A DNA stretch of 63,409 nucleotides from Dehalococcoidia bacterium (GTDB lineage Bacteria > Chloroflexota > Dehalococcoidia > Lucifugimonadales > Australimonadaceae), in the NCBI GenBank assembly GCA_022449765.1, contig JAKUPZ010000010.1, positions 1 through 63,409 of the forward strand, read 5' to 3'. How positions within the stretch are numbered: the first letter of the stretch is position 1; every line of letters begins with the position of its first letter. The translations under genes and the position numbers were made by a program. The notes beneath the pieces are model-generated. The model made no database searches and was not told where the DNA came from. It saw only the letters and a program-made list of their open reading frames with translations. Positions 1-63,409 of the stretch are shown piece by piece.

Positions 1-165
1 CCGCCGCCGTCGGCAGACGAGATCTCGCACTGTGACTCGAGTTCCCACGCGGGCTCGTCCGATGACCCGGCTGTTGAAGAGGCACCTGAAGCTGCTGCTG
101 AGGAAGAGGCCCCGGCTGTTGAAGAGGCACCTGAAGCTGCTGCTGAGGAAGAGGAGAAGAAATGA
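1..165 (+). CDS. 3' end of an upstream CDS, probably rpsQ (ribosomal protein S17)
   Basis: Frame 1 is open from the window edge to a TGA at 163-165 that overlaps the rplN ATG (ATGA). Its last ~34 codons are an acidic Ala/Glu/Pro tail made of two copies of a 15-residue unit ([15 protein letters not shown]), ending EEKK. Position directly before rplN in the spc order suggests rpsQ, but none of the S17 core is visible. The first ~60 bases are about 70% GC, unlike the rest, so the N-terminal part of this frame may not belong to the gene (see findings). The identity is inferred from synteny only. Confidence 0.5.
66..153 (+). repeat. 43-bp direct repeat (period 45 bp) encoding an acidic tail
   Basis: The 43 bases at 66-108 recur identically at 111-153, two bases apart. 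The 45-bp period keeps the reading frame and duplicates a 15-residue acidic unit. Identity at DNA level, including third codon positions, indicates a recent tandem duplication or an assembly collapse or expansion at the contig edge. Confidence 0.9.
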
Positions 166-545
166 TACAACCTCAAACTCGATTAAACGTAGCAGATAAT
201 TCTGGAGCTAAGCAAATTATGTGTTTCAACATACCTGGTGGAACACGAAGGCGATATGCTCGGGTCGGGGATATCATTGTAGCCTCGGTTAAAGTAGCTC
301 AGCCAAACAGTGGTGTGAAAAAAGGTGAAGTTGTGCGCGCAGTTGTTGTTCGGACAAGCGCGGTAACTAAACGGCAAGATGGCTCAACTATAAGATTCGA
401 TGACAATGCTGCAGTGATTTTAGGATCTGCAGAGGGCAGCAATGCTCAGAACCCTCGTGGGTCTCGCATTTTTGGCCCAGTCGCTCGTGAATTACGAGAG
501 CGTAATTTTATGCGTATAGTTTCCCTTGCCCCGGAGGTGCTCTAG
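162..545 (+). CDS. rplN: Large-subunit ribosomal protein L14 (uL14)
   Basis: It is a 23S rRNA-binding protein of the 50S subunit at the 30S interface. The 127-residue product starts [17 protein letters not shown], has the GD(I)IVASVK and [14 protein letters not shown] family signatures, and is close to the usual 122 residues. The ATG overlaps the upstream TGA by 4 nt, and its TAG overlaps the rplX GTG, so translation is probably coupled. Spc-operon order supports the call. Confidence 0.97.
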
Positions 546-865
546 TGGCTTCACGTTTAAGAAAAGATGATGAGGTTTTGGTGATAGCCGGCCGGGACAA
601 AGGTAAAAAAGGTAAAATCCAGCGGATGATTTCTGGAAAAGATCAAGTCCTTGTAGAAGGTGTGAATATGGTAAAACGCCACCTTCGTGCAGGTGCAGAA
701 GGCGCTAGGCAAGCAGGGATTATCGATAAAGAAATGCCAATTCAGACTTCTAAGCTTATGCCGATTTGCCCATCATGTTCCAAGCCTACCCGAATTGGGT
801 ACCAGATTTTAAAAGATGGGACTAAGTCACGCATGTGTAAGAAATGTGAAGGGATGTTCAGTTGA
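545..865 (+). CDS. rplX: Large-subunit ribosomal protein L24 (uL24)
   Basis: It is a 50S assembly-initiator protein. The 106-residue product has the N-terminal KOW motif (DEVLVIAGRDKGKKGKI) and the basic VEGVNMVKRH stretch. The C-terminal half contains two CxxC pairs (CPSC and CKKC), a zinc-ribbon-like arrangement seen in many bacterial L24. The GTG start shares its G with the rplN TAG. The end overlaps the rplE TTG (TTGA). Confidence 0.97.
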   Translation: MASRLRKDDEVLVIAGRDKGKKGKIQRMISGKDQVLVEGVNMVKRHLRAGAEGARQAGIIDKEMPIQTSKLMPICPSCSKPTRIGYQILKDGTKSRMCKKCEGMFS

Positions 866-1635
866 CGACAGATTCTAACGAAAACAACCAAATAGAGGAA
901 TCGGCAAAGCAGCCAGCTAAGCGAAAGCCTAAGGCTGATTCCAGCGCTGCGGGTAAATCCCCTGCTCGTGCTACTACCAGAGCGAAGAATACGGTAAGTG
1001 CTGCTGAAAAAACTACAGCCACTGAACCCGCTGTAACTCCGTCTCGTAAAACTGCTACTAAAAGAGCAAAGACTAAAATCGACAGTGCTCCTCAACCTCG
1101 ATTAATGCAAAAATACCGCGATGAAATTCGCCCTCGATTGATTGAGGAATTTGGTTACTCGAGCATGATGCAAGCTCCGAGGATCACGAAGATTGTAGTT
1201 AACGTTGGACTAGGAGAGGCATTGACTAGCAACCGCGCTATTGAGACAGTCCCTGGACACATAGCTGCAATAACTGGTCAAAAACCTGTAGTTACGAAAG
1301 CCAAAACATCAATAGCCGGGTTCAAGTTAAGAGAAGGGCAGTCTATAGGAGTAATGGTGACACTCCGAGGTCGCCGAATGTATGAATTTCTTGATCGTAT
1401 GTTATTTACAGCCTTGCCCCGTATCAGAGATTTTCGTGGTGTGAAGAGAAATGCCTTTGATGGAAGAGGCAATTATTCTCTCGGATTTAGAGAACAAATT
1501 GTGTGGCCTGAAATTGATTATGGTTCGGTTGACAGAGTAAGAGGCTTTCAGGTGGTTATTACTACAACGGCAAAAACTGATGCTGAAGGATTTAGATTAC
1601 TCGAATTATGCGGGATGCCTTTTGCACGCAATTAG
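862..1635 (+). CDS. rplE: Large-subunit ribosomal protein L5 (uL5) with long N-terminal extension
   Basis: The L5 core, which contacts 5S rRNA, begins near residue 78 (PRLMQKYRDEIRPRL) and spans ~179 residues, the normal family length, with FDGRGNYSLG and the EQ.(V)WPEIDY motifs present. Residues 1-77 are a disordered Lys/Ala/Thr/Ser-rich, histone-H1-like stretch. The start is a TTG overlapping the rplX stop (TTGA). No ATG lies near the core start except internal Met82, and a start there would cut into the first helix. The extension is therefore probably real, though an unrecognised downstream start cannot be excluded. Confidence 0.93.
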   Translation: MTTDSNENNQIEESAKQPAKRKPKADSSAAGKSPARATTRAKNTVSAAEKTTATEPAVTPSRKTATKRAKTKIDSAPQPRLMQKYRDEIRPRLIEEFGYSSMMQAPRITKIVVNVGLGEALTSNRAIETVPGHIAAITGQKPVVTKAKTSIAGFKLREGQSIGVMVTLRGRRMYEFLDRMLFTALPRIRDFRGVKRNAFDGRGNYSLGFREQIVWPEIDYGSVDRVRGFQVVITTTAKTDAEGFRLLELCGMPFARN

Positions 1636-1657
1636 AAGTAAAGTAGGACATTGAAAA

Positions 1658-1843
1658 GTGGCAAAAAAAAGTAAAATAGCTAAATGGAAACGTACACCGC
1701 CCTTTAAGGTTAGGCTTATGAATAGATGTAATCGATGCAGTCGTCCCAAAGCCTACAATCGTTTTACTGGGTTATGCAGAATTTGTTTTAGGGAGATGGC
1801 TTTGACAGGTCAACTTCCTGGAGTTAGAAAGGCTAGTTGGTAG
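1658..1843 (+). CDS. rpsN: Small-subunit ribosomal protein S14, zinc-binding type (uS14)
   Basis: This is the short 61-residue S14 with four zinc ligands C24-x2-C27...C40-x2-C43 (CNRC and CRIC). It ends LPGVRKASW, the canonical C-terminus. The start is GTG ([10 protein letters not shown]), 22 nt after rplE. The short C+ form is the ancestral zinc type; no zinc-free duplicate lies in this window. Confidence 0.97.
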
Positions 1844-1853
1844 GGGATAATTT

Positions 1854-2252
1854 ATGACAATGACGGATCCTATATCGGACATGTTGACTCGAATTAGAAA
1901 TGCTCATCTAGTAGGGCATCCTGATGTCGATTTACCTTCTTCTAAAGTTAAGGTATCAATTGCTGGGATTTTAAAAGCTGAAGGCTTTATTGAAGATTAC
2001 AACGTTGTGAAGCAGCAGCCTCAGGATGTTTTAACCCTCCAATTGCGTTATTCAGAGAGCCAACGTCCTGCTATCGCAGGATTAAAAAGAGTGAGTAAGC
2101 CTGGGTTAAGAGTGCATGTCCAAACTAAGCAGGTTCCAAGGGCTTTTGGGGGCGTAGGAATTTCGATTATCTCCACCTCCCAAGGGATTATGACAGGTAA
2201 AGATGCTTACCATCGCGGTATCGGTGGCGAGTTAATGGCATACGTTTGGTAG
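1854..2252 (+). CDS. rpsH: Small-subunit ribosomal protein S8 (uS8)
   Basis: It binds central-domain 16S rRNA. The 132-residue product starts MTMTDPISDMLTRIRNA and carries the C-terminal signature STSQGIMT..(Y)HRGIGGELMAYVW. It lies between rpsN and rplF in standard spc order, with gaps of 10 and 9 nt. Confidence 0.97.
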   Translation: MTMTDPISDMLTRIRNAHLVGHPDVDLPSSKVKVSIAGILKAEGFIEDYNVVKQQPQDVLTLQLRYSESQRPAIAGLKRVSKPGLRVHVQTKQVPRAFGGVGISIISTSQGIMTGKDAYHRGIGGELMAYVW

Positions 2253-2261
2253 GAGTTATCA

Positions 2262-2801
2262 GTGTCTCGAATCGGAAATAAACCAATAAATATACCCTCC
2301 GGAGTATCAGTTGAGAGAATTGGTGCCGAGGTTGTGGTCAAAGGGTCAAAAGGTGAGCTTCGGCAAATGATTGACTCTGAGATTGTTGTGCGTCAAGAGA
2401 ACGAAACTATAGTGATAGAACGCGCTTCGGATGAAAGAGAACAGCGTGCTTTGCATGGTTTAACTCGCGCGCTGATTGCCAATATGGTTACTGGAGTCCA
2501 TGACGGATTCACTCGCACATTGGAGCTTGTTGGTTACAGGCTTCAGGCTCAGGGTAAATCGGTTAATTTGCAACTAGGATTTAGTCACCCCGTAATTGTA
2601 GAACCAATGGAGGGAGTGGCTTTTGAAGTTGAAGGAAATAACAGGCTTCATATTAGCGGGATAGATAAGCAAATTGTTGGAGAGCAAGCAGCTAGGATTC
2701 GTAGCCTTCGACCGCCTGATGCGTACAAGGGTAAGGGAGTGCGTTATGCAGGAGAACAAGTGCGCCTAAAACCTGGTAAGTCTGCTGCTAAGAGGGCTTA
2801 A
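2262..2801 (+). CDS. rplF: Large-subunit ribosomal protein L6 (uL6)
   Basis: It has two L6 alpha/beta domains and 179 residues, the normal length. It starts [15 protein letters not shown] from a GTG, and the C-terminal signature [16 protein letters not shown] is intact. The protein sits near the GTPase-associated centre of the 50S subunit. It is followed 2 nt later by rplR. Confidence 0.97.
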
Positions 2802-2803
2802 AT

Positions 2804-3160
2804 ATGGCAAAACTAAAAACAAATTGGGCTGCTCGAATTGTTCGTCATAAAAGATTGCGTCAATCTTTGAGCGGGACTACGGATCGACCAAGGTTGAATG
2901 TGTTTCGTAGCTCAAAATTTACCTATGCGCAAATTATTGATGACCAGCAGGGGCATACTTTGGTTTCAGCTAGCTCTCGCGAACTACCTGTAGATTCTCA
3001 AGCGAAGACCGACGCTGCGAGGGAAGTTGGGCGGTTGTTAGCAGAAAGAGCAACTTCCACAGGAATAAAGTCGGTTGTCTTTGATAGAGGCGGTTATCGC
3101 TACCATGGACGGGTAAAAGCTCTTGCTGATGGTGCCCGGGAAAAAGGATTAGAGTTTTAA
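2804..3160 (+). CDS. rplR: Large-subunit ribosomal protein L18 (uL18)
   Basis: This is a 5S rRNA-binding protein of 118 residues. It shows the family features [18 protein letters not shown] and [21 protein letters not shown] near the C-terminus. The ATG is 2 nt after the rplF stop. Confidence 0.97.
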
Positions 3161-3163
3161 TTT

Positions 3164-3808
3164 ATGGTATCAACGGAACGAACAAATGAAGATCAATTAG
3201 AACTACAAGAAAAAGTAGTTCAAATACGTCGCGTAGCAAAAGTCGTTAAAGGAGGGAGGAACCTTACCTTTAATGCGATGGTGGTGGTAGGCGATGGCGA
3301 AGGAAGTGTAGGTGCTGGCCTTGGGAAAGGTAAGGCAGTTCCTGACGCTGTCCGCCAAGGCGTCACCATTGCTAAGAAAGAAATGGTGACAGTTCCCTTA
3401 AAAGGTTCGACAATTCCTCATGCGGTTACCACTAAATTTAGAGCTTCAAAAGTTTTGTTACGCCCTGCTAGGCCTGGTGCAGGAATCAAGGCTGGAGGTG
3501 CGGTACGTGCAGTGATGGAAGCAGTTGGAATCAAAGATGTAGTAGGCAAAGCATTAGGGAGTCGAAACCCCATAAACATTGTGAAAGCCACTCTGCAGGG
3601 TTTGAGTCAATTGCAAAGTAGTGATACAAGGGAAGCCCAGTCTTCTGGTCGGGCTATTTTACCTCCTGCTCCGGATAGGCGCTTACCTTTAAGAAGGGAA
3701 ATGAGTTCACGGAGAGACAGAGAGGATCGTGAGAAGAAAGAGCCTAATCCAGCTGATCAGGCTACCGAAGAAGTCAATCAGGTCAAGCCTGAGGTCATAG
3801 AGGAATAG
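3164..3808 (+). CDS. rpsE: Small-subunit ribosomal protein S5 (uS5) with C-terminal tail
   Basis: The dsRBD-like N-domain (VVQIRRVAKVVKGGRNLTF) and the C-domain (LLRPARPGAGIKAGG, LGSRNPINIVKAT) are intact to about residue 155. Residues ~156-214 form an extra charged, Arg/Asp/Glu/Pro-rich tail. S5 is usually ~165 residues, so this one is about 50 longer. The protein acts in translational fidelity and helicase activity at the mRNA entry. rpmD follows 2 nt later. Confidence 0.96.
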   Translation: MVSTERTNEDQLELQEKVVQIRRVAKVVKGGRNLTFNAMVVVGDGEGSVGAGLGKGKAVPDAVRQGVTIAKKEMVTVPLKGSTIPHAVTTKFRASKVLLRPARPGAGIKAGGAVRAVMEAVGIKDVVGKALGSRNPINIVKATLQGLSQLQSSDTREAQSSGRAILPPAPDRRLPLRREMSSRRDREDREKKEPNPADQATEEVNQVKPEVIEE

Positions 3809-3810
3809 GA

Positions 3811-3999
3811 ATGGCTAAGTTACGCATTAAACTCGTCCGTAGCCAGATAGGCTCGGATCAAGGTCAGAGGCGCACTGTCAAGGCCTTAGGACTCAATCGT
3901 CTGAACGGCGAGGTTGAGCATGACGATACCCCAACCATAAGGGGGATGGTGCATAAAGTCAGGCATTTAGTAAGCGTTAGAGCTGGAGAGGAAAATTAG
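3811..3999 (+). CDS. rpmD: Large-subunit ribosomal protein L30 (uL30)
   Basis: A 62-residue product with the L30 fold pattern: KLRIKLVRSQIGSDQGQRRTVKALGL, then DTPTIRGMVHKVRHLV. It is the normal bacterial length. It sits between rpsE and rplO, with 2-nt gaps on both sides. Confidence 0.96.
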   Translation: MAKLRIKLVRSQIGSDQGQRRTVKALGLNRLNGEVEHDDTPTIRGMVHKVRHLVSVRAGEEN

Positions 4000-4001
4000 T
4001 T

Positions 4002-4442
4002 ATGCAAGTGCACAATGTGAGATCAGCTCAAAACCGAACTAAGCGTAAAAGGGTTGGACGTGGAGACGCCAGCCGAGGTACCTATTCTGGTAAGGGAATG
4101 AAAGGGCAGAAGGCTCGATCTGGAGGTGGTGTTCGCCCTGGTTTTGAGGGTGGACAGAACCCAATGATAAAAGGATTGCCTCGTTTGAGAGGATTTAAAA
4201 ACCCATTTCGTACGGAATACCAAGTTGTCAATGTTGATCGGCTAAACGCGTTACCTGCAGAAATTAATGAACTATCGCCTGCTACTTTGGAGTCCTTGCG
4301 AATAATAAGGCACGCTGATAAGCCTGTAAAAATTCTTGGATTTGGTGAAATCAGTCGCCCAATCTCAATTTCGGGTGTCCAAGTTTCAGGAACTGCTAGA
4401 GCAAAGATTGAATCTGCTGGCGGATCGGTACAGGAGGGGTAG
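4002..4442 (+). CDS. rplO: Large-subunit ribosomal protein L15 (uL15)
   Basis: A 146-residue late-assembly 50S protein. It has the glycine-rich basic N-terminus (KRVGRGDASRGTYSGKGMKGQKARSGG, read in pieces) and the C-terminal I..AGG motif. ATG start 2 nt after rpmD; the TAG is 3 nt before the secY start. Confidence 0.96.
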   Translation: MQVHNVRSAQNRTKRKRVGRGDASRGTYSGKGMKGQKARSGGGVRPGFEGGQNPMIKGLPRLRGFKNPFRTEYQVVNVDRLNALPAEINELSPATLESLRIIRHADKPVKILGFGEISRPISISGVQVSGTARAKIESAGGSVQEG

Positions 4443-4445
4443 TTT

Positions 4446-5792
4446 TTGAGAGCTGGTCAAACTGGAACTAATGGACCTGTTGGTCGACCTGCTTTAATTC
4501 AGGCAATGATCGACGCTTTTCGAGCACCGGACCTTAGGGCCCGGATTCTTTTCGTATTAGGGATGTTAATCATTTTTAGATTACTAGCTCATGTCCCAGT
4601 TCCCGGGGTTGATAGGACTGCTCTAGGTAATTTATTTCAAAGTAATTCAATGATCCCATTTTTTGATCTCTTCAGCGGTGGAGGGCTTAGAAATATGAGC
4701 ATTGCTGCTCTGGGCGTATTCCCTTATATAACTTCGTCAATTGTGATCCAGATACTAACTCCTGTTTTGCCTCAGCTACAAGCACTTGCGAGAGAGGGTG
4801 ATAGCGGCAGGCAACGAATTAACCAAATAACCCATTGGATTACAGTTCCTATTGCCTTCTTTTCAGGTTACGGGCAGCTTTTATTATTCTCTAGAGCTGG
4901 TGTTTTCACCTTTCCTGTAAGTTTCTTTGGCCCTGGGGCATTTGAAACTCTTACAATAGTTATTAGCTTTGTAGGTGGAACCATGCTTCTTGTTTGGATG
5001 GGAGAACTTATTACAGAAAGAGGTATCGGCAATGGGATATCTCTTATTATTTTCGCGGGGATTGTGTCAGGTCTTCCGATGATGTTGGGCCAAGGATTTC
5101 AAGCCAGAGATAACTCAGGCGGATTATTGCTCACTGCAGTGATTGGATTGGGTTTAATTTATTTTATTGTTGTGTTTAATGAGGCTCAACGACGTATTCC
5201 GGTTCAATACGGTAGAAGTGTATTTCGCGGAGGGCGGATGTATCGGCAGTCTGGAGCTACTCATTTACCGCTACGTGTTAATTCCGCGGGTATGATTCCC
5301 TTAATCTTTGCTTTTAGCATAATGGTCCTACCTGGGACTATTGCAAATTTCGTCTATAACCCTTCTAGTTCTGGATTTATCTCAACCTTTGCGGGTTTTA
5401 TAGTCTCTGTATTTGCCCCAACTTCAGTATGGTATTGGATCGCAGTGTTCCTGCTTGTTGTACTTTTTACATTTTTTTATACGTTGATAGTATTTCAGCA
5501 GCAGCAACTCGCAGAGAATTTACAAAAAAATGGGGGCTTCATCCCAGGCATTAGACCAGGTGTCCCGACACAGCAATACCTTAATAGAGTGATATTGCGA
5601 ATTACATGGGGAGGGGCTCTCTTTCTAGGTCTAGTTGCGATAATGCCATACTTTTTTACTCAGATTACGGGAATTAAAGCACTTACTTTAAGTAGCACAA
5701 GCTTGCTTATTATGGTTTCGGTAGCTTTGGATTTCATGCGTCAACTTGAAGCACAATTGCTCATGCGCAATTATGAAGGATTCATAAAATGA
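4446..5792 (+). CDS. secY: Protein translocase channel subunit SecY
   Basis: This is the pore of the Sec translocon in the cytoplasmic membrane, with ten predicted membrane spans over 448 residues. Family signatures include HVPVPGVD after TM1, LGVFPYITSSIVIQIL, GRSVFRGGRMYRQ in the cytoplasmic loop, and GIRPGVPTQQYL. The start is a TTG (MRAGQTGTNG) 3 nt after rplO; no better ATG precedes TM1. Its stop overlaps the adk ATG by 4 nt. Its place in the spc operon is classical. Confidence 0.97.
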   Translation: MRAGQTGTNGPVGRPALIQAMIDAFRAPDLRARILFVLGMLIIFRLLAHVPVPGVDRTALGNLFQSNSMIPFFDLFSGGGLRNMSIAALGVFPYITSSIVIQILTPVLPQLQALAREGDSGRQRINQITHWITVPIAFFSGYGQLLLFSRAGVFTFPVSFFGPGAFETLTIVISFVGGTMLLVWMGELITERGIGNGISLIIFAGIVSGLPMMLGQGFQARDNSGGLLLTAVIGLGLIYFIVVFNEAQRRIPVQYGRSVFRGGRMYRQSGATHLPLRVNSAGMIPLIFAFSIMVLPGTIANFVYNPSSSGFISTFAGFIVSVFAPTSVWYWIAVFLLVVLFTFFYTLIVFQQQQLAENLQKNGGFIPGIRPGVPTQQYLNRVILRITWGGALFLGLVAIMPYFFTQITGIKALTLSSTSLLIMVSVALDFMRQLEAQLLMRNYEGFIK

Positions 5793-6454
5793 GCAAGCGC
5801 GTCATTCTTTTAGGCCCACCTGGGGCGGGCAAAGGGACCCAAGCACTCATTATAGCGAACACCGCAGGAGTGGCTCACATTGCTTCCGGAGATCTTTTCC
5901 GTAAGCATCTTGGTGAAGGTACAGAGCTTGGAATTTTAGCGAAAGAATATATGGCCAAAGGGGAATTGGTCCCTGATGACTTAACTATTCGCATGGTTCT
6001 GGAACGCATGAATGAGGACGATGCTTCAGATGGATATGTACTTGATGGGTTTCCTCGGACGGTTGAGCAGGCTGAAGCATTGGATGACGCTTTGCTGAGC
6101 CAAGGCCAAGAAATTGATAAAGCTCCGCTAATTGAGGTTGGCAAAGAAGAATTGATTCGTAGATTATCCGGAAGATGGATATGCACCGACTGTCAGACTC
6201 CATACCATCAAGTATTTAATCCGTCAAAATTAGCGGGTAAATGTGATCTATGCTCAGGAGATTTATACCAGCGAGAAGATGATAGAGCCGAAGTTGTTGA
6301 GGCAAGGTTAGACACATATGACGTACAGACAACACCATTGATAGGGTATTACCAATCTCAAGGTAAATTAGTACGTATCAATGGAGAGCAAGAGGTAGAC
6401 CTTGTCACGTCGGATTTAGGAAATGCAATTACTTTAAGTGATGGCTTTTCGTAA
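5789..6454 (+). CDS. adk: Adenylate kinase, zinc-lid type
   Basis: It interconverts ATP + AMP and 2 ADP. The P-loop GPPGAGKGT is at residues 9-17, the AMP-binding DGFPR at 86-90, and the LID domain carries four cysteines, C132-x2-C135 and C152-x2-C155, the structural zinc site of long-form kinases. At 221 residues it is of normal long-form length. The ATG overlaps the secY stop (ATGA), and map follows. Confidence 0.97.
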   Translation: MSKRVILLGPPGAGKGTQALIIANTAGVAHIASGDLFRKHLGEGTELGILAKEYMAKGELVPDDLTIRMVLERMNEDDASDGYVLDGFPRTVEQAEALDDALLSQGQEIDKAPLIEVGKEELIRRLSGRWICTDCQTPYHQVFNPSKLAGKCDLCSGDLYQREDDRAEVVEARLDTYDVQTTPLIGYYQSQGKLVRINGEQEVDLVTSDLGNAITLSDGFS

Positions 6455-6483
6455 TGACTAATGTGGAGTAAAATAGGCGTTTG

Positions 6484-7308
6484 ATGGAAATGAATTCAAA
6501 AACGGTTTTTTTGAAAAGCCTAAATAGAGGCCTTACTTCAGGCCGCTCGTCAAATGGCATTACGGTCAAAACCTCTTTAGAACTAGATCGTATGATCGAT
6601 GCTGGTCGTATAACGGGTGAAGTCCTAACAGTCTTGCGGGATTCTATTTGTGCAGGAATGACGACTTACGAGCTTGATCAAATTGCGGAGAAAGAAATTC
6701 GTTCACGGGGTGCGATTCCAGCTTTCAAAGGGTACCGGGGATTTCCTGGAACCCTTTGCGTTTCTGTTAATGAAGAAATTGTCCATGGGATCCCAGGCAG
6801 CAGGGTCATAGCTGATGGTGATGTAATAGGACTTGATTTAGGTGCGATCGTGGATGGGTTATACGGAGATTCCGCTATCACGGTAGCCGTCGGCGAACAG
6901 AATGTTGCTACATTAGATCAAATTGAGACTGGCAGAGCGGCATTATTTGCTGGGATAGAACAAGTTCGTTCGGGGAATCGTATAGGTGATATCTCTAATG
7001 CGATTGAGAATGAGATTTGTAAGCGAGGCAATTTCGGGATTGTTAGAGAATATGTGGGACACGGAATTGGCCGTAGATTACATGAGGAGCCATCTGTTCC
7101 AAATTTTGGACCTACAGATAGAGGGCCAATACTCAGGCCAGGTATGGCAATTGCGATAGAGCCGATGATTAATTTTGGCGGAGATGAAACTAAGGTTTTG
7201 GATGATGATTGGACAGTAGTAACTGCAGACGGTTCAGTATCTGTTCATTTTGAGCACACAATTATAGTTACTGAAGGCAAACCAATTATTACAACTAAGG
7301 TGGATTAG
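6484..7308 (+). CDS. map: Methionine aminopeptidase, type I
   Basis: It removes the initiator Met from nascent proteins. The five metal ligands of the family are visible: Asp in AIVDG, Asp in YGDSA, His in GHGIGR, Glu in AIEPM, and Glu in HFEHT. The core begins near ITVKTSLELDRM, so residues 1-25 are an extension relative to ~250-residue homologues. Start options are TTG 6481, ATG 6484 and ATG 6490. I chose 6484, with AGG 6 nt upstream; the start is uncertain. Confidence 0.93.
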   Translation: MEMNSKTVFLKSLNRGLTSGRSSNGITVKTSLELDRMIDAGRITGEVLTVLRDSICAGMTTYELDQIAEKEIRSRGAIPAFKGYRGFPGTLCVSVNEEIVHGIPGSRVIADGDVIGLDLGAIVDGLYGDSAITVAVGEQNVATLDQIETGRAALFAGIEQVRSGNRIGDISNAIENEICKRGNFGIVREYVGHGIGRRLHEEPSVPNFGPTDRGPILRPGMAIAIEPMINFGGDETKVLDDDWTVVTADGSVSVHFEHTIIVTEGKPIITTKVD

Positions 7309-7324
7309 GGGATGAAATTGCCGA

Positions 7325-7543
7325 ATGGCTAAAAAGGAATCTATAGAAGTTGAGGCTACAGTCCTTGAAGCACTGCCTAATGCTAGTTTCAGAGCGGAAT
7401 TAGCTAATGGCCATGAAGTACTAGCTCATGTATCTGGGAAAATGCGAATGCATTTTATCCGTGTTCTTCCAGGTGACCGAGTGTTGGTTGAGTTATCTCC
7501 GTACGATTTAACGCGCGGTAGGATAACTTACAGGTTCAAATAA
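7325..7543 (+). CDS. infA: Translation initiation factor IF-1
   Basis: This is an OB-fold (S1-like) factor that binds the 30S A site. The 72-residue product starts [22 protein letters not shown] and ends [11 protein letters not shown], both canonical. It stands between map and rpmJ, as in many spc/alpha clusters. Confidence 0.97.
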
Positions 7544-7556
7544 ACAGGAGTTTGAT

Positions 7557-7670
7557 GTGAAGGTTAGGGCGTCAATAAAACCAAGATGTGATAAGTGCCG
7601 TTTGATTCGAAGGAATCGAATAATTCGTATTATTTGTACGAATCCACGGCATAATCAGAAGCAGGGGTAA
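7557..7670 (+). CDS. rpmJ: Large-subunit ribosomal protein L36 (bL36), zinc type
   Basis: A 37-codon gene: GTG start, then [18 protein letters not shown], ending RHNQKQG and TAA at 7668-7670. The zinc ligands C11, C14, C27 and H32 of the C+ form are present. CAGGAG at 7545-7550 lies 6 nt before the GTG and supports the start. rpsM begins 5 nt later. Confidence 0.96.
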
Positions 7671-7675
7671 GATAA

Positions 7676-8053
7676 ATGGCACGTGTTGCAAATGTAGACA
7701 TTCCCGATAATAAGCGTATTGAAATCGCTCTACGTAGTATTCATGGGATTGGACCCGTGGCTGCGGTAAAGATCACAGCGCGAGCGGGATTGTTAGGTAA
7801 TCCTCGTGTTCGAGATGTATCCGATGAGGATTTGACAAAAATTCGAGAGATAGTCGATCAAGAATACATGGTTGAGGGTGATCTTCGCAGAGAAGTTCAA
7901 GACAACATAAGGCGTCTAATCGATATTGGTGCATACAGAGGAATCAGGCATCGCCGTGGACTCCCGGTGCATGGGCAGCGTACAAAAACTAACTCGCGTA
8001 CTAAACGCAGTGGTCGTAAGGCTATTGCGAATAAGAAACGCATAATGAAGTAG
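7676..8053 (+). CDS. rpsM: Small-subunit ribosomal protein S13 (uS13)
   Basis: A 125-residue head protein of the 30S subunit. It has the helix-two-turn-helix near [13 protein letters not shown], the signature [20 protein letters not shown] and the basic tail [13 protein letters not shown]. The ATG follows rpmJ by 5 nt. It opens the rpsM-rpsK-rpsD-rpoA-rplQ alpha-operon block. Confidence 0.97.
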
Positions 8054-8063
8054 GGGGGACACC

Positions 8064-8456
8064 TTGGCTAGGGCCAATAGAACAAGAACTCGAAGGCGTG
8101 AACGTAAGTTTGTGCCTCGTGGCAAAGTATTCATTACCGCCACGTTTAATAATACTCTAGTGTCGTTGACGGACCCCGAGGGTAACGTTGTTGCTTGGGG
8201 ATCAGCTGGAGGAGTGGGATTTAAAGGAGCTCGTAAAGGAACGGCATTTGCTGCTCAAAGAGTTTCTGAAACTGCTGCCAAGAAGGCAATGGAACATGGG
8301 TTACGGCAAGTCGAAGTTTATGTCAAAGGCCCTGGTGCTGGACGTGAATCTGCAGTTCGAGCTCTTCAAGGTGCAGGACTAACCGTGACTAGTATTAGAG
8401 ATGTTACACCCATACCACATAATGGATGCCGTCCACCTAAACGGCGCAGGACATAG
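8064..8456 (+). CDS. rpsK: Small-subunit ribosomal protein S11 (uS11)
   Basis: It is a platform protein of 130 residues. Signatures are [24 protein letters not shown]-type [12 protein letters not shown], and the C-terminal [16 protein letters not shown]. The start is TTG with a G-rich SD (GGGGGG, 8052-8057). Gap to rpsD is 9 nt. Confidence 0.97.
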
Positions 8457-8465
8457 AGAGATAAT

Positions 8466-9092
8466 ATGGCAAGATATACAGGACCAGTATGTCGGCAATG
8501 CCGACGATCAGGGGAAAAACTTTTTTTGAAAGGTGAAAGGTGTTTTACGCCCAAATGTAGCGTAGAGAAACGACGGAAGACACCTGGAGACCAACAGCCT
8601 CGCAGGCGGCGTGCTTCTGATTGGGCCATTCAATTACGAGAAAAACAAAAGGCTCGTCAATCGTATGGTGTTCTCGAGCGCCAATTCCGAAAATATTTTG
8701 GTGATGCAATTCGATTACCAGGTGCAACTGGTGACAATTTACTTCAGTTGTTAGAACGGCGATTGGATAATGTTACCTATCGAGTAGGATTTGCGGACTC
8801 TCGTGCTCAAGCACGACAAAGAGTACTTCACGGTCACTTCACCGTTAATGGTAAGAAAGTGAATATACCTTCTTACAGGGTTAAAGCAGGTGAGGTTGTT
8901 GCTTGGAAGCCAAATAGCAAAGATAAGCAATTTGCACAGGATGTTATAAGGACTGTTGGCCAACGTCCCGTGCCTGAGTGGATTTCGCTTGATAAAGGCG
9001 AAATGACAGCGAAAGTTAATCGAGTTCCAGAAGCGTCAGATATTGACTCTAGATTGGAGACTCGAATGGTAGTGGAGTTTTATTCCCGTTAA
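8466..9092 (+). CDS. rpsD: Small-subunit ribosomal protein S4 (uS4), zinc type
   Basis: It is a primary 16S rRNA-binding protein. The N-terminus carries four cysteines, C9-x2-C12...C26-x4-C31, the zinc site of C+ S4. The S4 RNA-binding domain follows (RRLDNVTYRVGFADSRAQARQ, read in pieces). The C-terminus VVEFYSR is canonical. Its 208 residues match the family length. S4 is a known autoregulator in other bacteria; the 55-nt gap to rpoA holds small inverted repeats. Confidence 0.97.
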   Translation: MARYTGPVCRQCRRSGEKLFLKGERCFTPKCSVEKRRKTPGDQQPRRRRASDWAIQLREKQKARQSYGVLERQFRKYFGDAIRLPGATGDNLLQLLERRLDNVTYRVGFADSRAQARQRVLHGHFTVNGKKVNIPSYRVKAGEVVAWKPNSKDKQFAQDVIRTVGQRPVPEWISLDKGEMTAKVNRVPEASDIDSRLETRMVVEFYSR

Positions 9093-9147
9093 CAAGACCT
9101 CTTGAGGTGCACTCGTTTCGACTAGTGCTGAAGGATGTGATTTAAAG
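9093..9147 (+). promoter_or_regulatory. rpsD-rpoA spacer with two short inverted repeats
   Basis: At 55 nt this is the widest gap inside the ribosomal cluster. It contains ACCTC-TT-GAGGT near 9096-9107, and GCACT...AGTGC around 9109-9128. A GAAGGA SD sits before the rpoA ATG. The stems are only 5 bp, so this is a weak candidate for a processing or regulatory element. Confidence 0.3.
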
Positions 9148-10182
9148 ATGTTGGAATTTGTTTATGATGAGCCAAATGAAGCTGCAGTTGATGCGGCACC
9201 CGTTCCGCAAGCAAGCGTGCGTGTTCACGAGACTACAGATACCTATGGCGTTTTTACGATAGAGCCTTTGCCGCGTGGGTATGGAGTTACACTTGGGAAT
9301 CCAATTCGGCGTGTATTACTTAGCTCTATTGAAGGCGTAGCAATTAACTGGGTGCGCATAGAGGGTGTTGAGCATGAATATTCGACTATTCCAAATGTAA
9401 AAGAAGATGTTGTTGATATTCTTCTTAGCATAAAGTCTATCAATTTACGCTCCAGCACTGATCGCCCTGGAAAGCTTCGACTGGAGGTTACAGGTCCAGG
9501 CCAAATAACAGCCGGTGATATTATGTCGTCGTCTGATTTTGAAGTTGTTAATCCTGAAATGCATATAGCCACATTGGATGGCGATAACTCCAAGCTAGTT
9601 ATAGAAATGAATATTGAGCGTGGTGTTGGCTACGAGCCTGCTGCCTCTGGTGAAGGCTTACCCATAGGGGTCCTGCCGGTGGATGCAATTTACACCCCTG
9701 TTCGGAAGGTTAATTTCACTGTTGAATCTACTAGAGTAGGGCAGCACACAGATTACGAGCGGTTAAATTTCGAAATTTGGACAAATGGTGCTATTGCGCC
9801 AGTGGATGCAATTAATCAGGCTGGCCGCGAGCTAGTTGAGCATTTCTTCAGATTCTCTACTGCTTCTGAAAAAGAACAGCAAGAAGGTGATAGACCCACT
9901 TGGGCCTCTGCAATTCCCGCCTCTCAGTACAATTTGACTGTTGAGAGTTTGAATTTGACAGCACGAACGCTGAATTGTTTAAAACGAGCACAGATAAATA
10001 AAGTGGGCGAAGTTCTGGAGAAAACTAGAGATGAATTGCTCAGGATAAGGAATTTTGGAGAGAAATCATTGACTGAGCTTGATGAAAGATTACGTGAATT
10101 AGGAATAGATCACCCTGACTTTAGTGTTAATGGGGATCTCGATTCAGAAGTTGTGTTGGAAGCTGAGGTAAGTGGAGAGTAA
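9148..10182 (+). CDS. rpoA: RNA polymerase alpha subunit
   Basis: It nucleates RNA polymerase assembly and reads UP elements and activators. The N-terminal dimerisation domain holds PLPRGYGVTLGNPIRRVLLSS. The C-terminal domain begins near residue 270, with RTLNCLKRAQINKVGE and the helix-hairpin-helix RNFGEKSLTEL. Length is 344 residues. rplQ follows 2 nt later, the usual order. Confidence 0.97.
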   Translation: MLEFVYDEPNEAAVDAAPVPQASVRVHETTDTYGVFTIEPLPRGYGVTLGNPIRRVLLSSIEGVAINWVRIEGVEHEYSTIPNVKEDVVDILLSIKSINLRSSTDRPGKLRLEVTGPGQITAGDIMSSSDFEVVNPEMHIATLDGDNSKLVIEMNIERGVGYEPAASGEGLPIGVLPVDAIYTPVRKVNFTVESTRVGQHTDYERLNFEIWTNGAIAPVDAINQAGRELVEHFFRFSTASEKEQQEGDRPTWASAIPASQYNLTVESLNLTARTLNCLKRAQINKVGEVLEKTRDELLRIRNFGEKSLTELDERLRELGIDHPDFSVNGDLDSEVVLEAEVSGE

Positions 10183-10184
10183 AT

Positions 10185-10535
10185 ATGCGTCATCGAGTAT
10201 CAGGCCGAACCTTAGGCCGTAGAACAGAACATCGAGAGTCGATGTTATACAACTTAGTCTCGCAATTAATTAAGCATGAGCGTGTAACGACAACAGAAGC
10301 GAAAGCTCGTGAAGTTAAAGCGATTGCGGAAAAGATCATTAGTAAAGGCCGAGAGGAAAACTTGCATAGTCGCAGGCAAGCTTTGGCTGTCCTTCCAGAT
10401 AAGGACTCTGTTGAAAAACTATTTGATGAAATAGGGCCGCGCTACGCTGACCGTCCTGGTGGCTATACCAGAATGGTTAAATTGATGCCTCGAAAAGGCG
10501 ACGCAGCTCCTATGGCATTACTGGAGTTAGTATAG
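10185..10535 (+). CDS. rplQ: Large-subunit ribosomal protein L17 (bL17)
   Basis: A 116-residue 50S protein. It starts MRHRVSGRTLGR and has REHRESMLYNL-type and GGYTRMVKLMPRKGDAAPMA signatures. ATG 2 nt after rpoA; the tail includes GGAG just before the truA ATG at 10542. Confidence 0.97.
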   Translation: MRHRVSGRTLGRRTEHRESMLYNLVSQLIKHERVTTTEAKAREVKAIAEKIISKGREENLHSRRQALAVLPDKDSVEKLFDEIGPRYADRPGGYTRMVKLMPRKGDAAPMALLELV

Positions 10536-10541
10536 GAGTTT

Positions 10542-11321
10542 ATGACGAGGCGGATTGCTTTAGTCATTGAATACGACGGAACAAATTTTTCAGGCTTCCA
10601 AAGGCAGAAAAATGCTTCGTCAGTACAGGGGGAAATAGAAAACGCAATAGAATCGCTTACCCGAAGAGAAACCATTTTGAGGGGTGCTGGTAGGACAGAT
10701 GCTGGTGTTCATGCTACGGGTCAAGTTGCAGCTTTTGATACTGAGAGTGTACTTCCTATCCCGCAGATAGTTTCAGGATTAAACAACTATTTATGTGAGG
10801 ATATAGCTATTAAGAGTGCTTACGAGGTTTCTGGGTTATTTGACCCTAGGAGAGATGCTTTAAGCAGGGTGTACAGGTATAGGCTTTTGGAAAGCGAGCA
10901 TAGGTCTCCTTTTCGTAAAGATTTTGCTCAGTTAGTGAGGATTGGACTAAATACAAACAAAATGCAGTCTGCAGCGGCAACTTTACTAGGGACACATGAC
11001 TTTCGGGCATTCAGTGGCAGTCAACCAGCAGGAAAGTCATATACGAGGCTTTTAAGCCGAATAGACATTTGGCGTAACAACGATGAAATTGCGGTTGAAT
11101 TTGAAGGAAACGCGTTTTTGCCTCAGCAGATTAGAAGGACAGTTGCGGCTTTGGTTGACGTGGGGTATTCAAAGACAACAATAGAAAAATTTGAGCAAAT
11201 GCTTACAAGCGGAATTCAAGGTGCGGCGCAGAAAGTTTTCCCCGCTCGAGGATTAACGCTTAGGGAAGTGAAATACACGGGACTCCCGTGGAGGGAAAAT
11301 GCAATTACAACGAATAACTAG
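10542..11321 (+). CDS. truA: tRNA pseudouridine(38-40) synthase TruA
   Basis: It isomerises uridines 38-40 in the tRNA anticodon arm. The catalytic Asp is in GAGRTDAGVHATGQ, with EYDGTNFSGFQRQ at the N-terminus and FEGNAFLPQQIRR in the core; 259 residues. It is inserted between rplQ and rplM, a common bacterial arrangement. Its last 23 nt overlap rplM. Confidence 0.96.
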   Translation: MTRRIALVIEYDGTNFSGFQRQKNASSVQGEIENAIESLTRRETILRGAGRTDAGVHATGQVAAFDTESVLPIPQIVSGLNNYLCEDIAIKSAYEVSGLFDPRRDALSRVYRYRLLESEHRSPFRKDFAQLVRIGLNTNKMQSAAATLLGTHDFRAFSGSQPAGKSYTRLLSRIDIWRNNDEIAVEFEGNAFLPQQIRRTVAALVDVGYSKTTIEKFEQMLTSGIQGAAQKVFPARGLTLREVKYTGLPWRENAITTNN

Positions 11322-11958
11322 ACATACTAAACCAACAGATCGTACTGAGAAATGGCATCTTATTGATGCCGATGGTGAACGTATAGGTCGCTTAGCTACT
11401 AAGGTTGCAAGTATTCTGCAGGGAAAGAACAGGGCTGATTATAGCCGCCACCAACTTAGTGAAGACTATGTAATAGTGGTAAACGCGTCAAAAATTGGAA
11501 CCTCAGGCAATAAATTAACTCAGAAAGTTTACTACCGACATTCAGGATACCTTGGAGGCCTTCGAACAAGAACGCTTGAAGAAATGCTTGGTAGATTCCC
11601 TGAGCGAGTTGTTGAGCTTTCGGTTAAAGGGATGCTTCCACGCAACAGGCTTGGTAGGAAGATGTTACGTAGATTAAAAGTATATTCGGGTAATACTCAT
11701 CCTCATGATGCTCAATTGAGAATGGGTACATCAGCTACTAAGAAGATTGCAAATAATAAAGAAACGATTCTTGAGCAGGTACAAGAACCAGATATTTCTG
11801 CGGATAAGCCTGTAACGAACACAAAATCTGACGGTGCCAAGAAAACTTCTGCTTCACGTGGTAAAGCTTCGACTTCTCCTACTAAACGTGCTGTAGCGAC
11901 TTCTTCGACCCGCCGCCGCGCCGCAAATAGTAAAGCGAAGGATGGAGAAAGTAAGTAA
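11299..11958 (+). CDS. rplM: Large-subunit ribosomal protein L13 (uL13) with basic C-terminal tail
   Basis: The L13 core (W19HLIDADGERIGRLATKVA to THPHDAQL, residue ~140) is complete. It is followed by ~79 extra residues that turn into a Lys/Arg/Ser/Thr/Ala-rich low-complexity tail. Family length is ~142-147, so the protein is ~50% longer. GGAGG lies just upstream of the ATG, which is inside truA. The stop overlaps the rpsI ATG by one base (TAATG). Confidence 0.95.
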   Translation: MQLQRITRHTKPTDRTEKWHLIDADGERIGRLATKVASILQGKNRADYSRHQLSEDYVIVVNASKIGTSGNKLTQKVYYRHSGYLGGLRTRTLEEMLGRFPERVVELSVKGMLPRNRLGRKMLRRLKVYSGNTHPHDAQLRMGTSATKKIANNKETILEQVQEPDISADKPVTNTKSDGAKKTSASRGKASTSPTKRAVATSSTRRRAANSKAKDGESK

Positions 11959-12362
11959 TGACAACTCAACAAAGTTACTACTATGGTACTGGAAAACGTA
12001 AATCTGCTATTGCTAGGGTCCGCCTATACCCTGGTGGGACTGGCGCTATGGTGATTAACGGAAAAACTTTAGAAGAAGCCTTGCCTTGGTTAGATTGGCA
12101 GAAACGTGCATCTCAACCATTTGATAGTATTCCTGCAGCAAGCAATAGGTTTAATGTAGTAGCTAAAATTGAGGGTGGTGGAATTTCTTCTTGGGCAGAT
12201 GCATTGAGGCATGGAATATCGAGAGCGCTACTTGTTGCAGACCCCAGTTTGAAGTCTGAGTTACGGAAAAATGGGTTCCTTACGCGTGACTCTAGGATTA
12301 AAGAGAGTAAGAAATACGGACTTAAACGAGCTCGTCGTGCCCCTCAATACACCAAGAGGTAA
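11958..12362 (+). CDS. rpsI: Small-subunit ribosomal protein S9 (uS9)
   Basis: Its C-terminal tail reaches the P-site tRNA in the 30S head. The 134-residue product has YGTGKRKSAIARVRL at the N-terminus and ends ...RARRAPQYTKR, matching the conserved terminal Lys-Arg. It ends the ribosomal cluster. The convergent mutase gene lies only 10 bp away, and no terminator hairpin is visible between them. Confidence 0.97.
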   Translation: MTTQQSYYYGTGKRKSAIARVRLYPGGTGAMVINGKTLEEALPWLDWQKRASQPFDSIPAASNRFNVVAKIEGGGISSWADALRHGISRALLVADPSLKSELRKNGFLTRDSRIKESKKYGLKRARRAPQYTKR

Positions 12363-12372
12363 TACCTCGAAG

Positions 12373-13797
12373 TTAAAGTGAAATGAGCGAACGCATCTCA
12401 TGAAGAATCCCTGCTACTCTGCTAGGGCTATCTGCTTCTGCGTATATCCTAACAAGAGGCTCTGTTCCTGAGGGTCTAATTAATCCCCAGTACCCATTTT
12501 CAAGAGAAAATAATAGCCCATCAGTCAGCTCTTTTCTTTGGATTTTAAGACCTGCAAGAGAAGACGGAGAAGACTCTTGAACTTCAACTAAATTAATTTT
12601 TGCTGAAGGGTTGAAATAATCAATATCTAGCCTGTTGTAATAGTGATCCCCAACTTCAGAGTGCAAATGTTGAACCAACTCTGAAACTTTCATACCTGTT
12701 TGCGCCATTAGTTCGAGGAACAACAACCCGCTTAGTAGCCCGTCTCTTTCAGGTATGTTACCTCGGAATGCGTAACCTCCGCTTTCTTCTCCAGCTGCAA
12801 TTGCATCTGTTGCCATCATTGCGGGTCCAAGGAACTTGAATCCCACCGGAGTGGTGATCACGGTACTTCCATACTTTTCCGCTAATTTGTTAATCATGTT
12901 ACTTTGGGTAATTGAGCGAATTATGGTGCCTGTAAGACTTTTGTTTACAAGCTGATGCAGGCATAGCAATGAAAAGATGGTGAGAGTATCAATATATTCC
13001 CCATTTTCATCTAATATACCTAACCGATCAGCATCGCCATCGTTTGCAATTGCAACTTCGTACCCACCTTTCTTAAGAAGCTCAACTGCAGGATGCAAAT
13101 TTGATTCAATTGGTTCTGGTTGCTTCATATTCGGGAAAATAGGATTTTGTTCCTCACGGATTTCTGTAATTTGTGTTTTGCCACCTTCTAGAAGAGATCT
13201 TAGATACCCCGCTCCCGCACCATGCATTGAATCGACCAGCACGCTGAGACCTGATTCACGGATTAATTGTAAGTTTACGGCTTGAGATAAATTTGATAGG
13301 TAGGAACTACGCAGATCAACTAATTTTGCTGGAATCGACTTTTGTTTTTTACCCATAAGGGGATTGAGAGCCTTAGGATTTTCAATCAGCAACTCTATCT
13401 CGGCTATAACTTCTGGAGGAGCGCTACCACCGAATGAAGGTTTGAATTTCAATCCATTCCATTCCCATGAATTATGGCTGGCAGTTATAACTACTCCTGC
13501 CCCCGCTTGTTTTTGGATAATGTTGTAACTCACTGCTGGAGTTGGCACGATGCTGTCTGAGATGAGTGCTTCAATTCCTCGAGATGACATTACCTCAGCA
13601 ACTTCACAAGCGAATGCATAAGATCCAAATCGCGAATCATATCCGATGATTATGCTTTGAGAATTCAATTGGTGATCATGTAAATATGTAGATATTGCTT
13701 CAGCAACCTTTCGAATATTTTCGAAAGTGTAATCGCGGGCAATTAGTGCTCGCCATCCATCAGTCCCAAACCTAATTATTGCGTTATCGTCAGTCAT
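12373..13797 (-). CDS. Phosphoglucomutase/phosphomannomutase family protein
   Basis: This is an alpha-D-phosphohexomutase (sugar 1-phosphate/6-phosphate interconversion) of 474 residues with the four-domain order. It begins RFGTDGWRA. The phosphoserine loop is TASHNS with Ser107 (usually TASHNP), the metal loop is DGDAD at 253-257, the sugar loop is GEESGGYA, and the phosphate loop is RPSGTEP. Substrate (Glc, Man or GlcN phosphate) cannot be read from sequence. It is the last gene of the rhodanese-ahcY-metK-mutase operon, starting 2 nt after the metK stop. Confidence 0.9.
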   Translation of the reverse strand: MTDDNAIIRFGTDGWRALIARDYTFENIRKVAEAISTYLHDHQLNSQSIIIGYDSRFGSYAFACEVAEVMSSRGIEALISDSIVPTPAVSYNIIQKQAGAGVVITASHNSWEWNGLKFKPSFGGSAPPEVIAEIELLIENPKALNPLMGKKQKSIPAKLVDLRSSYLSNLSQAVNLQLIRESGLSVLVDSMHGAGAGYLRSLLEGGKTQITEIREEQNPIFPNMKQPEPIESNLHPAVELLKKGGYEVAIANDGDADRLGILDENGEYIDTLTIFSLLCLHQLVNKSLTGTIIRSITQSNMINKLAEKYGSTVITTPVGFKFLGPAMMATDAIAAGEESGGYAFRGNIPERDGLLSGLLFLELMAQTGMKVSELVQHLHSEVGDHYYNRLDIDYFNPSAKINLVEVQESSPSSLAGLKIQRKELTDGLLFSLENGYWGLIRPSGTEPLVRIYAEADSPSRVAGILHEMRSLISL

Positions 13798-13799
13798 AT

Positions 13800-15023
13800 T
13801 TAGATATTGGCGTCACTTCTAAGTGCATCTGCTCTATCTGTTCTTTCCCAAGGAAGTTCTACATCCATTCTTCCAAAATGACCATATGCTGCAGTTTGAC
13901 TGTAGATAGGCTTTCTTAAATCAAGGTCTCGGATGATCGCTCCTGGTCTAAGGTCAAAGTGCTTATTTACTAATTCACTAATTTGGGGATCGTCAATTCT
14001 TCCTGTACCAAATGTTTCGACAGAGACATTAATTGGGGCAGCTACTCCAATTGCATACGACACTTGTACTTCACACCGGTCAGCTAGCCCGGCTGCAACT
14101 ACATTTTTAGCTACCCAACGGGCAGCATATGCTGCCGATCGATCTACTTTTGTAGGATCTTTCCCAGAAAAGGCTCCCCCACCATGGCGAGCAACCGCTC
14201 CGTAAGTATCAACGAGAATTTTTCTGCCTGTTAATCCTGCATCACCATGCGGACCACCTACTACAAAACGACCAGATGGATTAATTAATATACGTGTATC
14301 TTTATCAATTAGCGACGAAGGTACTACGGCTTCGATAACATGCTTTTTGATGTCTTCTTCAATTTGAGTATTTGAAGCGTTTGAAGCATGCTGAGTACTA
14401 ACAATAATGGTGTGAACTCGTTTAGGTTTACCATGAGAGTATTCCACCGTAACTTGAGCCTTCCCATCAGGTTTCAAATAAGGAACAATGCCTTCTTTTC
14501 GTGCAATCGAGAGCCTTTTTGTCAGCTGATGAGATAACGAAATTGTAAGGGGCATCAATTCCTCTGTTTCATTACATGCAAAACCTACCATCATTCCTTG
14601 ATCTCCTGCACCTAAGGAATCAGTTGCATCAGTGACAGGACGATTAGTTTCCCGGTGTTCTAGAGCAGTTGTGACGCCATCTGATATATCTGGAGATTGC
14701 TCATGTATACGGATGATTACTTCACAGGTTTTATAATCAATACCTATTTCAGGGTCGTCATATCCAATACGCTTAACGGTTTCCCTGACGATATTTTCAT
14801 AGTCGACTTTTGCAGTTGTTGTTATCTCACCAATGACAACAACTAAATTGGTACTTGTGGCAGTCTCGCAAGCTACCCTAGCGTGCGGATCCTGGGCGAA
14901 AATAGCATCAAGTATTGAATCTGAAACCTGGTCACACAATTTATCAGGGTGTCCTTCTGTCACAGACTCAGAAGAATAAAGATAAGAGGGTGAACTTTCA
15001 AACGTAGTTCCTTTTCCAGCCAT
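13800..15023 (-). CDS. metK: S-adenosylmethionine synthetase
   Basis: It makes SAM from methionine and ATP. Signatures are [28 protein letters not shown] and [16 protein letters not shown], with 407 residues. I start it at ATG 15023 (MAGKGTTF), which has GGAG upstream, rather than at an in-frame TTG 12 nt earlier. It lies 26 nt after ahcY, so SAM synthesis and SAH recycling are co-transcribed. Confidence 0.96.
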
Positions 15024-15049
15024 AACTAACTCCAATCAACAAATAGGTT

Positions 15050-16321
15050 TTATGTGCCTGTCTCCCAGCCGGAGAGATAGGCTGCTTGTTCTTCAGAAAG
15101 TTGGTCCATATGGAGCCCCATTGCCTCTAGTTTTAATGATGCAACTGCCTGATCAAGTGGCAAAGGCACATCGTATACATCAGGTTTGAGAGAATGCGCA
15201 TTTTGTGCCATATACTCTGCACTTAGGGCTTGGTTAGCAAAGCTCATATCCATAACTGCAGAAGGATGTCCTTCTGCAGCCGCAAGATTAACTAGGCGTC
15301 CTTCTGCCAGTAAGTTGATACGTCGCCCGTCAGACATTATGTATTGATCTACCATGGGTCGAACAGACTTCTTCTCTGCCGCAGCATCTTCAAGTGCGTC
15401 TATATTGATTTCAATATTGAAATGACCACTATTAGCAATGACTGCCTGATCCTTCATTACTTGGAAATGATGAGCATCGAGAGCATATTTACCCCCTGTT
15501 ACCGTGACAAAAATATCACCAACACGAGCAGCATCTTCCATTTTCATAACGGTGTGACCATCCATGCTTGCCTCTAAGGCGCGGACAGGGTTTACCTCTG
15601 TAACAATTACCTGTGCTCCCATTCCGCGAGCGCGCATCGCGACGCCACGTCCACACCAACCGTATCCAGCTACGACTAAATTCTTTCCTGCAAATAACAC
15701 GTTCGTCGCACGTGTTATTCCGTCCAAGGTACTTTGCCCAGTACCGTATCGATTATCAAACATATGCTTAGTATCAGCTTCATTGACTGCAATGATGGGA
15801 TATTTCAATTTGCCTGCCTGAGCCATGCTTCGAAGTCGGATTACTCCTGTAGTGGTTTCTTCTGTTCCACCAATTACATTTACAAGCTTTTCCTGCCTTG
15901 TGGTATGAAGTGTTGCCACTACATCAGCCCCATCATCCATAGTCATGTTCGGATTGCCATCTAATACAGCATTGATGTGAGAATAATAGGTATTATCATC
16001 CTCACCTTTGATTGCAAATGTGGGAATGTCATAAGCGATTGAAAGAGCTGATGCAACAGCATCCTGTGTAGATAGTGGATTGCTTGCGCAGATTCTTACA
16101 TCTGCGCCACCAGCTTTTAGCGCTAAAGCCAAATTGGCCGTTTCTGTGGTGACATGTAGGCATGCAACTAAAGTCAGCCCTTTTAAAGGACCTTCCTTTT
16201 TAAATCGCTCTTGGATGAGCTTGGTTACAGGCATTTCACGTGCTGCCCATTCAATTAGCCTTACGCCTTCATCTGCAAGGCTAGAATCTTTTATATCTCC
16301 TAATTTTCCTTCAGGTTGCAA
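15050..16321 (-). CDS. ahcY: Adenosylhomocysteinase
   Basis: It hydrolyses S-adenosylhomocysteine to adenosine and homocysteine, with bound NAD+. Visible parts are the DISLADEG-like [15 protein letters not shown] start, [27 protein letters not shown] (the NAD Rossmann loop), and a C-terminal GWETGT in place of the usual ..KPDHYRY. An open frame extends to 16423, but that part overlaps the rhodanese gene. A TTG at 16321 preceded by GGAG gives 423 residues, the family length, and I prefer it. Confidence 0.94.
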
Positions 16322-16334
16322 AATTTCTCCGTTT

Positions 16335-16694
16335 CTATTCCCCGTAATCCGTAGGTAGTTTTGTTTCGATCCAGACTGGGGTTCCTTGCTCGACGTTATA
16401 AAGATTACTAGATTCGAACCCAAGAGCAGCCGCCATTTCAGCAGCTAATCCGCTTCGAACTCCAGCGGCACAAATAAACAGTAATTTTTTATCTTTTGGC
16501 AGTTTTGATTCAGCCTCAGTCAATACGTCATCAACAGGTAAGTGAACTGCCCCTGATGCGTGGCCAGAGACCCATTCATCGGGCCTTCGTACATCTACAA
16601 TGATTGCACCTTCCTGCTGCATTTCTAAAGCTTCTTGAACGGATATTCTCCGATAAGGTTCGTTAGCTTCCTGTCTTCCTCGTTCCATTATCAT
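16335..16694 (-). CDS. Rhodanese-like domain protein
   Basis: A single 119-residue rhodanese domain. [23 protein letters not shown] is the characteristic N-terminal pattern (read in pieces). The active-site loop is C-A-A-G-V-R, so the persulfide cysteine is present. It carries sulfane sulfur for an unknown acceptor. GGAG precedes the ATG. It leads the ahcY-metK-mutase operon, which hints at sulfur-amino-acid metabolism, but that link is inference. Confidence 0.85.
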
Positions 16695-16761
16695 TCTCCA
16701 GACTATTCAAAATAGGGAATAGGTATATTGAATTCCATCTTCATTTCGGGGTTCTAGACTA

Positions 16762-17514
16762 TCACGTTTTTGCAATATTGATCCCACATTTTCCGAACGC
16801 GCTTTCTAGTTCATCTGAGATTGTTGTTATTTCGCGATCTGAATTCAAAAAATCAGTGAATTCAGAAATTTCGACATATTCTAGCGTACATCTAAGTTCA
16901 GCAAAGGAAATCTCTTCTTTGATGCCTGCTCCCAATAGGCCTCTAGTTGTGAGTTTTTTTGCATCTGAGTCACTGAGGCATAGAAGTAAACCAAGAGCAT
17001 TACTTAGGGCTGCAGATATGTTGGAATCTTCTAAATTAGTTTGCTCTATGGTCAGGAGGATTAGGTCGTCAGATGGGATTCTAGAAAAAATTCCAGCTAG
17101 GCATTGTTTAGTCTCATTTGAAAGGCCTCCGGCTTGAGAATCTAAAGACTGTATTACTAGGGAACTTGCCGTGTCAGTATTCAAACAACCAGTTTGCAGT
17201 ACTGTAGAGTATGTTTCAGTATTGCTTAAATTTTCACCAAGTAACGTTTCGTATATTTCGCTACTTAAATTACTTCTGAGGCAATTTTTCTCCATGTCAG
17301 GGATTTGTTTTATTACATCACTCCAATTTGTAGAGGCTGTTATCACTAGTGGTTCTGGGGTCGGCGTGGGAGTAGCCTCTCTAGACATGCAACTTATCGT
17401 AATGCTCGCGTAAATCACTAGTAATAAAATTGCTAGAAGAGTAGTACTTTTCCATATTGACTTGGTCGCATGAATAGCTCTCCCAGTAGAAGTACTTTGA
17501 TAGTATGGAGTCAT
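16762..17514 (-). CDS. Putative membrane-anchored lipoprotein, function unknown
   Basis: From ATG 17514 the product is 250 residues. It has a polar N-terminus, one hydrophobic segment (residues ~25-40), then S-C42 with a poor lipobox (T-I-S-C), a TPTPTPEP linker and a ~190-residue soluble helical domain. That domain holds weakly repeated units with conserved Cys, such as KNCLRSNLSSE, TGCLNTD and KQCLAGIFS. It is probably exported and tethered to the membrane face. The frame stays open another 78 nt upstream, into recF. Its ATG and that of recF share the bases CATG. I do not recognise the family. Confidence 0.7.
   Translation of the reverse strand: MTPYYQSTSTGRAIHATKSIWKSTTLLAILLLVIYASITISCMSREATPTPTPEPLVITASTNWSDVIKQIPDMEKNCLRSNLSSEIYETLLGENLSNTETYSTVLQTGCLNTDTASSLVIQSLDSQAGGLSNETKQCLAGIFSRIPSDDLILLTIEQTNLEDSNISAALSNALGLLLCLSDSDAKKLTTRGLLGAGIKEEISFAELRCTLEYVEISEFTDFLNSDREITTISDELESAFGKCGINIAKT
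17498..17506 (+). promoter_or_regulatory. Extended -10 of recF (leaderless type)
   Basis: TGA-TAGTAT (TGn plus hexamer 17501-17506) is followed by exactly 6 nt and the recF ATG at 17513, so transcription would start at or next to the A of the ATG. The only SD-like GGAG is 2 nt from the ATG, too close to serve. The element lies inside the coding start of the divergent gene. Confidence 0.6.
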
Positions 17515-18658
17515 GCTGTTACGACAATTATCATTAGCAAATTTTCGATCGTATAGTAATTTAGACCTAGAGCTTAATCCTGGATTAACCACAATTACAG
17601 GTGAGAACGGCCAGGGTAAAAGTAACTTGTTGGAGGCAATATATTTTTTAGCTATAGGTAAGTCTTATCGTGCCTCTGTAGAAAAAGATTTAATTTATTG
17701 GCATGCTGATTTTACAGATGCCTATTTAATTATAGCTGCTGACATAGAGCGAAAAGAAGGCTTTAGCAATATTCGTATAGGGTTGAAACCATATGATGGC
17801 AGTAAAATTTCTAAACAGATCAGGATTGATGGGATTCCTCGAAGAATTACCGATCTAATAGGAACATTAAATGCAGTGCTTTTTAGCCCAGAAGATATGG
17901 AGCTAGTTTTTGGGAGCCCTGCTGGGCGAAGAAAGTACTTGGATATTCTCCTTGCCCAAATTTCGCGTAATTATGTTCGGTCTCTTTCAAAATACCAGAG
18001 GATTCTTCTGCAGCGTAACGCATTACTTAAAAGAATTAAGGATAAGGCTGCACTAGAGAGCGAGTTAGATTTTTGGGACTACAGTTTGTCATCAGAAGGC
18101 GCAATTATTTTGAGGCAACGAGTGGAAGCGATGGATCAGCTCAATCGCAGCGCTAATACACTTTTCAACCAGCTTTCGGGCGAAAGCAATATTGAAATTA
18201 AATATTCCTCTACGGTTGATACGGATAATCAGCAAGAGATAGAAAGTGCGATGATTAAGAACTTGACCCTTTCGAGATCTTATGAAATTCAAAGAGGCAG
18301 TACTCTTGTAGGGCCGCACAGGGATGACATGAGATTAATTGTTAAAGGAATTGACGCTAGTAAGCATGTATCAAGGGGACAGGCCAGATTAATTGCTCTT
18401 TCACTTCGCCTTGCGGAATCTAGATTATTATCCACAATGCGCGGCGATCCTCCAATTATCTTGCTGGATGACGTTTTTTCTGAACTTGATGTGACCCGCA
18501 GATCTTTGGTTATGGATGAAATTTCCACGTATACGCAGGTAATTATTACGTCGGCAGATAGCCATTTACTGGGCGGAAAATACTTGGGAGATTCCACTAA
18601 ATTACTGTTAAGGAATGGTGTATTACTTCCTGAAGGATCATCAACTCATGGCAATTGA
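17513..18658 (+). CDS. recF: DNA replication and repair protein RecF
   Basis: It is an SMC-like ATPase that loads RecA at gaps with RecO/RecR. The Walker A GENGQGKS is at residues 30-37, the ABC signature region is around VSRGQARLIALSLRLAE (read in pieces), and Walker B is ILLDDVFSELD. There are 381 residues, normal. Not beside dnaA/dnaN/gyrB here: it is followed by an ABC exporter that overlaps its end by 11 nt. Confidence 0.95.
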   Translation: MLLRQLSLANFRSYSNLDLELNPGLTTITGENGQGKSNLLEAIYFLAIGKSYRASVEKDLIYWHADFTDAYLIIAADIERKEGFSNIRIGLKPYDGSKISKQIRIDGIPRRITDLIGTLNAVLFSPEDMELVFGSPAGRRKYLDILLAQISRNYVRSLSKYQRILLQRNALLKRIKDKAALESELDFWDYSLSSEGAIILRQRVEAMDQLNRSANTLFNQLSGESNIEIKYSSTVDTDNQQEIESAMIKNLTLSRSYEIQRGSTLVGPHRDDMRLIVKGIDASKHVSRGQARLIALSLRLAESRLLSTMRGDPPIILLDDVFSELDVTRRSLVMDEISTYTQVIITSADSHLLGGKYLGDSTKLLLRNGVLLPEGSSTHGN

Positions 18659-19538
18659 GATTATTAATGTTGCGAAAAAATTTGGACATGTCCGTGCATT
18701 AGAAGAAGTGAATTTGATAATTAACGAAGGTGAGGTTTTTGGGTTTTTAGGGCCCAATGGTGCTGGAAAAACAACCACTATCAGAATCGCTACCGGGTTT
18801 ATACGACCGGACGCAGGGTCTGTTCGCCTGCTAGGTCTAGACCCTTGGGCACAATCAGCAGAATTGAAAGGAAGAATTGGATTTTTACCAGATCGCGTTG
18901 CTTTTGATAACGGAATTAGCGGGCGTGAGTTCCTAAAATATATGTCCAATTTGCACGGACAAAAAGACGCGAGCCCCTGGCAGCAAGAACTTCTGGATCG
19001 ATTAGAGCTTTCACAGGATGCTTTAGCTAGGAAAGTGAGAGGTTATTCTTCTGGGATGGCAAAAAAACTCGGACTTGTACAGGCAATGCAGCACAGACCC
19101 GAATTATTGATTATGGATGAGCCCACTGAGGCTCTGGACCCATTGGTGCGGCAGTCGTTATTTGAGATCATAAAAGAACTGAGTAACCAAGGAGTAACTA
19201 TTTTCCTTTCTTCACATGTTTTACCGGATATACAGGAAGTCTGCCAAAGAGTTTCGCTTATTCGCGGAGGAGAAATTGTCGAAACAGGTTCAGTTGAATC
19301 CTTGAGACTAGGTAAATACCGAACTATGGTCGTCGATTTTAAAAAAATTCCTGATACGGAAATTATATTAGAAGGTGCGGAAATCCTCGATATGGATGGA
19401 ACAAGAATGGTGATTAAGATAAGTGGGGACATTAACAACGTGATTAGATCTTTGAGTAGGCATGAGGTCGATGACATAGTTTATGAGAGATTAAGTTTGG
19501 AAGAATTATTTTTGGAATACTATGGAGACATTGATTAG
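18648..19538 (+). CDS. ABC transporter ATP-binding protein
   Basis: ATPase of an ABC-2-type exporter. From ATG 18648 (AAGGA upstream) it has 296 residues. Walker A is GPNGAGKTT at 35-43, the signature YSSGM replaces LSGGQ, and Walker B is LLIMDEPTEALDP, followed by the H-loop SSHVLPD. The C-terminal ~80 residues form the extra domain common in CcmA/NatA-like exporters. It overlaps recF by 11 nt and the permease by 17 nt. Substrate unknown. Confidence 0.9.
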   Translation: MAIEIINVAKKFGHVRALEEVNLIINEGEVFGFLGPNGAGKTTTIRIATGFIRPDAGSVRLLGLDPWAQSAELKGRIGFLPDRVAFDNGISGREFLKYMSNLHGQKDASPWQQELLDRLELSQDALARKVRGYSSGMAKKLGLVQAMQHRPELLIMDEPTEALDPLVRQSLFEIIKELSNQGVTIFLSSHVLPDIQEVCQRVSLIRGGEIVETGSVESLRLGKYRTMVVDFKKIPDTEIILEGAEILDMDGTRMVIKISGDINNVIRSLSRHEVDDIVYERLSLEELFLEYYGDID

Positions 19539-20352
19539 CCTAATGATTAATGTTTTTTTATATACGTTTCGTAGATCGTTGGTTGGTTTGACTGCCGTTT
19601 CCGTTGGGTTATTTTTAATAAGTGTATTGATAATTTATACAATCGAGGCTTTTGGGGGAATTGCAGAATTCCAGCGGCTTTTTGAGTTAATGCCAGATTC
19701 AATTTTGGCGCTCTTCCATGCTCAAGGAGGCTTTGGCACTACACCCACGAGCTACATTGCCGGTGATTATCGACATCCGATTTACCTCATTACAGGGTTT
19801 TCATTTGGGATTGCATTTGCTAGTGGTGCAATTTCGAGGGAAATTGAACGAGGTACGATACTTATGTACCTTGCTTCACCAATAGAAAGATGGCAGTACG
19901 TTTTAGCAAAAATAGGAGTACTTGTAATAGGCACCGCAATTATTGCCTTTTCTATCTGGCTTGGATCTTTTGTTGGGGCAGAACTTTATGGCTTGCCAAA
20001 GGGCGAAATAGATAACATGCTACTTGTCTTTGCCCAAATAAATATGTGGAGTTTGATGCTTGCATTCGGGGGCATTACTTTGCTAATTTCCGCCTATAGC
20101 TCAGATGGAGGACTAACGATTGCCTGGGCTGCAGGTATTTCTATAGTGATGTACTTTGTCGACTTCCTCTCTTTGATTTGGTCAGTCGCAGAGCCTTTAG
20201 GGCCGCTTTCGTTATTTCACTATTTTGACCCAGTGGGGATTGCTAGAGATGCAGTTTTCCCCTGGTTCGAATTTTTAATCCTAATGGGCGTATCTGCATT
20301 GAGTATGTTGTTAGCCTTATATGTTTTTCAAAAGAGAGATATATCCAATTAA
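19522..20352 (+). CDS. ABC-2-type transporter permease
   Basis: A 276-residue membrane protein with about six hydrophobic segments (residues ~22-44, ~92-108, ~128-152, ~175-200, ~206-225, ~250-270). The SREIERGTILMYLASPI loop is typical of ABC-2 permeases that pair with NatA/CcmA ATPases. It overlaps the ATPase gene by 17 nt and is clearly co-expressed. An alternative ATG lies at 19543. Confidence 0.85.
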   Translation: METLISLMINVFLYTFRRSLVGLTAVSVGLFLISVLIIYTIEAFGGIAEFQRLFELMPDSILALFHAQGGFGTTPTSYIAGDYRHPIYLITGFSFGIAFASGAISREIERGTILMYLASPIERWQYVLAKIGVLVIGTAIIAFSIWLGSFVGAELYGLPKGEIDNMLLVFAQINMWSLMLAFGGITLLISAYSSDGGLTIAWAAGISIVMYFVDFLSLIWSVAEPLGPLSLFHYFDPVGIARDAVFPWFEFLILMGVSALSMLLALYVFQKRDISN

Positions 20353-20409
20353 TGTACTTTGAGGAATACTCAAAATATGAAATATGGGGGAACGCTACTA
20401 TTATGAACT

Positions 20410-21858
20410 TTACAGTCTATTGTCCAACCAGGAAGTAGAGGATTCATAATTGTGTGCACATTGCAGTAGAGTTTCTTCACTTAATGGAGGACCGAGCAAT
20501 TGAAGACCCACTGGAAGCTCTTCAACCAGTCCGCATGGTACGGAAATACCAGGAATTCCTGCTATATTGGCAGGAATGGTGCAGATATCATTAGCATGCA
20601 TTGCAATGGGATCAGCAATCCCCCCAATATCAAATGCCGTATTAGGCGTTGTAGGTAAGGCTAAAATATCTACTTTATCGAATGCTTTTTCAAATTCTTG
20701 ACGAATTAATGTTCTTACTTGCTGAGCCTTTTTGTAATATGCATCGTAGTAACCAGAAGATAGTGCATAAGTACCCATCATTATGCGCCGTTTGACTTCT
20801 TCCCCAAAACCGTTTTTTCTGGTCAAGTCTAAAGCTTTGTCAATAGTCTCAACGCTTGTTTCAGAAAAACCATATTTCACGCCATCGTATCTGGCCAAAT
20901 TTGCAGAACACTCTGATGGGGCAAGTATGTAGTAGACGGCCAGTGCTGAAAGTGAAGTCGGTAAAGAAATTTCAGTTACTGATGCACCAAGGCTTTCTAA
21001 TTGTTGGATAGCATTTCTGACTGAATGAGACACGCGCGGGTCTATGCTGCTATCGAAGAATTCTTTGACAACTCCGACTTTTAATTTCTGTATGTTGTCA
21101 TCTAGTTTGGACGTGTAATCGGGAACTGCTTTATTAATGCTAGTTGAGTCTAAGGGGTCGTAACCGGCAATTGTATTTAGGACTATGGCTGAATCTTTCA
21201 CGGTATTGGTGATTGGGCCAATTTGATCCAATGAAGAGGCAAAAGCTACGAGGCCAAAACGAGAAACAAGGCCGTATGTAGGTTTTAGGCCGACTACGCC
21301 ACAAAAAGAGGCAGGTTGCCTGATAGATCCACCGGTGTCAGAGCCTAGTGAATAGGAAGCTAGTCCTGCAGAAACGGCAGCTGCTGGTCCACCGCTGGAG
21401 CCCCCAGGTACCTTCACGTTGTTCCAAGGATTTCTGACTGGTTTAAAGGCAGATGTTTCATTGGATGATCCCATTGCGAACTCGTCCATATTACCTTTAC
21501 CTAGCAAAACTGATCCGGCATTTTCTAAGTGGTTTGCTACTGTTGCATTGTAAGGGGGGTAATAGTTAGAAAGCATTTTTGATCCACAGGTCGTCAAGAT
21601 GTCGCGTGTGGAAATATTGTCTTTGAGCTGCATAGGAATACCGGTTAAGTACGAATAATTTCCGTCTGCAAACGCTTTATCAGCATCTTTAGCTTGTTCC
21701 AATGCATGTTCGAACGTTGTAGTTATATAGGAACCTAGGTTCGAATCCAAGGCGGAAATGCGCTGGATATGGGCTTCAAGTATTTCTTGAGCAGATATCT
21801 CCCGGGAATGAAGTGCCTTATGAATTTGTAAGATGGATGCATTAGGGGATATAGGCAT
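20410..21858 (-). CDS. gatA: Glutamyl-/aspartyl-tRNA amidotransferase subunit A
   Basis: This is the amidase subunit that releases ammonia from Gln for conversion of Glu-tRNA(Gln)/Asp-tRNA(Asn). The amidase triad is visible: Lys in QLKDNIS, cis-Ser in GGSSGGPAAAV, and the catalytic Ser in GSDTGGSIRQPASFCG. Length is 482. It overlaps gatC by one base. gatB is not in the window and must be elsewhere if the complex works. Confidence 0.96.
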   Translation of the reverse strand: MPISPNASILQIHKALHSREISAQEILEAHIQRISALDSNLGSYITTTFEHALEQAKDADKAFADGNYSYLTGIPMQLKDNISTRDILTTCGSKMLSNYYPPYNATVANHLENAGSVLLGKGNMDEFAMGSSNETSAFKPVRNPWNNVKVPGGSSGGPAAAVSAGLASYSLGSDTGGSIRQPASFCGVVGLKPTYGLVSRFGLVAFASSLDQIGPITNTVKDSAIVLNTIAGYDPLDSTSINKAVPDYTSKLDDNIQKLKVGVVKEFFDSSIDPRVSHSVRNAIQQLESLGASVTEISLPTSLSALAVYYILAPSECSANLARYDGVKYGFSETSVETIDKALDLTRKNGFGEEVKRRIMMGTYALSSGYYDAYYKKAQQVRTLIRQEFEKAFDKVDILALPTTPNTAFDIGGIADPIAMHANDICTIPANIAGIPGISVPCGLVEELPVGLQLLGPPLSEETLLQCAHNYESSTSWLDNRL

Positions 21859-22175
21859 TAGGAAGATTTATCCATTACTTGAGCAACTCTGAAAAAGAAC
21901 CCATCCTTCATCGGAGCATTCTTTAGCACATCTTCTTGGCTTAAGCTTTCGCGAGGAATATCTTCACGCATAACGGAATGGACCGTAGGAACTGCATGCG
22001 CAGACGGAGTTACATTGTCGGTATTGATTTCGCGCAAGACATCTACTTCTTTGATCAAAGATGCCATGTCTTGGGCTAGCTGATTGAGCTCATCGTCTGA
22101 GAACTCTAAATGGCATAGTCGTGCAACATTTAGAACCTCTTCAATTGAAAGTTGTTTTGGTGGTTCACTAGACAT
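21858..22175 (-). CDS. gatC: Glutamyl-/aspartyl-tRNA amidotransferase subunit C
   Basis: A 105-residue subunit that stabilises the GatA-GatB pair. LSIEEVLNVARLCHLEFSDDEL is the family N-terminus (read in pieces), and REDIPRESLSQEDVLKNAP...(G)FFRVAQVM is its C-terminal belt. It is the first gene of a two-gene operon with gatA. Confidence 0.93.
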   Translation of the reverse strand: MSSEPPKQLSIEEVLNVARLCHLEFSDDELNQLAQDMASLIKEVDVLREINTDNVTPSAHAVPTVHSVMREDIPRESLSQEDVLKNAPMKDGFFFRVAQVMDKSS

Positions 22176-22202
22176 TAGCTTCTCGTATTTGTAGATTACT
22201 TG

Positions 22203-22208
22203 ATTCTA
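22203..22208 (-). promoter_or_regulatory. Candidate -10 of gatCA
   Basis: On the minus strand, CTGC-TAGAAT gives an extended -10 (TGC then TAGAAT) about 27 nt before the gatC ATG. No good -35 is seen. A 14-bp palindrome, CTAAAA-AA-TTTTAG, lies just upstream. Confidence 0.35.
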
Positions 22209-22340
22209 GCAGAATACTAAAAAATTTTAGCTAACTTAGTTCATTGAAAAGTAAATAACACTTATTTTTACATCTCAAATTGCTTCGCAGATTAAATTCC
22301 ATTGCTTACACTGAAGAGAGATAAGAGGGTAGAGGAAATT

Positions 22341-22682
22341 ATGAAGATCTCTCAGATCTCCGAATACAGCTTGCCTTCAGATGGAGGTTTACCTCCATTG
22401 CAGGCGATGATATATGAAGAATTAATGCGAAGGCCTGATGAGGTATTTGAATATCAGGGAGATGAATTAATTAAAACTTTTCCCCGATTGAAAAGATCAG
22501 CATTGAATTGGTCACTCTGGCTTTTGGCAAAGACTGGCCATGTAGGGAAAATGAGAGTACGAGTGAATGGCAGGCTTACAACTGTATACGGTGCACATAT
22601 AGCAATCGCTGCTCTTAAAAACAAAATGGGTATTACTGAAGAAAAGAATATGACCGAAAGCCTTGATGCCTATGGCACCTAA
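22341..22682 (+). CDS. Small conserved-looking protein, possible winged helix
   Basis: A 113-residue product from ATG 22341 with AGAGGA 4 nt upstream; an in-frame TTG start at 22302 has no SD. The pattern helix (PLQAMIYEELMRR) - helix (DELIKTFPRLKRSALNWSLWLLAKTG, read in pieces) - strand/turn/strand (KMRVRVNGRLTTVYG) resembles a winged-helix DNA-binding fold. That is inference from pattern only. The end overlaps the convergent DUF971 gene by 4 nt. Confidence 0.65.
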   Translation: MKISQISEYSLPSDGGLPPLQAMIYEELMRRPDEVFEYQGDELIKTFPRLKRSALNWSLWLLAKTGHVGKMRVRVNGRLTTVYGAHIAIAALKNKMGITEEKNMTESLDAYGT

Positions 22683-22990
22683 TTGGGAATGCTTACATTC
22701 AAATCCCTAAGCATTTTGTAGGGGTAAATCCCTGTTTCATGCAAATCACTGAATAATATACCTATTGCGTAACGCCCTATTTCCATAAACTCTTCGACTT
22801 GGACGTTTGTAGCTACGTCAGCAATTCCAAATTTACGAACATGTGTGACTTCATCTACGCATTGTGCACACCCGCAATTACCGCGCAAATAGCGGTGAGG
22901 TAATAGGCTTTCCTCTCCGTCTCGCCACTTTATATATAGCCCATCGGGTGTAAGTTCTATCAATGTTGGTTCATACTTTTCCTCTGCCAT
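22679..22990 (-). CDS. DUF971 domain protein
   Basis: A 103-residue protein with the DUF971/GBBH-like N-terminal-domain pattern: LIELTPDGLYIKW, then LRGNCGCAQC with three closely spaced cysteines, then a W/YAIGILFSDLHETGIYPY segment. Such domains occur alone or fused to Fe-S carrier (ApbC/Mrp) proteins and may bind zinc or iron. GGAG precedes the ATG. Function in this genome is unknown. Confidence 0.8.
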   Translation of the reverse strand: MAEEKYEPTLIELTPDGLYIKWRDGEESLLPHRYLRGNCGCAQCVDEVTHVRKFGIADVATNVQVEEFMEIGRYAIGILFSDLHETGIYPYKMLRDLNVSIPN

Positions 22991-23002
22991 TTACAATCTC
23001 TC

Positions 23003-23956
23003 CTAAATATGAATTTCTTTACCCAGTCCTGTTTCTATAGCTTTCCTATAGACATACATCCCTGCGTAGACATCCTCAATCCCTAAGCCTTGAGACTCAA
23101 ATAAGCTCGTTGAATTTATAAAGCGAGTAACGTCCACCTGATTAGATACAATATCTTTCAAATTGTACGCTTGGTTCCAATTGAATTTCCGTGTTTCGGC
23201 AGCCCAGATTAGCTCACCGCATTCAGATTTTGCGTTATCGACATCATCACATACAACGATTTTACATTTGCTGATCGTTTGGTTATCTAGCTCGCGCCTT
23301 GCCCAATGATTACTTCCTGCCGCATTAATATGGACTCCATCTAGTAGTGATTCACCTGAAAAAACAGGTTCTCGAGAATTAGTAATAGTGCAAATAATGT
23401 CTGAATTCGCTATCGCATGTTCGGGCTGATTGACTGGCTCAATTTCGATGTTTAGTTTTTTTGACATTTTGTTTGCAAAATTTTGCCGATTATCTTTGTT
23501 ACGGCTGTAAACAAAGGCTTTATCTATATTGCGGACTGATTGCATTGCAGATAATTGAGTCTCTGCCTGAAACCCACTTCCAATTACTGCTACGGTTTTG
23601 CTGTTGTTTGTGGTTAAGTATTTTGTAGCGAGACCGCTTGCTGCACCTGTTCTGATTTGACCTAATGCGGTTGAATTTAAAATGGCAATGGGTTTCCCCG
23701 TGGCCGTCGAGTACAGCAACACAACCATTTGGGTTCCTTGATTGCTACCAGTCACATAAGTTTTTATTCCTGCAACCTCTTCAGTCCCAGACGAACCTGC
23801 TAATACTTGAAGGGCTCCGCTCGTCAAGGGAAGGCGGTATCTGGGCATATTTGTTGCATGGCTATGCCCCCAATCCATAAAGGCTTTTTCCATTGAGTCG
23901 ATACAATCATCAATTGGTAATAGGGTTTCTATCTCGTTTTCACTTATAGCCAGCAT
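23003..23956 (-). CDS. Ornithine cyclodeaminase/mu-crystallin family protein
   Basis: A 317-residue NAD(P)-binding protein. The Rossmann motif is GSGFQAETQL, with the family pattern KTYVTGSNQGTQMVVLLYS and GALQVLAG upstream. Members include ornithine cyclodeaminase, alanine dehydrogenase (archaeal), ketimine reductase and opine-type enzymes. Residues distinguishing these cannot be assigned by eye, so substrate is open. AAGGA precedes the ATG. Confidence 0.85.
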   Translation of the reverse strand: MLAISENEIETLLPIDDCIDSMEKAFMDWGHSHATNMPRYRLPLTSGALQVLAGSSGTEEVAGIKTYVTGSNQGTQMVVLLYSTATGKPIAILNSTALGQIRTGAASGLATKYLTTNNSKTVAVIGSGFQAETQLSAMQSVRNIDKAFVYSRNKDNRQNFANKMSKKLNIEIEPVNQPEHAIANSDIICTITNSREPVFSGESLLDGVHINAAGSNHWARRELDNQTISKCKIVVCDDVDNAKSECGELIWAAETRKFNWNQAYNLKDIVSNQVDVTRFINSTSLFESQGLGIEDVYAGMYVYRKAIETGLGKEIHI

Positions 23957-23969
23957 AATTTTCCTTGAA

Positions 23970-25055
23970 TTAATCTAATAATTGTTTAAAAGGCAGCTGC
24001 GATGGTTCGGAAGAAGTATAAAAATTACTTAATGTCAAACCCATTAGACGTAGAGTATCAAATTGATTTAACGTTTGATTAATTAAATCGCTAGCAATTA
24101 TTTCAACTGTTTCCTTGTCTGGGATCGCATACCCAAGAGTTTTACTTCGTGTAATTGTTCGGAAATCAGAATACCGTAATTTGATGGATATAGTTCTTGC
24201 ATTAAGCTTTTTCTTAGCACTGCTGTCCCATACCTGGCTGGTCAGTTTGCTCAAAACTGAAAATATCGGAGTTCCATCTTTGAACGTTATATCAGTGGGG
24301 AAAGTTCTTTCTGAGCTAATGGATTTAATATGCTTTATGCCACTAACTATTGAATCATCCTCCCCCATGGCGTTTTTATACAATGATCTTGCTGTAGAGC
24401 CTAATATTTGCGCGATCATTTCCGGCTTGGACCTTGCAATGTCTCCAATTTTGTAGAAACCATATGAATTCAAACGTTTTGTTGATTGAGGGCCTATTCC
24501 AGGAAGGGCAGATATGTCTAAATCTTTAAGGAATGTTGCCTCTTGGCCAACTCGCACTGCCTTGAAGCCATTGGGTTTTGCCTGCTCGCATGCTACTTTG
24601 GCGACAATTTTATTACTTGCCATTCCTACTGAGCAGGGAAGTCCAATGTCAACGTGAATTCTCGCCTTCAGCCTGTGAGTGAAATTAATAGCCTCTTCTT
24701 CAGTAAGACCTTTGCTTGTTAAGTCAATATATGCCTCGTCTATTGAAACTTGTTGAAAGGCTTCAGATTCCGTTTTCAGTATTGCCATTACTCTGTCTGA
24801 GTATTTTTTATAAAGACTAAATCGAGGGGTTATAAGTATGGCTTCAGGGCATAGCCTAAGCGCTTGGGAAACAGGCATTGCAGATTTGCACCCACGAGCC
24901 CTAGCTTCATATGATGCAGTTGCCACTACGCCTCTTTTGTCAGGGCTACCTCCTATCAGTAACGGTTTACCCCTTAAATTATCGTCCTCTAATACTTCGA
25001 CAGATGCATAGAACGCATCAAGATCCACAAGTGCGATGAAACGATGTACATTCAT
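23970..25055 (-). CDS. dinB: DNA polymerase IV (Y-family)
   Basis: This is a translesion polymerase. The catalytic carboxylates are in VDLDAFYASVE and SIDEAYIDLT, with the helix-hairpin-helix ALPGIGPQSTKRL and a little-finger domain to the end. The extreme C-terminus QLPFKQLLD fits a beta-clamp-binding peptide. Length 361. No LexA-like box is recognised upstream; instead a -10 hexamer sits 6 nt before the ATG. Confidence 0.95.
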   Translation of the reverse strand: MNVHRFIALVDLDAFYASVEVLEDDNLRGKPLLIGGSPDKRGVVATASYEARARGCKSAMPVSQALRLCPEAILITPRFSLYKKYSDRVMAILKTESEAFQQVSIDEAYIDLTSKGLTEEEAINFTHRLKARIHVDIGLPCSVGMASNKIVAKVACEQAKPNGFKAVRVGQEATFLKDLDISALPGIGPQSTKRLNSYGFYKIGDIARSKPEMIAQILGSTARSLYKNAMGEDDSIVSGIKHIKSISSERTFPTDITFKDGTPIFSVLSKLTSQVWDSSAKKKLNARTISIKLRYSDFRTITRSKTLGYAIPDKETVEIIASDLINQTLNQFDTLRLMGLTLSNFYTSSEPSQLPFKQLLD

Positions 25056-25061
25056 AGTTCT

Positions 25062-25067
25062 ATAGTA
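25062..25067 (-). promoter_or_regulatory. -10 of dinB (leaderless type)
   Basis: On the minus strand TACTAT is followed by AGAACT and the dinB ATG at 25055, giving a hexamer-N6-ATG spacing. No SD is present. It matches the arrangement at recF, 34868, 37718, 44301 and 60168. Confidence 0.55.
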
Positions 25068-25083
25068 TTAATTATGGGAAACT

Positions 25084-25135
25084 AAAAAAAGCATCGGATG
25101 ACTCACAACGGGAGGTACAAACTCTCCCGTTGTGA
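25084..25135 (-). terminator. Terminator-like hairpin after the HU genes
   Basis: A perfect 12-bp stem (25103-25114 with 25124-25135, 9-nt loop) begins 13 nt after the stop of the downstream HU gene. On the minus strand a run of seven T (25090-25084) follows, but only 12 nt after the stem. It is therefore a good structure with an imperfectly placed U-tract. Confidence 0.6.
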
Positions 25136-25148
25136 AATTAAGGATGAA

Positions 25149-25448
25149 TTACTTCTTCCCGCGTACGGCAGATGCAAGATCTGAGCCTGGGGTGAACCCA
25201 ACACGCTTATGTGCAGGAACCGTAACCCTCTGCCCAGCTTGCCTACCTTTTATTGCCCGAACTTGACGCTCCTTAACCTGACGGGATTCGAATGCTCCAA
25301 ATCCAGTTAATACGACTCTATCACCGGATGCGAGCGCTTCTCGCACGCTGTCAAGGACAGCATTTAATGCTCCGTCTCCCCAAGATCTTGGGCCTCCAAG
25401 TTTTTCTGCAACTCTTGCGGCAAGATCTCCTTTACGTAGCGTAGCCAA
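25149..25448 (-). CDS. HU-family nucleoid DNA-binding protein (copy 1)
   Basis: A 99-residue HU/IHF-family protein with the dimer core (KGDLAARVAEKLGG), VVLTGFGAFESRQVKERQ and the PAHKRVGFTPG end of the DNA-binding arm. The start is TTG with GGAGG 7 nt upstream. It differs from the neighbouring copy at 16 of 99 positions by my count, most of them in the arm (residues ~64-85). It lies 38 nt downstream of copy 2. Confidence 0.93.
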   Translation of the reverse strand: MATLRKGDLAARVAEKLGGPRSWGDGALNAVLDSVREALASGDRVVLTGFGAFESRQVKERQVRAIKGRQAGQRVTVPAHKRVGFTPGSDLASAVRGKK

Positions 25449-25486
25449 GACAACACCTCCAATAACCGTTTCTACCTCTTGTGGGT

Positions 25487-25786
25487 TTACTTATTCCCAC
25501 GTACGGCAGATGCAAGATCTGAGCCCGGTTTGAACCCTACACGCTTATGTGCAGGTATAGTAATCTTCTCCCCAGCCTCTCTACCTCTTAGTACTCGAAC
25601 TTGACGCTCCTTAACCTGACGGGATTCAAATGATCCAAATCCAGTTAATACGACTCTATCGCCTGATGCGAGCGCTTCTCGCAAGCTATCAAGGACAGCA
25701 TTTACTGCTCCGTCTCCCATCGATCTTGTGCCTCCAAGTTTTTCTGCAACTCTTGTGGCAAGATCTCCTTTACGTAGCGTAGCCAA
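25487..25786 (-). CDS. HU-family nucleoid DNA-binding protein (copy 2)
   Basis: A 99-residue paralogue of the next gene, the same length and with the same TTG start and GGAGGTGTTGTC leader. Differences include T20/M23 for P20/W23 near the N-terminus and VLRGREAGEKITI in place of AIKGRQAGQRVTV in the arm. It is the promoter-proximal copy. The pair could form homo- and heterodimers of different DNA affinity. Confidence 0.93.
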   Translation of the reverse strand: MATLRKGDLATRVAEKLGGTRSMGDGAVNAVLDSLREALASGDRVVLTGFGSFESRQVKERQVRVLRGREAGEKITIPAHKRVGFKPGSDLASAVRGNK

Positions 25787-25831
25787 GACAACACCTCCAA
25801 AACTGTTTGTATTGTCCTCCCGCCGATTGGG

Positions 25832-25858
25832 AGTATAGCAGGATTAAACCAAGGTCAA
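25832..25858 (-). promoter_or_regulatory. Promoter of the tandem HU genes
   Basis: On the minus strand TTGACC (25858-25853), 15 nt, then TATACT (25837-25832) preceded by TGC, an extended -10. The leader would be ~40 nt with a GGAGG SD. The spacer is short, but the extended -10 compensates. Confidence 0.6.
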
Positions 25859-25879
25859 TAGTCCAGGTTAGTTTGCATC

Positions 25880-26689
25880 CTATTCGAACACGTGATCGTA
25901 ACGGTTATAGAGGTGATTAAGCGGGCCATATCCTTGCCCAATTGGGACTGCATTTGAAATAGCTTGATAAACATATTTTTTTGCAATAGATACAGATTCA
26001 TAAATAGATTTTCCAGACGCTACACCTGCTGCAATGGCTGATGAGAAAGTGCATCCTGTTCCATGTGTAGAGCTTGTTGTTACTCTTCCGGTTGAGAATG
26101 TAAAGTACTCAGAGCCGTCGAAAAGAACGTCAGTTGCGTCGTCTCCAAAATGCCCGCCTTTTACTACAACATTGCGGGCTCCGAGATTATGAATTACTTC
26201 AGCTGCACGCTGAGCATCTTCTAGGGAGTGAATTTTTATGTGTGACAATACCTCTGCTTCATGAGCGTTTGGAGTGATAATTAACGAAAGAGGTATTAAT
26301 AATTTGATCAAAGCGTCCACTGCATCTTCATTCAATAAACGATCACCTCCTTTAGCTATCATTACAGGGTCTACTATTAGGTTACCCATGCGATGTTCTT
26401 GAATTTTGGAAACTACCGATTCAACAATTTGAGCACTTGAGAGCATCCCTGTTTTAACTGCCAATGGTTGGAAGTCAGACATTAGTGCATCTATTTGACT
26501 TTCAATAATACTGACGGGTAATTCGATTGAGTCATGCACGCCAACGGTATTTTGAGAAGTAATTGCAGTTATTGCCGTTACTCCATAGACACCTAGCGAA
26601 GCAAAAGTTTTAAGATCGGCTTGTACCCCCGCGCCTGCTCCAGAGTCCGAACCTGCAATGGTTAAAGCTATTGGCTGTTGATTTTGCAT
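25880..26689 (-). CDS. thiD: Hydroxymethylpyrimidine/phosphomethylpyrimidine kinase
   Basis: It phosphorylates HMP to HMP-P and HMP-PP for thiamine synthesis. The N-terminal TIAGSDSGAGAGVQADLKTF and the C-terminal anion-hole motif GTGCTFSSAIAAGVASG mark a ThiD-type ribokinase-family enzyme (269 residues). It is 18 nt downstream of a symporter gene that has a TPP riboswitch, so both respond to thiamine diphosphate. No thiC, thiE or thiG is in the window. Confidence 0.93.
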   Translation of the reverse strand: MQNQQPIALTIAGSDSGAGAGVQADLKTFASLGVYGVTAITAITSQNTVGVHDSIELPVSIIESQIDALMSDFQPLAVKTGMLSSAQIVESVVSKIQEHRMGNLIVDPVMIAKGGDRLLNEDAVDALIKLLIPLSLIITPNAHEAEVLSHIKIHSLEDAQRAAEVIHNLGARNVVVKGGHFGDDATDVLFDGSEYFTFSTGRVTTSSTHGTGCTFSSAIAAGVASGKSIYESVSIAKKYVYQAISNAVPIGQGYGPLNHLYNRYDHVFE

Positions 26690-26707
26690 TTAAGAATTAA
26701 CGTCCTT

Positions 26708-28207
26708 TTAGGAATTTTCGAGTGCTTTTATCTGATTACTTAATTCTTTAAATTGAAAGTCTTCAGTTTTAGCAAAGCGTGACCATATTGAAAAAACTAA
26801 AGTGCAGCTAGTTGAGATAATTATTGCTATGGTGAAGCTTGCCAGTAAGTTACCAGAGGCAAGGATGTGCCAAAATTCTGAAAGTGCATCCCATGTCCAC
26901 CACCCTGACAGATCCGATTTAGGGAAAAACAATGCTCCAGTGGATATACCTAAAATAGAGCTTATGGCCGCATGTGTTCCTCTAATTTTACTTAACCAGA
27001 GGCCTGAAAAAGTAGGCACCATTGCCCCTGCACAAACCAAATCTGCAATTAAAAACAAATATAGGACGCTATCGAAAGCGTACCCAATGAGCGCGGCGGG
27101 GATTATCAGGACCGCAGTGACTATTCTTGCGACCTTTAGTAGATGAGTTGTGGGAAGTGACGGTTTTAATCGAGGCAAATCTGCTGTAATTATACTTGCT
27201 ATACCATTTAATAAAGTGTCCATGCTACTCATAACAAGTACGACAGCTAAAGCGACTAGCAGAAAGAGTGTCCACTGAGGCAATACTTCCAAGGCTAGCG
27301 AGAATAGCGCAATCGAGCCGGGCCTATCGCTATCGACAAGGCCTGCTCCAACCGCCCATAGGCCAAAGAGACCCGCAGCAATAATCATTGGGATAATAAT
27401 TATGGAAGCTGCAAGAAAACCTCTTTGTGCATCTCCTATTGATTTGGCTGCGTATATCCTTTGCCAGAAGCCTTGGTGAAATAAATTCGCAGCTAAAATT
27501 GCTATGAAAAGTGTTATTCCAAACTCTATACCCGGCTGATGGCTAAGCTTCAGTAAGGAATCATTTGAATTTCTTACTGAAGCAAAAGACTCTCCCCACC
27601 CCCCAAGCTGGGAGATAGTGGCAATTAGAATAATTCCGAGCAAAGGTATTATGAGAAGAAATTGGATTTTGTCAGTGAAAATTGAAGCGCGAAGACCTCC
27701 GTAGGTTGTATAGATCATTGTTGAAGCGCCTACGAAAATCAAAGTTATGATTAAAGGAGCATCGGTTACAAGTCGTACAGCACGAGCAATTGCTCCCATT
27801 TCTGCTGCAAGGAAAGTAAACATATAAAGCATGGTTATTGCGAGTATCAGTGCGTACATAAGACGGCCGAAACGGAACCATGTAAATTCACTTAAGGAGT
27901 GACCGTTTGGGGCCAATTTCCTTACCCTTGGTCCGACAAATATAAATGCTAATACAGGTGCAGCCTGGCCTAATGCATACCCAATAACCGCAATAAGTCC
28001 TGCCCAAGTGGCTGCTTCTGCAGGGCTAAATAAAATCCATGCGCCCATGACTGAAGCGACTATTGTGGCCATTGAAGAAAACCTGCCCATGCTTGAACGT
28101 GCGGATATATACTCCTCAATATTTTGCCGGGACTTTGAGAAAATCAGCCCCAGAGCCATCATACTCAGTGTTACTGCAACAACTAAGATGAAAATCATAA
28201 GATTCAT
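26708..28207 (-). CDS. Sodium:solute symporter family transporter, probable thiamine-precursor uptake (ThiV-like)
   Basis: A 499-residue SSS-family protein with about 13 hydrophobic segments and a YALGQAAPVLAFIFVGPRVRKLAPNG-type loop (read in pieces). The ATG has AAGGAG upstream. It is preceded by a TPP riboswitch and terminator and followed by thiD. An SSS transporter called ThiV is riboswitch-controlled in SAR11 and is thought to import a pyrimidine precursor. By analogy this one probably imports HMP or a related compound; substrate identity is inferred. Confidence 0.8.
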   Translation of the reverse strand: MNLMIFILVVAVTLSMMALGLIFSKSRQNIEEYISARSSMGRFSSMATIVASVMGAWILFSPAEAATWAGLIAVIGYALGQAAPVLAFIFVGPRVRKLAPNGHSLSEFTWFRFGRLMYALILAITMLYMFTFLAAEMGAIARAVRLVTDAPLIITLIFVGASTMIYTTYGGLRASIFTDKIQFLLIIPLLGIILIATISQLGGWGESFASVRNSNDSLLKLSHQPGIEFGITLFIAILAANLFHQGFWQRIYAAKSIGDAQRGFLAASIIIIPMIIAAGLFGLWAVGAGLVDSDRPGSIALFSLALEVLPQWTLFLLVALAVVLVMSSMDTLLNGIASIITADLPRLKPSLPTTHLLKVARIVTAVLIIPAALIGYAFDSVLYLFLIADLVCAGAMVPTFSGLWLSKIRGTHAAISSILGISTGALFFPKSDLSGWWTWDALSEFWHILASGNLLASFTIAIIISTSCTLVFSIWSRFAKTEDFQFKELSNQIKALENS

Positions 28208-28227
28208 GTATCAAGTACTCCTTCTAC

Positions 28228-28253
28228 AAAAAAGACCACTCCAGTGAGTGGTC
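28228..28253 (-). terminator. Intrinsic terminator of the TPP riboswitch
   Basis: On the minus strand, GACCACTC-ACTG-GAGTGGTC (28253-28234) is followed by six T (28233-28228). It lies between the aptamer and the SD of the symporter gene, the position of a transcriptional expression platform. A second small hairpin, GAACAA-AA-TTGTTC at 28270-28257, sits between aptamer and terminator and may serve in the alternative fold. Confidence 0.9.
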
Positions 28254-28261
28254 GGGGAACA

Positions 28262-28352
28262 ATTTTGTTCTTCCTACACTGGAATTAACCAGATCAGGTT
28301 CTAGGGTCGCCCGAAGGGCCTCTCAGCCGGAAATCCAGCTCCCCTGACGTTA
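28262..28352 (-). ncRNA. TPP riboswitch (THI element)
   Basis: Read on the minus strand, the conserved THI-box segments appear in order: GGGGAGC, GGCTGAGAGG, a GCCCTTCGGGC stem, GACCCTAGAACCTGATC, TGGTTAAT and CCAGTGTAGGAAG. The CTGAGAGG and ACCTGATC cores bind the HMP and pyrophosphate ends of TPP. It controls the symporter-thiD operon by premature termination, as the following hairpin shows. Confidence 0.96.
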
Positions 28353-28354
28353 AT

Positions 28355-28384
28355 TTGATCTATGCAATCGGTAGTATAGATCAA
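28355..28384. promoter_or_regulatory. 9-bp inverted repeat over the riboswitch promoter
   Basis: TTGATCTAT-N12-ATAGATCAA is a perfect 9-bp inverted repeat just upstream of the aptamer. On the minus strand TATACT (28378-28373), the best -10 for this transcript, lies within it, so a protein bound here would cover the start of transcription. The region 28208-28601 otherwise holds the riboswitch, terminator, and the promoter and leader hairpin of the 28602 gene; I see nothing else in 28385-28470. Confidence 0.5.
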
Positions 28385-28479
28385 AAAGAATATGCGGATA
28401 TAGGTAAATAAAATAGCCTTCTATAAAAAGATTAATGTTTATCTGTAATCATACCTATGGTAGTTTAATAAGTATGTAC

Positions 28480-28485
28480 TATAAT
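28480..28485 (+). promoter_or_regulatory. -10 of the 28602 surface-protein gene
   Basis: A consensus TATAAT gives a predicted start near 28492 and a ~110-nt leader. No consensus -35 is found at 16-18 nt. Confidence 0.5.
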
Positions 28486-28492
28486 GCTGCGG

Positions 28493-28523
28493 CTAGTATT
28501 CTTTGAAAAGGTGCTAATACTAG
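28493..28523 (+). other. Stem-loop at the predicted 5' end of the 28602 mRNA
   Basis: CTAGTATT (28493-28500) pairs with AATACTAG (28516-28523) around a 15-nt loop containing GAAAAGGTG. The stem would begin within a base or two of the predicted transcription start, a position that can protect mRNA 5' ends. Confidence 0.45.
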
Positions 28524-28601
28524 TAATTTTCAGTGGTTTTGCGGATTCGATTTGAGTAATCTCAAAATTGCTAGATCCATGCCCAGAGGGAGGCGAATAC
28601 A

Positions 28602-29597
28602 ATGCGCCGAAAATTGTTTTTAAGTTTTGCCAGTGTGTTTTTGTTAACAATGCTTACTACTGTAAGTGCTTTTGCTGATCACAGTAGCGCATCCGTACTT
28701 GGCGGTTCTGCTAACTTCCGTGATGCAAGTGCACAAAGCGATAGTTTTGTAGTGAATATCACGGGTGCAACAGTTCTATCTGCTGGTTCAACGTACCAAG
28801 GATGGCTTGTAGATGAAGCAGGCACTAAATTGAGCGTTGGGGTTTATGGGCCTGGTCCTGACCTTAAAGGGACCTATGTTAGCCCTTCAAATGCTGACCT
28901 GCTGGCCGATTACAAGACGTTCCTAGTAACGATAGAACCGAAACCAGATGATTCCTCAGCTGATTCAGGTAATGTTGCGTATGGTGACTTTGTCCCATCA
29001 GCTACATCTGATGCCATTGGAACTTTGCTGGGAGAAGCTGGCCAGTTGAGGACGCAGGCGAATTCCATTCTATCGAGTGCTAATACTGCCGAAGCCTCTA
29101 GTGATCTTGCAAGTCAAACGTCTGGTGCACAGGCAGTTATTGACGCTTTAGGTGCCTTGAAAGCTACTGCCGAGAATATATCTGTTCAAGCAGGCGATAT
29201 TAAGGCAAATGCCGCGGGAGATACTCTAATCTCTACTGCTGCGGATGCTGTAGTTTCCTCAGCTTCAAATGTAATAGCAATTGCTGATAAGTTGAATGCT
29301 ACCTCTTCTCGTGCGGCCGCTGCGACTGCAACAGGCCTAGCGCTCGAATTGGAATTAGATAATGTAAAAGCCGCTGCTGGACAGTTAGTGAATGGTGATG
29401 ATTCAGGGAATGGATCCGCCGGCCTTTACACCAATGTACAGGACATTGGCAAGATGAATTTAGTAGTGGGTACACCCCCTGCTACTGGTGATTCGATGTT
29501 AATGAATGTTATATGGGTCACTTTAGCAATCGGGATGTTGATGATGCTAAGTGGAGCAATCCTTTACAATAGAAGACCATTGCGAGCTGTGGCATAA
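28602..29597 (+). CDS. Exported surface protein with RskA-like domain and sortase-like C-terminus
   Basis: A 331-residue protein. Residues 1-25 are a signal peptide (RRK, then a hydrophobic core, then SAFA-D). Residues ~40-130 contain YQGWLV (65-70), a G-rich strand region and FLVTIEP (107-113). These match the extracellular domain of RskA-type anti-sigma factors, but no cytoplasmic anti-sigma domain or preceding TM is present. Residues ~135-265 are an Ala/Ser-rich helical region. The C-terminus is PPATGD (292-297), a ~24-residue hydrophobic stretch and NRRPLRAVA, the layout of a cell-wall sorting signal. GGGAGG precedes the ATG. Function unknown. Confidence 0.75.
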   Translation: MRRKLFLSFASVFLLTMLTTVSAFADHSSASVLGGSANFRDASAQSDSFVVNITGATVLSAGSTYQGWLVDEAGTKLSVGVYGPGPDLKGTYVSPSNADLLADYKTFLVTIEPKPDDSSADSGNVAYGDFVPSATSDAIGTLLGEAGQLRTQANSILSSANTAEASSDLASQTSGAQAVIDALGALKATAENISVQAGDIKANAAGDTLISTAADAVVSSASNVIAIADKLNATSSRAAAATATGLALELELDNVKAAAGQLVNGDDSGNGSAGLYTNVQDIGKMNLVVGTPPATGDSMLMNVIWVTLAIGMLMMLSGAILYNRRPLRAVA

Positions 29598-29614
29598 TTT
29601 TCATGAGATAAGTT

Positions 29615-29650
29615 AAATAAAAAGGCCTCCATTTGGAGGCCTTTTTATTT
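29615..29650. terminator. Bidirectional intrinsic terminator
   Basis: Perfect 16-bp stem (29615-29630 with 29635-29650) and an ATTT loop, with a GGCCTCC core flanked by A-rich and T-rich ends. It can end both the 28602 gene (+) and the convergent lpdA-korAB-thyX operon (-). Its 3' end runs into the thyX stop codon. Confidence 0.95.
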
Positions 29651-30584
29651 ATTCTAAAGCTAAAAGATTTTTAAGCTCTCGCCACTCTCTTGGGGACATT
29701 TTTAAGTTTTCAGGGTCTATTTGCTCCCCTGCTAATAGCATTCTTACTACAGATAATCCTTCTTCGCTAAGATGGGCTCCACCTGTCCGATAATTAATGA
29801 AAGCTTTAGTTACAAGCGGGACCCATAATTGCAGGATATTTAGCATGATGCGCGCGTATTCTTGGATTTCCCACTGCGCGTGACTGTCAGCACGCAAGTT
29901 CACAAAATGCAGCAGGTTATGCAGATCTATCTTCCAGTACCACTGTGTATAGGTGCTCAGCGGTAATCCTATACGAGCAAGCTCCCGAGCAAGGCCGGTT
30001 TCTCCAGGGATTATCTCTTTCCCTTCTTGATTGCGATTTAGCATTTGAAAATAATGGTCGAATGATTGACTGGCATCGCTTTTAAGCAGGTCTAAAATTT
30101 GCTCGGCACGATTGGTACCTAAGGAACTTTCTCTACCCTGTTTATTCACTGAAGACTGTGCTGATAATTGTTCAATGGGAGGCGTGTAGAATTCGTTGTC
30201 TAAAACGGAATATCGTGCGGAGTATTCATTTACATTAGCCATTCTGTGCCGTATCCATTGTCGAGCAACGAATATAGGAAGTTTCACATGCAGTTTTATT
30301 GCGCACATTTCAAAAGGGGAAGTGTGTGCATTTCTCATCAAGTAGTTGATTAACCCCTGGTCATCGCGAGTTTGCTTAGTTCCTCGCCCATATGAAACGC
30401 GTGCTGCCTGAACTATTGCAGCATCATCACCCATGTAATCTATGACTCTAATAAATCCATTGTCTAAAACATCGAATGGTTGGTATAGGATTTCTTCTAT
30501 TGCGGGAACCGTAGCTCTACGCGTTGTGTATTGAATCTTTCGTAGTGCTTCAATTTCAGCTTTTTGTTCGGGTGTTAAAGGCAT
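29649..30584 (-). CDS. thyX: Flavin-dependent thymidylate synthase
   Basis: It methylates dUMP using methylene-THF and FAD/NADPH. The ThyX motif RHR-x7-S is at residues 112-122 (RHRMANVNEYS). FEMCAIKLHVKLPIFVARQW precedes it. It has 311 residues, with an extra N-terminal ~35 and C-terminal segments relative to short ThyX forms. It is last in the lpdA-korA-korB-thyX operon, 10 nt after korB. No thyA is seen. Confidence 0.95.
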   Translation of the reverse strand: MPLTPEQKAEIEALRKIQYTTRRATVPAIEEILYQPFDVLDNGFIRVIDYMGDDAAIVQAARVSYGRGTKQTRDDQGLINYLMRNAHTSPFEMCAIKLHVKLPIFVARQWIRHRMANVNEYSARYSVLDNEFYTPPIEQLSAQSSVNKQGRESSLGTNRAEQILDLLKSDASQSFDHYFQMLNRNQEGKEIIPGETGLARELARIGLPLSTYTQWYWKIDLHNLLHFVNLRADSHAQWEIQEYARIMLNILQLWVPLVTKAFINYRTGGAHLSEEGLSVVRMLLAGEQIDPENLKMSPREWRELKNLLALE

Positions 30585-30594
30585 CCTAGTAAAT

Positions 30595-31479
30595 TTACAT
30601 CATGCGTTGGATTATTCGCTCTGCCTGTTCTTCAGAGACTCCACCCTGCCGTTTTGAAACAGGGCCTTCTTTCAGGACTGGTTCTAGTTCATTGAGAGAT
30701 TCTTTTTCGTTAATGTCAAAGAATTTCCCTATATATATTTGATCTCCCCAGACCATAGCTTTTTCACATGCGGCAACCCAATCAGTAGCATCATGGCCTT
30801 CATCTTCTAATTTTTTAATACGAGATTTAAAAAATGCGTGTGTATTGTCTAAATTGAAAGTCACACAAGGACTATATACGTTAATTAACGAAAATCCTTT
30901 GTGCTCAATACCGCCTTTTATAAGTTCAGTCAGATGTTTTATGTCGCCTGAATAGCCTTGAGCGACGTACGTTGCGCCATTCATAATGGCCGAAGTAATA
31001 GGGTTCAGGGGATATTCCACACTACCGAATGGAGTGCTTTTCGTCTTTTGCCCCGGACGACTAGTGGGAGAAATTTGCCCAGTAGTTAATCCGTATATTT
31101 GATTGTTCATGACGACATAAGTTAAGTCTACGTTTCGGCGTGCAGTATGAGTGAAATGATTACCTCCGATTCCATAACCATCCCCGTCTCCACCTGCTGC
31201 AATTACGGTCAATTCATGGTTGGCCATTTTTACACCTGTAGCAAAGGCTAAGGAGCGGCCGTGTAATGTGTGCATTCCGTAAGTGTTAATGTACCCGGGT
31301 AAATTAGAGGAACAGCCTATCCCGCTTACTGTGACTATTTCATGAGGCTGAAGCCCTAATTCCGCTGCTGCTCTTTGTAGGCTATTTAAGACCCCAAAAT
31401 CGCCACAGCCTGGGCACCAGTCTGGCTCTACGTCACCTTTAAAATCTTTTGCTGTTAATTCAATAATTTTATCTGTCAT
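30595..31479 (-). CDS. korB: 2-oxoacid:ferredoxin oxidoreductase, beta subunit
   Basis: This is the TPP-binding subunit. The CPGCGDFGVL motif is at residues 22-31, the TPP/Mg2+ loop is GDGDGYGIGGNHF, and NNQIYGLTTGQ follows, matching 2-oxoglutarate/pyruvate:ferredoxin oxidoreductase beta subunits. I start it at ATG 31479, with AGAGG 5 nt upstream, not at a codon 21 nt earlier inside the end of korA. 294 residues. Substrate (2-oxoglutarate versus another 2-oxoacid) is not provable by eye. Confidence 0.9.
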   Translation of the reverse strand: MTDKIIELTAKDFKGDVEPDWCPGCGDFGVLNSLQRAAAELGLQPHEIVTVSGIGCSSNLPGYINTYGMHTLHGRSLAFATGVKMANHELTVIAAGGDGDGYGIGGNHFTHTARRNVDLTYVVMNNQIYGLTTGQISPTSRPGQKTKSTPFGSVEYPLNPITSAIMNGATYVAQGYSGDIKHLTELIKGGIEHKGFSLINVYSPCVTFNLDNTHAFFKSRIKKLEDEGHDATDWVAACEKAMVWGDQIYIGKFFDINEKESLNELEPVLKEGPVSKRQGGVSEEQAERIIQRMM

Positions 31480-31492
31480 AATTACCTCTGGG

Positions 31493-33274
31493 CTAAACAA
31501 TCACTTCTTGGTCGGGTATAAAGATTTCCGTGCCATTTGTTAGTATTTCCGCAACGCCGTCAGCGATATGGTGCGGAGCAAAAGGTTCACCATCGTATTT
31601 GCGTATGTGACCGTTTGCTGTAAGGCCAGTCTCGCTCCTTAAGTACCGAGCAAATTGACCCGAGTAGTTATTTTCTACAATTATGAAATTCTTACCGGAT
31701 AAGGAGCTCATAATTTCGTCCGCATGAAATGGAACAATCCATTTAATTGCTAATTGATTGGCAATTGTACCTTTTTCTGCGAGCTGATCGATAGCTTCCC
31801 TAATCACTCCTTCGGTTGATCCCCAACCTACTAATGTTACTTCTGCATTAGCATCTCCGTCTATTTCTGGAGGATCCATCAAGGAACTTGCATTGGCAAA
31901 TTTCCTTGCGCGCTTCTCAACAGAAGCCCTTCTTTTATGCGGGTTAGTAAACTCATCAGATAAAAGCCCCGAATTCTCTTCATGCTCATCAGTGGCTACA
32001 GTATGAACATGCCCTTTAACACCAGGAACAGCCCGTGGTGAAACCCCTGTATCGGTTTCCTTGTACCGTAGGTACCTACCTTCATCGGAGGTCGGTTCTG
32101 TAATCAACTGCCCGCGATCAATCACAGGTTGGAAATTGATATGTTTTGGGTCTACGCTGAATCGTCCTTCTGAAATAAGTAGATCTGAAAGAACAATAGC
32201 AGGGCATTGAAGTTTGTCGGTCAGATTAAACACTTCAGGAATAGTATTAAATGCATCTAAAGCATCCTTGGGAGCAACTATAAAACGCTCAAAATCGCCT
32301 TGGCTTGCTCCAAGAGCTTGCCATAGATCGCCCTGTTCAGTTTTAGTGGGAACACCGGTAGATGGTCCGGCACGCTGTACGTTCACGTAAACGCAAGGTA
32401 TTTCCATCATTGCAGCCGCACCCACGGCTTCAGTCATTAATGCAAAACCGCCACCAGAGGTTGCACACATGGACCGTACACCAGTATGTGCTGCTCCAAT
32501 AACCATGTTGGCGACTCCAATTTCATCCTCAACTTGCCTAACCATAATTCCTAGATTTCGGGCATTTTGTGCATACCAGTGTAGGACTCCAGTAGATGGA
32601 CTCATTGGATAAGCTGCATAAAATTTTACACCTGCAGCAGCCCCTCCCATTGCGATTGCATCATTACCCGACCACATTGCTTGTGGCTCACCTCCTTGGG
32701 GAAGGGGTGCGGTGTAAGGTTCAAAATTTTCCTGAGCGTGAGTATACCCGGCCAACGCTACACGAATATTGTCGTTGACAACATCCTCGCCCTTACGCGC
32801 GAATTGCTGGGTGATACTTGTTTCGAGTACAGAAAAATCTAGTCCAAGTAGGTGCATCATGGCCCCAAGAGCAACAGTGTTTTGGTTTAGCCCTGCTCTT
32901 GTAGACCCTGTAAGTTCATTTACTGGAATTGGGCAGAGCTGGACTCCTGCAGCAGCTTCACCTGGAGTTATCTGGTCACTGTTATATAACGCCGCAGCTC
33001 CTGGTCCTAAAAGGCGCAGATGTCGATTCATAGTATCTTGATTGAGAGCAAGCAGCATATCGAGTTTATCTCCGTGGCTATATATCTCTTTATCTGCAAC
33101 TCTGATTGTCAAAAAGATATGACCACCACGAATGATTGATTGGAATGCATTATATGTTTGGACATTAAGCCCCCGACGAACCATAATTCGAGCTAGTGTG
33201 TCACCTGGAGTAGCGATACCTTGCCCAGCCTCTCCACCTATTGCTAATGCGAAATCAAAATTGTTCTCGCTCAT
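31493..33274 (-). CDS. korA: 2-oxoacid:ferredoxin oxidoreductase, fused gamma-alpha subunit
   Basis: The N-terminal ~190 residues are the gamma domain (ALAIGGEAGQGIATPG, then YNAFQSIIRGGHIFLTIRV). The remainder is the alpha (pyrimidine-binding) domain, with GGAAAGVKFYAAYPMSPSTG and a C-terminal transketolase-like domain. Total 593 residues from ATG 33274 with a GGGAGGG SD. It pairs with KorB, 13 nt downstream. Such enzymes decarboxylate 2-oxoacids to acyl-CoA while reducing ferredoxin. Confidence 0.9.
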   Translation of the reverse strand: MSENNFDFALAIGGEAGQGIATPGDTLARIMVRRGLNVQTYNAFQSIIRGGHIFLTIRVADKEIYSHGDKLDMLLALNQDTMNRHLRLLGPGAAALYNSDQITPGEAAAGVQLCPIPVNELTGSTRAGLNQNTVALGAMMHLLGLDFSVLETSITQQFARKGEDVVNDNIRVALAGYTHAQENFEPYTAPLPQGGEPQAMWSGNDAIAMGGAAAGVKFYAAYPMSPSTGVLHWYAQNARNLGIMVRQVEDEIGVANMVIGAAHTGVRSMCATSGGGFALMTEAVGAAAMMEIPCVYVNVQRAGPSTGVPTKTEQGDLWQALGASQGDFERFIVAPKDALDAFNTIPEVFNLTDKLQCPAIVLSDLLISEGRFSVDPKHINFQPVIDRGQLITEPTSDEGRYLRYKETDTGVSPRAVPGVKGHVHTVATDEHEENSGLLSDEFTNPHKRRASVEKRARKFANASSLMDPPEIDGDANAEVTLVGWGSTEGVIREAIDQLAEKGTIANQLAIKWIVPFHADEIMSSLSGKNFIIVENNYSGQFARYLRSETGLTANGHIRKYDGEPFAPHHIADGVAEILTNGTEIFIPDQEVIV

Positions 33275-33309
33275 AAATTCCCTCCCCTTGTGGTCTAACC
33301 ACATCCTAT

Positions 33310-34686
33310 CTAAATATGAAGCGCGCTCTCATATGTAGCAAGCGCTGCCTCTTTTATCACTTCTGATGCACTAGGATGGGCTTTTACAAGCCCTCCTAAC
33401 TCTTGAGTCGTCCCATCTAAAGCACGGGTAAGACTTAGCTCTCCAAGTAATTCTGTTACCTCATGTCCTATCAAATGAGCACCGAGTAACTCTCCGGTGT
33501 TTGCTTCTCCAACAATTTTAACAAACCCTTCACGCTCATCGGCGGTCAGTGATTTCCCGTTTGCCAAGAAAGGGAACTTCCCTACTTTAACTGAATAACC
33601 TTTATCGGTGGCTTCTTTTTCTGTTAACCCTATGCTAGCAATTTGAGGGTTACAGTAAACTGCTCTTGGCATGGCATTATAGTCTAACGGCTGTGGTGCC
33701 AATCCCGCGATATGTTCTGCTGCAAAGACTCCTTCAGCTTGAGCCACATGTGCTAAAGGGATCCTCCCATTTATATCACCGATTGCATATACATTCTTCC
33801 CATTTACAAGCAAATTTTCATCTACTGAGACAAACCCATCCGTAATATGGGCCTGAGCATTTTCTATTCCAATATTCTCAATATTGGGTGTGATTCCAGT
33901 CGCAACTAGAACTCTATCAACCCAAAATTCTTTCTTAGTCCCTTGACTATCAAGGGTGATTCTACCTTTATTTTCCAAACAGACCAATTCAGAGACGCTG
34001 GTGCTGGTATGCATTTCAATTCCTAATTTGCGAAATGACCTTGATAAAGCTTTTGAAATCTCCTCATCTTCTTTTGGTAAAATTTGCGACATCGATTCAA
34101 TTAATGTCACTTTTGATCCGTAGCTCTGGTACAGGTAGGCAAACTCTACGCCTATTGCACCAGCACCTATTATCGCGACACGATCAGGAACTATGTCACT
34201 GAGGATTGCTTCAAGTGAGGTCATTACAATCTGACCATCAATAAGAACCCCTTCAGGAACCTTTGGCCTTGCCCCGGTAGCGACGATCACATTTCGAGTC
34301 GTATATTGTTCGCCAGAAACAGTCACTTGGTTTGGATTATCAATATAAGCAGCACCTTGACGGAATTCTACAGCATTTTTAATAAGAAGCTGCTCGACTC
34401 CTTTTGTGAGCCTTCCGACCACTTCCCGACTCCTTTGAAAACCCTTAGCGTAATCTGCTCTTATATTCCCAACGGTAATTCCAAAATCCCCTGCTCTTTT
34501 TACGAGATTCAAAATTTCAGCGTTACGAAGAAGTGTTTTTGAAGGAATGCAGCCCCAATTCAGGCAGACGCCACCTATGGTTTCTTTTTCGACGCATAGA
34601 GTTTTCAGGCCTAATTGAGACGCACGTATTGAAGCTACGTAGCCTCCTGGTCCTGCCCCAATTACAATGACATCATAGTCTGACAT
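33310..34686 (-). CDS. lpdA: Dihydrolipoyl dehydrogenase
   Basis: A class I FAD disulfide oxidoreductase of 458 residues: FAD-binding GAGPGGYVASIRASQLG, redox pair C41-x4-C46 in GGVCLNWGCIPSK, NAD-binding GAGAIGVEFAYLYQ, and the C-terminal active-site HPSASEVIKEA. It is first gene of an operon with korAB, although KOR itself does not need lipoamide. It may serve a glycine-cleavage or 2-oxoacid dehydrogenase complex coded elsewhere. Confidence 0.95.
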   Translation of the reverse strand: MSDYDVIVIGAGPGGYVASIRASQLGLKTLCVEKETIGGVCLNWGCIPSKTLLRNAEILNLVKRAGDFGITVGNIRADYAKGFQRSREVVGRLTKGVEQLLIKNAVEFRQGAAYIDNPNQVTVSGEQYTTRNVIVATGARPKVPEGVLIDGQIVMTSLEAILSDIVPDRVAIIGAGAIGVEFAYLYQSYGSKVTLIESMSQILPKEDEEISKALSRSFRKLGIEMHTSTSVSELVCLENKGRITLDSQGTKKEFWVDRVLVATGITPNIENIGIENAQAHITDGFVSVDENLLVNGKNVYAIGDINGRIPLAHVAQAEGVFAAEHIAGLAPQPLDYNAMPRAVYCNPQIASIGLTEKEATDKGYSVKVGKFPFLANGKSLTADEREGFVKIVGEANTGELLGAHLIGHEVTELLGELSLTRALDGTTQELGGLVKAHPSASEVIKEAALATYESALHI

Positions 34687-34855
34687 TCTTTAACTCAACT
34701 GGTTGCAGTAGATTTTGCATAATTTTATTTACCCAGAATGAATAATGTAGCACGAGCGAAGTATATATGAGTCTGCCTATGCGAGGAATAAAAGACAATC
34801 GGTGACTGACCAATTTAAAGAAGGCAGATAGGAGATTATCAGTAAACATTACAGT

Positions 34856-34861
34856 TATAAT
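34856..34861 (+). promoter_or_regulatory. -10 of gene 34868 (leaderless type)
   Basis: A perfect TATAAT is followed by GACTTA and the ATG at 34868. With a start ~7 nt downstream of the hexamer, transcription would begin at the ATG itself. No SD is present. Confidence 0.6.
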
Positions 34862-34867
34862 GACTTA

Positions 34868-35566
34868 ATGGATGAGCAGGATAAGCGATTAATTGACGCA
34901 ATAGAACATACTTGGGTCGTAAGGCCACCTAAGCAAGCTTTGGCAACGTTTGGAATAACATCGGTAAAGTATTATCTGGTAACCACGCCCGTGTATGAAG
35001 AATTGCATATTGAATCAGGCTCTGAAGAAGCGGTGGTACGAGAGGGAGTAGTAAGAGCTGAGCGACCTCAAGTAGTGACGCCTAATTATTTGCTGAATCA
35101 TGAAGGATTTGGTGAAAATGCTGGGAAATTTTTACAGCATCTGATTGATGAATTTGGCCCTGATCAACCTGGTTTAATGTACAGGTATAAGAATGATGGT
35201 GGAGGGACTTCCGTAGTTTCAGGTTCGGAAGAGGAAGTTACAAAAAAGATTATTGAAAAATTGGATAAAGAGAATAAACCTTTGGAAGCAGTGATCAGGG
35301 GTTTAGATGATCTCTGGGATGTTTCACTAATGAAATTTATATATGAATTAACTGCACAATCTGCACGAGCGAATGCTGACGAAATGAAATCTCATGGCTT
35401 ACTTAGAATGGAAGGATCAGTTCCTAAGGGTGCCCGACGTCGGATTGAATGGATGATTGAGGAAGCAAAAAAAGGGAATTTGGAACCATCCGAGGTTCAT
35501 AAAGAGCTTGAACGGTGGGGTGTTTTTGACGAATACCAGGATAGGTTTTTGAAGCTATTTCGCTGA
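34868..35566 (+). CDS. Conserved-looking hypothetical protein, function unknown
   Basis: A soluble, acidic 232-residue protein with no signal peptide or membrane span. The N-terminal part has an RPPKQALATFG...KYYLVTTPVYEE segment. The middle is Gly/Asn-rich (YKNDGGGTSVVSG), and the C-terminal ~100 residues are helical and charged (SARANADEMKSHG, RRIEWMIEEAKKG, HKELERWGVFDEYQDRFLKLF). I do not recognise the family. It is followed 12 nt later by an HPP-family membrane gene and appears to be expressed from a leaderless promoter. Confidence 0.75.
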   Translation: MDEQDKRLIDAIEHTWVVRPPKQALATFGITSVKYYLVTTPVYEELHIESGSEEAVVREGVVRAERPQVVTPNYLLNHEGFGENAGKFLQHLIDEFGPDQPGLMYRYKNDGGGTSVVSGSEEEVTKKIIEKLDKENKPLEAVIRGLDDLWDVSLMKFIYELTAQSARANADEMKSHGLLRMEGSVPKGARRRIEWMIEEAKKGNLEPSEVHKELERWGVFDEYQDRFLKLFR

Positions 35567-35578
35567 GAAGGAAATTAA

Positions 35579-36058
35579 TTGATAGATATAGCAAAAATGC
35601 GTCTGTATATGACTCAAATTGGCTTAGCTACTCTAACATTGGCTTTAACAATTTGGGCGGCTGACTTGATCACCGGTTCAATCACATCTAGAGCCGTGGT
35701 GGTAGGTGCGATTGCATCCACGGCGTTTATATTATTTATATCGCCTCATAGTAATACTGCTAGGCACAGGCATGTAATAGGCGGTCATTTGGTATCTATT
35801 GCTATCGCTCTTCCATTTGCATTGTTCGCAAACTCTGTTTCTGGAGTTGCTTTTAGCTTTTACATTGCTATAGCAGTTGGCTTGTCCATGTTAGCTATGG
35901 CTGCAATTAATACTGAGCATCCACCAGCTGCTGGCACAGCGTTTGCGATTGTTGCACACGGGGTGAGCTTCTCACTTGTTTTTTTTGTGTTAATAGCTAT
36001 TGGTTCACTCGTTGCGGTTCACTCAATTTTCAGAAGATGGATGAAAGATTTGTACTAG
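35579..36058 (+). CDS. HPP-family membrane protein
   Basis: A 159-residue integral membrane protein with four or five hydrophobic segments and the family motif EHPPAAGTAF. The HPP family includes plant and cyanobacterial nitrite-related chloroplast transporters, but the role here is unknown. A TTG at 35579 with AAGGA 6 nt upstream is a better start than ATG 35597. The stop codon overlaps that of the convergent gene (CTAG). Confidence 0.75.
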   Translation: MIDIAKMRLYMTQIGLATLTLALTIWAADLITGSITSRAVVVGAIASTAFILFISPHSNTARHRHVIGGHLVSIAIALPFALFANSVSGVAFSFYIAIAVGLSMLAMAAINTEHPPAAGTAFAIVAHGVSFSLVFFVLIAIGSLVAVHSIFRRWMKDLY

Positions 36059-36465
36059 CGGTACCGTCTATCACCAATGCCAGAAGGTACGAAGTACTTT
36101 GTAGGTTTTAATAGCTGGGTTTCTGCAACTTCCCAGTCAGGCGGGGAATCACTGACAAATTCAGAGAAACAGGAGCCTGTACCTGCAAATTCCATTATTC
36201 GATGTATAGCTTTTTTATGAGGCTCCGAGTTTACAAATGCAAGCATTGCATCTCGGTCTTCCCACACCGTATAGGTATAAAATTGCTTATTCCACCATTT
36301 ACCTCTTATCCCCCCAGCGTAGTAACCCGGCTGCAATCGGGCGAACTTGTAAATCTTCATGTTTAATCCCATGAAAGCGAGCGTTTGGGTAAAACGTTTC
36401 AAACTAAAAAAAGTGACAACGTGTATTCGCGGTTTAGGTTCGTAAAGTTCGACAGATTGTACCAA
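36055..36465 (-). CDS. Hypothetical protein, possible dimeric alpha/beta-barrel monooxygenase-like fold
   Basis: A 136-residue protein. IHVVTFFSLKRFTQTLAF, then a W-rich centre (RGKWWNKQFYTYTVWEDRDAMLAFVNSEPHKKAIHRI, read in pieces) resembles ABM/DUF3291-type ferredoxin-like domains in which WxxxxAM and a following His line a barrel. It starts at TTG with AGAGGA. It follows an SDR gene by 9 nt, so the two may act together. The fold is inferred. Confidence 0.6.
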   Translation of the reverse strand: MVQSVELYEPKPRIHVVTFFSLKRFTQTLAFMGLNMKIYKFARLQPGYYAGGIRGKWWNKQFYTYTVWEDRDAMLAFVNSEPHKKAIHRIMEFAGTGSCFSEFVSDSPPDWEVAETQLLKPTKYFVPSGIGDRRYR

Positions 36466-36474
36466 TTGATTCCT

Positions 36475-37296
36475 CTAAGTTATGTGGACTCCACCGTTAA
36501 CTTCTAGCAACGCACCAGTAGTGTAGGTAGATAAATCAGAACAGAAAAATACTATTGGCCCTACGGCTTCTTCAATAGAACCTGCTCTATGCAATGGGAT
36601 TTCTTCTAGTGCTTTCTGCCGGGCGGTTTCAGGAATTCCTTGAACTGCTCCGTCTACATATTCGTTTTGTGATTCTATGGGTCGTGTCATACGGGTATCT
36701 ATAAGGCCGAAGGCAAGTGAATTTGCTAGCACATTGAACATTGCACCTTCTATGGCAACTGTACGCGTCAATCCGGCAATCCCTGCTTTTGCTGCGGAAT
36801 AATTAGCCTGCCCTAGATTTCCAAACCCGGAAAGAGAAGAGATAGTGACGATCCTTCTTGCTGGTACAGTGGTTCCGTTTTCTTTTTCTTCTCGCGCCTT
36901 TTCACGCATGATTTTGAAAGAATCACGTACAACTTTGAAAGTCCCGCCTAGATGGACATTTATTATCGTTTCAAATTGTTCATTAGTCATTCGATGGATC
37001 ATGCCGTCCCACAAGAAGCCCGCGGCAGGGACTACTATATGAATATCCCCAAAAGTATCTAATGCTTTTTGCGCTAATTTTTCCCCTATATCGTCTGCAG
37101 TTACTGATTCTGCAATGCCAACTACTTCTCCTCCATCTTTTTGGATGCGTTTTATGGTTTCGTCTAATGGTTCTTGGTCTCGATCATTAATTACTAATTT
37201 TGCTCCTTCTTGAGCAAGCCGTAATGCGACTCCCTGACCTATACCTCGTCCCGCACCTGTGACGATCGCAACTTTACCTTTTATTCCATCAAGCAT
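36475..37296 (-). CDS. SDR-family NAD(P)-dependent oxidoreductase
   Basis: Classical short-chain dehydrogenase, 273 residues. Cofactor loop TGAGRGIG; catalytic Ser in ISSLSGFG; YSAAK with the Tyr/Lys pair; and the terminal LEVNGGVHIT. The usual NNAG is PAAG here and NSIAPG is NSLAFG. An Asp after the second strand (INDRD) suggests NAD. I start it at ATG 37296 with GGAG; the upstream ATG at 37308 contains that SD. Best guess is a 3-oxoacyl/3-hydroxyacyl type, substrate unknown. Confidence 0.85.
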   Translation of the reverse strand: MLDGIKGKVAIVTGAGRGIGQGVALRLAQEGAKLVINDRDQEPLDETIKRIQKDGGEVVGIAESVTADDIGEKLAQKALDTFGDIHIVVPAAGFLWDGMIHRMTNEQFETIINVHLGGTFKVVRDSFKIMREKAREEKENGTTVPARRIVTISSLSGFGNLGQANYSAAKAGIAGLTRTVAIEGAMFNVLANSLAFGLIDTRMTRPIESQNEYVDGAVQGIPETARQKALEEIPLHRAGSIEEAVGPIVFFCSDLSTYTTGALLEVNGGVHIT

Positions 37297-37319
37297 TTTT
37301 TTCTCCATTAAACGTGCTG

Positions 37320-37625
37320 TTACGTGATATGGAATCCCAATCGTTGTTCAGTTTTATGCGCAATATCTGAAAGTTGATTTTCTGAAAGCCCGTCAACTTT
37401 TATAGATACCACATGATCAAGATTGTATATAACGACAGGATTTTCGAGTATGAACCCTCTAGGCGTAGAGGGATTGAACGCATCATCTATTCTACTGGTC
37501 GTTCTTGCTATTAAGTCAGCAACACCTTCAGGTGTGTTCGGGGCAGGGTATGCGTGCTGAATAATTTGCCCAGTACTTGTGGTAACAGAGATAACTAATA
37601 TAGCAGTATTCGATGAATTAGACAT
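37320..37625 (-). CDS. Small hypothetical protein
   Basis: A 101-residue soluble protein starting MSNSSNTAILVISVTTSTGQ, with a beta-rich first half and IYNLDHVVSIKVDGLSENQ later, ending RLGFHIT. AGAGGGAG lies just upstream of the ATG. It is first in a three-gene minus-strand operon with the SDR and the 36055 gene. No family recognised. Confidence 0.6.
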   Translation of the reverse strand: MSNSSNTAILVISVTTSTGQIIQHAYPAPNTPEGVADLIARTTSRIDDAFNPSTPRGFILENPVVIYNLDHVVSIKVDGLSENQLSDIAHKTEQRLGFHIT

Positions 37626-37702
37626 GAACTCCCTCTCAATTCTAATGTCAGGTACTATGATAAAGCTAACCCCTATTCAATGCGCAAACAAATTATGGTC
37701 AT

Positions 37703-37711
37703 TGGTAGTAT
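37703..37711 (+). promoter_or_regulatory. Extended -10 of the methyltransferase/Maf gene (leaderless type)
   Basis: TGG-TAGTAT (hexamer 37706-37711), then TTTAAT, then ATG at 37718. The spacing and even the hexamer equal those of recF. No SD is present. Confidence 0.6.
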
Positions 37712-37717
37712 TTAATT

Positions 37718-39610
37718 ATGAATTCTCAAGACGATGTAAAAGAATTACCAATATTAAAATTGTATATAGATGGTTTTGGACGCCAGGGTGAGGCTATAGC
37801 CAATTTCGAAGGGAAAACGATCTTCGTTTTTGGAGGTATCCCCGGTGAGACTGTTTTGGCACAGGTTATAGCGGAACGCAGGAGCTATACAGCCGCGGAA
37901 GTAGTTGAAGTGCTGGTGCCTTCAGATAAGCGGGTTTCTGCACCTTGCAAATTCTTTGGCCGATGTACTGGATGTCAATGGCAGCATATTAGTTACGACA
38001 CTCAATTAGAGATAAAGCGTGACATTCTGATTGATGCACTCTTCCGGATTGGTGGAATAGAGCCGTTAGTCTTACCAACACTTGGGAGCGCTCAACAATT
38101 AGGCTATAGGAATCATGCTCGCTTCACTGTTAGCAAGGAAGGTGGGCGATTAGGTTATGTGCATAAAGAGCGCAGAAAGCATGTGGAGATTGAAAATTGC
38201 TTACTGATGGCGCCATGGATCAATGAAGCTATTGAATTGCTTCAAGGGAAAGTAAGTGAAACAACTCAGCTATCTCTTCGGTACGGGATGAATACGGGTA
38301 GTTATCTGCTTCAGCCAACTTTTCAAAATCCTGATATTTCGCTCAAATCTGGTCAAAAATATTACGAAGAAATTCTTTTAAGCAAGAGGTTTCAAGTTTC
38401 TTCCCCTTCGTTCTTCCAAGTAAACTCTCTCCAGGCAGAACATATCGCACGTTTAGTTATAGATGAATTAGAACTTGATGGTACTCAAACCATTGTAGAC
38501 GCCTATGCAGGAGTGTCTACATTTGCTGTGCTAATTGCAGACCAAGCTAAGAAAGTAATCGCGGTTGAAGAGTCTGCTTCTGCTTTGATTGATGCCACTG
38601 TTAATACTAAGGATATTAGTAATGTGGAGATATTTCAGGCAAAAACGGAAGAATTGCTTTCGAGTATTGCCGGCAATGAAATCGATGCAGTAATTTTGGA
38701 TCCACCACGTTCTGGTTGTATGCAAGGTACATTGGATGCGTTACTGGACTTTCCTCCTCCAAAGATTGTGTATATTTCGTGCGAGCCTGAAACTTTGGCT
38801 AGGGATTTATCTATTCTTACAGCCGGCCCTTTTAAAATAAAAAACGTACAACCGATCGATATGTTTCCCCAGACCCACCATGTTGAATCAATCACGACCC
38901 TAATCAGGGACAATGACAGGTTAAATCTGATCAATGCAAGGCAATCACTCACATTAGCTTCAGGTTCTCCTCGGCGAATAGAGATTCTCCAAGGGCTAGG
39001 GTTAGAATTTGATGTTAAAACCTCTACAGTTGAAGAACCTTCGGTTCCGGATGGGACAAACCCAATAGAACTTGCAAAGAATAGAGCGTATGAAAAGGCT
39101 ATATCGGTCGGATCAGATACATTTGAAGGAACAGTTTTGGGTGCAGATACGGTTGTGGAAATTGACGGGAGAATTTTAGGCAAGCCCAGCGATTCTGAGC
39201 AGGCACGGGAAATGCTCAATTTATTACGAGATAAAGAGCATAGGGTTATTACGGCAGTTTGTGCTTATGATGTTAGTGTTGGCGAGTTTTTGATTAGCCA
39301 TAAAACATCAATAGTGCATATGAGGAAATACTCAGACGAAGATATCGAGACTTATATTGCATCAGGTGATCCTATGGACAAGGCTGGTGCATATGCAATT
39401 CAAAATCACTATTTTGCGCCTGTCGAAAAAATCAACGGATGCTATTTGAATATTGTCGGTTTACCTGTGTGTACAACTCTGAACCTATTGCAAAGGTTTG
39501 GTATTAGAATAAAAAACGATTTACAGTCTTCTTTGTTAGGTCTGACAAGGTGCCCAGAATGTAAAAAAGCAGTGGGACTGCAACAGCCTTCGGGCAGGAA
39601 GAGGCGATGA
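37718..39610 (+). CDS. Fusion: RumA/RlmD-type RNA m5U methyltransferase + Maf nucleotide pyrophosphatase
   Basis: A 630-residue single frame. Residues 1-70 are TRAM-like. The Fe-S cysteines of RumA are C77, C83, C86 and C161. The SAM domain has DPPRSG (328-333) and catalytic C355 in YISCEPETLARDL; it ends near residue 400. A Maf domain starts at ~409 with SGSPRR (415-420), GADTVV (476-481), GKPSD and DKAGAYAIQ. A short tail with CPEC closes the protein. The first half methylates U in rRNA/tRNA; Maf hydrolyses non-canonical nucleotides. The stop overlaps the tatB-like ATG. Confidence 0.9.
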   Translation: MNSQDDVKELPILKLYIDGFGRQGEAIANFEGKTIFVFGGIPGETVLAQVIAERRSYTAAEVVEVLVPSDKRVSAPCKFFGRCTGCQWQHISYDTQLEIKRDILIDALFRIGGIEPLVLPTLGSAQQLGYRNHARFTVSKEGGRLGYVHKERRKHVEIENCLLMAPWINEAIELLQGKVSETTQLSLRYGMNTGSYLLQPTFQNPDISLKSGQKYYEEILLSKRFQVSSPSFFQVNSLQAEHIARLVIDELELDGTQTIVDAYAGVSTFAVLIADQAKKVIAVEESASALIDATVNTKDISNVEIFQAKTEELLSSIAGNEIDAVILDPPRSGCMQGTLDALLDFPPPKIVYISCEPETLARDLSILTAGPFKIKNVQPIDMFPQTHHVESITTLIRDNDRLNLINARQSLTLASGSPRRIEILQGLGLEFDVKTSTVEEPSVPDGTNPIELAKNRAYEKAISVGSDTFEGTVLGADTVVEIDGRILGKPSDSEQAREMLNLLRDKEHRVITAVCAYDVSVGEFLISHKTSIVHMRKYSDEDIETYIASGDPMDKAGAYAIQNHYFAPVEKINGCYLNIVGLPVCTTLNLLQRFGIRIKNDLQSSLLGLTRCPECKKAVGLQQPSGRKRR

Positions 39611-39888
39611 ATATTTTTGGCATAGGTAATTTAGAATTACTTTGGGTCTTGATTATTGCACTTGTTTTACTTGGGCCAGCCCGAATGATAGACGCCGCGC
39701 GCTCTGCAGGTAAGTATTGGCGTGAGGCTCAGCATCTATTGAAAGCGACAGCAGATTCTGCCACTATCGATTTAGATAGGCCAATAGCTTCTCCAAAAAC
39801 TAAATTAGAACCTATACCTCCACCTGAAGATTCTTTTTCAAGAAACGACGACGTTGGTGGTGATGCTTCGGAAAAAAGAGAAGTTTAG
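39607..39888 (+). CDS. Twin-arginine translocase TatA/TatB-family protein
   Basis: A 93-residue protein with one N-terminal TM (LELLWVLIIALVLLGPARM) followed by an amphipathic helix (AARSAGKYWREAQHLLKA) and a disordered acidic tail. The LGP hinge and position directly before tatC suggest the TatB role. The ATG overlaps the fusion gene's stop by 4 nt. Confidence 0.85.
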   Translation: MNIFGIGNLELLWVLIIALVLLGPARMIDAARSAGKYWREAQHLLKATADSATIDLDRPIASPKTKLEPIPPPEDSFSRNDDVGGDASEKREV

Positions 39889-39890
39889 CT

Positions 39891-40679
39891 TTGGCTGAGG
39901 TTATGACGCTCCGGGATCATCTAGAAGAATTACGTAAACGTATTTTGTTCATAGTTGTTTTCATTGTAATCACAATGGTTGCGGCTTTTGTTTTTAGAGA
40001 CACAATTCTTGATTTTTTGCTCGAACCAGGGTTTTCTCAGCTTGATGAAAAACCTATAGCGACTGAAGTGCTGGAAACAGTAAGCGTCACTTTCAAAGTT
40101 ACGTTGATGGTCGCATTTGCTGTTTCTACTCCTGTTCTACTCTATCAATTAATCATGTTTGCCTCACCCGGGCTCACTGTTCGAGAGCGGGTCTATCTAT
40201 TTTTATTTTTGCCAATGGTGATTATTGCCTTTGCTACAGGAATGGCTTTTGCCTATTACGTTTTATTTCCACCGGCGTTTAATTTTCTTTTCAATTTTGG
40301 TTCAGAAAATATCAATGCAGAGATTCGTATTTCTAGCTATATAAATGTTCTAATTTCTTTGATGTTTTGGATGGGTGTCATATTCCAAATACCTTTAGTT
40401 CTTTTTGGACTTGCACGCTTAGGGGTTGTTACTCCAAGGTTGCTAGGAAGATTTCGGCGCTTTGCAATATTATTAGCCTTTGTTGCAGCCGCAATAATTA
40501 CCCCAACATTCGATCCGGTAAATCAGACGTTAGTAGCCGTTCCAATAATCGTGCTTTATGAATTGGGTATTTTATTGGCACGGGTAGGTCAACTACTTAG
40601 GAAGAGATCACAAAACGATACAGAAAAAAAAGGATTTTTTAGAAAATTAGTTTCACGACTTAGGTTTTGGAAGAGATAA
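39891..40679 (+). CDS. tatC: Sec-independent protein translocase TatC
   Basis: This is the signal-peptide receptor of the Tat pathway, with six hydrophobic segments over 262 residues. The N-terminus MTLRDHLEELRKRI has the Glu/Arg signature, FKVTLMVAF and SPGLTVRERVYLF follow, and FQIPLVLFGLARLGVV marks the TM5 region. The start is a TTG 2 nt after the tatB-like stop. Confidence 0.95.
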   Translation: MAEVMTLRDHLEELRKRILFIVVFIVITMVAAFVFRDTILDFLLEPGFSQLDEKPIATEVLETVSVTFKVTLMVAFAVSTPVLLYQLIMFASPGLTVRERVYLFLFLPMVIIAFATGMAFAYYVLFPPAFNFLFNFGSENINAEIRISSYINVLISLMFWMGVIFQIPLVLFGLARLGVVTPRLLGRFRRFAILLAFVAAAIITPTFDPVNQTLVAVPIIVLYELGILLARVGQLLRKRSQNDTEKKGFFRKLVSRLRFWKR

Positions 40680-40688
40680 ATTTTTTAA

Positions 40689-40904
40689 TTATTTTTTTTT
40701 GGATTTTGAGGAAGATGCTTTTTGGGGAGTATCAGCGGAGGCTTCGCCTTCTATTTCCTCTTTAACGTCTGAGACAGAGCCTCGGAATTCTTTTATACCT
40801 TTGCCAAGGGCTCTCCCGATTTCAGGGACTCTACCAGCTCCGAATATTACAAGGACAATTACAAGAATTATCGTTAGTTCTGGCCAACCTAGTCCAAACG
40901 GCAT
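40689..40904 (-). CDS. tatA: Twin-arginine translocase TatA
   Basis: A 71-residue protein: [28 protein letters not shown] gives the short N-out TM and hinge, then the amphipathic helix [17 protein letters not shown] and a Lys/Ser tail. I start it at ATG 40904 with GGAGG; an open frame extends 81 nt further upstream without support. It converges on tatC with 9 nt between stops, so A and BC are separately transcribed. The 195 nt upstream to holA hold no recognised element. Confidence 0.93.
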
Positions 40905-41099
40905 AGCAGCCCTCCTCTTAGTACCTAGCATGCTCTCACACAGAATAGCACGGGCTGAGCTGGACTTAAACAAGTACGAGTGCATAAAGAATTACTTAGC
41001 ATTATTAATTGGTACTGCGTATACACGTTCACGCGGTACTCCTTCGGAAAATTCAAATACGTGTCACTAAATTAAAGAACAGTGGAGTTTGAACAAATA

Positions 41100-42107
41100 T
41101 TATTTATGCGGAAGAGATACGGACTCGGCAATCAGTTCAGTCAATGCAATTTCGTCGTTACTGCTTGATTTAATGGATATATCAGTTTTTAGAAGCATTG
41201 AGTAAAACTGGATAATAGCCTCTTTACTGAATCTTTTGGCTTGGTTTTCCGTTTTACGTATCACGAAGTCAGATTGAGTTCCGATGCGTGGCCCCCATTC
41301 ATGGGGGCTTACGTTTTTTTCTAGCAGCTCTTGAGCAATCGCGATTTTCCTAGCTTGACTAGCGATCATGGATAGTAAGTAAGTTCCGGTCTGTCCATCG
41401 TAGAATAGCTGTTGAGTCGTTTTAAGTGCCTTTGCATATTTGCGGTCCATAATTGCATCAACTAACTCGAAAATATTGGCTTCACGAATTCTAGTTACTA
41501 ACTCATTTACGGCATCAATAGTTATGGTGCCATTGCTGCAGTAAATTGATAATTTCTCAATTTCTGAGTTTAGAATCCATAGGTTGGAGCCAATCCGGTC
41601 TACAAGAGATTCGCTGGCATCATTGGTGATTTTTGCTTGATACATATGCGTACGATCAATAACCCATTGGAAAATAGCCTCTCTACGAAGTGGTCTGAAT
41701 TCTTTGATCGAAACATTCCCATGGCTATTGCTAATACTAGTAATAAGATCATGAAGTTCATTCTTGGCAGCTAATCGATTTTCGAAGAAAACAACATCCG
41801 AAAATGAAGGTAGTTGGACGAGTAAATCCTGTAGTCCTTCTGGAACGGTTGTCTTTTTTTCCTTTGCACGCCTTGTGCGACTACGGTTTTCGCCGGAGCT
41901 CAATGCGCCATGAACGATTGCCATACGCCTATTGGCTAGAAAAGGTGCCACCATGCAGGCAGCACCAAGTGTTGCCGTCGTAAATTCATTGTTATCAATA
42001 TGTGTGAGATTTGACTCTCTAAGATCTTCAGGACCAATGGCATCTAGTAATTCTTTTAAGAACTCATTTGAACTAAATGAATCTTCACCGTGTACTAAAT
42101 AAATCAA
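41100..42107 (-). CDS. holA: DNA polymerase III delta subunit (clamp loader)
   Basis: A 335-residue HolA-like protein that opens the beta clamp. It starts YLVHGEDSFSSNEFLKELL and has the family pattern FFENRLAAKNELHDLI, FRPLRREAIFQWVI and the C-terminal helical collar ending ...IALTELIAE. The start is TTG with AAAGG 6 nt upstream. Divergent from the DUF1232 gene. Confidence 0.88.
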   Translation of the reverse strand: MIYLVHGEDSFSSNEFLKELLDAIGPEDLRESNLTHIDNNEFTTATLGAACMVAPFLANRRMAIVHGALSSGENRSRTRRAKEKKTTVPEGLQDLLVQLPSFSDVVFFENRLAAKNELHDLITSISNSHGNVSIKEFRPLRREAIFQWVIDRTHMYQAKITNDASESLVDRIGSNLWILNSEIEKLSIYCSNGTITIDAVNELVTRIREANIFELVDAIMDRKYAKALKTTQQLFYDGQTGTYLLSMIASQARKIAIAQELLEKNVSPHEWGPRIGTQSDFVIRKTENQAKRFSKEAIIQFYSMLLKTDISIKSSSNDEIALTELIAESVSLPHK

Positions 42108-42164
42108 AGCATCGCCTTTGGTTCTGGCGAATTGAGGTATATTAGTACTGAGGTCCGGGAAACG

Positions 42165-42494
42165 ATGTTTTTCATAATTACAAGAATTTTGTCTATAGCC
42201 TATCTGATCTTTAGCAGATCTATTCCATTACGGTACAAAATTTTGCCACTTTTAGGAATGGCTTATTTTATCCTCCCTCGTGATCTCATTCTGGATTTAG
42301 CCCCTTTAGGGCTGTTAGACGACTTACTAGTTTTCTCTTTATTATTTAGCTTGTTTGTCTCGAAAAGCACAACTTTTCTTCGAGGTAAGAACAAAAGGAA
42401 AGTAGAGGATGATTCAATACATATTACTGATTTTGAATTAGCAGATGATGCTGAGGATGATTCAGAAGAGAAAAACAAGCAAGAGAAAGAATAA
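42165..42494 (+). CDS. DUF1232-like small membrane protein
   Basis: From ATG 42165 it is 109 residues. One or two hydrophobic helices contain YKILPLLGMAYFILPRDLILDLAPLGLLDDLLV (read in pieces), which matches the DUF1232 pattern P.DLI.D..P..G..DD. A highly acidic tail (ADDAEDDSEEKNKQEKE) follows. Function unknown. It lies 55 nt before ilvD. Confidence 0.75.
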   Translation: MFFIITRILSIAYLIFSRSIPLRYKILPLLGMAYFILPRDLILDLAPLGLLDDLLVFSLLFSLFVSKSTTFLRGKNKRKVEDDSIHITDFELADDAEDDSEEKNKQEKE

Positions 42495-42549
42495 TTGTTG
42501 CGTAAAAATACATCGATTTGAGAAAAACTGACACCGTCAAGGAGATTTT

Positions 42550-44250
42550 ATGTCTACTAACCCATTAAAAAAACACTCTGCAGAAATGACTGATGGCCCT
42601 TCTCGTGCACCAGCGAGATCGATGCTCAAGGCTATTGGTTACACTGACGAAGATCTCTCAAAACCCATAATTGGGGTAGCAACTACTTGGATTGAAACCA
42701 TGCCCTGTAATTACAATCAAAGAGAACTTGCTAAATATGTAAAAGAAGGAATTCGCGAAGCTGGCGGTACGCCAATGGAATTTAACACTATCTCTGTTTC
42801 GGATGGCGTGACTATGGGCACGGAAGGAATGAGGGGCTCTTTAGTCAGTAGAGAGGTGATTACTGATTCCATTGAAACCGTGGTAAGAGGGCATTCCTTT
42901 GACGGATTGGTAGTTTTGGTTGGGTGCGACAAAACACTGCCTGCTGGAGCTATGTCATTGGCTCGTTTAAATCTGCCTGGTTTAGCTTTTTATAATGGGT
43001 CGATTGCACCTGGGAAAATTGATGGCAGGGATATAACTATTCTTGATGTTTTTGAAGCAGTTGGCGCACATGGAGCAGGCAAAATTGATGATGCGCGACT
43101 GAAAGCGATAGAGGACGCTGCTTGCCCTGGAGCGGGAGCCTGCGGTGGTCAATTTACCGCTAATACCATGGCAATGGCATTAGAATTCCTTGGGATTAGC
43201 CCTGCAGGGGCGAACGCTGTGCCTGCGGTGGGGAGTTCTAAGGCAGATGAAGCAAGGAAAGCCGGCAGACTTGCAATGGAATTACTGAAGAGCGATACAA
43301 AACCGCGAGATATTATGACAAGGGAGGCATTCGAGAACGCCATTGCAGGGGTTGCTGCAACTGCTGGCTCAACTAACGCTGTGCTTCATTTGCTTGCGAT
43401 TGCCCGTGAAGCCGGTGTTCAATTGACAGTCGACGATTTTGATGAAATAGCATGGCGTACTCCTATTGTTGCTAGCATGAAACCGGGTGGGGAGTATGTC
43501 GCTGAGGATTTATACAATGCTGGTGGGTATGGATTAGTTTCGCAACAATTGGTCACTGCGAATTTGGTCAATGCTGATGAACGAAACGTCAGCGGGCAGA
43601 GTTTTAAGGAAATTGCATCTGCCACAATAGCGGATCCCGATCAAAAAGTAGTTTTGCCAATTGATCAGCCTGTTAATCCTCATGGCGGAGTTGCGATACT
43701 TCGCGGGAACCTATCACCAGAAGGCTGCGTTGTTAAGCTTGCAGGACATGGTAGGAGATTGCACCGAGGTCCTGCCAAAGTATTTGAGCGCGAGGAAGAA
43801 TGTTTTTCAGCTGTGAGAAATGGAGAGATCGTTGACGGAGATGTCGTAGTAATTCGTTATGAAGGCCCAGTCGGTGGGCCTGGTATGCGAGAGATGCTTG
43901 GCGTAACCGCAGCAATTCAAGGTGCGGGGCTGGGTGATACGGTGGCCTTAATCACTGATGGTAGATTTTCAGGTGCCACACATGGCTTTATGGTCGGCCA
44001 CATAACTCCTGAGGCTGCTGTTGGTGGCCCAATTGGTGTAGTAAAGAATGGTGACTATATAGTCCTAGACGTTGAAAATAGAGAATTAAATTTGGAAGTA
44101 GATTCCGAGGAACTATTGCGGCGTAAAGCTGAATGGACTGCCCCTGCGCCAAAATATACCACTGGAGTATTTTCAAAATATGCAAAAAGCGTTGCTTCCG
44201 CGAGCGAAGGCGCGATAACTAGCCCAGGTCTGACGGGAAGTATCTGGTAA
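42550..44250 (+). CDS. ilvD: Dihydroxyacid dehydratase
   Basis: It converts dihydroxyacids to the 2-keto acids of valine and isoleucine; 2-ketoisovalerate is also the pantoate precursor used by PanB (58464). It carries the Fe-S cysteines in GCDKTLPAG and [16 protein letters not shown], plus PGMREMLG and [11 protein letters not shown], in 566 residues. AAGGAG precedes the ATG. It stands alone, with no other ilv/leu genes nearby. Confidence 0.96.
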
Positions 44251-44288
44251 GGGACATTTGTAACTGGCGAGATGCATAAATAGGGATA

Positions 44289-44294
44289 TATCTT
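44289..44294 (+). promoter_or_regulatory. Candidate -10 of rmuC (leaderless type)
   Basis: TATCTT then 6 nt then ATG at 44301; a register two bases upstream gives TATATC with N8. No SD occurs. It is the weakest member of the hexamer-N6-ATG set. Confidence 0.4.
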
Positions 44295-44300
44295 TGCCCT

Positions 44301-45245
44301 ATGATTAGTTATATGTCCCTTTTTCTCGGGGTTTTTATCACAGCACTAGGCGTATTTGCTCTCTGGGTTGCTATTAGGCTATTGCGCCAGCCTCCAAGTA
44401 TTGAGCCCAATGCCATAGAAGAGCGCTTGGAGCTTGTCCTTGAATCTTTTGATAGATTAGCTTCTCGAGTTGCTGAAAAAGTCGATCTAGCTGATATCGC
44501 AGTACATGTGAAAAATGTAAGCACACAGACTGATGAACTACATCGTGTTATGTCGAATAATCAATTAAGAGGCTTGTGGGGCGAGCGTATCGCAGAGGAC
44601 ATCCTGACTTCTGCCGGATTAATTGAAGGAATAGGTTACTATCGGCAAAAAGTTCAGCAGGAATCAGGCTCACGTCCCGATTTCACCTTCCCTTTGCCCG
44701 GTGGTCTTCGATTAAACATGGACGTTAAGTTCCCGATGGAAAATTATCGTAAAATGCTTGATTCTATCGAAGGTCGAGATAAGGAATTAGCTCAAAAACA
44801 ATTAATGCAAAATGTTCGCACCCAAATACGTGAAGTTTCGACTAGGGATTATATTGATCCAACCAGCGGGACTGTTGACTGTGCTTTAATGCTCATACCC
44901 AGCGAAAGTGTTTATACTGATCTTCAACGATTAGCTCCAAATTTAATGGATTTTGCTCTATCAAATCGTGTGGTCTGTTGCTCACCATTAACTCTATTCG
45001 CTGTATTAGCTGTTATTCGGCAAGCTTCTGAAAGTATGCAGCTTACGCAGGCTTCAAGAGATCTTGCTGTTTCTTTGGGCAAATTTCGTACCGAGATATC
45101 CAAATTTTTTGAAAAAATTGATAACTTGAGTACTAGATTTGATTCAGCCCAAGGGGTTTTGGATGAAATTAATGGAATTAGGCGTAAAAAATTACAAGCC
45201 AGTGTTAATAGCCTCTTAAGTTTTGATCAGATTGACCGTGATTAG
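44301..45245 (+). CDS. rmuC: DNA recombination protein RmuC homologue
   Basis: A 314-residue protein with an N-terminal membrane anchor (residues ~3-25), then a short coiled coil and the RmuC nuclease-like domain. Visible motifs are LRGLWGERIAEDIL, SRPDFTFPLPGG, NMDVKFPMENY and a conserved VVCCSPLTLFAVL segment. It is shorter than E. coli RmuC because the coiled coil is short. A later Met (MSLFLG) could also start it. Confidence 0.9.
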   Translation: MISYMSLFLGVFITALGVFALWVAIRLLRQPPSIEPNAIEERLELVLESFDRLASRVAEKVDLADIAVHVKNVSTQTDELHRVMSNNQLRGLWGERIAEDILTSAGLIEGIGYYRQKVQQESGSRPDFTFPLPGGLRLNMDVKFPMENYRKMLDSIEGRDKELAQKQLMQNVRTQIREVSTRDYIDPTSGTVDCALMLIPSESVYTDLQRLAPNLMDFALSNRVVCCSPLTLFAVLAVIRQASESMQLTQASRDLAVSLGKFRTEISKFFEKIDNLSTRFDSAQGVLDEINGIRRKKLQASVNSLLSFDQIDRD

Positions 45246-45334
45246 CCAGTATTTGATTGACATCAAAATACGCGAGCGTTTTTTCCCTTTATAACGTACA
45301 ATCGCGATTCCGAGTTTTTATTAAGAGGTGATTG

Positions 45335-46555
45335 ATGCCGGGTCCACTTGAAGGAATCAGGATCATTGACTTGACTCGTATTTTGTCAGGGCCTTTTTGC
45401 ACGATGCTTATGGCTGATCTTGGAGCAGACGTTATAAAGGTGGAACAACCTGTAACTGGTGACCCAGCTAGAGGTAATGGGCCTTTCCTTAGCCCACCAG
45501 AATCTACAGAGGATAGTAACCAGTACAGTACTTACTTTATGAGTATCAATAGAGGTAAGCGCAGCATTGCAATTGATTTATCTAAAAGCGATGGTAGGGA
45601 AATACTACTGCAACTTATAGACTCTGCTGATGTACTCATCGAAAATTTCCGACCAGGTACTATAGAACGATTAGGTTTGGGGTACGAAACGGTTAAGGCA
45701 AGAAACCCTAAAATTATTATGGCCTCGATCTCAGGTTTTGGGCAAACTGGGCCATATGCACACAGGCCTGCACTTGATGTGATTGTCCAAGGTATGGGAG
45801 GGATGCTTAGTATTACGGGGGAACCCGGCAGGGGTCCTGTGCGCCCTGGCGCAAGCATTGGTGACATTACCGCTGCACTTTTTACCACTATTGCTATCGA
45901 ATCTGCGTTATTGGAAAGAAATCAATCCAATGAAGGGCAGTATATTGATGTATCAATGTTGGATTGCCAAGTATCAATCATGGAAAACGCTTTTATGCGT
46001 TATTTTGCTCTTGGGCAGATACCGGAGCGCATAGGTACTCGCCATCCTAGTTCGACACCATTTCAAGCATTTGAGACATCTGATGGGCACGTAGTAGTAG
46101 CAATCATGGGAGGATCTACGGATCAATGGCCACTTTTTTGTGCGGCGATTGATAGAGTAGATTTGATAGATGATCAGAGGTACCTAACGGGTTGGGGTCG
46201 TACGCAAAATTATGATGAATTGATTCCAATAATTGAACAGGCCATGAAAGCAAAAACGACAATTGAGTGGGTAGAAATCCTTAGTGAAATGGGAGTTCCA
46301 GTTGGCCCAGTGCAAAACATAGAGCAAGTGGCGAATGATCCACAGGTTAACCATAGAGATATGTTTATTAGCATGGATCACCCAAGTATTGGCCCAGTAA
46401 AATTCACTGGGAATCCTCTGAAGTTTTCTCGTACTCCAGTTGTGCCGGAGAAATTTCCGCCTCAATTGGGTGAGGATACTACGCAAGTACTGCAGGCTAT
46501 TGGGTTTACGGAGAATCAAATTTTTGAGCTCCGTGAAAACGGGGTGATTGAGTAA
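45335..46555 (+). CDS. CaiB/BaiF family CoA-transferase (family III)
   Basis: A 406-residue enzyme that moves CoA between carboxylic acids. Signatures are GIRIIDLTRILSGPFCTMLMADLGADVIKVE (read in pieces), FRPGTIERLGLGYE, and RPALD with Asp148, the family nucleophile, then VQGMGGML. ATG 45335 has AGAGG upstream; the TTG just before it is unlikely. It is co-transcribed with an EamA exporter gene that overlaps its stop by one base. Substrate unknown. Confidence 0.9.
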   Translation: MPGPLEGIRIIDLTRILSGPFCTMLMADLGADVIKVEQPVTGDPARGNGPFLSPPESTEDSNQYSTYFMSINRGKRSIAIDLSKSDGREILLQLIDSADVLIENFRPGTIERLGLGYETVKARNPKIIMASISGFGQTGPYAHRPALDVIVQGMGGMLSITGEPGRGPVRPGASIGDITAALFTTIAIESALLERNQSNEGQYIDVSMLDCQVSIMENAFMRYFALGQIPERIGTRHPSSTPFQAFETSDGHVVVAIMGGSTDQWPLFCAAIDRVDLIDDQRYLTGWGRTQNYDELIPIIEQAMKAKTTIEWVEILSEMGVPVGPVQNIEQVANDPQVNHRDMFISMDHPSIGPVKFTGNPLKFSRTPVVPEKFPPQLGEDTTQVLQAIGFTENQIFELRENGVIE

Positions 46556-47487
46556 TGCTTGCAGGGGCAATATTATCTCTGTTCTCTGCATTTTCATTTA
46601 GCGTAAATGCAATTCTGGTCCGTAGAGGAATTGCGAGTGCAGGTGCAACGGCCTCCCAAGGAGCATTCATTACTGTATTGCTTGGAGTTCCATTTGGTCT
46701 TTTGGCAGTTGCTATTACTGGTCAATTATTCAATTTTGATGAAATTTCTATGAATGGGTACTTGATGCTAGCCTTGGCTGGGATAGTCCATTTTGCCTTT
46801 GGTCGCTATTGCAATTATAGGGCTATTGGTGCTGTAGGAGCTGCTCGTGCAGGTCCGATACAGGCAGTCACAGTTCCTTACAGCGTGGGAATGGCTGTTC
46901 TCTTGCTGGATGAGAAGCTTACGCCTCTGATGCTACTTGCGATAACTTTAATATTACTTGCACCAGCCGTGATGATTGAGCGCACCACTATGTCATTTGG
47001 CTCGAAAGGCAGCTCCGAAACTGGAGAGATTGAACTAAGGCAACTTGAGGGTTATAGCTTTGCGCTGCTAGCTGCCGTTGCATACGGTACAAGCCCACTG
47101 TTAATTCGCGCAGTCGTAGAAGACTCTACTCGTACTGCTGCTATAGGTACATTTGCGGCATATTTTGGTGCATCAGCATTGCTTGTGGCTACACTGGCAA
47201 TACCTAGCAGGAGAGAACTGATGGGTACAATTAATTTAAGGTACATGCGCCTTTTTGGAGGCGCAGGTCTCGCAGTGTTTCTTGCCCAACTTTTAAGATT
47301 TTTTGCTTTATCTATAGCTGACGTTGTTGTGGTTAACCCACTGCAGCGGTTGGTCAATGTATTTACACTGCTGTTGTCCTATGCAGTTAATAGGTCGATA
47401 GAGAAAATTAACTTTAGAGTAGTATTGAGCGTGATAATTTCTCTTTTGGGCTCGGGGCTTCTTATTTTGGCTGCTATTAATTCGTAG
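46555..47487 (+). CDS. EamA/DMT-family transporter
   Basis: A 310-residue membrane protein with ten hydrophobic segments in two EamA repeats: residues ~1-137, ending LLAPAVMIE, and ~165-308, ending LLGSGLLILAA. The FGRYCNYRAIGAVGAARAGPIQAV stretch is typical of the family. It overlaps the CoA-transferase stop (TAATG). Its end overlaps the convergent mocA-like gene by 11 nt. Substrate unknown. Confidence 0.85.
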   Translation: MLAGAILSLFSAFSFSVNAILVRRGIASAGATASQGAFITVLLGVPFGLLAVAITGQLFNFDEISMNGYLMLALAGIVHFAFGRYCNYRAIGAVGAARAGPIQAVTVPYSVGMAVLLLDEKLTPLMLLAITLILLAPAVMIERTTMSFGSKGSSETGEIELRQLEGYSFALLAAVAYGTSPLLIRAVVEDSTRTAAIGTFAAYFGASALLVATLAIPSRRELMGTINLRYMRLFGGAGLAVFLAQLLRFFALSIADVVVVNPLQRLVNVFTLLLSYAVNRSIEKINFRVVLSVIISLLGSGLLILAAINS

Positions 47488-48082
47488 ATTTGTACATTTC
47501 TAAAGCCGAACTGTAATCCTCTGGCGTATTGATGTTAGTAATAACATGCGGATCATTCGTAGGTACAAAAATTCGCTGGTCTTGATACTTTAGAATTATT
47601 TCTCGTAGGCCCATCTTTTCTTCAGTAATTGATAGTAAATCTCGCATTAGACTGCAGTGAAAAATGATAGGATGCCCGCTTTTTCCATTGAAGGATGGCG
47701 TTGCAATTAATGCCTTAGATTCAATCCATTTATCAATTAACGTTTTGATTATTGTTTTCGAGCGAGGTTGATCGACTGAGATAATCAAAATTCCATCAGG
47801 AGTGGTATTTATATTACTTAAACCTTTAATAATCGAACTTGATCGTCCGTTGTCATACTCTTGGTTAATTACAATTTGAGTATTGCTGTCCGAGAGTTCG
47901 TCTGAAACTAATTGATGATCGTGGCCGACTACAGTGATAATTGGGTCGAGCCCAGCTGCAGAAAGATTCTCAATTTGGTAGGAAATTATAGAACTTGCAT
48001 TTCCCCAAGGTAGCAATGCTTTTGGTGTATTCATTCTCGATGATCGGCCTGCGGCCAGTAGTACTGCAGCAATAGATGGCAT
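47477..48082 (-). CDS. MocA-like molybdenum-cofactor nucleotidyltransferase
   Basis: A 201-residue NTP-transferase: LLAAGRSSRMNTPKALLPWG is the nucleotide-binding signature, with VDQPR in place of the usual DQP metal motif context and GKSGHPIIF. It sits 3 nt after an XdhC-family gene. Together they suggest conversion of Mo-molybdopterin to the cytosine dinucleotide and its sulfuration or insertion for molybdenum hydroxylases. Confidence 0.85.
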   Translation of the reverse strand: MPSIAAVLLAAGRSSRMNTPKALLPWGNASSIISYQIENLSAAGLDPIITVVGHDHQLVSDELSDSNTQIVINQEYDNGRSSSIIKGLSNINTTPDGILIISVDQPRSKTIIKTLIDKWIESKALIATPSFNGKSGHPIIFHCSLMRDLLSITEEKMGLREIILKYQDQRIFVPTNDPHVITNINTPEDYSSALEMYKSTN

Positions 48083-48085
48083 ATA

Positions 48086-49213
48086 TTATTTTTCGCTGGA
48101 TGTTATTTTGCTTACCTTTTTAACGATCTTGTCTATTTGACTTGCCGCCATTGTCATCGCCTCTCCATTACGCTCATGTCTCCATGCGACAATTTCGGCC
48201 ATGATACTGAGAGCTATTTCTTCAGGTGATCGCCCTCCCAAATCTAATCCGATAGGCGCATGAATTTGGCGGAGCCTACTTTCTGGGACGCCTTGCTTAA
48301 GTAAGGATTCATAAATCATTATTGTTTTGCGGGTACTACCTAGGAGTCCAACATATCCTGCTTTTGTTTTCGCTGCGCTGAAAAGTGCGAGATCATCAAA
48401 ATTATGACCTCTAGTACCTATGACTATCGCAGTGTTAGGCGTAATAGGGAAAAAATCTAAACCTTTTTCATAAGGAGCAGTATTGACCATTTCAGCCATT
48501 TGAAAGCGTTCTTTGCTAGAGAATTCTTGCCTATCATCAGTGACCATAATCCGATATCCAAGCGTATGTGCAAGATTTGCAACTTGTAAATTCACATGCC
48601 CCCCACCGACCAGCACTATTGAGGCGGGGGCAGTGTAGCCTTCTATAAATATTTCATCATTTTCTTGAGTAATGAATCTGTGAGTCTTCCCCATTTCCAT
48701 AAGAGAAATTGCTTTCGGAGTTATTTCTACGTCAAGCTTGGAGTCCCCTAAAGTTCCAGAAAGTACACCAGTTGAATCAATGATAAGCTGGGATCCAATT
48801 TCCAATCGATTACTCGAGACGACCGTAGCAACAGATAGGTTTTTTTCGCCAGCGTAAGCGCTGGATATCATTGCCGGTATTTCTCGTTTTGAGCCTTGGC
48901 CAATTATGGGTTCTATATAAAAATACATAGTTCCTCCGCACACGAGCCCATCGCGTGCAGCGATATCTTCATTTAGATAATACCTTTTGTAAGACGGACC
49001 CGATTTTTCTCTCAATGCTTCTTTGGCGGCAAACCAAATGTCTCCCTCTACGCATCCTCCTCCAAGAGTTCCAACCGTGGACCCGTCTTTTTTCACCAGA
49101 AGACTTGCCCCTGGTTTTTGAGGTGTGGACCCTTGAGTATGAATAACCTTCGCTATTACAAAATCTTCCTCAGAACTAGAGAGATTTGCAGCTTCGTCGT
49201 ATACAGATTTCAT
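48086..49213 (-). CDS. XdhC/CoxI-family molybdenum hydroxylase maturation protein
   Basis: A 375-residue protein with the N-terminal XdhC/CoxI domain (HTQGSTPQKPGASLLV, GTLGGGCVEGDIW) and the C-terminal Rossmann-type domain (LVGGGHVNLQVANLAHTLGY, IGTRGHNFDDLAL, HAPIGLDLGGRSPEEIALSI). ATG 49213 is used; an in-frame start 24 nt earlier lacks support. Such proteins bind Mo cofactor and protect it for xanthine or CO dehydrogenases. No such enzyme is encoded here. Confidence 0.88.
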   Translation of the reverse strand: MKSVYDEAANLSSSEEDFVIAKVIHTQGSTPQKPGASLLVKKDGSTVGTLGGGCVEGDIWFAAKEALREKSGPSYKRYYLNEDIAARDGLVCGGTMYFYIEPIIGQGSKREIPAMISSAYAGEKNLSVATVVSSNRLEIGSQLIIDSTGVLSGTLGDSKLDVEITPKAISLMEMGKTHRFITQENDEIFIEGYTAPASIVLVGGGHVNLQVANLAHTLGYRIMVTDDRQEFSSKERFQMAEMVNTAPYEKGLDFFPITPNTAIVIGTRGHNFDDLALFSAAKTKAGYVGLLGSTRKTIMIYESLLKQGVPESRLRQIHAPIGLDLGGRSPEEIALSIMAEIVAWRHERNGEAMTMAASQIDKIVKKVSKITSSEK

Positions 49214-49309
49214 AAAAATGGCCCCCAGCTTCATCATAACTGTATTAATTTTAACATTCCTTACCTAGGTCATCTCAATTGTTCCGGTGTACAATCTCGA
49301 GGTCCATTA

Positions 49310-49331
49310 AAATATGCTTTTTTGCATATTT
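49310..49331 (+). promoter_or_regulatory. Perfect 8-bp inverted repeat upstream of thrS
   Basis: AAATATGC-T6-GCATATTT lies 17 nt before the thrS ATG, next to a TATATA (49333-49338) that could be a -10. It could be an operator or an mRNA hairpin near the SD. No T-box leader is visible: the gap between genes is only 135 nt and lacks the T-box sequence. Confidence 0.35.
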
Positions 49332-49348
49332 GTATATAAGAGATTGGT

Positions 49349-51097
49349 ATGCCAATAAAAAAAATTTCTATTGAACAGAAAGATCTAATTGATCTACGGG
49401 CTAGGATTCGCCATTCTGCAGCACATGTCATGGCTGATGCAGTTTTAGCATTATTTCCTGATGCCCAATTTGCAGTTGGTCCATCTACAGATGACGGATT
49501 TTATTACGATTTTGCAGTGGAACGCCCTTTTACTCCTGAGGATCTTGAAAAAATCGAAAAACACATGCTTCACACGATTCAACAGAGCATCGCGTTCAAA
49601 TATTCTGAGATTAGTCGCGCTGAAGCGATAAAATATTTTTCGAATCAGGAATTCAAGCTACAAATTATTGATTCAATTCCAGTTGATCAAACAATAAGTA
49701 CATATTCACATGGAGATTTTGTAGATTTATGTCGTGGTCCTCACGTGGATAACAGCGCCGATATTGTGGCGGTAAAATTAATGAGCGTAGCTGGTGCCTA
49801 CTGGCGAGGTAATGAGCAAAATGCAATGCTTCAAAGAATTTACGGCACTGCATGGGAATCCGAGGATGCACTCCAAGAGCATTTGCATAACTTAGATGAG
49901 GCTGCAAAAAGAGACCATCGACGCTTAGGGCAGGAGCTCAGATTATTTTTTTTCGATTCCATTGCCCCGGCTAGTCCGTTTTTCCTCCCCAATGGGACCA
50001 CTCTTAGTAACACTTTAGTGGATTACGTGCGGGATTTATATCAACGTTATGGGTATAAAGAAGTGATCACGCCCCAAGTATTTGATGCTGAATTGTGGAA
50101 AAAATCAGGTCATTATGAAAACTACAAAGAAAATATGTACTTCACTTTCGTTGAAGACAGAGAATTTGGTGTAAAGCCAATGAATTGCCCAGCTGCGGCT
50201 TTAATTTATGGCGCAGATTTGCACTCCTACCGTGATCTACCCTTACGTTATGCAGATTTTGGACGACTTCACCGTTTTGAAAGATCAGGTGTTACTCACG
50301 GATTAACCAGGGTACGAACTTTTTCGCAAGATGACGCGCATATATTTTGCGCACCGGATCAAGTGGAATCGGAAATTTCAGCATTTATATCTATGGTGCA
50401 AGAGACTTTTGATGTATTTCGATTTAATGACGTCAGGGTTGCACTTTCTTTACGTCCTGAAAAAAGGATTGGGACTGATAAATTATGGGACATAGCTGAA
50501 GGCGCATTAGCGTCTGCTTTGGATAATAAAAATATTGAATATGAGCCTATCCCCAATGAGGGAGCATTTTATGGCCCTAAAATAGATTTTTTTATCGCAG
50601 ATGCAATTGGTCGTGAATGGCAATTGAGCACTGTTCAGCTTGACTATAATTTGCCTGAACGATTTGACTTAGAATATGTAGATTCAGAGGGCGTACGCCA
50701 AAGACCTGTCGTTATACATCGGGCAATGCTTGGTAGCCTAGAGAGATTTTTGGGTGTAGTAATTGAGCATTTTGGAGGAGCCTTTCCCACATGGTTAGCA
50801 CCGATTCAAGCCCAAATTATTCCAATTGCAGATAGGCATCTTCCTTATGCGTATCAGCTACAAACTTCTCTTGATGGTAGAAATATCCGCTCCGACGTGG
50901 ATAGCCGAAGTGAGCGGATGGGTGCCAAAATTCGTCAAGCTCAAGTCAATAAGATTCCATATATGTTGATTGTTGGTGATAAGGAGCAGGAATTAAATGG
51001 AGCCGCTGTCAGGCTACGGTCTGGAGAAGATCTTGGAGTCATGAGTGCGGATTCAATTTGTGAACGTATTTTTAATGAAATTGTTGCAAGGTCTTAG
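49349..51097 (+). CDS. thrS: Threonyl-tRNA synthetase, TGS-less form
   Basis: At 582 residues this is ~60 shorter than usual: it begins directly with the editing (N2) domain, HSAAH at 22-26 and HGDFVDLCRGPH at 121-132, and lacks the N-terminal TGS domain. The catalytic core is complete, with zinc ligands C280, H331 and H457, motif 2 in LPLRYADFGRLHRFERSG, and QDDAHIFC. The usual MNCPGH is MNCPAA here. An anticodon-binding domain ends the protein. AGAG precedes the ATG. Confidence 0.94.
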   Translation: MPIKKISIEQKDLIDLRARIRHSAAHVMADAVLALFPDAQFAVGPSTDDGFYYDFAVERPFTPEDLEKIEKHMLHTIQQSIAFKYSEISRAEAIKYFSNQEFKLQIIDSIPVDQTISTYSHGDFVDLCRGPHVDNSADIVAVKLMSVAGAYWRGNEQNAMLQRIYGTAWESEDALQEHLHNLDEAAKRDHRRLGQELRLFFFDSIAPASPFFLPNGTTLSNTLVDYVRDLYQRYGYKEVITPQVFDAELWKKSGHYENYKENMYFTFVEDREFGVKPMNCPAAALIYGADLHSYRDLPLRYADFGRLHRFERSGVTHGLTRVRTFSQDDAHIFCAPDQVESEISAFISMVQETFDVFRFNDVRVALSLRPEKRIGTDKLWDIAEGALASALDNKNIEYEPIPNEGAFYGPKIDFFIADAIGREWQLSTVQLDYNLPERFDLEYVDSEGVRQRPVVIHRAMLGSLERFLGVVIEHFGGAFPTWLAPIQAQIIPIADRHLPYAYQLQTSLDGRNIRSDVDSRSERMGAKIRQAQVNKIPYMLIVGDKEQELNGAAVRLRSGEDLGVMSADSICERIFNEIVARS

Positions 51098-51106
51098 GCG
51101 GGTACC

Positions 51107-52114
51107 TTGAAACCAGATTCTATTGCGGTTGTAGGTACGACATTGTGGGGAGCCACTCTGTCTATAATACTAGCTCGCCAAGGTCACAAGGTAAGCTTGA
51201 TTGCTCGCACATTGGATGAAGCAGAACTTCTGAGTTCAGAGCGTAGCTTTGAAAACAGGTTGCCTGGTTACCGATTCCCTGACTTATTAGAGATTACGTC
51301 GGATTGGACAGAAGGGCTTTCCAATGCAAGCATTATCGTATTTGCGGTTCCTAGCAATTCTATGAGAGACAATGCTCGAAGGGCTTTTTCTTCAATAAAA
51401 AATGATCCAATTGTAATTTCCGCATCAAAAGGTCTGGAAAAAGAAACATCTAAGCGTATGAGTGTAATTCTTCATGAAGAATTAGGAATAGGCCAAGAAT
51501 TAATTTGCGTTTTATCCGGACCGAATTTAGCTCGCGAAATAGTTCAGGGGTTACCTGCGTCTTCCGTCGTGGCTTCCTCTTCCGAAGAGGCCTCTTTAAT
51601 CGCTCAATCGGTGCTTAACTCAAATGTTTTTAGGGTTTATACCAATACAGATATTGTTGGCACTGAAATAGCAGGAGCTCTTAAGAATATTATTGCAATT
51701 GGAGCTGGTATCTGCGATGGAATGAGCTTGGGAGACAATGCTAAAGCGGGTTTTATCAACCGTGGCTTAGCTGAAATGACTCGCTTAGGAGTAGCATGTG
51801 GTGCACAGCCTTCAACTTTTGCAGGAAATGCTGGATTAGGTGATTTACTGGCGACATGTTACAGCACGCAAAGCCGCAATTACCGAGTTGGAGTGGCTTT
51901 AGCAAACGGACAATCCTCTGAAGATGCAATTCGCTCACTTGGTGGAGAAATTGCTGAAGGGGTCTGGACTAGCTTTAGTGCTGCAGAGTTAGCCGAAAAT
52001 TTAAACATTGAGATTCCGATCATTGAGATGACCAATCGAATAATCAAAGGTACTGTGTCGCCGTCTAGTGCACTGAATGAATTTATGAATCGATCTATTA
52101 AGCAAGAAAACTAA
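51107..52114 (+). CDS. gpsA: Glycerol-3-phosphate dehydrogenase (NAD(P)+)
   Basis: It makes sn-glycerol-3-phosphate for phospholipids. The cofactor loop is GTTLWGATL rather than the usual GAGSWGTAL; FAVPS, SGPNLAREI, the catalytic-region KNIIAIGAGICDGMSLGDNAKAG (in pieces) and AGLGDLLATC are intact, in 335 residues. The start is TTG, 9 nt after thrS. The stop overlaps the prmA stop (CTAA). Confidence 0.93.
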   Translation: MKPDSIAVVGTTLWGATLSIILARQGHKVSLIARTLDEAELLSSERSFENRLPGYRFPDLLEITSDWTEGLSNASIIVFAVPSNSMRDNARRAFSSIKNDPIVISASKGLEKETSKRMSVILHEELGIGQELICVLSGPNLAREIVQGLPASSVVASSSEEASLIAQSVLNSNVFRVYTNTDIVGTEIAGALKNIIAIGAGICDGMSLGDNAKAGFINRGLAEMTRLGVACGAQPSTFAGNAGLGDLLATCYSTQSRNYRVGVALANGQSSEDAIRSLGGEIAEGVWTSFSAAELAENLNIEIPIIEMTNRIIKGTVSPSSALNEFMNRSIKQEN

Positions 52115-53022
52115 GATTTTTTGCTTACTAAACTTATCCAATCGTCATCTTGGAATTGCTCAATAATTTGAAAACCATTGTTACTAAATGAATCTGCTAC
52201 TTCCTTTAGTCGATTCATAAGTATTCCAGATGTAATCAAGGTACCATTTGGTTTCAAGCTACGATTCAACTCAGGGGCTAATTTTGCAAGTACTACTGAA
52301 TTGACGTTAGCCAATGTCAAATCAGACCATTCGAAAGGTATATTTGGGTTTGGTAGCGACCCGTTGTAAAAGCGGACTTTCCCCGAAACGGCGTTTGATA
52401 CCAAATTCTCCCTTCCCGCTTTTACCGCTACTGAGTCAATTTCAACTCCAAGTACTTTTGCAGCTCCTAGTTTGGCCGCTCCGATACTTAATATTCCCGA
52501 TCCGGATCCAACATCAAGTACATTATCTGCGGGCTTTATGAATTCCTCTAAGCATTGCAATGTTCGTCTTGTTGTAGGGTGGTGGCCAGTACCAAATGCT
52601 AGCCCTGGGTCAATTTCAATTACGATACTTTTACTATCTGGCTCAAGTTTATGCCAAGGAGGTTGTACTATTATGTGCTTCCCAATTCGTAGCGGAGTGA
52701 AATGAGCCTTCCAAGCGTTTTCCCATTCGCTTTCTTCAATCTTTCTTTCTTCAAATTGTTCCAGTTCAGTTAATTTACCGATCAATTGCAGCCCTATGTG
52801 CAACATTTCTTGGTTTGTTTTAAAAGCAGGAGTTTGAGGAATGTAAGTTCTGAGTATTGCGCTAGGACTTTCTGGCGGGGATTCTCCCTCGTCGGGATTC
52901 CATCCGCCTTCATGTTCAATCACAAGGCCGTCTTTACCGTATTTTTTGAATAGCTCCGCTACTGGTTCTACGTATTCAAAAGGGACTTTTACTTTGAATT
53001 CGATCCAAAAGCTTTCTGTCAT
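52111..53022 (-). CDS. prmA: Ribosomal protein L11 methyltransferase
   Basis: It trimethylates L11 using SAM. The N-terminal substrate domain is followed by DPGLAFGTGHHPTTR and the SAM motif DVGSGSGILSIGAAKLGA, then DLTLANVNSVVL; 303 residues. It overlaps dnaJ by one base and is the last gene of hrcA-dnaJ-prmA, a frequent arrangement. Confidence 0.95.
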   Translation of the reverse strand: MTESFWIEFKVKVPFEYVEPVAELFKKYGKDGLVIEHEGGWNPDEGESPPESPSAILRTYIPQTPAFKTNQEMLHIGLQLIGKLTELEQFEERKIEESEWENAWKAHFTPLRIGKHIIVQPPWHKLEPDSKSIVIEIDPGLAFGTGHHPTTRRTLQCLEEFIKPADNVLDVGSGSGILSIGAAKLGAAKVLGVEIDSVAVKAGRENLVSNAVSGKVRFYNGSLPNPNIPFEWSDLTLANVNSVVLAKLAPELNRSLKPNGTLITSGILMNRLKEVADSFSNNGFQIIEQFQDDDWISLVSKKS

Positions 53023-54086
53023 TAAGACTCTTTCATGGACTTTTGGAGCTTTTCTAGAAGATCACGTTGTTCCTTGGATAGTTTTGAGGGAGTGGCAACA
53101 TGGATACTGACAATATGATCACCGCGCCGACCATTTTTGTTGAGGTGGGGTATACCTTTGGACTTAAGCCTCAATACTTCGCCAGATTGTGTACCCGATG
53201 GAATTTTTACTTCCACTATTCCATCGAGCGTAGGAATCTCGACTGTAGTGCCAAGTGCAGCTTCTGGGAAATTCACCTCCAGATCGGACAGAACATTATT
53301 CTCAGCACGTTTGAAAATGCTATGCTTCATAATTCGAATATTTACCAAAAGGTCGCCTGCTTGGCCACCATAATCACCGGCATCGCCTTGCCCATCTAGG
53401 CTGAGATTTGCTCCTTCAAATACACCTGCTGGTATCGGAATTTTAATTTTATGAGATTTGTTTTCCCGTCCTCGCCCTCTGCAGGCCTTGCAAGGGTTGA
53501 GAATTTTTTCTCCACTTCCAGTACAAACGTTGCATATTGCCTCTGTTACGAATTGACCAAAAACAGAGCGTTGAGTACGTCGAACTTTGCCACTGCCCTG
53601 GCAATTAATGCACTGCTCTGGATTTGTACCGGGCTCTGATTTACTCCCAGCGCATGTTGCGCATTTTTCTACTCTGGTAATTTCAATTTCTTTGGTTATT
53701 CCAAATGCGGCTTCTTCAAATGTGAGGGAAATATTTGTCTGTAGTGTTCTTCCTGATCTAGCTCTGGAGCGCTGAGTGGTTCCGCCTCCAAAAAATGCAT
53801 CAAATATGTCGCCAAATCCCCCAAAAACATCAAATCCCTCAAAGCCTTGACCTCCGGATGAATTTACTCCGGCGTGCCCAAATTGATCATATTTTGCACG
53901 TCTATTTGGGTCGCTTAATATCTGGTAGGCTTCGTTGACTTCCTTGAATTTCGCATCGGCACCTGGTTCTTTATTACGATCTGGATGAAATTCCATCGCC
54001 TTTTTGCGGAACGCTTTGCGTACTTCTTCCTCGTTGGCATTTCTATTAATGCCTAATGTTTCGTAATAATCTCTTTTTGTGGTCAT
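53022..54086 (-). CDS. dnaJ: Chaperone protein DnaJ
   Basis: Hsp40 co-chaperone of DnaK. The J domain has HPD at 34-36, followed by a G/F region, four zinc-binding CxxCxG repeats (CATCAGS, CINCQGSG, CNVCTGSG, CKACRGRG) and the C-terminal substrate domain; 354 residues. It starts 2 nt after hrcA. grpE and dnaK are not adjacent, so this operon encodes HrcA and DnaJ only. Confidence 0.96.
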   Translation of the reverse strand: MTTKRDYYETLGINRNANEEEVRKAFRKKAMEFHPDRNKEPGADAKFKEVNEAYQILSDPNRRAKYDQFGHAGVNSSGGQGFEGFDVFGGFGDIFDAFFGGGTTQRSRARSGRTLQTNISLTFEEAAFGITKEIEITRVEKCATCAGSKSEPGTNPEQCINCQGSGKVRRTQRSVFGQFVTEAICNVCTGSGEKILNPCKACRGRGRENKSHKIKIPIPAGVFEGANLSLDGQGDAGDYGGQAGDLLVNIRIMKHSIFKRAENNVLSDLEVNFPEAALGTTVEIPTLDGIVEVKIPSGTQSGEVLRLKSKGIPHLNKNGRRGDHIVSIHVATPSKLSKEQRDLLEKLQKSMKES

Positions 54087-54088
54087 AT

Positions 54089-55159
54089 CTATTGAGGATT
54101 CTCTAGGGCTAGGATCAGTTCATTTAGAAACTTAGATAAGTATTGGACACTGGCAATTGCTTTCCCGTAATCCATCCTAGTAGGCCCAAGTGTGCCAATT
54201 ATTCCCATGTCTCCGCCTGGAGTCCCGTAAGTTGCATATACGATACTGTACGGTCGGAGGCTTTCCTCATGACTTTCTTCACCGATGATTACTTTTACTT
54301 CTGATGGTACAGAGGGTTCTGCAAAAATCTTTGATAAGGATCGCTCTTCTAATACTCCTGCAGCATCCTGAGCTTTCTGTCGCGATTGAAATTCAGGTTG
54401 GTTTAGTAAATTGCGTAGCCCATTGGTGTATAAAATTTGGGTATCGTTTTTTTGTACATCAGTCAGAACATGGATTGTTTCAGTTATCACCGCATCATAA
54501 AGCGTAGATTCGCTACTTCTGCTATCCCACAATTTACGAAGATCACCTGCACTGCAACCTGTAATAATAGTATTCAAGTGGTTTGCAGTATCAGTCATAG
54601 CATTTTGATCAACGGCCCCTTCGAAACGAACCATCCGTTGACTTACCCTAGCTTCCTGCATAACGACTACCAATAAAGCATCATTGTCATGTAGGTGCAC
54701 CAATTGTATTTGCTTAACACGCGCTACTACTGGCTTAATTGTCGTTGCAATAGTCAAATTGGTGACGGCGCTTGATAGTACCTCCGCTGCACTTTTGGCC
54801 CAAAGTATTGGATCTGCTGTATCTGGGTGTATAGATTTTCGGACGTTACTTTCAAAATTATCGGGCAATTGTGACGACTTGATAGTTCTCTCTACGTAAA
54901 AACGATAGCCAGGGTCAGAAGGAATACCTCCTGAAGAGGAATGCGGCCTTGAGATATAGCCAAGTTCTTCAATCTCAGCCATATCGTTGCGGATAGTTGC
55001 GGGGCTGACATGTAACGCATACCTTTTTACTAGTTGCTGAGAGGCAACCGGCACCGCCGTTTGAATATAATCTGCAACTATTATTTCAAGCAGCGTCTGT
55101 CGACGTAAGTTAAGGCCTGCAGGTTGATTATGTGTTGTATTAGCAGTCGATGTATCCAA
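54089..55159 (-). CDS. hrcA: Heat-inducible transcription repressor HrcA
   Basis: It represses heat-shock genes at CIRCE. The N-terminal winged helix has RRQTLLEIIVADYI, PVASQQLVKRY and SPATIRNDMAEIEELGYI; then HSSSGGIPSDPGYRFYVE; the C-terminal GTLGPTRMDYGKAIASV is canonical. It is 356 residues from a TTG with GGAGG upstream; no other usable start lies between that and the helix. A CIRCE spans this start codon. Confidence 0.95.
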   Translation of the reverse strand: MDTSTANTTHNQPAGLNLRRQTLLEIIVADYIQTAVPVASQQLVKRYALHVSPATIRNDMAEIEELGYISRPHSSSGGIPSDPGYRFYVERTIKSSQLPDNFESNVRKSIHPDTADPILWAKSAAEVLSSAVTNLTIATTIKPVVARVKQIQLVHLHDNDALLVVVMQEARVSQRMVRFEGAVDQNAMTDTANHLNTIITGCSAGDLRKLWDSRSSESTLYDAVITETIHVLTDVQKNDTQILYTNGLRNLLNQPEFQSRQKAQDAAGVLEERSLSKIFAEPSVPSEVKVIIGEESHEESLRPYSIVYATYGTPGGDMGIIGTLGPTRMDYGKAIASVQYLSKFLNELILALENPQ

Positions 55160-55166
55160 GTGCTAA
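55140..55166. promoter_or_regulatory. CIRCE element (HrcA operator) overlapping the hrcA start codon
   Basis: TTAGCAGTC-N9-AAGTGCTAA on the + strand matches the consensus TTAGCACTC-N9-GAGTGCTAA at 16 of 18 positions with exact spacing. It covers the TTG start (55159-55157) and lies just downstream of a good promoter, so HrcA would autoregulate hrcA-dnaJ-prmA. Confidence 0.88.
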
Positions 55167-55179
55167 CGCTCCTCCGACG

Positions 55180-55209
55180 AATGTAGCATTGGAGTTGTCG
55201 TCGAGTCAA
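55180..55209 (-). promoter_or_regulatory. Promoter of hrcA-dnaJ-prmA
   Basis: On the minus strand: TTGACT (55209-55204), 18 nt, TACATT (55185-55180) preceded by TGC (extended -10). The start would be near 55173, shortly before the CIRCE. Confidence 0.6.
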
Positions 55210-55215
55210 CGACAA
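55195..55215. promoter_or_regulatory. 21-bp inverted repeat centred on the hrcA -35
   Basis: TTGTCGT-N7-ACGACAA, perfect 7-bp arms, with the -35 hexamer lying in its centre. It is unrelated to CIRCE and is placed as an operator for a second regulator. Confidence 0.5.
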
Positions 55216-55272
55216 ACCCAATGGATTGTAAAATTGGATGGTATTGGTATTGTGAAATCAATCTCAATTAGA

Positions 55273-55301
55273 TTGACTCATTAGGATGCTTTTGCTAGAG
55301 T
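55273..55301 (+). promoter_or_regulatory. Promoter of guaB3
   Basis: TTGACT (55273-55278), 17 nt, TAGAGT (55296-55301). A leader of ~28 nt precedes the ATG, which has a GGGGG SD. Confidence 0.55.
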
Positions 55302-55335
55302 CGTTTCTCAATACACAGCACTAAATGGGGGCCAA

Positions 55336-56487
55336 ATGGTACTACCTGGAATTCAACTTCGAGAATTGCGTAGGACCTACGGTTTTGAGGAAGTTGCGAT
55401 TGTTCCAGGTGACGTTACTACCAACCCCGACCTTTCTCGTACAGATCTCTCCATAGGGCCCTATAATTTCACAATTCCAATACTTGCTTCGGCTATGGAC
55501 GCCATAGTTGATCCTCAATTTGCTGGATTGATGGCTAGTGCTGGTGGCCTTGGAGTCATGAATCTAGAAGGCTTGTATTGTAGATATGAAGATCCTACTG
55601 ACGCCTTAAAGGAAATTAGCTCTGCTCCTAAGGAGAACGTCACTGATGTGCTTCAGCGTGTTTACACGGCGAAATTCAATGAAAACCTTGTGGGGAGGCG
55701 CGTCGAGGAAATCAAGGCAACTGGTGCTGTGGCAGCAGTCTCTGTCACTCCGCAAGGTACTAAACGTCTAGCGCCTCTAGCTGTTGAAGCTGGTGCAGAT
55801 ATCATTGTAGTCCAATCTACTGTTACTACTGCTCGACATATTTCTAATAGCTTTACAGGACTACGCCTCAATGAATTAACTTCCCAGATAGGCGTACCGG
55901 TACTTGTTGGCAATACCGTCACAAGTAGTGCCTCACTAGAGTTAATGGAGCAGGGGATTGATGGGATTCTAGTTGGTGTTGGCCCTGGAGCTGCATGTAC
56001 AACACGTGACGTTACTGGAGTGGGGGTCCCACAGGTTTCAGCTACATTGGAAGTTGCTGCAGCTCGAGACGAATTTTTTGCGCGTACTGGAAAATACGTT
56101 ACGGTTATTACTGATGGTGGTATACGAATCGGGGGAGATCTTTGTAAGGCTATAGCTGCTGGTGCAGACGGTGTAATGATTGGTACTCCTTTTGCACAAA
56201 CAAACGAGGCTCCTGGTGGAGGTTTTAACTGGGGCATGGCTAGCCCACACCCTGCTTTACCACGAGGAACTCGTATCAACGTTGGGGTGCGAGCAAGTCT
56301 CGATGAAGTGCTTTTTGGGCCTAGTCATCGTACTGATGGAACACAAAACCTTGTTGGTGCTTTGCAAATTAGTATGAGTATGGTCGGAGCACAAACGGTA
56401 AAAGAATTCCATGAAAAAGCTGAACTTGTAGTTGCACCAACAATCGCAACGGAAGGCAAAATTTTCCAGCGATCTGGGCAGATTTAA
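55336..56487 (+). CDS. guaB3: GuaB3-type IMP dehydrogenase-family protein
   Basis: A 383-residue IMPDH/GMPR-superfamily barrel without CBS domains. The NAD/nucleotide cysteine loop is GVGPGAACTTR, with the Cys retained, and TDGGIRIGGDLCKAIAAGADGVMIG is the phosphate loop (in pieces). DVTTNPDLSRTDLSIG and LASAMDAIVDP match the GuaB3 group, not the classical ~490-residue GuaB. Members in actinobacteria and cyanobacteria have been linked to IMPDH- or GMP-reductase-type purine conversions; activity here is open. Confidence 0.88.
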   Translation: MVLPGIQLRELRRTYGFEEVAIVPGDVTTNPDLSRTDLSIGPYNFTIPILASAMDAIVDPQFAGLMASAGGLGVMNLEGLYCRYEDPTDALKEISSAPKENVTDVLQRVYTAKFNENLVGRRVEEIKATGAVAAVSVTPQGTKRLAPLAVEAGADIIVVQSTVTTARHISNSFTGLRLNELTSQIGVPVLVGNTVTSSASLELMEQGIDGILVGVGPGAACTTRDVTGVGVPQVSATLEVAAARDEFFARTGKYVTVITDGGIRIGGDLCKAIAAGADGVMIGTPFAQTNEAPGGGFNWGMASPHPALPRGTRINVGVRASLDEVLFGPSHRTDGTQNLVGALQISMSMVGAQTVKEFHEKAELVVAPTIATEGKIFQRSGQI

Positions 56488-56518
56488 TTATAGATATACA
56501 CAAATGCTATAAGTATGT

Positions 56519-56548
56519 TTGACCAGAATTCCTTTTTATAAGTATCCT
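56519..56548 (+). promoter_or_regulatory. Candidate promoter of the P1 peptidase-pan operon
   Basis: TTGACC (56519-56524), 18 nt, TATCCT (56543-56548), ~85 nt before the ATG at 56634. It is moderate by sequence. Confidence 0.4.
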
Positions 56549-56633
56549 AAATCTGCATCTGACCGCTCGGCAGATAGCTTTTCCATAGAATTTCTCTTTG
56601 ATATGCGTATCGATAAGAGGTGAGTTCGATCTT

Positions 56634-57617
56634 ATGAACGGTACATTGACAGATGTTCACGGTCTTAAAGTAGGCCACTATACCGATCTCAGCAATGCTA
56701 CGGGTTGTACCGTCATAATTGCTGAAGAAGGTGCAGTACCTGGAGTTGATGTTAGAGGAGCTGCGCCTGGCACTAGAGAAACTGATCTTATTCGCGCTGA
56801 AAATACTATAGAAAAAATCAATGCCATAGTTCTGAGTGGCGGTAGTGCATTTGGTCTGGATTCTGCATCTGGTGTGATGAAATACCTAGCAGAAAAGAAT
56901 ATTGGACATATGGTCGGAAAGCATGTGATCCCTATTATCCCCTCAGCTATTATTTTTGATTTGAACATAGGAAATTCCGTGACTCCTAATGCCGCGAATG
57001 GTTATCTTGCTGCGTCTGTCGCTGTCGCAGATACCGTACCGCAAGGTACTGTCGGGGCTGGTACTGGTGCGACTGTGGGTAAGGCTTTAGGTATAGATAA
57101 TGCGATGAAAGGCGGCTTGGGTAGTTACTCTATAGATTTAGGGGACGGTGTTGTGCTGTCCGCATTAGTGGTTGTTAATTCTGTTGGTGGAGTACATGAC
57201 GCCTATGATGGAAAGCTTTTAGCTGGCCCCAATGCAATAGGTGGTCGACCAGAAGACAGTTTTTCGATTTTTGCTGATCACAATTATGGTAAACAGAAAT
57301 CCATTCAACCTGAGCATTTAGGGAACACAACTATAGGCGTAGTTGCCACGAATGTTAATTTAACAAAGGCCCAATCTAACCGATTGGCAATGATAGCGCA
57401 TGACGGATTAGCCCTAGCTATTAGGCCCACACATACTATCCACGATGGTGACACTATGTTTGCGCTTGCTACTGGTGAAATTGACGCATCCGATGAATTC
57501 CCGCGCTTGGTTGCACTTACACCCCTAGTAGTAAGCAGGGCAATTGTTGCTGCAGTGCAGAATGCTACATCACTTTATGGGTTTCCCAGTGCAAGTAAGG
57601 GCAAAAATGAGCAGTGA
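56634..57617 (+). CDS. P1-family (DmpA/NylC-like) N-terminal-nucleophile peptidase/amidohydrolase
   Basis: A 327-residue protein that should self-cleave. GTLTDVHGLKVGHYTD is the family N-terminus, VLSGGSAFGLDSASGVM the oxyanion region, and N231-T232 in GNTTIGVVATN matches the Asn-Thr autocleavage site of NylC-type enzymes (Ser in DmpA). Known members are D-/beta-aminopeptidases and nylon-oligomer hydrolases. ATG 56634 is preferred to a TTG 36 nt upstream. It overlaps the next gene by 11 nt, so it is tied to the pantothenate cluster. Confidence 0.85.
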   Translation: MNGTLTDVHGLKVGHYTDLSNATGCTVIIAEEGAVPGVDVRGAAPGTRETDLIRAENTIEKINAIVLSGGSAFGLDSASGVMKYLAEKNIGHMVGKHVIPIIPSAIIFDLNIGNSVTPNAANGYLAASVAVADTVPQGTVGAGTGATVGKALGIDNAMKGGLGSYSIDLGDGVVLSALVVVNSVGGVHDAYDGKLLAGPNAIGGRPEDSFSIFADHNYGKQKSIQPEHLGNTTIGVVATNVNLTKAQSNRLAMIAHDGLALAIRPTHTIHDGDTMFALATGEIDASDEFPRLVALTPLVVSRAIVAAVQNATSLYGFPSASKGKNEQ

Positions 57618-58473
57618 AAATTTTAGAATTGGTTTCATTGGAGCAGGCAGACTGGCGCAAATTTTGGCGCCTGCTTTGCATGATAAGGGATATTTAATTA
57701 CTTCAATCTCAAGTCGTTCGCATAGTTCTGCCGTTGCTCTTAGTGAAAGAATTCCTGGTTCATGTGTTAGTGAAATCAAAGATGTTGATGCTGATTTAAT
57801 ATTTATAACGACTTCAGATTCAGCTATCTCTGAGGTTGCATCTAACGTTTACTGGAATTCAAGGCAATATGCGGTTCATTGTAGTGGAGCTTCTTCATTA
57901 GAGAAACTGGACTACGCTAAAAGAATGGGTGCAAGCGTTGGTTCTTGGCATCCTTACCAAACGTTTAATAAATTTACTTCCCTTGAGGGTGTTACCTTTG
58001 GTATTCAGGCTGAAGTTTCTTTGACAGAAATATTGAGAGAAATGACATTGAATCTTGGCGGAATACCCATAGAGATTCCGTCTGATTTACGCCCTTTGTA
58101 CCACGCTTCATCAGTTATGAGCTGCGGGTATTTAGCTACTTTAATTTATTCGGCTGCATTATTGTGGACTAGTACAGGTCTTTCTGAAGAGAAAGGATTT
58201 AATGCTATCTTAAAAATAGCAAGGTCTACTCTGGATGCTATAGAAGAACTTGGAGTGCCCAGTGCAATGACGGGTCCGATTATTAGAGGTGATAAAGGAA
58301 CAGTAAATTTGCATAAGGACTTAATAGAAAGGCACTTACCTTCATTATGGCCGTTTTATGAGCAAATTAGCCTATTGTCAGTCATGATTGCACAGGAAAA
58401 TGGTATTTCGGATAGTAATGTGGATTGGTCAGATATCTTCAGGATTGGGCAAGAGGAACTACAATGCGATTAA
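57607..58473 (+). CDS. Rossmann-like/DUF2520 oxidoreductase in the pantothenate operon
   Basis: A 288-residue protein. The NAD(P) loop is GFIGAGRLAQILAPAL, followed by ISSRSHSSA, DLIFITTSDSAISEVA, a GSWHPYQTF motif and a C-terminal helical DUF2520 domain like that of 6-phosphogluconate/ketopantoate-reductase folds. ATG 57607 is used; it overlaps the upstream gene by 11 nt and panB by 10 nt. Its place before panB-panC suggests a role in pantoate formation, possibly ketopantoate reduction; not proven. Confidence 0.82.
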   Translation: MSSENFRIGFIGAGRLAQILAPALHDKGYLITSISSRSHSSAVALSERIPGSCVSEIKDVDADLIFITTSDSAISEVASNVYWNSRQYAVHCSGASSLEKLDYAKRMGASVGSWHPYQTFNKFTSLEGVTFGIQAEVSLTEILREMTLNLGGIPIEIPSDLRPLYHASSVMSCGYLATLIYSAALLWTSTGLSEEKGFNAILKIARSTLDAIEELGVPSAMTGPIIRGDKGTVNLHKDLIERHLPSLWPFYEQISLLSVMIAQENGISDSNVDWSDIFRIGQEELQCD

Positions 58474-59303
58474 GAACAACTGCTCTAAAAGAGATGAAAC
58501 TAGCAGGTAATCAGATTACGTGCATTACTGCTTATGATTACCAAATGGCCCTACTTGTAGAAGAGGCATCAATCGAAGTGATACTTGTAGGAGATAGCTT
58601 AGGCAATACTGTATTAGGTTACGACTCAACTATCCCGGTCACTCTAAACGACATGATTCACCATACTAAAGCGGTGGCAAGAGCTTCCAAGTCCTCACTA
58701 ATTGTTGCGGATATGCCGTTCCTTACCTATAACGTAACTATTGAAGAGTCTTTACGAAATGCTGGGCGCTTAATACAAGAGGGGGGTGCACAGGCAGTGA
58801 AACTTGAAGGCGGGAAGCCCGTTGCAAATGTAATTCGCAAACTAACTGAACTAGGAATTCCTGTAATGGGGCACTTAGGGCTAACTCCACAGTCAGTACA
58901 TCAAATGGGTGGTTATATGGTTCAAGCTCGGACTTTTGATCAGGCAAAAAATTTGATCGAAGACGCACAAATCCTCCAAGAATCTGGCGCATTTGCAGTT
59001 GTGCTTGAGGCTGTCCCGTCAGAACTTGCAAAACTAGTTACCGAAAGATTATCGATTCCAACTATCGGAATTGGTGCTGGCAATTATTGTGATGGCCAAA
59101 TTCAAGTAATTAATGACATTTTAGGGTTTAGTTCACACTCTCCCAGGCATTCAAAGCAATATGCAGATATTAACGCGGTGGTTTTGAATGCCTTGAATGG
59201 CTATGCCCAGGAAGTGCGCGACGGTAAATTCCCAACCTCAAAAGAATCTTCCTATATTGATTCGCAAGTACTAAATGATTTACTTGCAGATAAAGATCTA
59301 TAG
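58464..59303 (+). CDS. panB: 3-methyl-2-oxobutanoate hydroxymethyltransferase
   Basis: It makes ketopantoate from 2-ketoisovalerate and methylene-THF. Motifs are ITCITAYDYQMA, VILVGDSLGNTVLGYDSTIPVTL (in pieces), MGHLGLTPQSVHQMGGY, and IGIGAGNYCDGQIQV. It is 279 residues from ATG 58464, with AAGAGGA upstream; an earlier in-frame codon lies in the DUF2520 gene. panC follows 2 nt later. Confidence 0.96.
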   Translation: MRLRTTALKEMKLAGNQITCITAYDYQMALLVEEASIEVILVGDSLGNTVLGYDSTIPVTLNDMIHHTKAVARASKSSLIVADMPFLTYNVTIEESLRNAGRLIQEGGAQAVKLEGGKPVANVIRKLTELGIPVMGHLGLTPQSVHQMGGYMVQARTFDQAKNLIEDAQILQESGAFAVVLEAVPSELAKLVTERLSIPTIGIGAGNYCDGQIQVINDILGFSSHSPRHSKQYADINAVVLNALNGYAQEVRDGKFPTSKESSYIDSQVLNDLLADKDL

Positions 59304-59305
59304 CT

Positions 59306-60139
59306 TTGCGGGTATTCGAATCGAAAACTTGCCTAGATAAATTCTTGGAAGATTGCTCAAAACCAATTGGGTTAGTTCCAACGATGGGCGCATTACATCA
59401 AGGCCATATATCTCTAATTCAACAGGCTCGTAAAGAGTGCACTACAGTTATAGTTTCAATTTTTGTAAATCCTACTCAATTCAATAGCACAGAAGACTAC
59501 GATAGTTATCCAAGAACTTTAAATGACGATTTATTTAAGTTGCGGGATGAATGTGTAGATGGTGTTTATATTCCAAGCATTTCAGCTATGTACCCGGAAG
59601 GGTTTTCTACTTCGGTAAGTGTTAATGGGCCAGCTCAAGGTTTGGAGAGCGACATGCGCCCCGGTCATTTCAACGGAGTTGTACTTGTAGTGACAAAGCT
59701 TCTGAACCAAGTATCTCCAGATCGAATCTATTTGGGTCAAAAAGATGCCCAGCAAGTTGCAGTGATAACGCAGCTCGTAAATGACTTAGATTTTTCTGTA
59801 GGTATCACCGTATGCCCAACGGTACGAGAAGAGGATGGACTTGCAATTAGCAGTAGAAATGTTCGATTGGATTTAGAACAACGGAACGCAGCAGCAATTA
59901 TTTTTAAGGCACTTGCTGCAACTAGAGATCGATATCGTGCGGGCAATCATAATATGGCGGAACTGGAAAAAGGGTGTAGGAAAATTCTTGAAAGTGAGCA
60001 TTTAATAAGTACCATTGAGTATATTGAAATGATAAATCCCAGTACTTTTGAAAAATGGGATGGCTTAGGTGATTGTTTGCTATTAGTATCAGTCAAGCTA
60101 GGTGACATAAGGCTGATAGACAACGTCCTGATGGACTGA
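59306..60139 (+). CDS. panC: Pantothenate synthetase
   Basis: It joins pantoate and beta-alanine using ATP. The N-terminal VPTMGALHQGHISLI contains the HIGH-like H-x-G-H, then VSIFVNPTQFNS, MRPGHFNGVVLVVTKL, YLGQKDAQQ and ISSRNVRL; 277 residues. The start is TTG 2 nt after panB. panD (beta-alanine supply) is not in the window. Confidence 0.96.
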   Translation: MRVFESKTCLDKFLEDCSKPIGLVPTMGALHQGHISLIQQARKECTTVIVSIFVNPTQFNSTEDYDSYPRTLNDDLFKLRDECVDGVYIPSISAMYPEGFSTSVSVNGPAQGLESDMRPGHFNGVVLVVTKLLNQVSPDRIYLGQKDAQQVAVITQLVNDLDFSVGITVCPTVREEDGLAISSRNVRLDLEQRNAAAIIFKALAATRDRYRAGNHNMAELEKGCRKILESEHLISTIEYIEMINPSTFEKWDGLGDCLLLVSVKLGDIRLIDNVLMD

Positions 60140-60155
60140 TCCCTTTGTTTGGGTC

Positions 60156-60161
60156 TACACT
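60156..60161 (+). promoter_or_regulatory. -10 of the PAC2 gene (leaderless type)
   Basis: TACACT, then TGAAGC, then ATG at 60168: hexamer-N6-ATG again. The only purine-rich stretch, GAAG, is 1 nt from the ATG. Confidence 0.5.
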
Positions 60162-60167
60162 TGAAGC

Positions 60168-61094
60168 ATGGATTTTCTTAAACAAAATAGTCCCCCTTCA
60201 GATTTAAATTCTCCTATAGTGCTTTACGCGTTTCGTGGATGGGCTGATGCTTCTGAATCAGCTACACATGCGCTAAGGCATTTAGTTCGCCAACTAGGGG
60301 CAGAACAGTTTGCAGAAATTGACCCCGAAGAGTTTTACAATTTCACACGTAATCGTCCTCAAGTCAGGCAAAATTCTGATGGAGAGCGCTATATCCAATG
60401 GCCTCGCAATCGATTTTTTTATGCAAAAAATGACAATGGGAAATCCGATTTGATTATATTTTTAGGAACGGAGCCTAATTTCAGATGGAGGACATTCACC
60501 CAAGGGATGGTAGATTACTTCAAAGAATTGCATGTATCTCAGGTAGTGCATGTAGGTGCTTTGCTGGATGCTGTGCCCCACACAAGAAAAGTTAAAGTAA
60601 CAGGTAGATCGTCCAGCCCGGAAATAGCAGCGAAAGTCCCAGGGATGCAGCTAAGGCGTTCCAAATACACTGGCCCCACAGGTATAACTAGCGTGCTAAT
60701 GGAAGAGGTTCGGGTAGCGGATATTCCAAGCATGAGTTTATGGGGACACTCACCTCACTATTTGCAGGTTTCTCCCAACCCTAAGGTAAGCATTGAGCTT
60801 CTAAAAAAAATTGAACAATTGGTTGGAATTAATTTAGATTATGCGCATTTGCAGTCCCAATCTCAGAATTTTGATAAACGCGTTAAACTCGCTCTCCAGG
60901 ATGAACCTGAATTGTTAGAGTATGTTCACCGTTTAGAAGGGCAGTGGGATATTGCCAACTTGGACGATATAAGCACAGAAAATGTACAGGTTAATGACTC
61001 TATAGATATGCCTGAACCGGAGCAGGCAGTTAAAGGGATAGAGGAATTTTTGCGCCAGCAATTAAATTCTGGACCAGAATTACAAAACGATTGA
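60168..61094 (+). CDS. PAC2-family protein (proteasome assembly chaperone-like)
   Basis: A 308-residue PAC2 domain protein: VLYAFRGWADASESATHALRHL at the N-terminus (in pieces), GTEPNFRWRTFTQGMV, GALLDAVPHTRKVKVTG and YTGPTGITSVLM. Bacterial PAC2 proteins occur widely in Actinobacteria and Chloroflexota, mostly without known function. The C-terminal ~90 residues are a charged helical extension. Predicted to be leaderless. Confidence 0.85.
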   Translation: MDFLKQNSPPSDLNSPIVLYAFRGWADASESATHALRHLVRQLGAEQFAEIDPEEFYNFTRNRPQVRQNSDGERYIQWPRNRFFYAKNDNGKSDLIIFLGTEPNFRWRTFTQGMVDYFKELHVSQVVHVGALLDAVPHTRKVKVTGRSSSPEIAAKVPGMQLRRSKYTGPTGITSVLMEEVRVADIPSMSLWGHSPHYLQVSPNPKVSIELLKKIEQLVGINLDYAHLQSQSQNFDKRVKLALQDEPELLEYVHRLEGQWDIANLDDISTENVQVNDSIDMPEPEQAVKGIEEFLRQQLNSGPELQND

Positions 61095-61122
61095 AACTGT
61101 ATATAAATTACCTGATCCATAC

Positions 61123-61152
61123 TTGACATATGGCAAGCCTCGTTCCTAGAAT
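61123..61152 (+). promoter_or_regulatory. Promoter of pyrG
   Basis: A perfect TTGACA (61123-61128), 18 nt, TAGAAT (61147-61152). The start is predicted at about 61159-61161, directly before a large terminator hairpin. Confidence 0.75.
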
Positions 61153-61163
61153 CTATGTGTGCA

Positions 61164-61226
61164 GGGGAACGTGCTACGATCAAGTCTGTTATTTAAAGTA
61201 TCGTGGCTCAGTGTCCCCTTTTTTTT
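61164..61226 (+). terminator. Leader terminator (probable attenuator) upstream of pyrG
   Basis: The 5' arm 61164-61180 (GGGGAACGTGCTACGAT) pairs with 61200-61218 in 16 pairs, including one G-T, with one mismatch and two single-base bulges, around a 19-nt loop. Eight T (61219-61226) follow at once. It lies between the pyrG promoter and the pyrG start, with no second promoter evident after it, so it should control read-through into pyrG. It could also stop transcripts from the PAC2 gene. Confidence 0.8.
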
Positions 61227-61262
61227 GCGTAAAATTTATTTAACTCCATGTGAGGTCACAAT

Positions 61263-62900
61263 TTGAGCACGAAATATATTTTTGTGACCGGCGGGGTTGC
61301 AAGTTCTGTGGGGAAGGGTATAAGCGCGGCATCTATCGGACGAATTTTAAAAAGCCGTGGTATATCTGTAGCAATTCAAAAATTAGATCCATATTTAAAT
61401 GTAGACCCTGGCACAATGTCTCCTTATCAGCATGGTGAAGTCTTTGTCACAAAAGATGGGTGTGAAACTGATTTAGATCTCGGTCACTATGAAAGATTTA
61501 TTGATATTGAGCTTACTGAAACTGCCAATATTACTGCTGGACAAATTTATACACAGGTCATAGCAAAAGAGCGCCGTGGAGATTATTTAGGCGGCACTAT
61601 TCAAACAGTTCCACATGTTACCAATGAGATAAAAGACTTTATGCATCGGATTTCAAGCGATCATGCTCCTGATGTAGTAGTAGTAGAGGTTGGAGGGACG
61701 GTTGGGGACATTGAAGGGCAGCCATTTTTAGAAGCGATCAGGCAGATGCGCTCAGAGATTGGCAGAGAGAACACGTTCTACATTCACGTAACCTTGTTGC
61801 CATTTATAGGTGCTACTGGGGAACTTAAGACTAAGCCTACTCAGCATTCGGTCAAAGAGCTCAGGTCAATCGGGATTCAACCCGATGCAATTGTATGCCG
61901 TGCTGATTTAGAGATATCCGATGAGATAAAAGAAAAGATATCGCTTTTTTGTGACGTCCGCAAAGAAGCCGTAATCCCTCTAATGACTGTAGAAAATATT
62001 TATCAGGTGCCTCTTATACTGGAAGAAGCAGGATTGGGAGATATTCTCATCCGTTCCTTAAGTTTGAGCTCTGGTAAAGCTGACCTTAAAGATTGGCAGG
62101 GAATGGTAGATCGGATACTGCAGCCTCAACCAGAAGTATTGATTGGTGTAGTAGGTAAGTACGCCGATCTCCATGATGCCTATCTATCTGTAAGAGAGGC
62201 CTTGAGGCATGCTGGGTTTTCCCAGAATCGTAGCGTCACGATTGATTGGATTCAATCTGAAGACCTGGAAAACAATAATGCTGAATCCTTACTGCGACAT
62301 GTCTCTGGGATTGTAGTTCCGGGAGGATTTGGGCCACGTGGGACTGAGGGTATGATTAATGCTGTCACCTACGCTAGGAAAAATGGGATTCCTTATCTGG
62401 GTTTATGCCTTGGTATGCAAGTTATGGTTATTGAGCATGCAAGGGAAGTTGCGGCTTTGAATGACGCCAATTCATCTGAATTTGACACTCAATCGAATAA
62501 CCAAGTTATACATTTAATGGATGACCAGAAGGACGTAGATTCGATGGGTGGAACAATGAGGCTTGGCAATTATCCCTGTACGATAGTTCCAAACTCTAAA
62601 GCATCTGCGATTTATGGGGTTGAGCAGATTTTGGAACGGCATAGGCATCGCTTTGAATTTAACAATTCATATCGTGAGGTACTTCAAGAAACTGGCCTTT
62701 TTGCCAGCGGCCTATCACCAGACGGAAAGCTCGTAGAAATTGTCGAGCATACGGACCATCCATTTATGGTAGGAGTACAATTTCACCCTGAATTTCGGTC
62801 AAGGCCTTTAAACCCTCACCCTCTATTTGATGAGTTTATATCGGTAGCTTCGAAAACTATTAGAGAAGGCGATCAGCATCAGTTTGCCATAGGTAGGTGA
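61263..62900 (+). CDS. pyrG: CTP synthase
   Basis: It aminates UTP to CTP with glutamine. The synthetase domain starts FVTGGVASSVGKGISAASIG and has DPYLNVDPGTMSP and EVGGTVGDIE. The glutamine amidotransferase domain has GLCLGMQ, with the nucleophile Cys, and GVQFHPEF. It is 545 residues. The start is TTG with GAGG 6 nt upstream. It is expressed behind a leader terminator. Confidence 0.96.
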   Translation: MSTKYIFVTGGVASSVGKGISAASIGRILKSRGISVAIQKLDPYLNVDPGTMSPYQHGEVFVTKDGCETDLDLGHYERFIDIELTETANITAGQIYTQVIAKERRGDYLGGTIQTVPHVTNEIKDFMHRISSDHAPDVVVVEVGGTVGDIEGQPFLEAIRQMRSEIGRENTFYIHVTLLPFIGATGELKTKPTQHSVKELRSIGIQPDAIVCRADLEISDEIKEKISLFCDVRKEAVIPLMTVENIYQVPLILEEAGLGDILIRSLSLSSGKADLKDWQGMVDRILQPQPEVLIGVVGKYADLHDAYLSVREALRHAGFSQNRSVTIDWIQSEDLENNNAESLLRHVSGIVVPGGFGPRGTEGMINAVTYARKNGIPYLGLCLGMQVMVIEHAREVAALNDANSSEFDTQSNNQVIHLMDDQKDVDSMGGTMRLGNYPCTIVPNSKASAIYGVEQILERHRHRFEFNNSYREVLQETGLFASGLSPDGKLVEIVEHTDHPFMVGVQFHPEFRSRPLNPHPLFDEFISVASKTIREGDQHQFAIGR

Positions 62901-62936
62901 AATTACTTGAAATATTTTGACGGATGTTAGACAATG

Positions 62937-62960
62937 AACAGGCACAAGATGTGCTCTGTT
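62937..62960 (+). other. Hairpin in the pyrG-rho spacer
   Basis: AACAGGCACA (62937-62946) pairs with TGTGC-T-CTGTT (62950-62960): ten pairs, one bulge, AGA loop. It lies 36 nt after pyrG. No T-run follows, so it is at best a weak terminator. The remaining spacer up to rho (215 nt in all) shows no clear element. Confidence 0.4.
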
Positions 62961-63115
62961 ATTCGAAATTTCAAGTTCTAGGTATATACAGTAAGGTAAA
63001 CTAGCCCGCTTGTCGGCGCTTCATCGTAAATTTATTCCACACGTAAACGTAATATTAAGTATTAAATGAGAAATATGAGTTGTCCATCCGTTAATTATCC
63101 GAGGCCAGAGGCTCT

Positions 63116-63409
63116 ATGAATATTGCTGAGCTGCAACAAAAAACCACTGAAGAATTGATTGCCATTTGTGGCGACATGGGACTAGGCAATGACAAGCCAT
63201 TGCCAAAAACTCATGACGCTCTCATGTACGAAGTTCTTCAGGGATATGTAGAAAAATTTGGACCAGGCTTATTAGAAGACGGGCTAAGCCTTGCAAGTGG
63301 AGTTCTTGAGATTCTCCCTGATGGATATGGATTTTTAAGGCATAACGGTCGTAGACCTGATCAGAATGACGCATACGTTTCGCAGTCACAAATTCGCCGG
63401 TTCAATTTG
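63116..63409 (+). CDS. rho: Transcription termination factor Rho (5' part, cut by window end)
   Basis: 98 codons are visible. The Rho_N helical domain ([22 protein letters not shown], in pieces) has an unusual [26 protein letters not shown] middle. The cold-shock-type RNA-binding domain begins with [18 protein letters not shown] and [13 protein letters not shown], which is diagnostic. AGAGG lies 4 nt before the ATG. The ATPase domain lies beyond the window. Confidence 0.93.

Follow-up and report, generated by a model that had tools for sequence, protein, structure and literature searches.

A SAR202 stalk protein with an LPxTG-like PPATGD signal and a single sortase in a bacterium apparently without peptidoglycan

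Sortases are known for attaching proteins to peptidoglycan or for assembling pili that terminate on it. A large marine lineage that carries an intact sortase and substrates for it, and in which genes for peptidoglycan synthesis are not detected, raises the question of what the enzyme attaches its substrates to, and the identity of that target would help explain how the SAR202 envelope is built. The question is posed here by a surface-protein gene on contig C10 of a SAR202 (Chloroflexota) metagenome-assembled genome (1.61 Mb, 96.8% complete, 35 contigs); this contig, 63,409 nucleotides in length, is the window analyzed. SAR202 is placed in the class Dehalococcoidia of that phylum in PMC10444878. 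From the sequence data, the stalk protein is probably processed by the genome's single sortase and linked to an envelope acceptor other than peptidoglycan, in a bacterium that apparently has none. The initial annotation, which proposed a wall- or S-layer-attached stalk protein served by a sortase of altered specificity, is partly supported.

The architecture assigned to the open reading frame in that annotation (signal peptide, RskA-like domain, stalk, PPATGD, hydrophobic span and double-arginine tail) is confirmed by the frame itself, the PF10099 match, the structural model and the family alignment (Table 1), and is kept across 30 aligned homologues. The hydrophobic N-terminus, taken as a signal peptide from sequence alone, closes with VSAFA followed by DH, an AxA-type site. 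No cytoplasmic anti-sigma part precedes this signal peptide, which opens the N-terminus, so the description of an RskA-like domain lacking its anti-sigma portion also holds. PF10099 (RskA_C) matches the domain with an E-value of 4.6e-8 and 33.8 bits against a curated cut-off of 29.4, over profile positions 54-127 of 135, and 20 of the 28 aligned family members match it at E<=0.01. The likeness to RskA is thus one of sequence profile; the domain is modelled at low confidence (mean pLDDT 44 from 2 input sequences), too poor for fold comparison. The predicted stalk is modelled with block pLDDT values mostly of 65-87 (AlphaFold2, 2 sequences), and at the C-terminus PPATGD is followed by the span and then by NRRPLRAVA. 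A Foldseek search with the whole model returned generic helical bundles, none at E<=0.001, and is left out of the argument. A PDB sequence search with the protein gave 0 matches. Directly ahead of the sorting linker lies a further motif that is strongly kept as Y-x-x-x-Q-[DNK]-[MIL] across the family, with Q280 invariant in 28 rows.

Table 1. Features of the surface-protein locus, in window coordinates
Feature	Position	Strand	Basis
Ribosome site GGAGG	about 28589-28593		seen directly in sequence
Surface-protein gene, 331 aa + stop	28602..29597	+	ATG start, ORF, homologues
Signal peptide (residues 1-25; cleavage probable after AFA)	28602..28676	+	sequence, hydrophobic N-terminus in 30/30 homologues
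RskA_C-like domain, residues 42-119	28725..28958	+	PF10099 match
Ala/Ser-rich helical stalk, predicted, residues 133-284	28998..29453	+	AlphaFold2, 2 sequences
Y-x-x-x-Q-D-[MIL]-[AG] motif, residues 276-283	29427..29450	+	conserved, directly ahead of linker
Sorting motif PPATGD, residues 292-297	29475..29492	+	sequence, family alignment
Hydrophobic membrane span, about residues 300-322	29499..29567	+	sequence; modelled helix 297-323
Basic tail RRPLRAVA	29571..29594	+	sequence
GC-rich palindrome with A/T runs on both sides	29620..29646	.	direct reading of sequence

The flanking genes, named by eye without a database search, resemble a sodium/solute symporter and thyX. The palindrome sits between the surface-protein gene and the convergent thyX-like gene and looks like a two-way terminator; it is absent from the list produced by a terminator scan. 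A relative in SAR202 cluster bacterium OSU_TB62 shares 68% identity across the protein and matching gene order around it. A scan of genome contigs returned a single relative, in the SAR202 record VFHU01000018.1, and a search of a viral sequence collection returned none.

Within the order, a search with the single protein finds matches in 60 of 250 genomes (E<=0.001), and a 28-row profile finds them in 97 of 247 at 1e-5 (88 strong, 9 weak or partial). Among the 79 homologous C-termini that were fetched with their stop codon (4 more ran past the fetched stretch and were dropped), 77 carry P-x-x-G, mostly as [LP]Px[TV]G[DE], with a hydrophobic span and a brief basic tail behind it; the two others read TISVGD and PGSVGD. 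In these 77, the position ahead of P is taken by L (36), P (21), A or T (18) or another residue (2); that ahead of G by V (36), T (31) or another (10); and that after G by D (55), E (11) or another (11), with a few of these counts possibly mis-registered because the script used the last fit. The family alignment has 7 invariant columns, one of which is G296 of the motif. The order-wide family of similar termini on which the initial annotation depended is therefore present.

Curated models for known signals do not reach these tails. TIGR01167 (LPXTG_anchor) scores 12.4 bits on the surface protein against a cut-off of 15.9, and PF00746 is matched by only 1 of 28 family members. Three class members that lie outside the order (G264, G267 and G272) encode proteins ending in LPATGD, LPKTGD, LPKAGD and LPSTGE, and because these relatives end in LPxTGD, PPATGD looks like a derived LPxTG signal, as the initial annotation had suggested in calling it a variant. 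Peptidoglycan synthesis is not assignable in these three genomes, the first two having an MraY-family match under the curated cut-off and G272 none. In G272, which has no detected MraY, the LPSTGE-ending protein is encoded about 0.8 kb ahead of the sortase gene (L230 / L205, G272:C49). PPATGD-like tails also occur in other SAR202 genomes on proteins outside the family, among them an SMP-30-like propeller, PF03640 repeats and other domains. One SAR202 genome (G054; L140, L141) encodes several very large proteins, in open frames of about 1100-2100 aa, with tails like LPRTGG, together with propeller-like proteins that end in LPAVGD. Larger SAR202 genomes seem to hold many sortase substrates.

The source genome itself gives a simpler picture. 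Across all frames it contains 59 matches to P-x-[TAVIM]-G-D against 52 to a reversed control pattern, and the surface protein is the only one in which a span and a stop follow within 60 codons (0 of the 58 others; best other hydropathy 0.97). A search with a profile of the C-terminus likewise gives one real match. A weak second match, at C4:100762, was rejected, as it aligned over the span only and looks by eye like a polytopic CcdA-like membrane protein. The sorting signal thus seems to be unique in this genome for motifs of the P-x-[TAVIM]-G-D type, the type that the search can see; other motifs would escape it.

The sortase that the initial annotation required is present as one gene (G000:C3:2509-2922), which matches PF04203 with an E-value of 3.9e-15 and 54.5 bits against a cut-off of 26.6 and lies on a different contig from the substrate. 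It is the only convincing sortase in the genome; a second, weak PF04203 match resembles, by eye, a phosphoglycerate mutase. PF04203 is matched in 49 of 59 genomes, the source genome included, and within the order 158 of 247 genomes have a PF04203 sortase, almost invariably as a single copy. The active-site His, Cys and Arg are kept in 20 of 21 aligned SAR202 sortases, again including the source-genome enzyme. The sole exception belongs to a pair of adjoining sortase genes in G018 (L052; G018:C1:261749-262165, beside 262941-263351), one of which reads FGN in place of the catalytic His and VTA in place of the Cys and is likely a pseudo-enzyme. SAR202 sortases form one clade (support 100/97), whose nearest neighbours, in G252 and G293, are joined to it with weak support (87/84). 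The source-genome enzyme reaches no NCBIfam class cut-off among the classes matched (C, D, E, F and GN), the best being class F at 24.7 bits against a cut-off of 166, and a PDB sequence search with it recovers 2kw8 and 4d70 weakly. All sortases characterized by then read a PXT core, according to PMC5148588; against that background the PxV seen so often in this family stands out. The proposed alteration in sortase specificity fits both the replacement of Thr by Val in about half of the family and an enzyme that falls below every class cut-off.

Family and sortase occur together in 71 of the 247 order genomes, with the family only in 17, the sortase only in 87 and neither in 72; the p-value of 5e-5 for this co-occurrence ignores kinship and is weak by itself. 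In the 87 genomes that have a sortase and no stalk protein, the enzyme must have other substrates. Many sortase-bearing genomes without the family belong to the order families f28 and f41. The 17 genomes without a sortase at E<=1e-5 make up part of the 88 that bear the stalk family. Eight of these fall in family f34, in which the sortases that are detected have weak scores (about 1e-9 to 1e-11), and of the other nine, six are 66-80% complete. The remaining three are 97% (G030 and G233) and 94% (G048) complete, so the gap is not fully explained: the tail may persist without a sortase in some proteins, or the search may miss divergent sortases.

This gap is also a point in favour of the strongest alternative, in which the protein is simply held in the membrane by its C-terminal span, a plain stop-transfer anchor, and the sortase has other substrates or is a relic. 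The failure of the tails to reach the curated LPXTG models fits that alternative as well. A plain anchor would not call for a motif, whereas 77 of 79 C-termini retain P and G, 66 of these 77 with D or E next, matching tails recur on unrelated proteins, and the sortase active sites are intact in all but one of those aligned. A plain membrane anchor is accordingly judged unlikely, if still the best placed of the alternatives to sortase processing.

Given sortase processing, the next step is the acceptor, for which peptidoglycan is the usual candidate. MraY is detected in 0 of 30 near relatives, the source genome included, by a search in which 12 of 14 controls match, 10 of them over the cut-off. 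It is likewise detected in 0 of the 41 order genomes that are at least 90% complete, of which 33 have a sortase. These belong to a set of 245 class genomes of at least that completeness (41 in the order and 204 outside it, a split taken from row order, with order members first). Outside the order, 79 of the 204 genomes have both sortase and MraY, 4 the sortase only, 7 MraY only and 114 neither; here MraY is counted at E<=1e-5, giving 86 genomes, 80 of which pass the curated cut-off. The order is a clear exception to the strong link between sortase and MraY in the rest of the class. A penicillin-binding transpeptidase is absent in 29 of the 30 near relatives, and the source genome has none. The one transpeptidase (PF00905) among these relatives, in G023 (L089; G023:C25:1839-2612), may reflect contamination, belong to a related enzyme or be a genuine exception.

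Published genome descriptions agree with this result: PMC10444878 and PMC11994032 state that SAR202 genomes lack peptidoglycan synthesis and suggest an S-layer, and PMC10284905 dates the loss of peptidoglycan before the marine radiation of the class. Because MraY is missing from every sampled genome of the order while sortase and MraY go together elsewhere in the class, peptidoglycan is unlikely to be the acceptor. Wall attachment in the usual sense, one of the two placements offered in the initial annotation, is not borne out, and the other, attachment to an S-layer, is possible.

On the favoured reading of sortase-mediated attachment to another envelope component, the signal peptide would export the protein and the C-terminal span would hold it at the membrane once exported. 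By homology, the single sortase would then cut between PPAT and GD, after the fourth residue of the motif, and transfer the freed carboxyl group to an amine of some envelope component that is not lipid II. Should the genome reading hold and no peptidoglycan be made, normal lipid II cannot be the acceptor; the likeliest candidate, as a first guess, would be an S-layer protein or glycoprotein, with a membrane lipid second. The helical bundle would act as a spacer, presenting the RskA_C-like domain on the cell exterior. A broader proposal, given an even chance here, is that SAR202 kept its one-copy sortase after the loss of peptidoglycan, with a new acceptor (S-layer glycoprotein or lipid) and, in small genomes such as this one, a single conserved stalk substrate, the two together forming a dedicated system for covalent attachment at the surface in the absence of peptidoglycan.

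Two other fates for the cut protein have been considered, and both appear improbable to a similar degree. The sortase could polymerize the protein or couple it to further subunits by way of a lysine, as happens in pili built by sortases. Such a role would suit a cell in which no peptidoglycan acceptor seems available, and PF04203 cannot separate polymerizing from anchoring sortases. Against it, neither the 7 invariant nor the 12 nearly invariant columns of the family hold a lysine, so there is no fixed lysine of the pilin type, and no pilin cluster is apparent by eye beside the gene. Alternatively, the enzyme could cut the ectodomain and release it with water as acceptor, so that the protein is shed; cutting without transfer would require no acceptor at all, but sortases are normally transpeptidases and no positive evidence points to release. 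That the protein is left over from, or works with, an RskA anti-sigma system, as its PF10099 match might suggest, can be set aside as very improbable, since the cytoplasmic anti-sigma domain is missing, the RskA_C-like domain lies behind a signal peptide, the flanking genes do not look like a sigma factor, and none is seen by eye among the 16 open reading frames of at least 100 aa between 22 and 36 kb.

Attachment by the single sortase to a non-peptidoglycan acceptor would be assembled from parts of known kinds. As far as searches of open-licence papers show, the pairing of a PF04203 sortase and a drifted signal in a peptidoglycan-less lineage appears undescribed, and that literature yielded no paper that connects SAR202 with sortase. 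The RskA anti-sigma-K factor shares with this protein an extracellular domain by sequence profile (PF10099), whereas here the anti-sigma domain is lacking and the domain stands on a predicted stalk with a sorting signal. LPXTG signals and their class A-F sortases have in common with the SAR202 system the order of motif, span and basic tail, a His/Cys/Arg sortase (in the source genome) and class relatives with LPxTGD. They differ in that the motif here is PPATGD, with Val for Thr in about half of the family, the sortase falls short of every class model and no peptidoglycan synthesis genes are detected. Class E sortases, which read LAXTG and include S. coelicolor SrtE1 (PMC5148588), likewise use a non-standard motif, and the source-genome sortase bears them a remote likeness (20.2 bits). 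In class E, P is changed to A within the motif and proteins are anchored to the cell wall, whereas in SAR202 the change affects the residue before P (L to P), and V often replaces T. Comparable too are the archaeosortases and their PGF-CTERM tags, described in PMC5244752, in which a C-terminal tag sorts surface proteins such as S-layer proteins in archaea without peptidoglycan. That system uses another enzyme family and another motif; in SAR202 the tail is PPATGD, and not a C-terminal motif of the archaeosortase/exosortase PGF or PEP type, and a PF04203 sortase is present.
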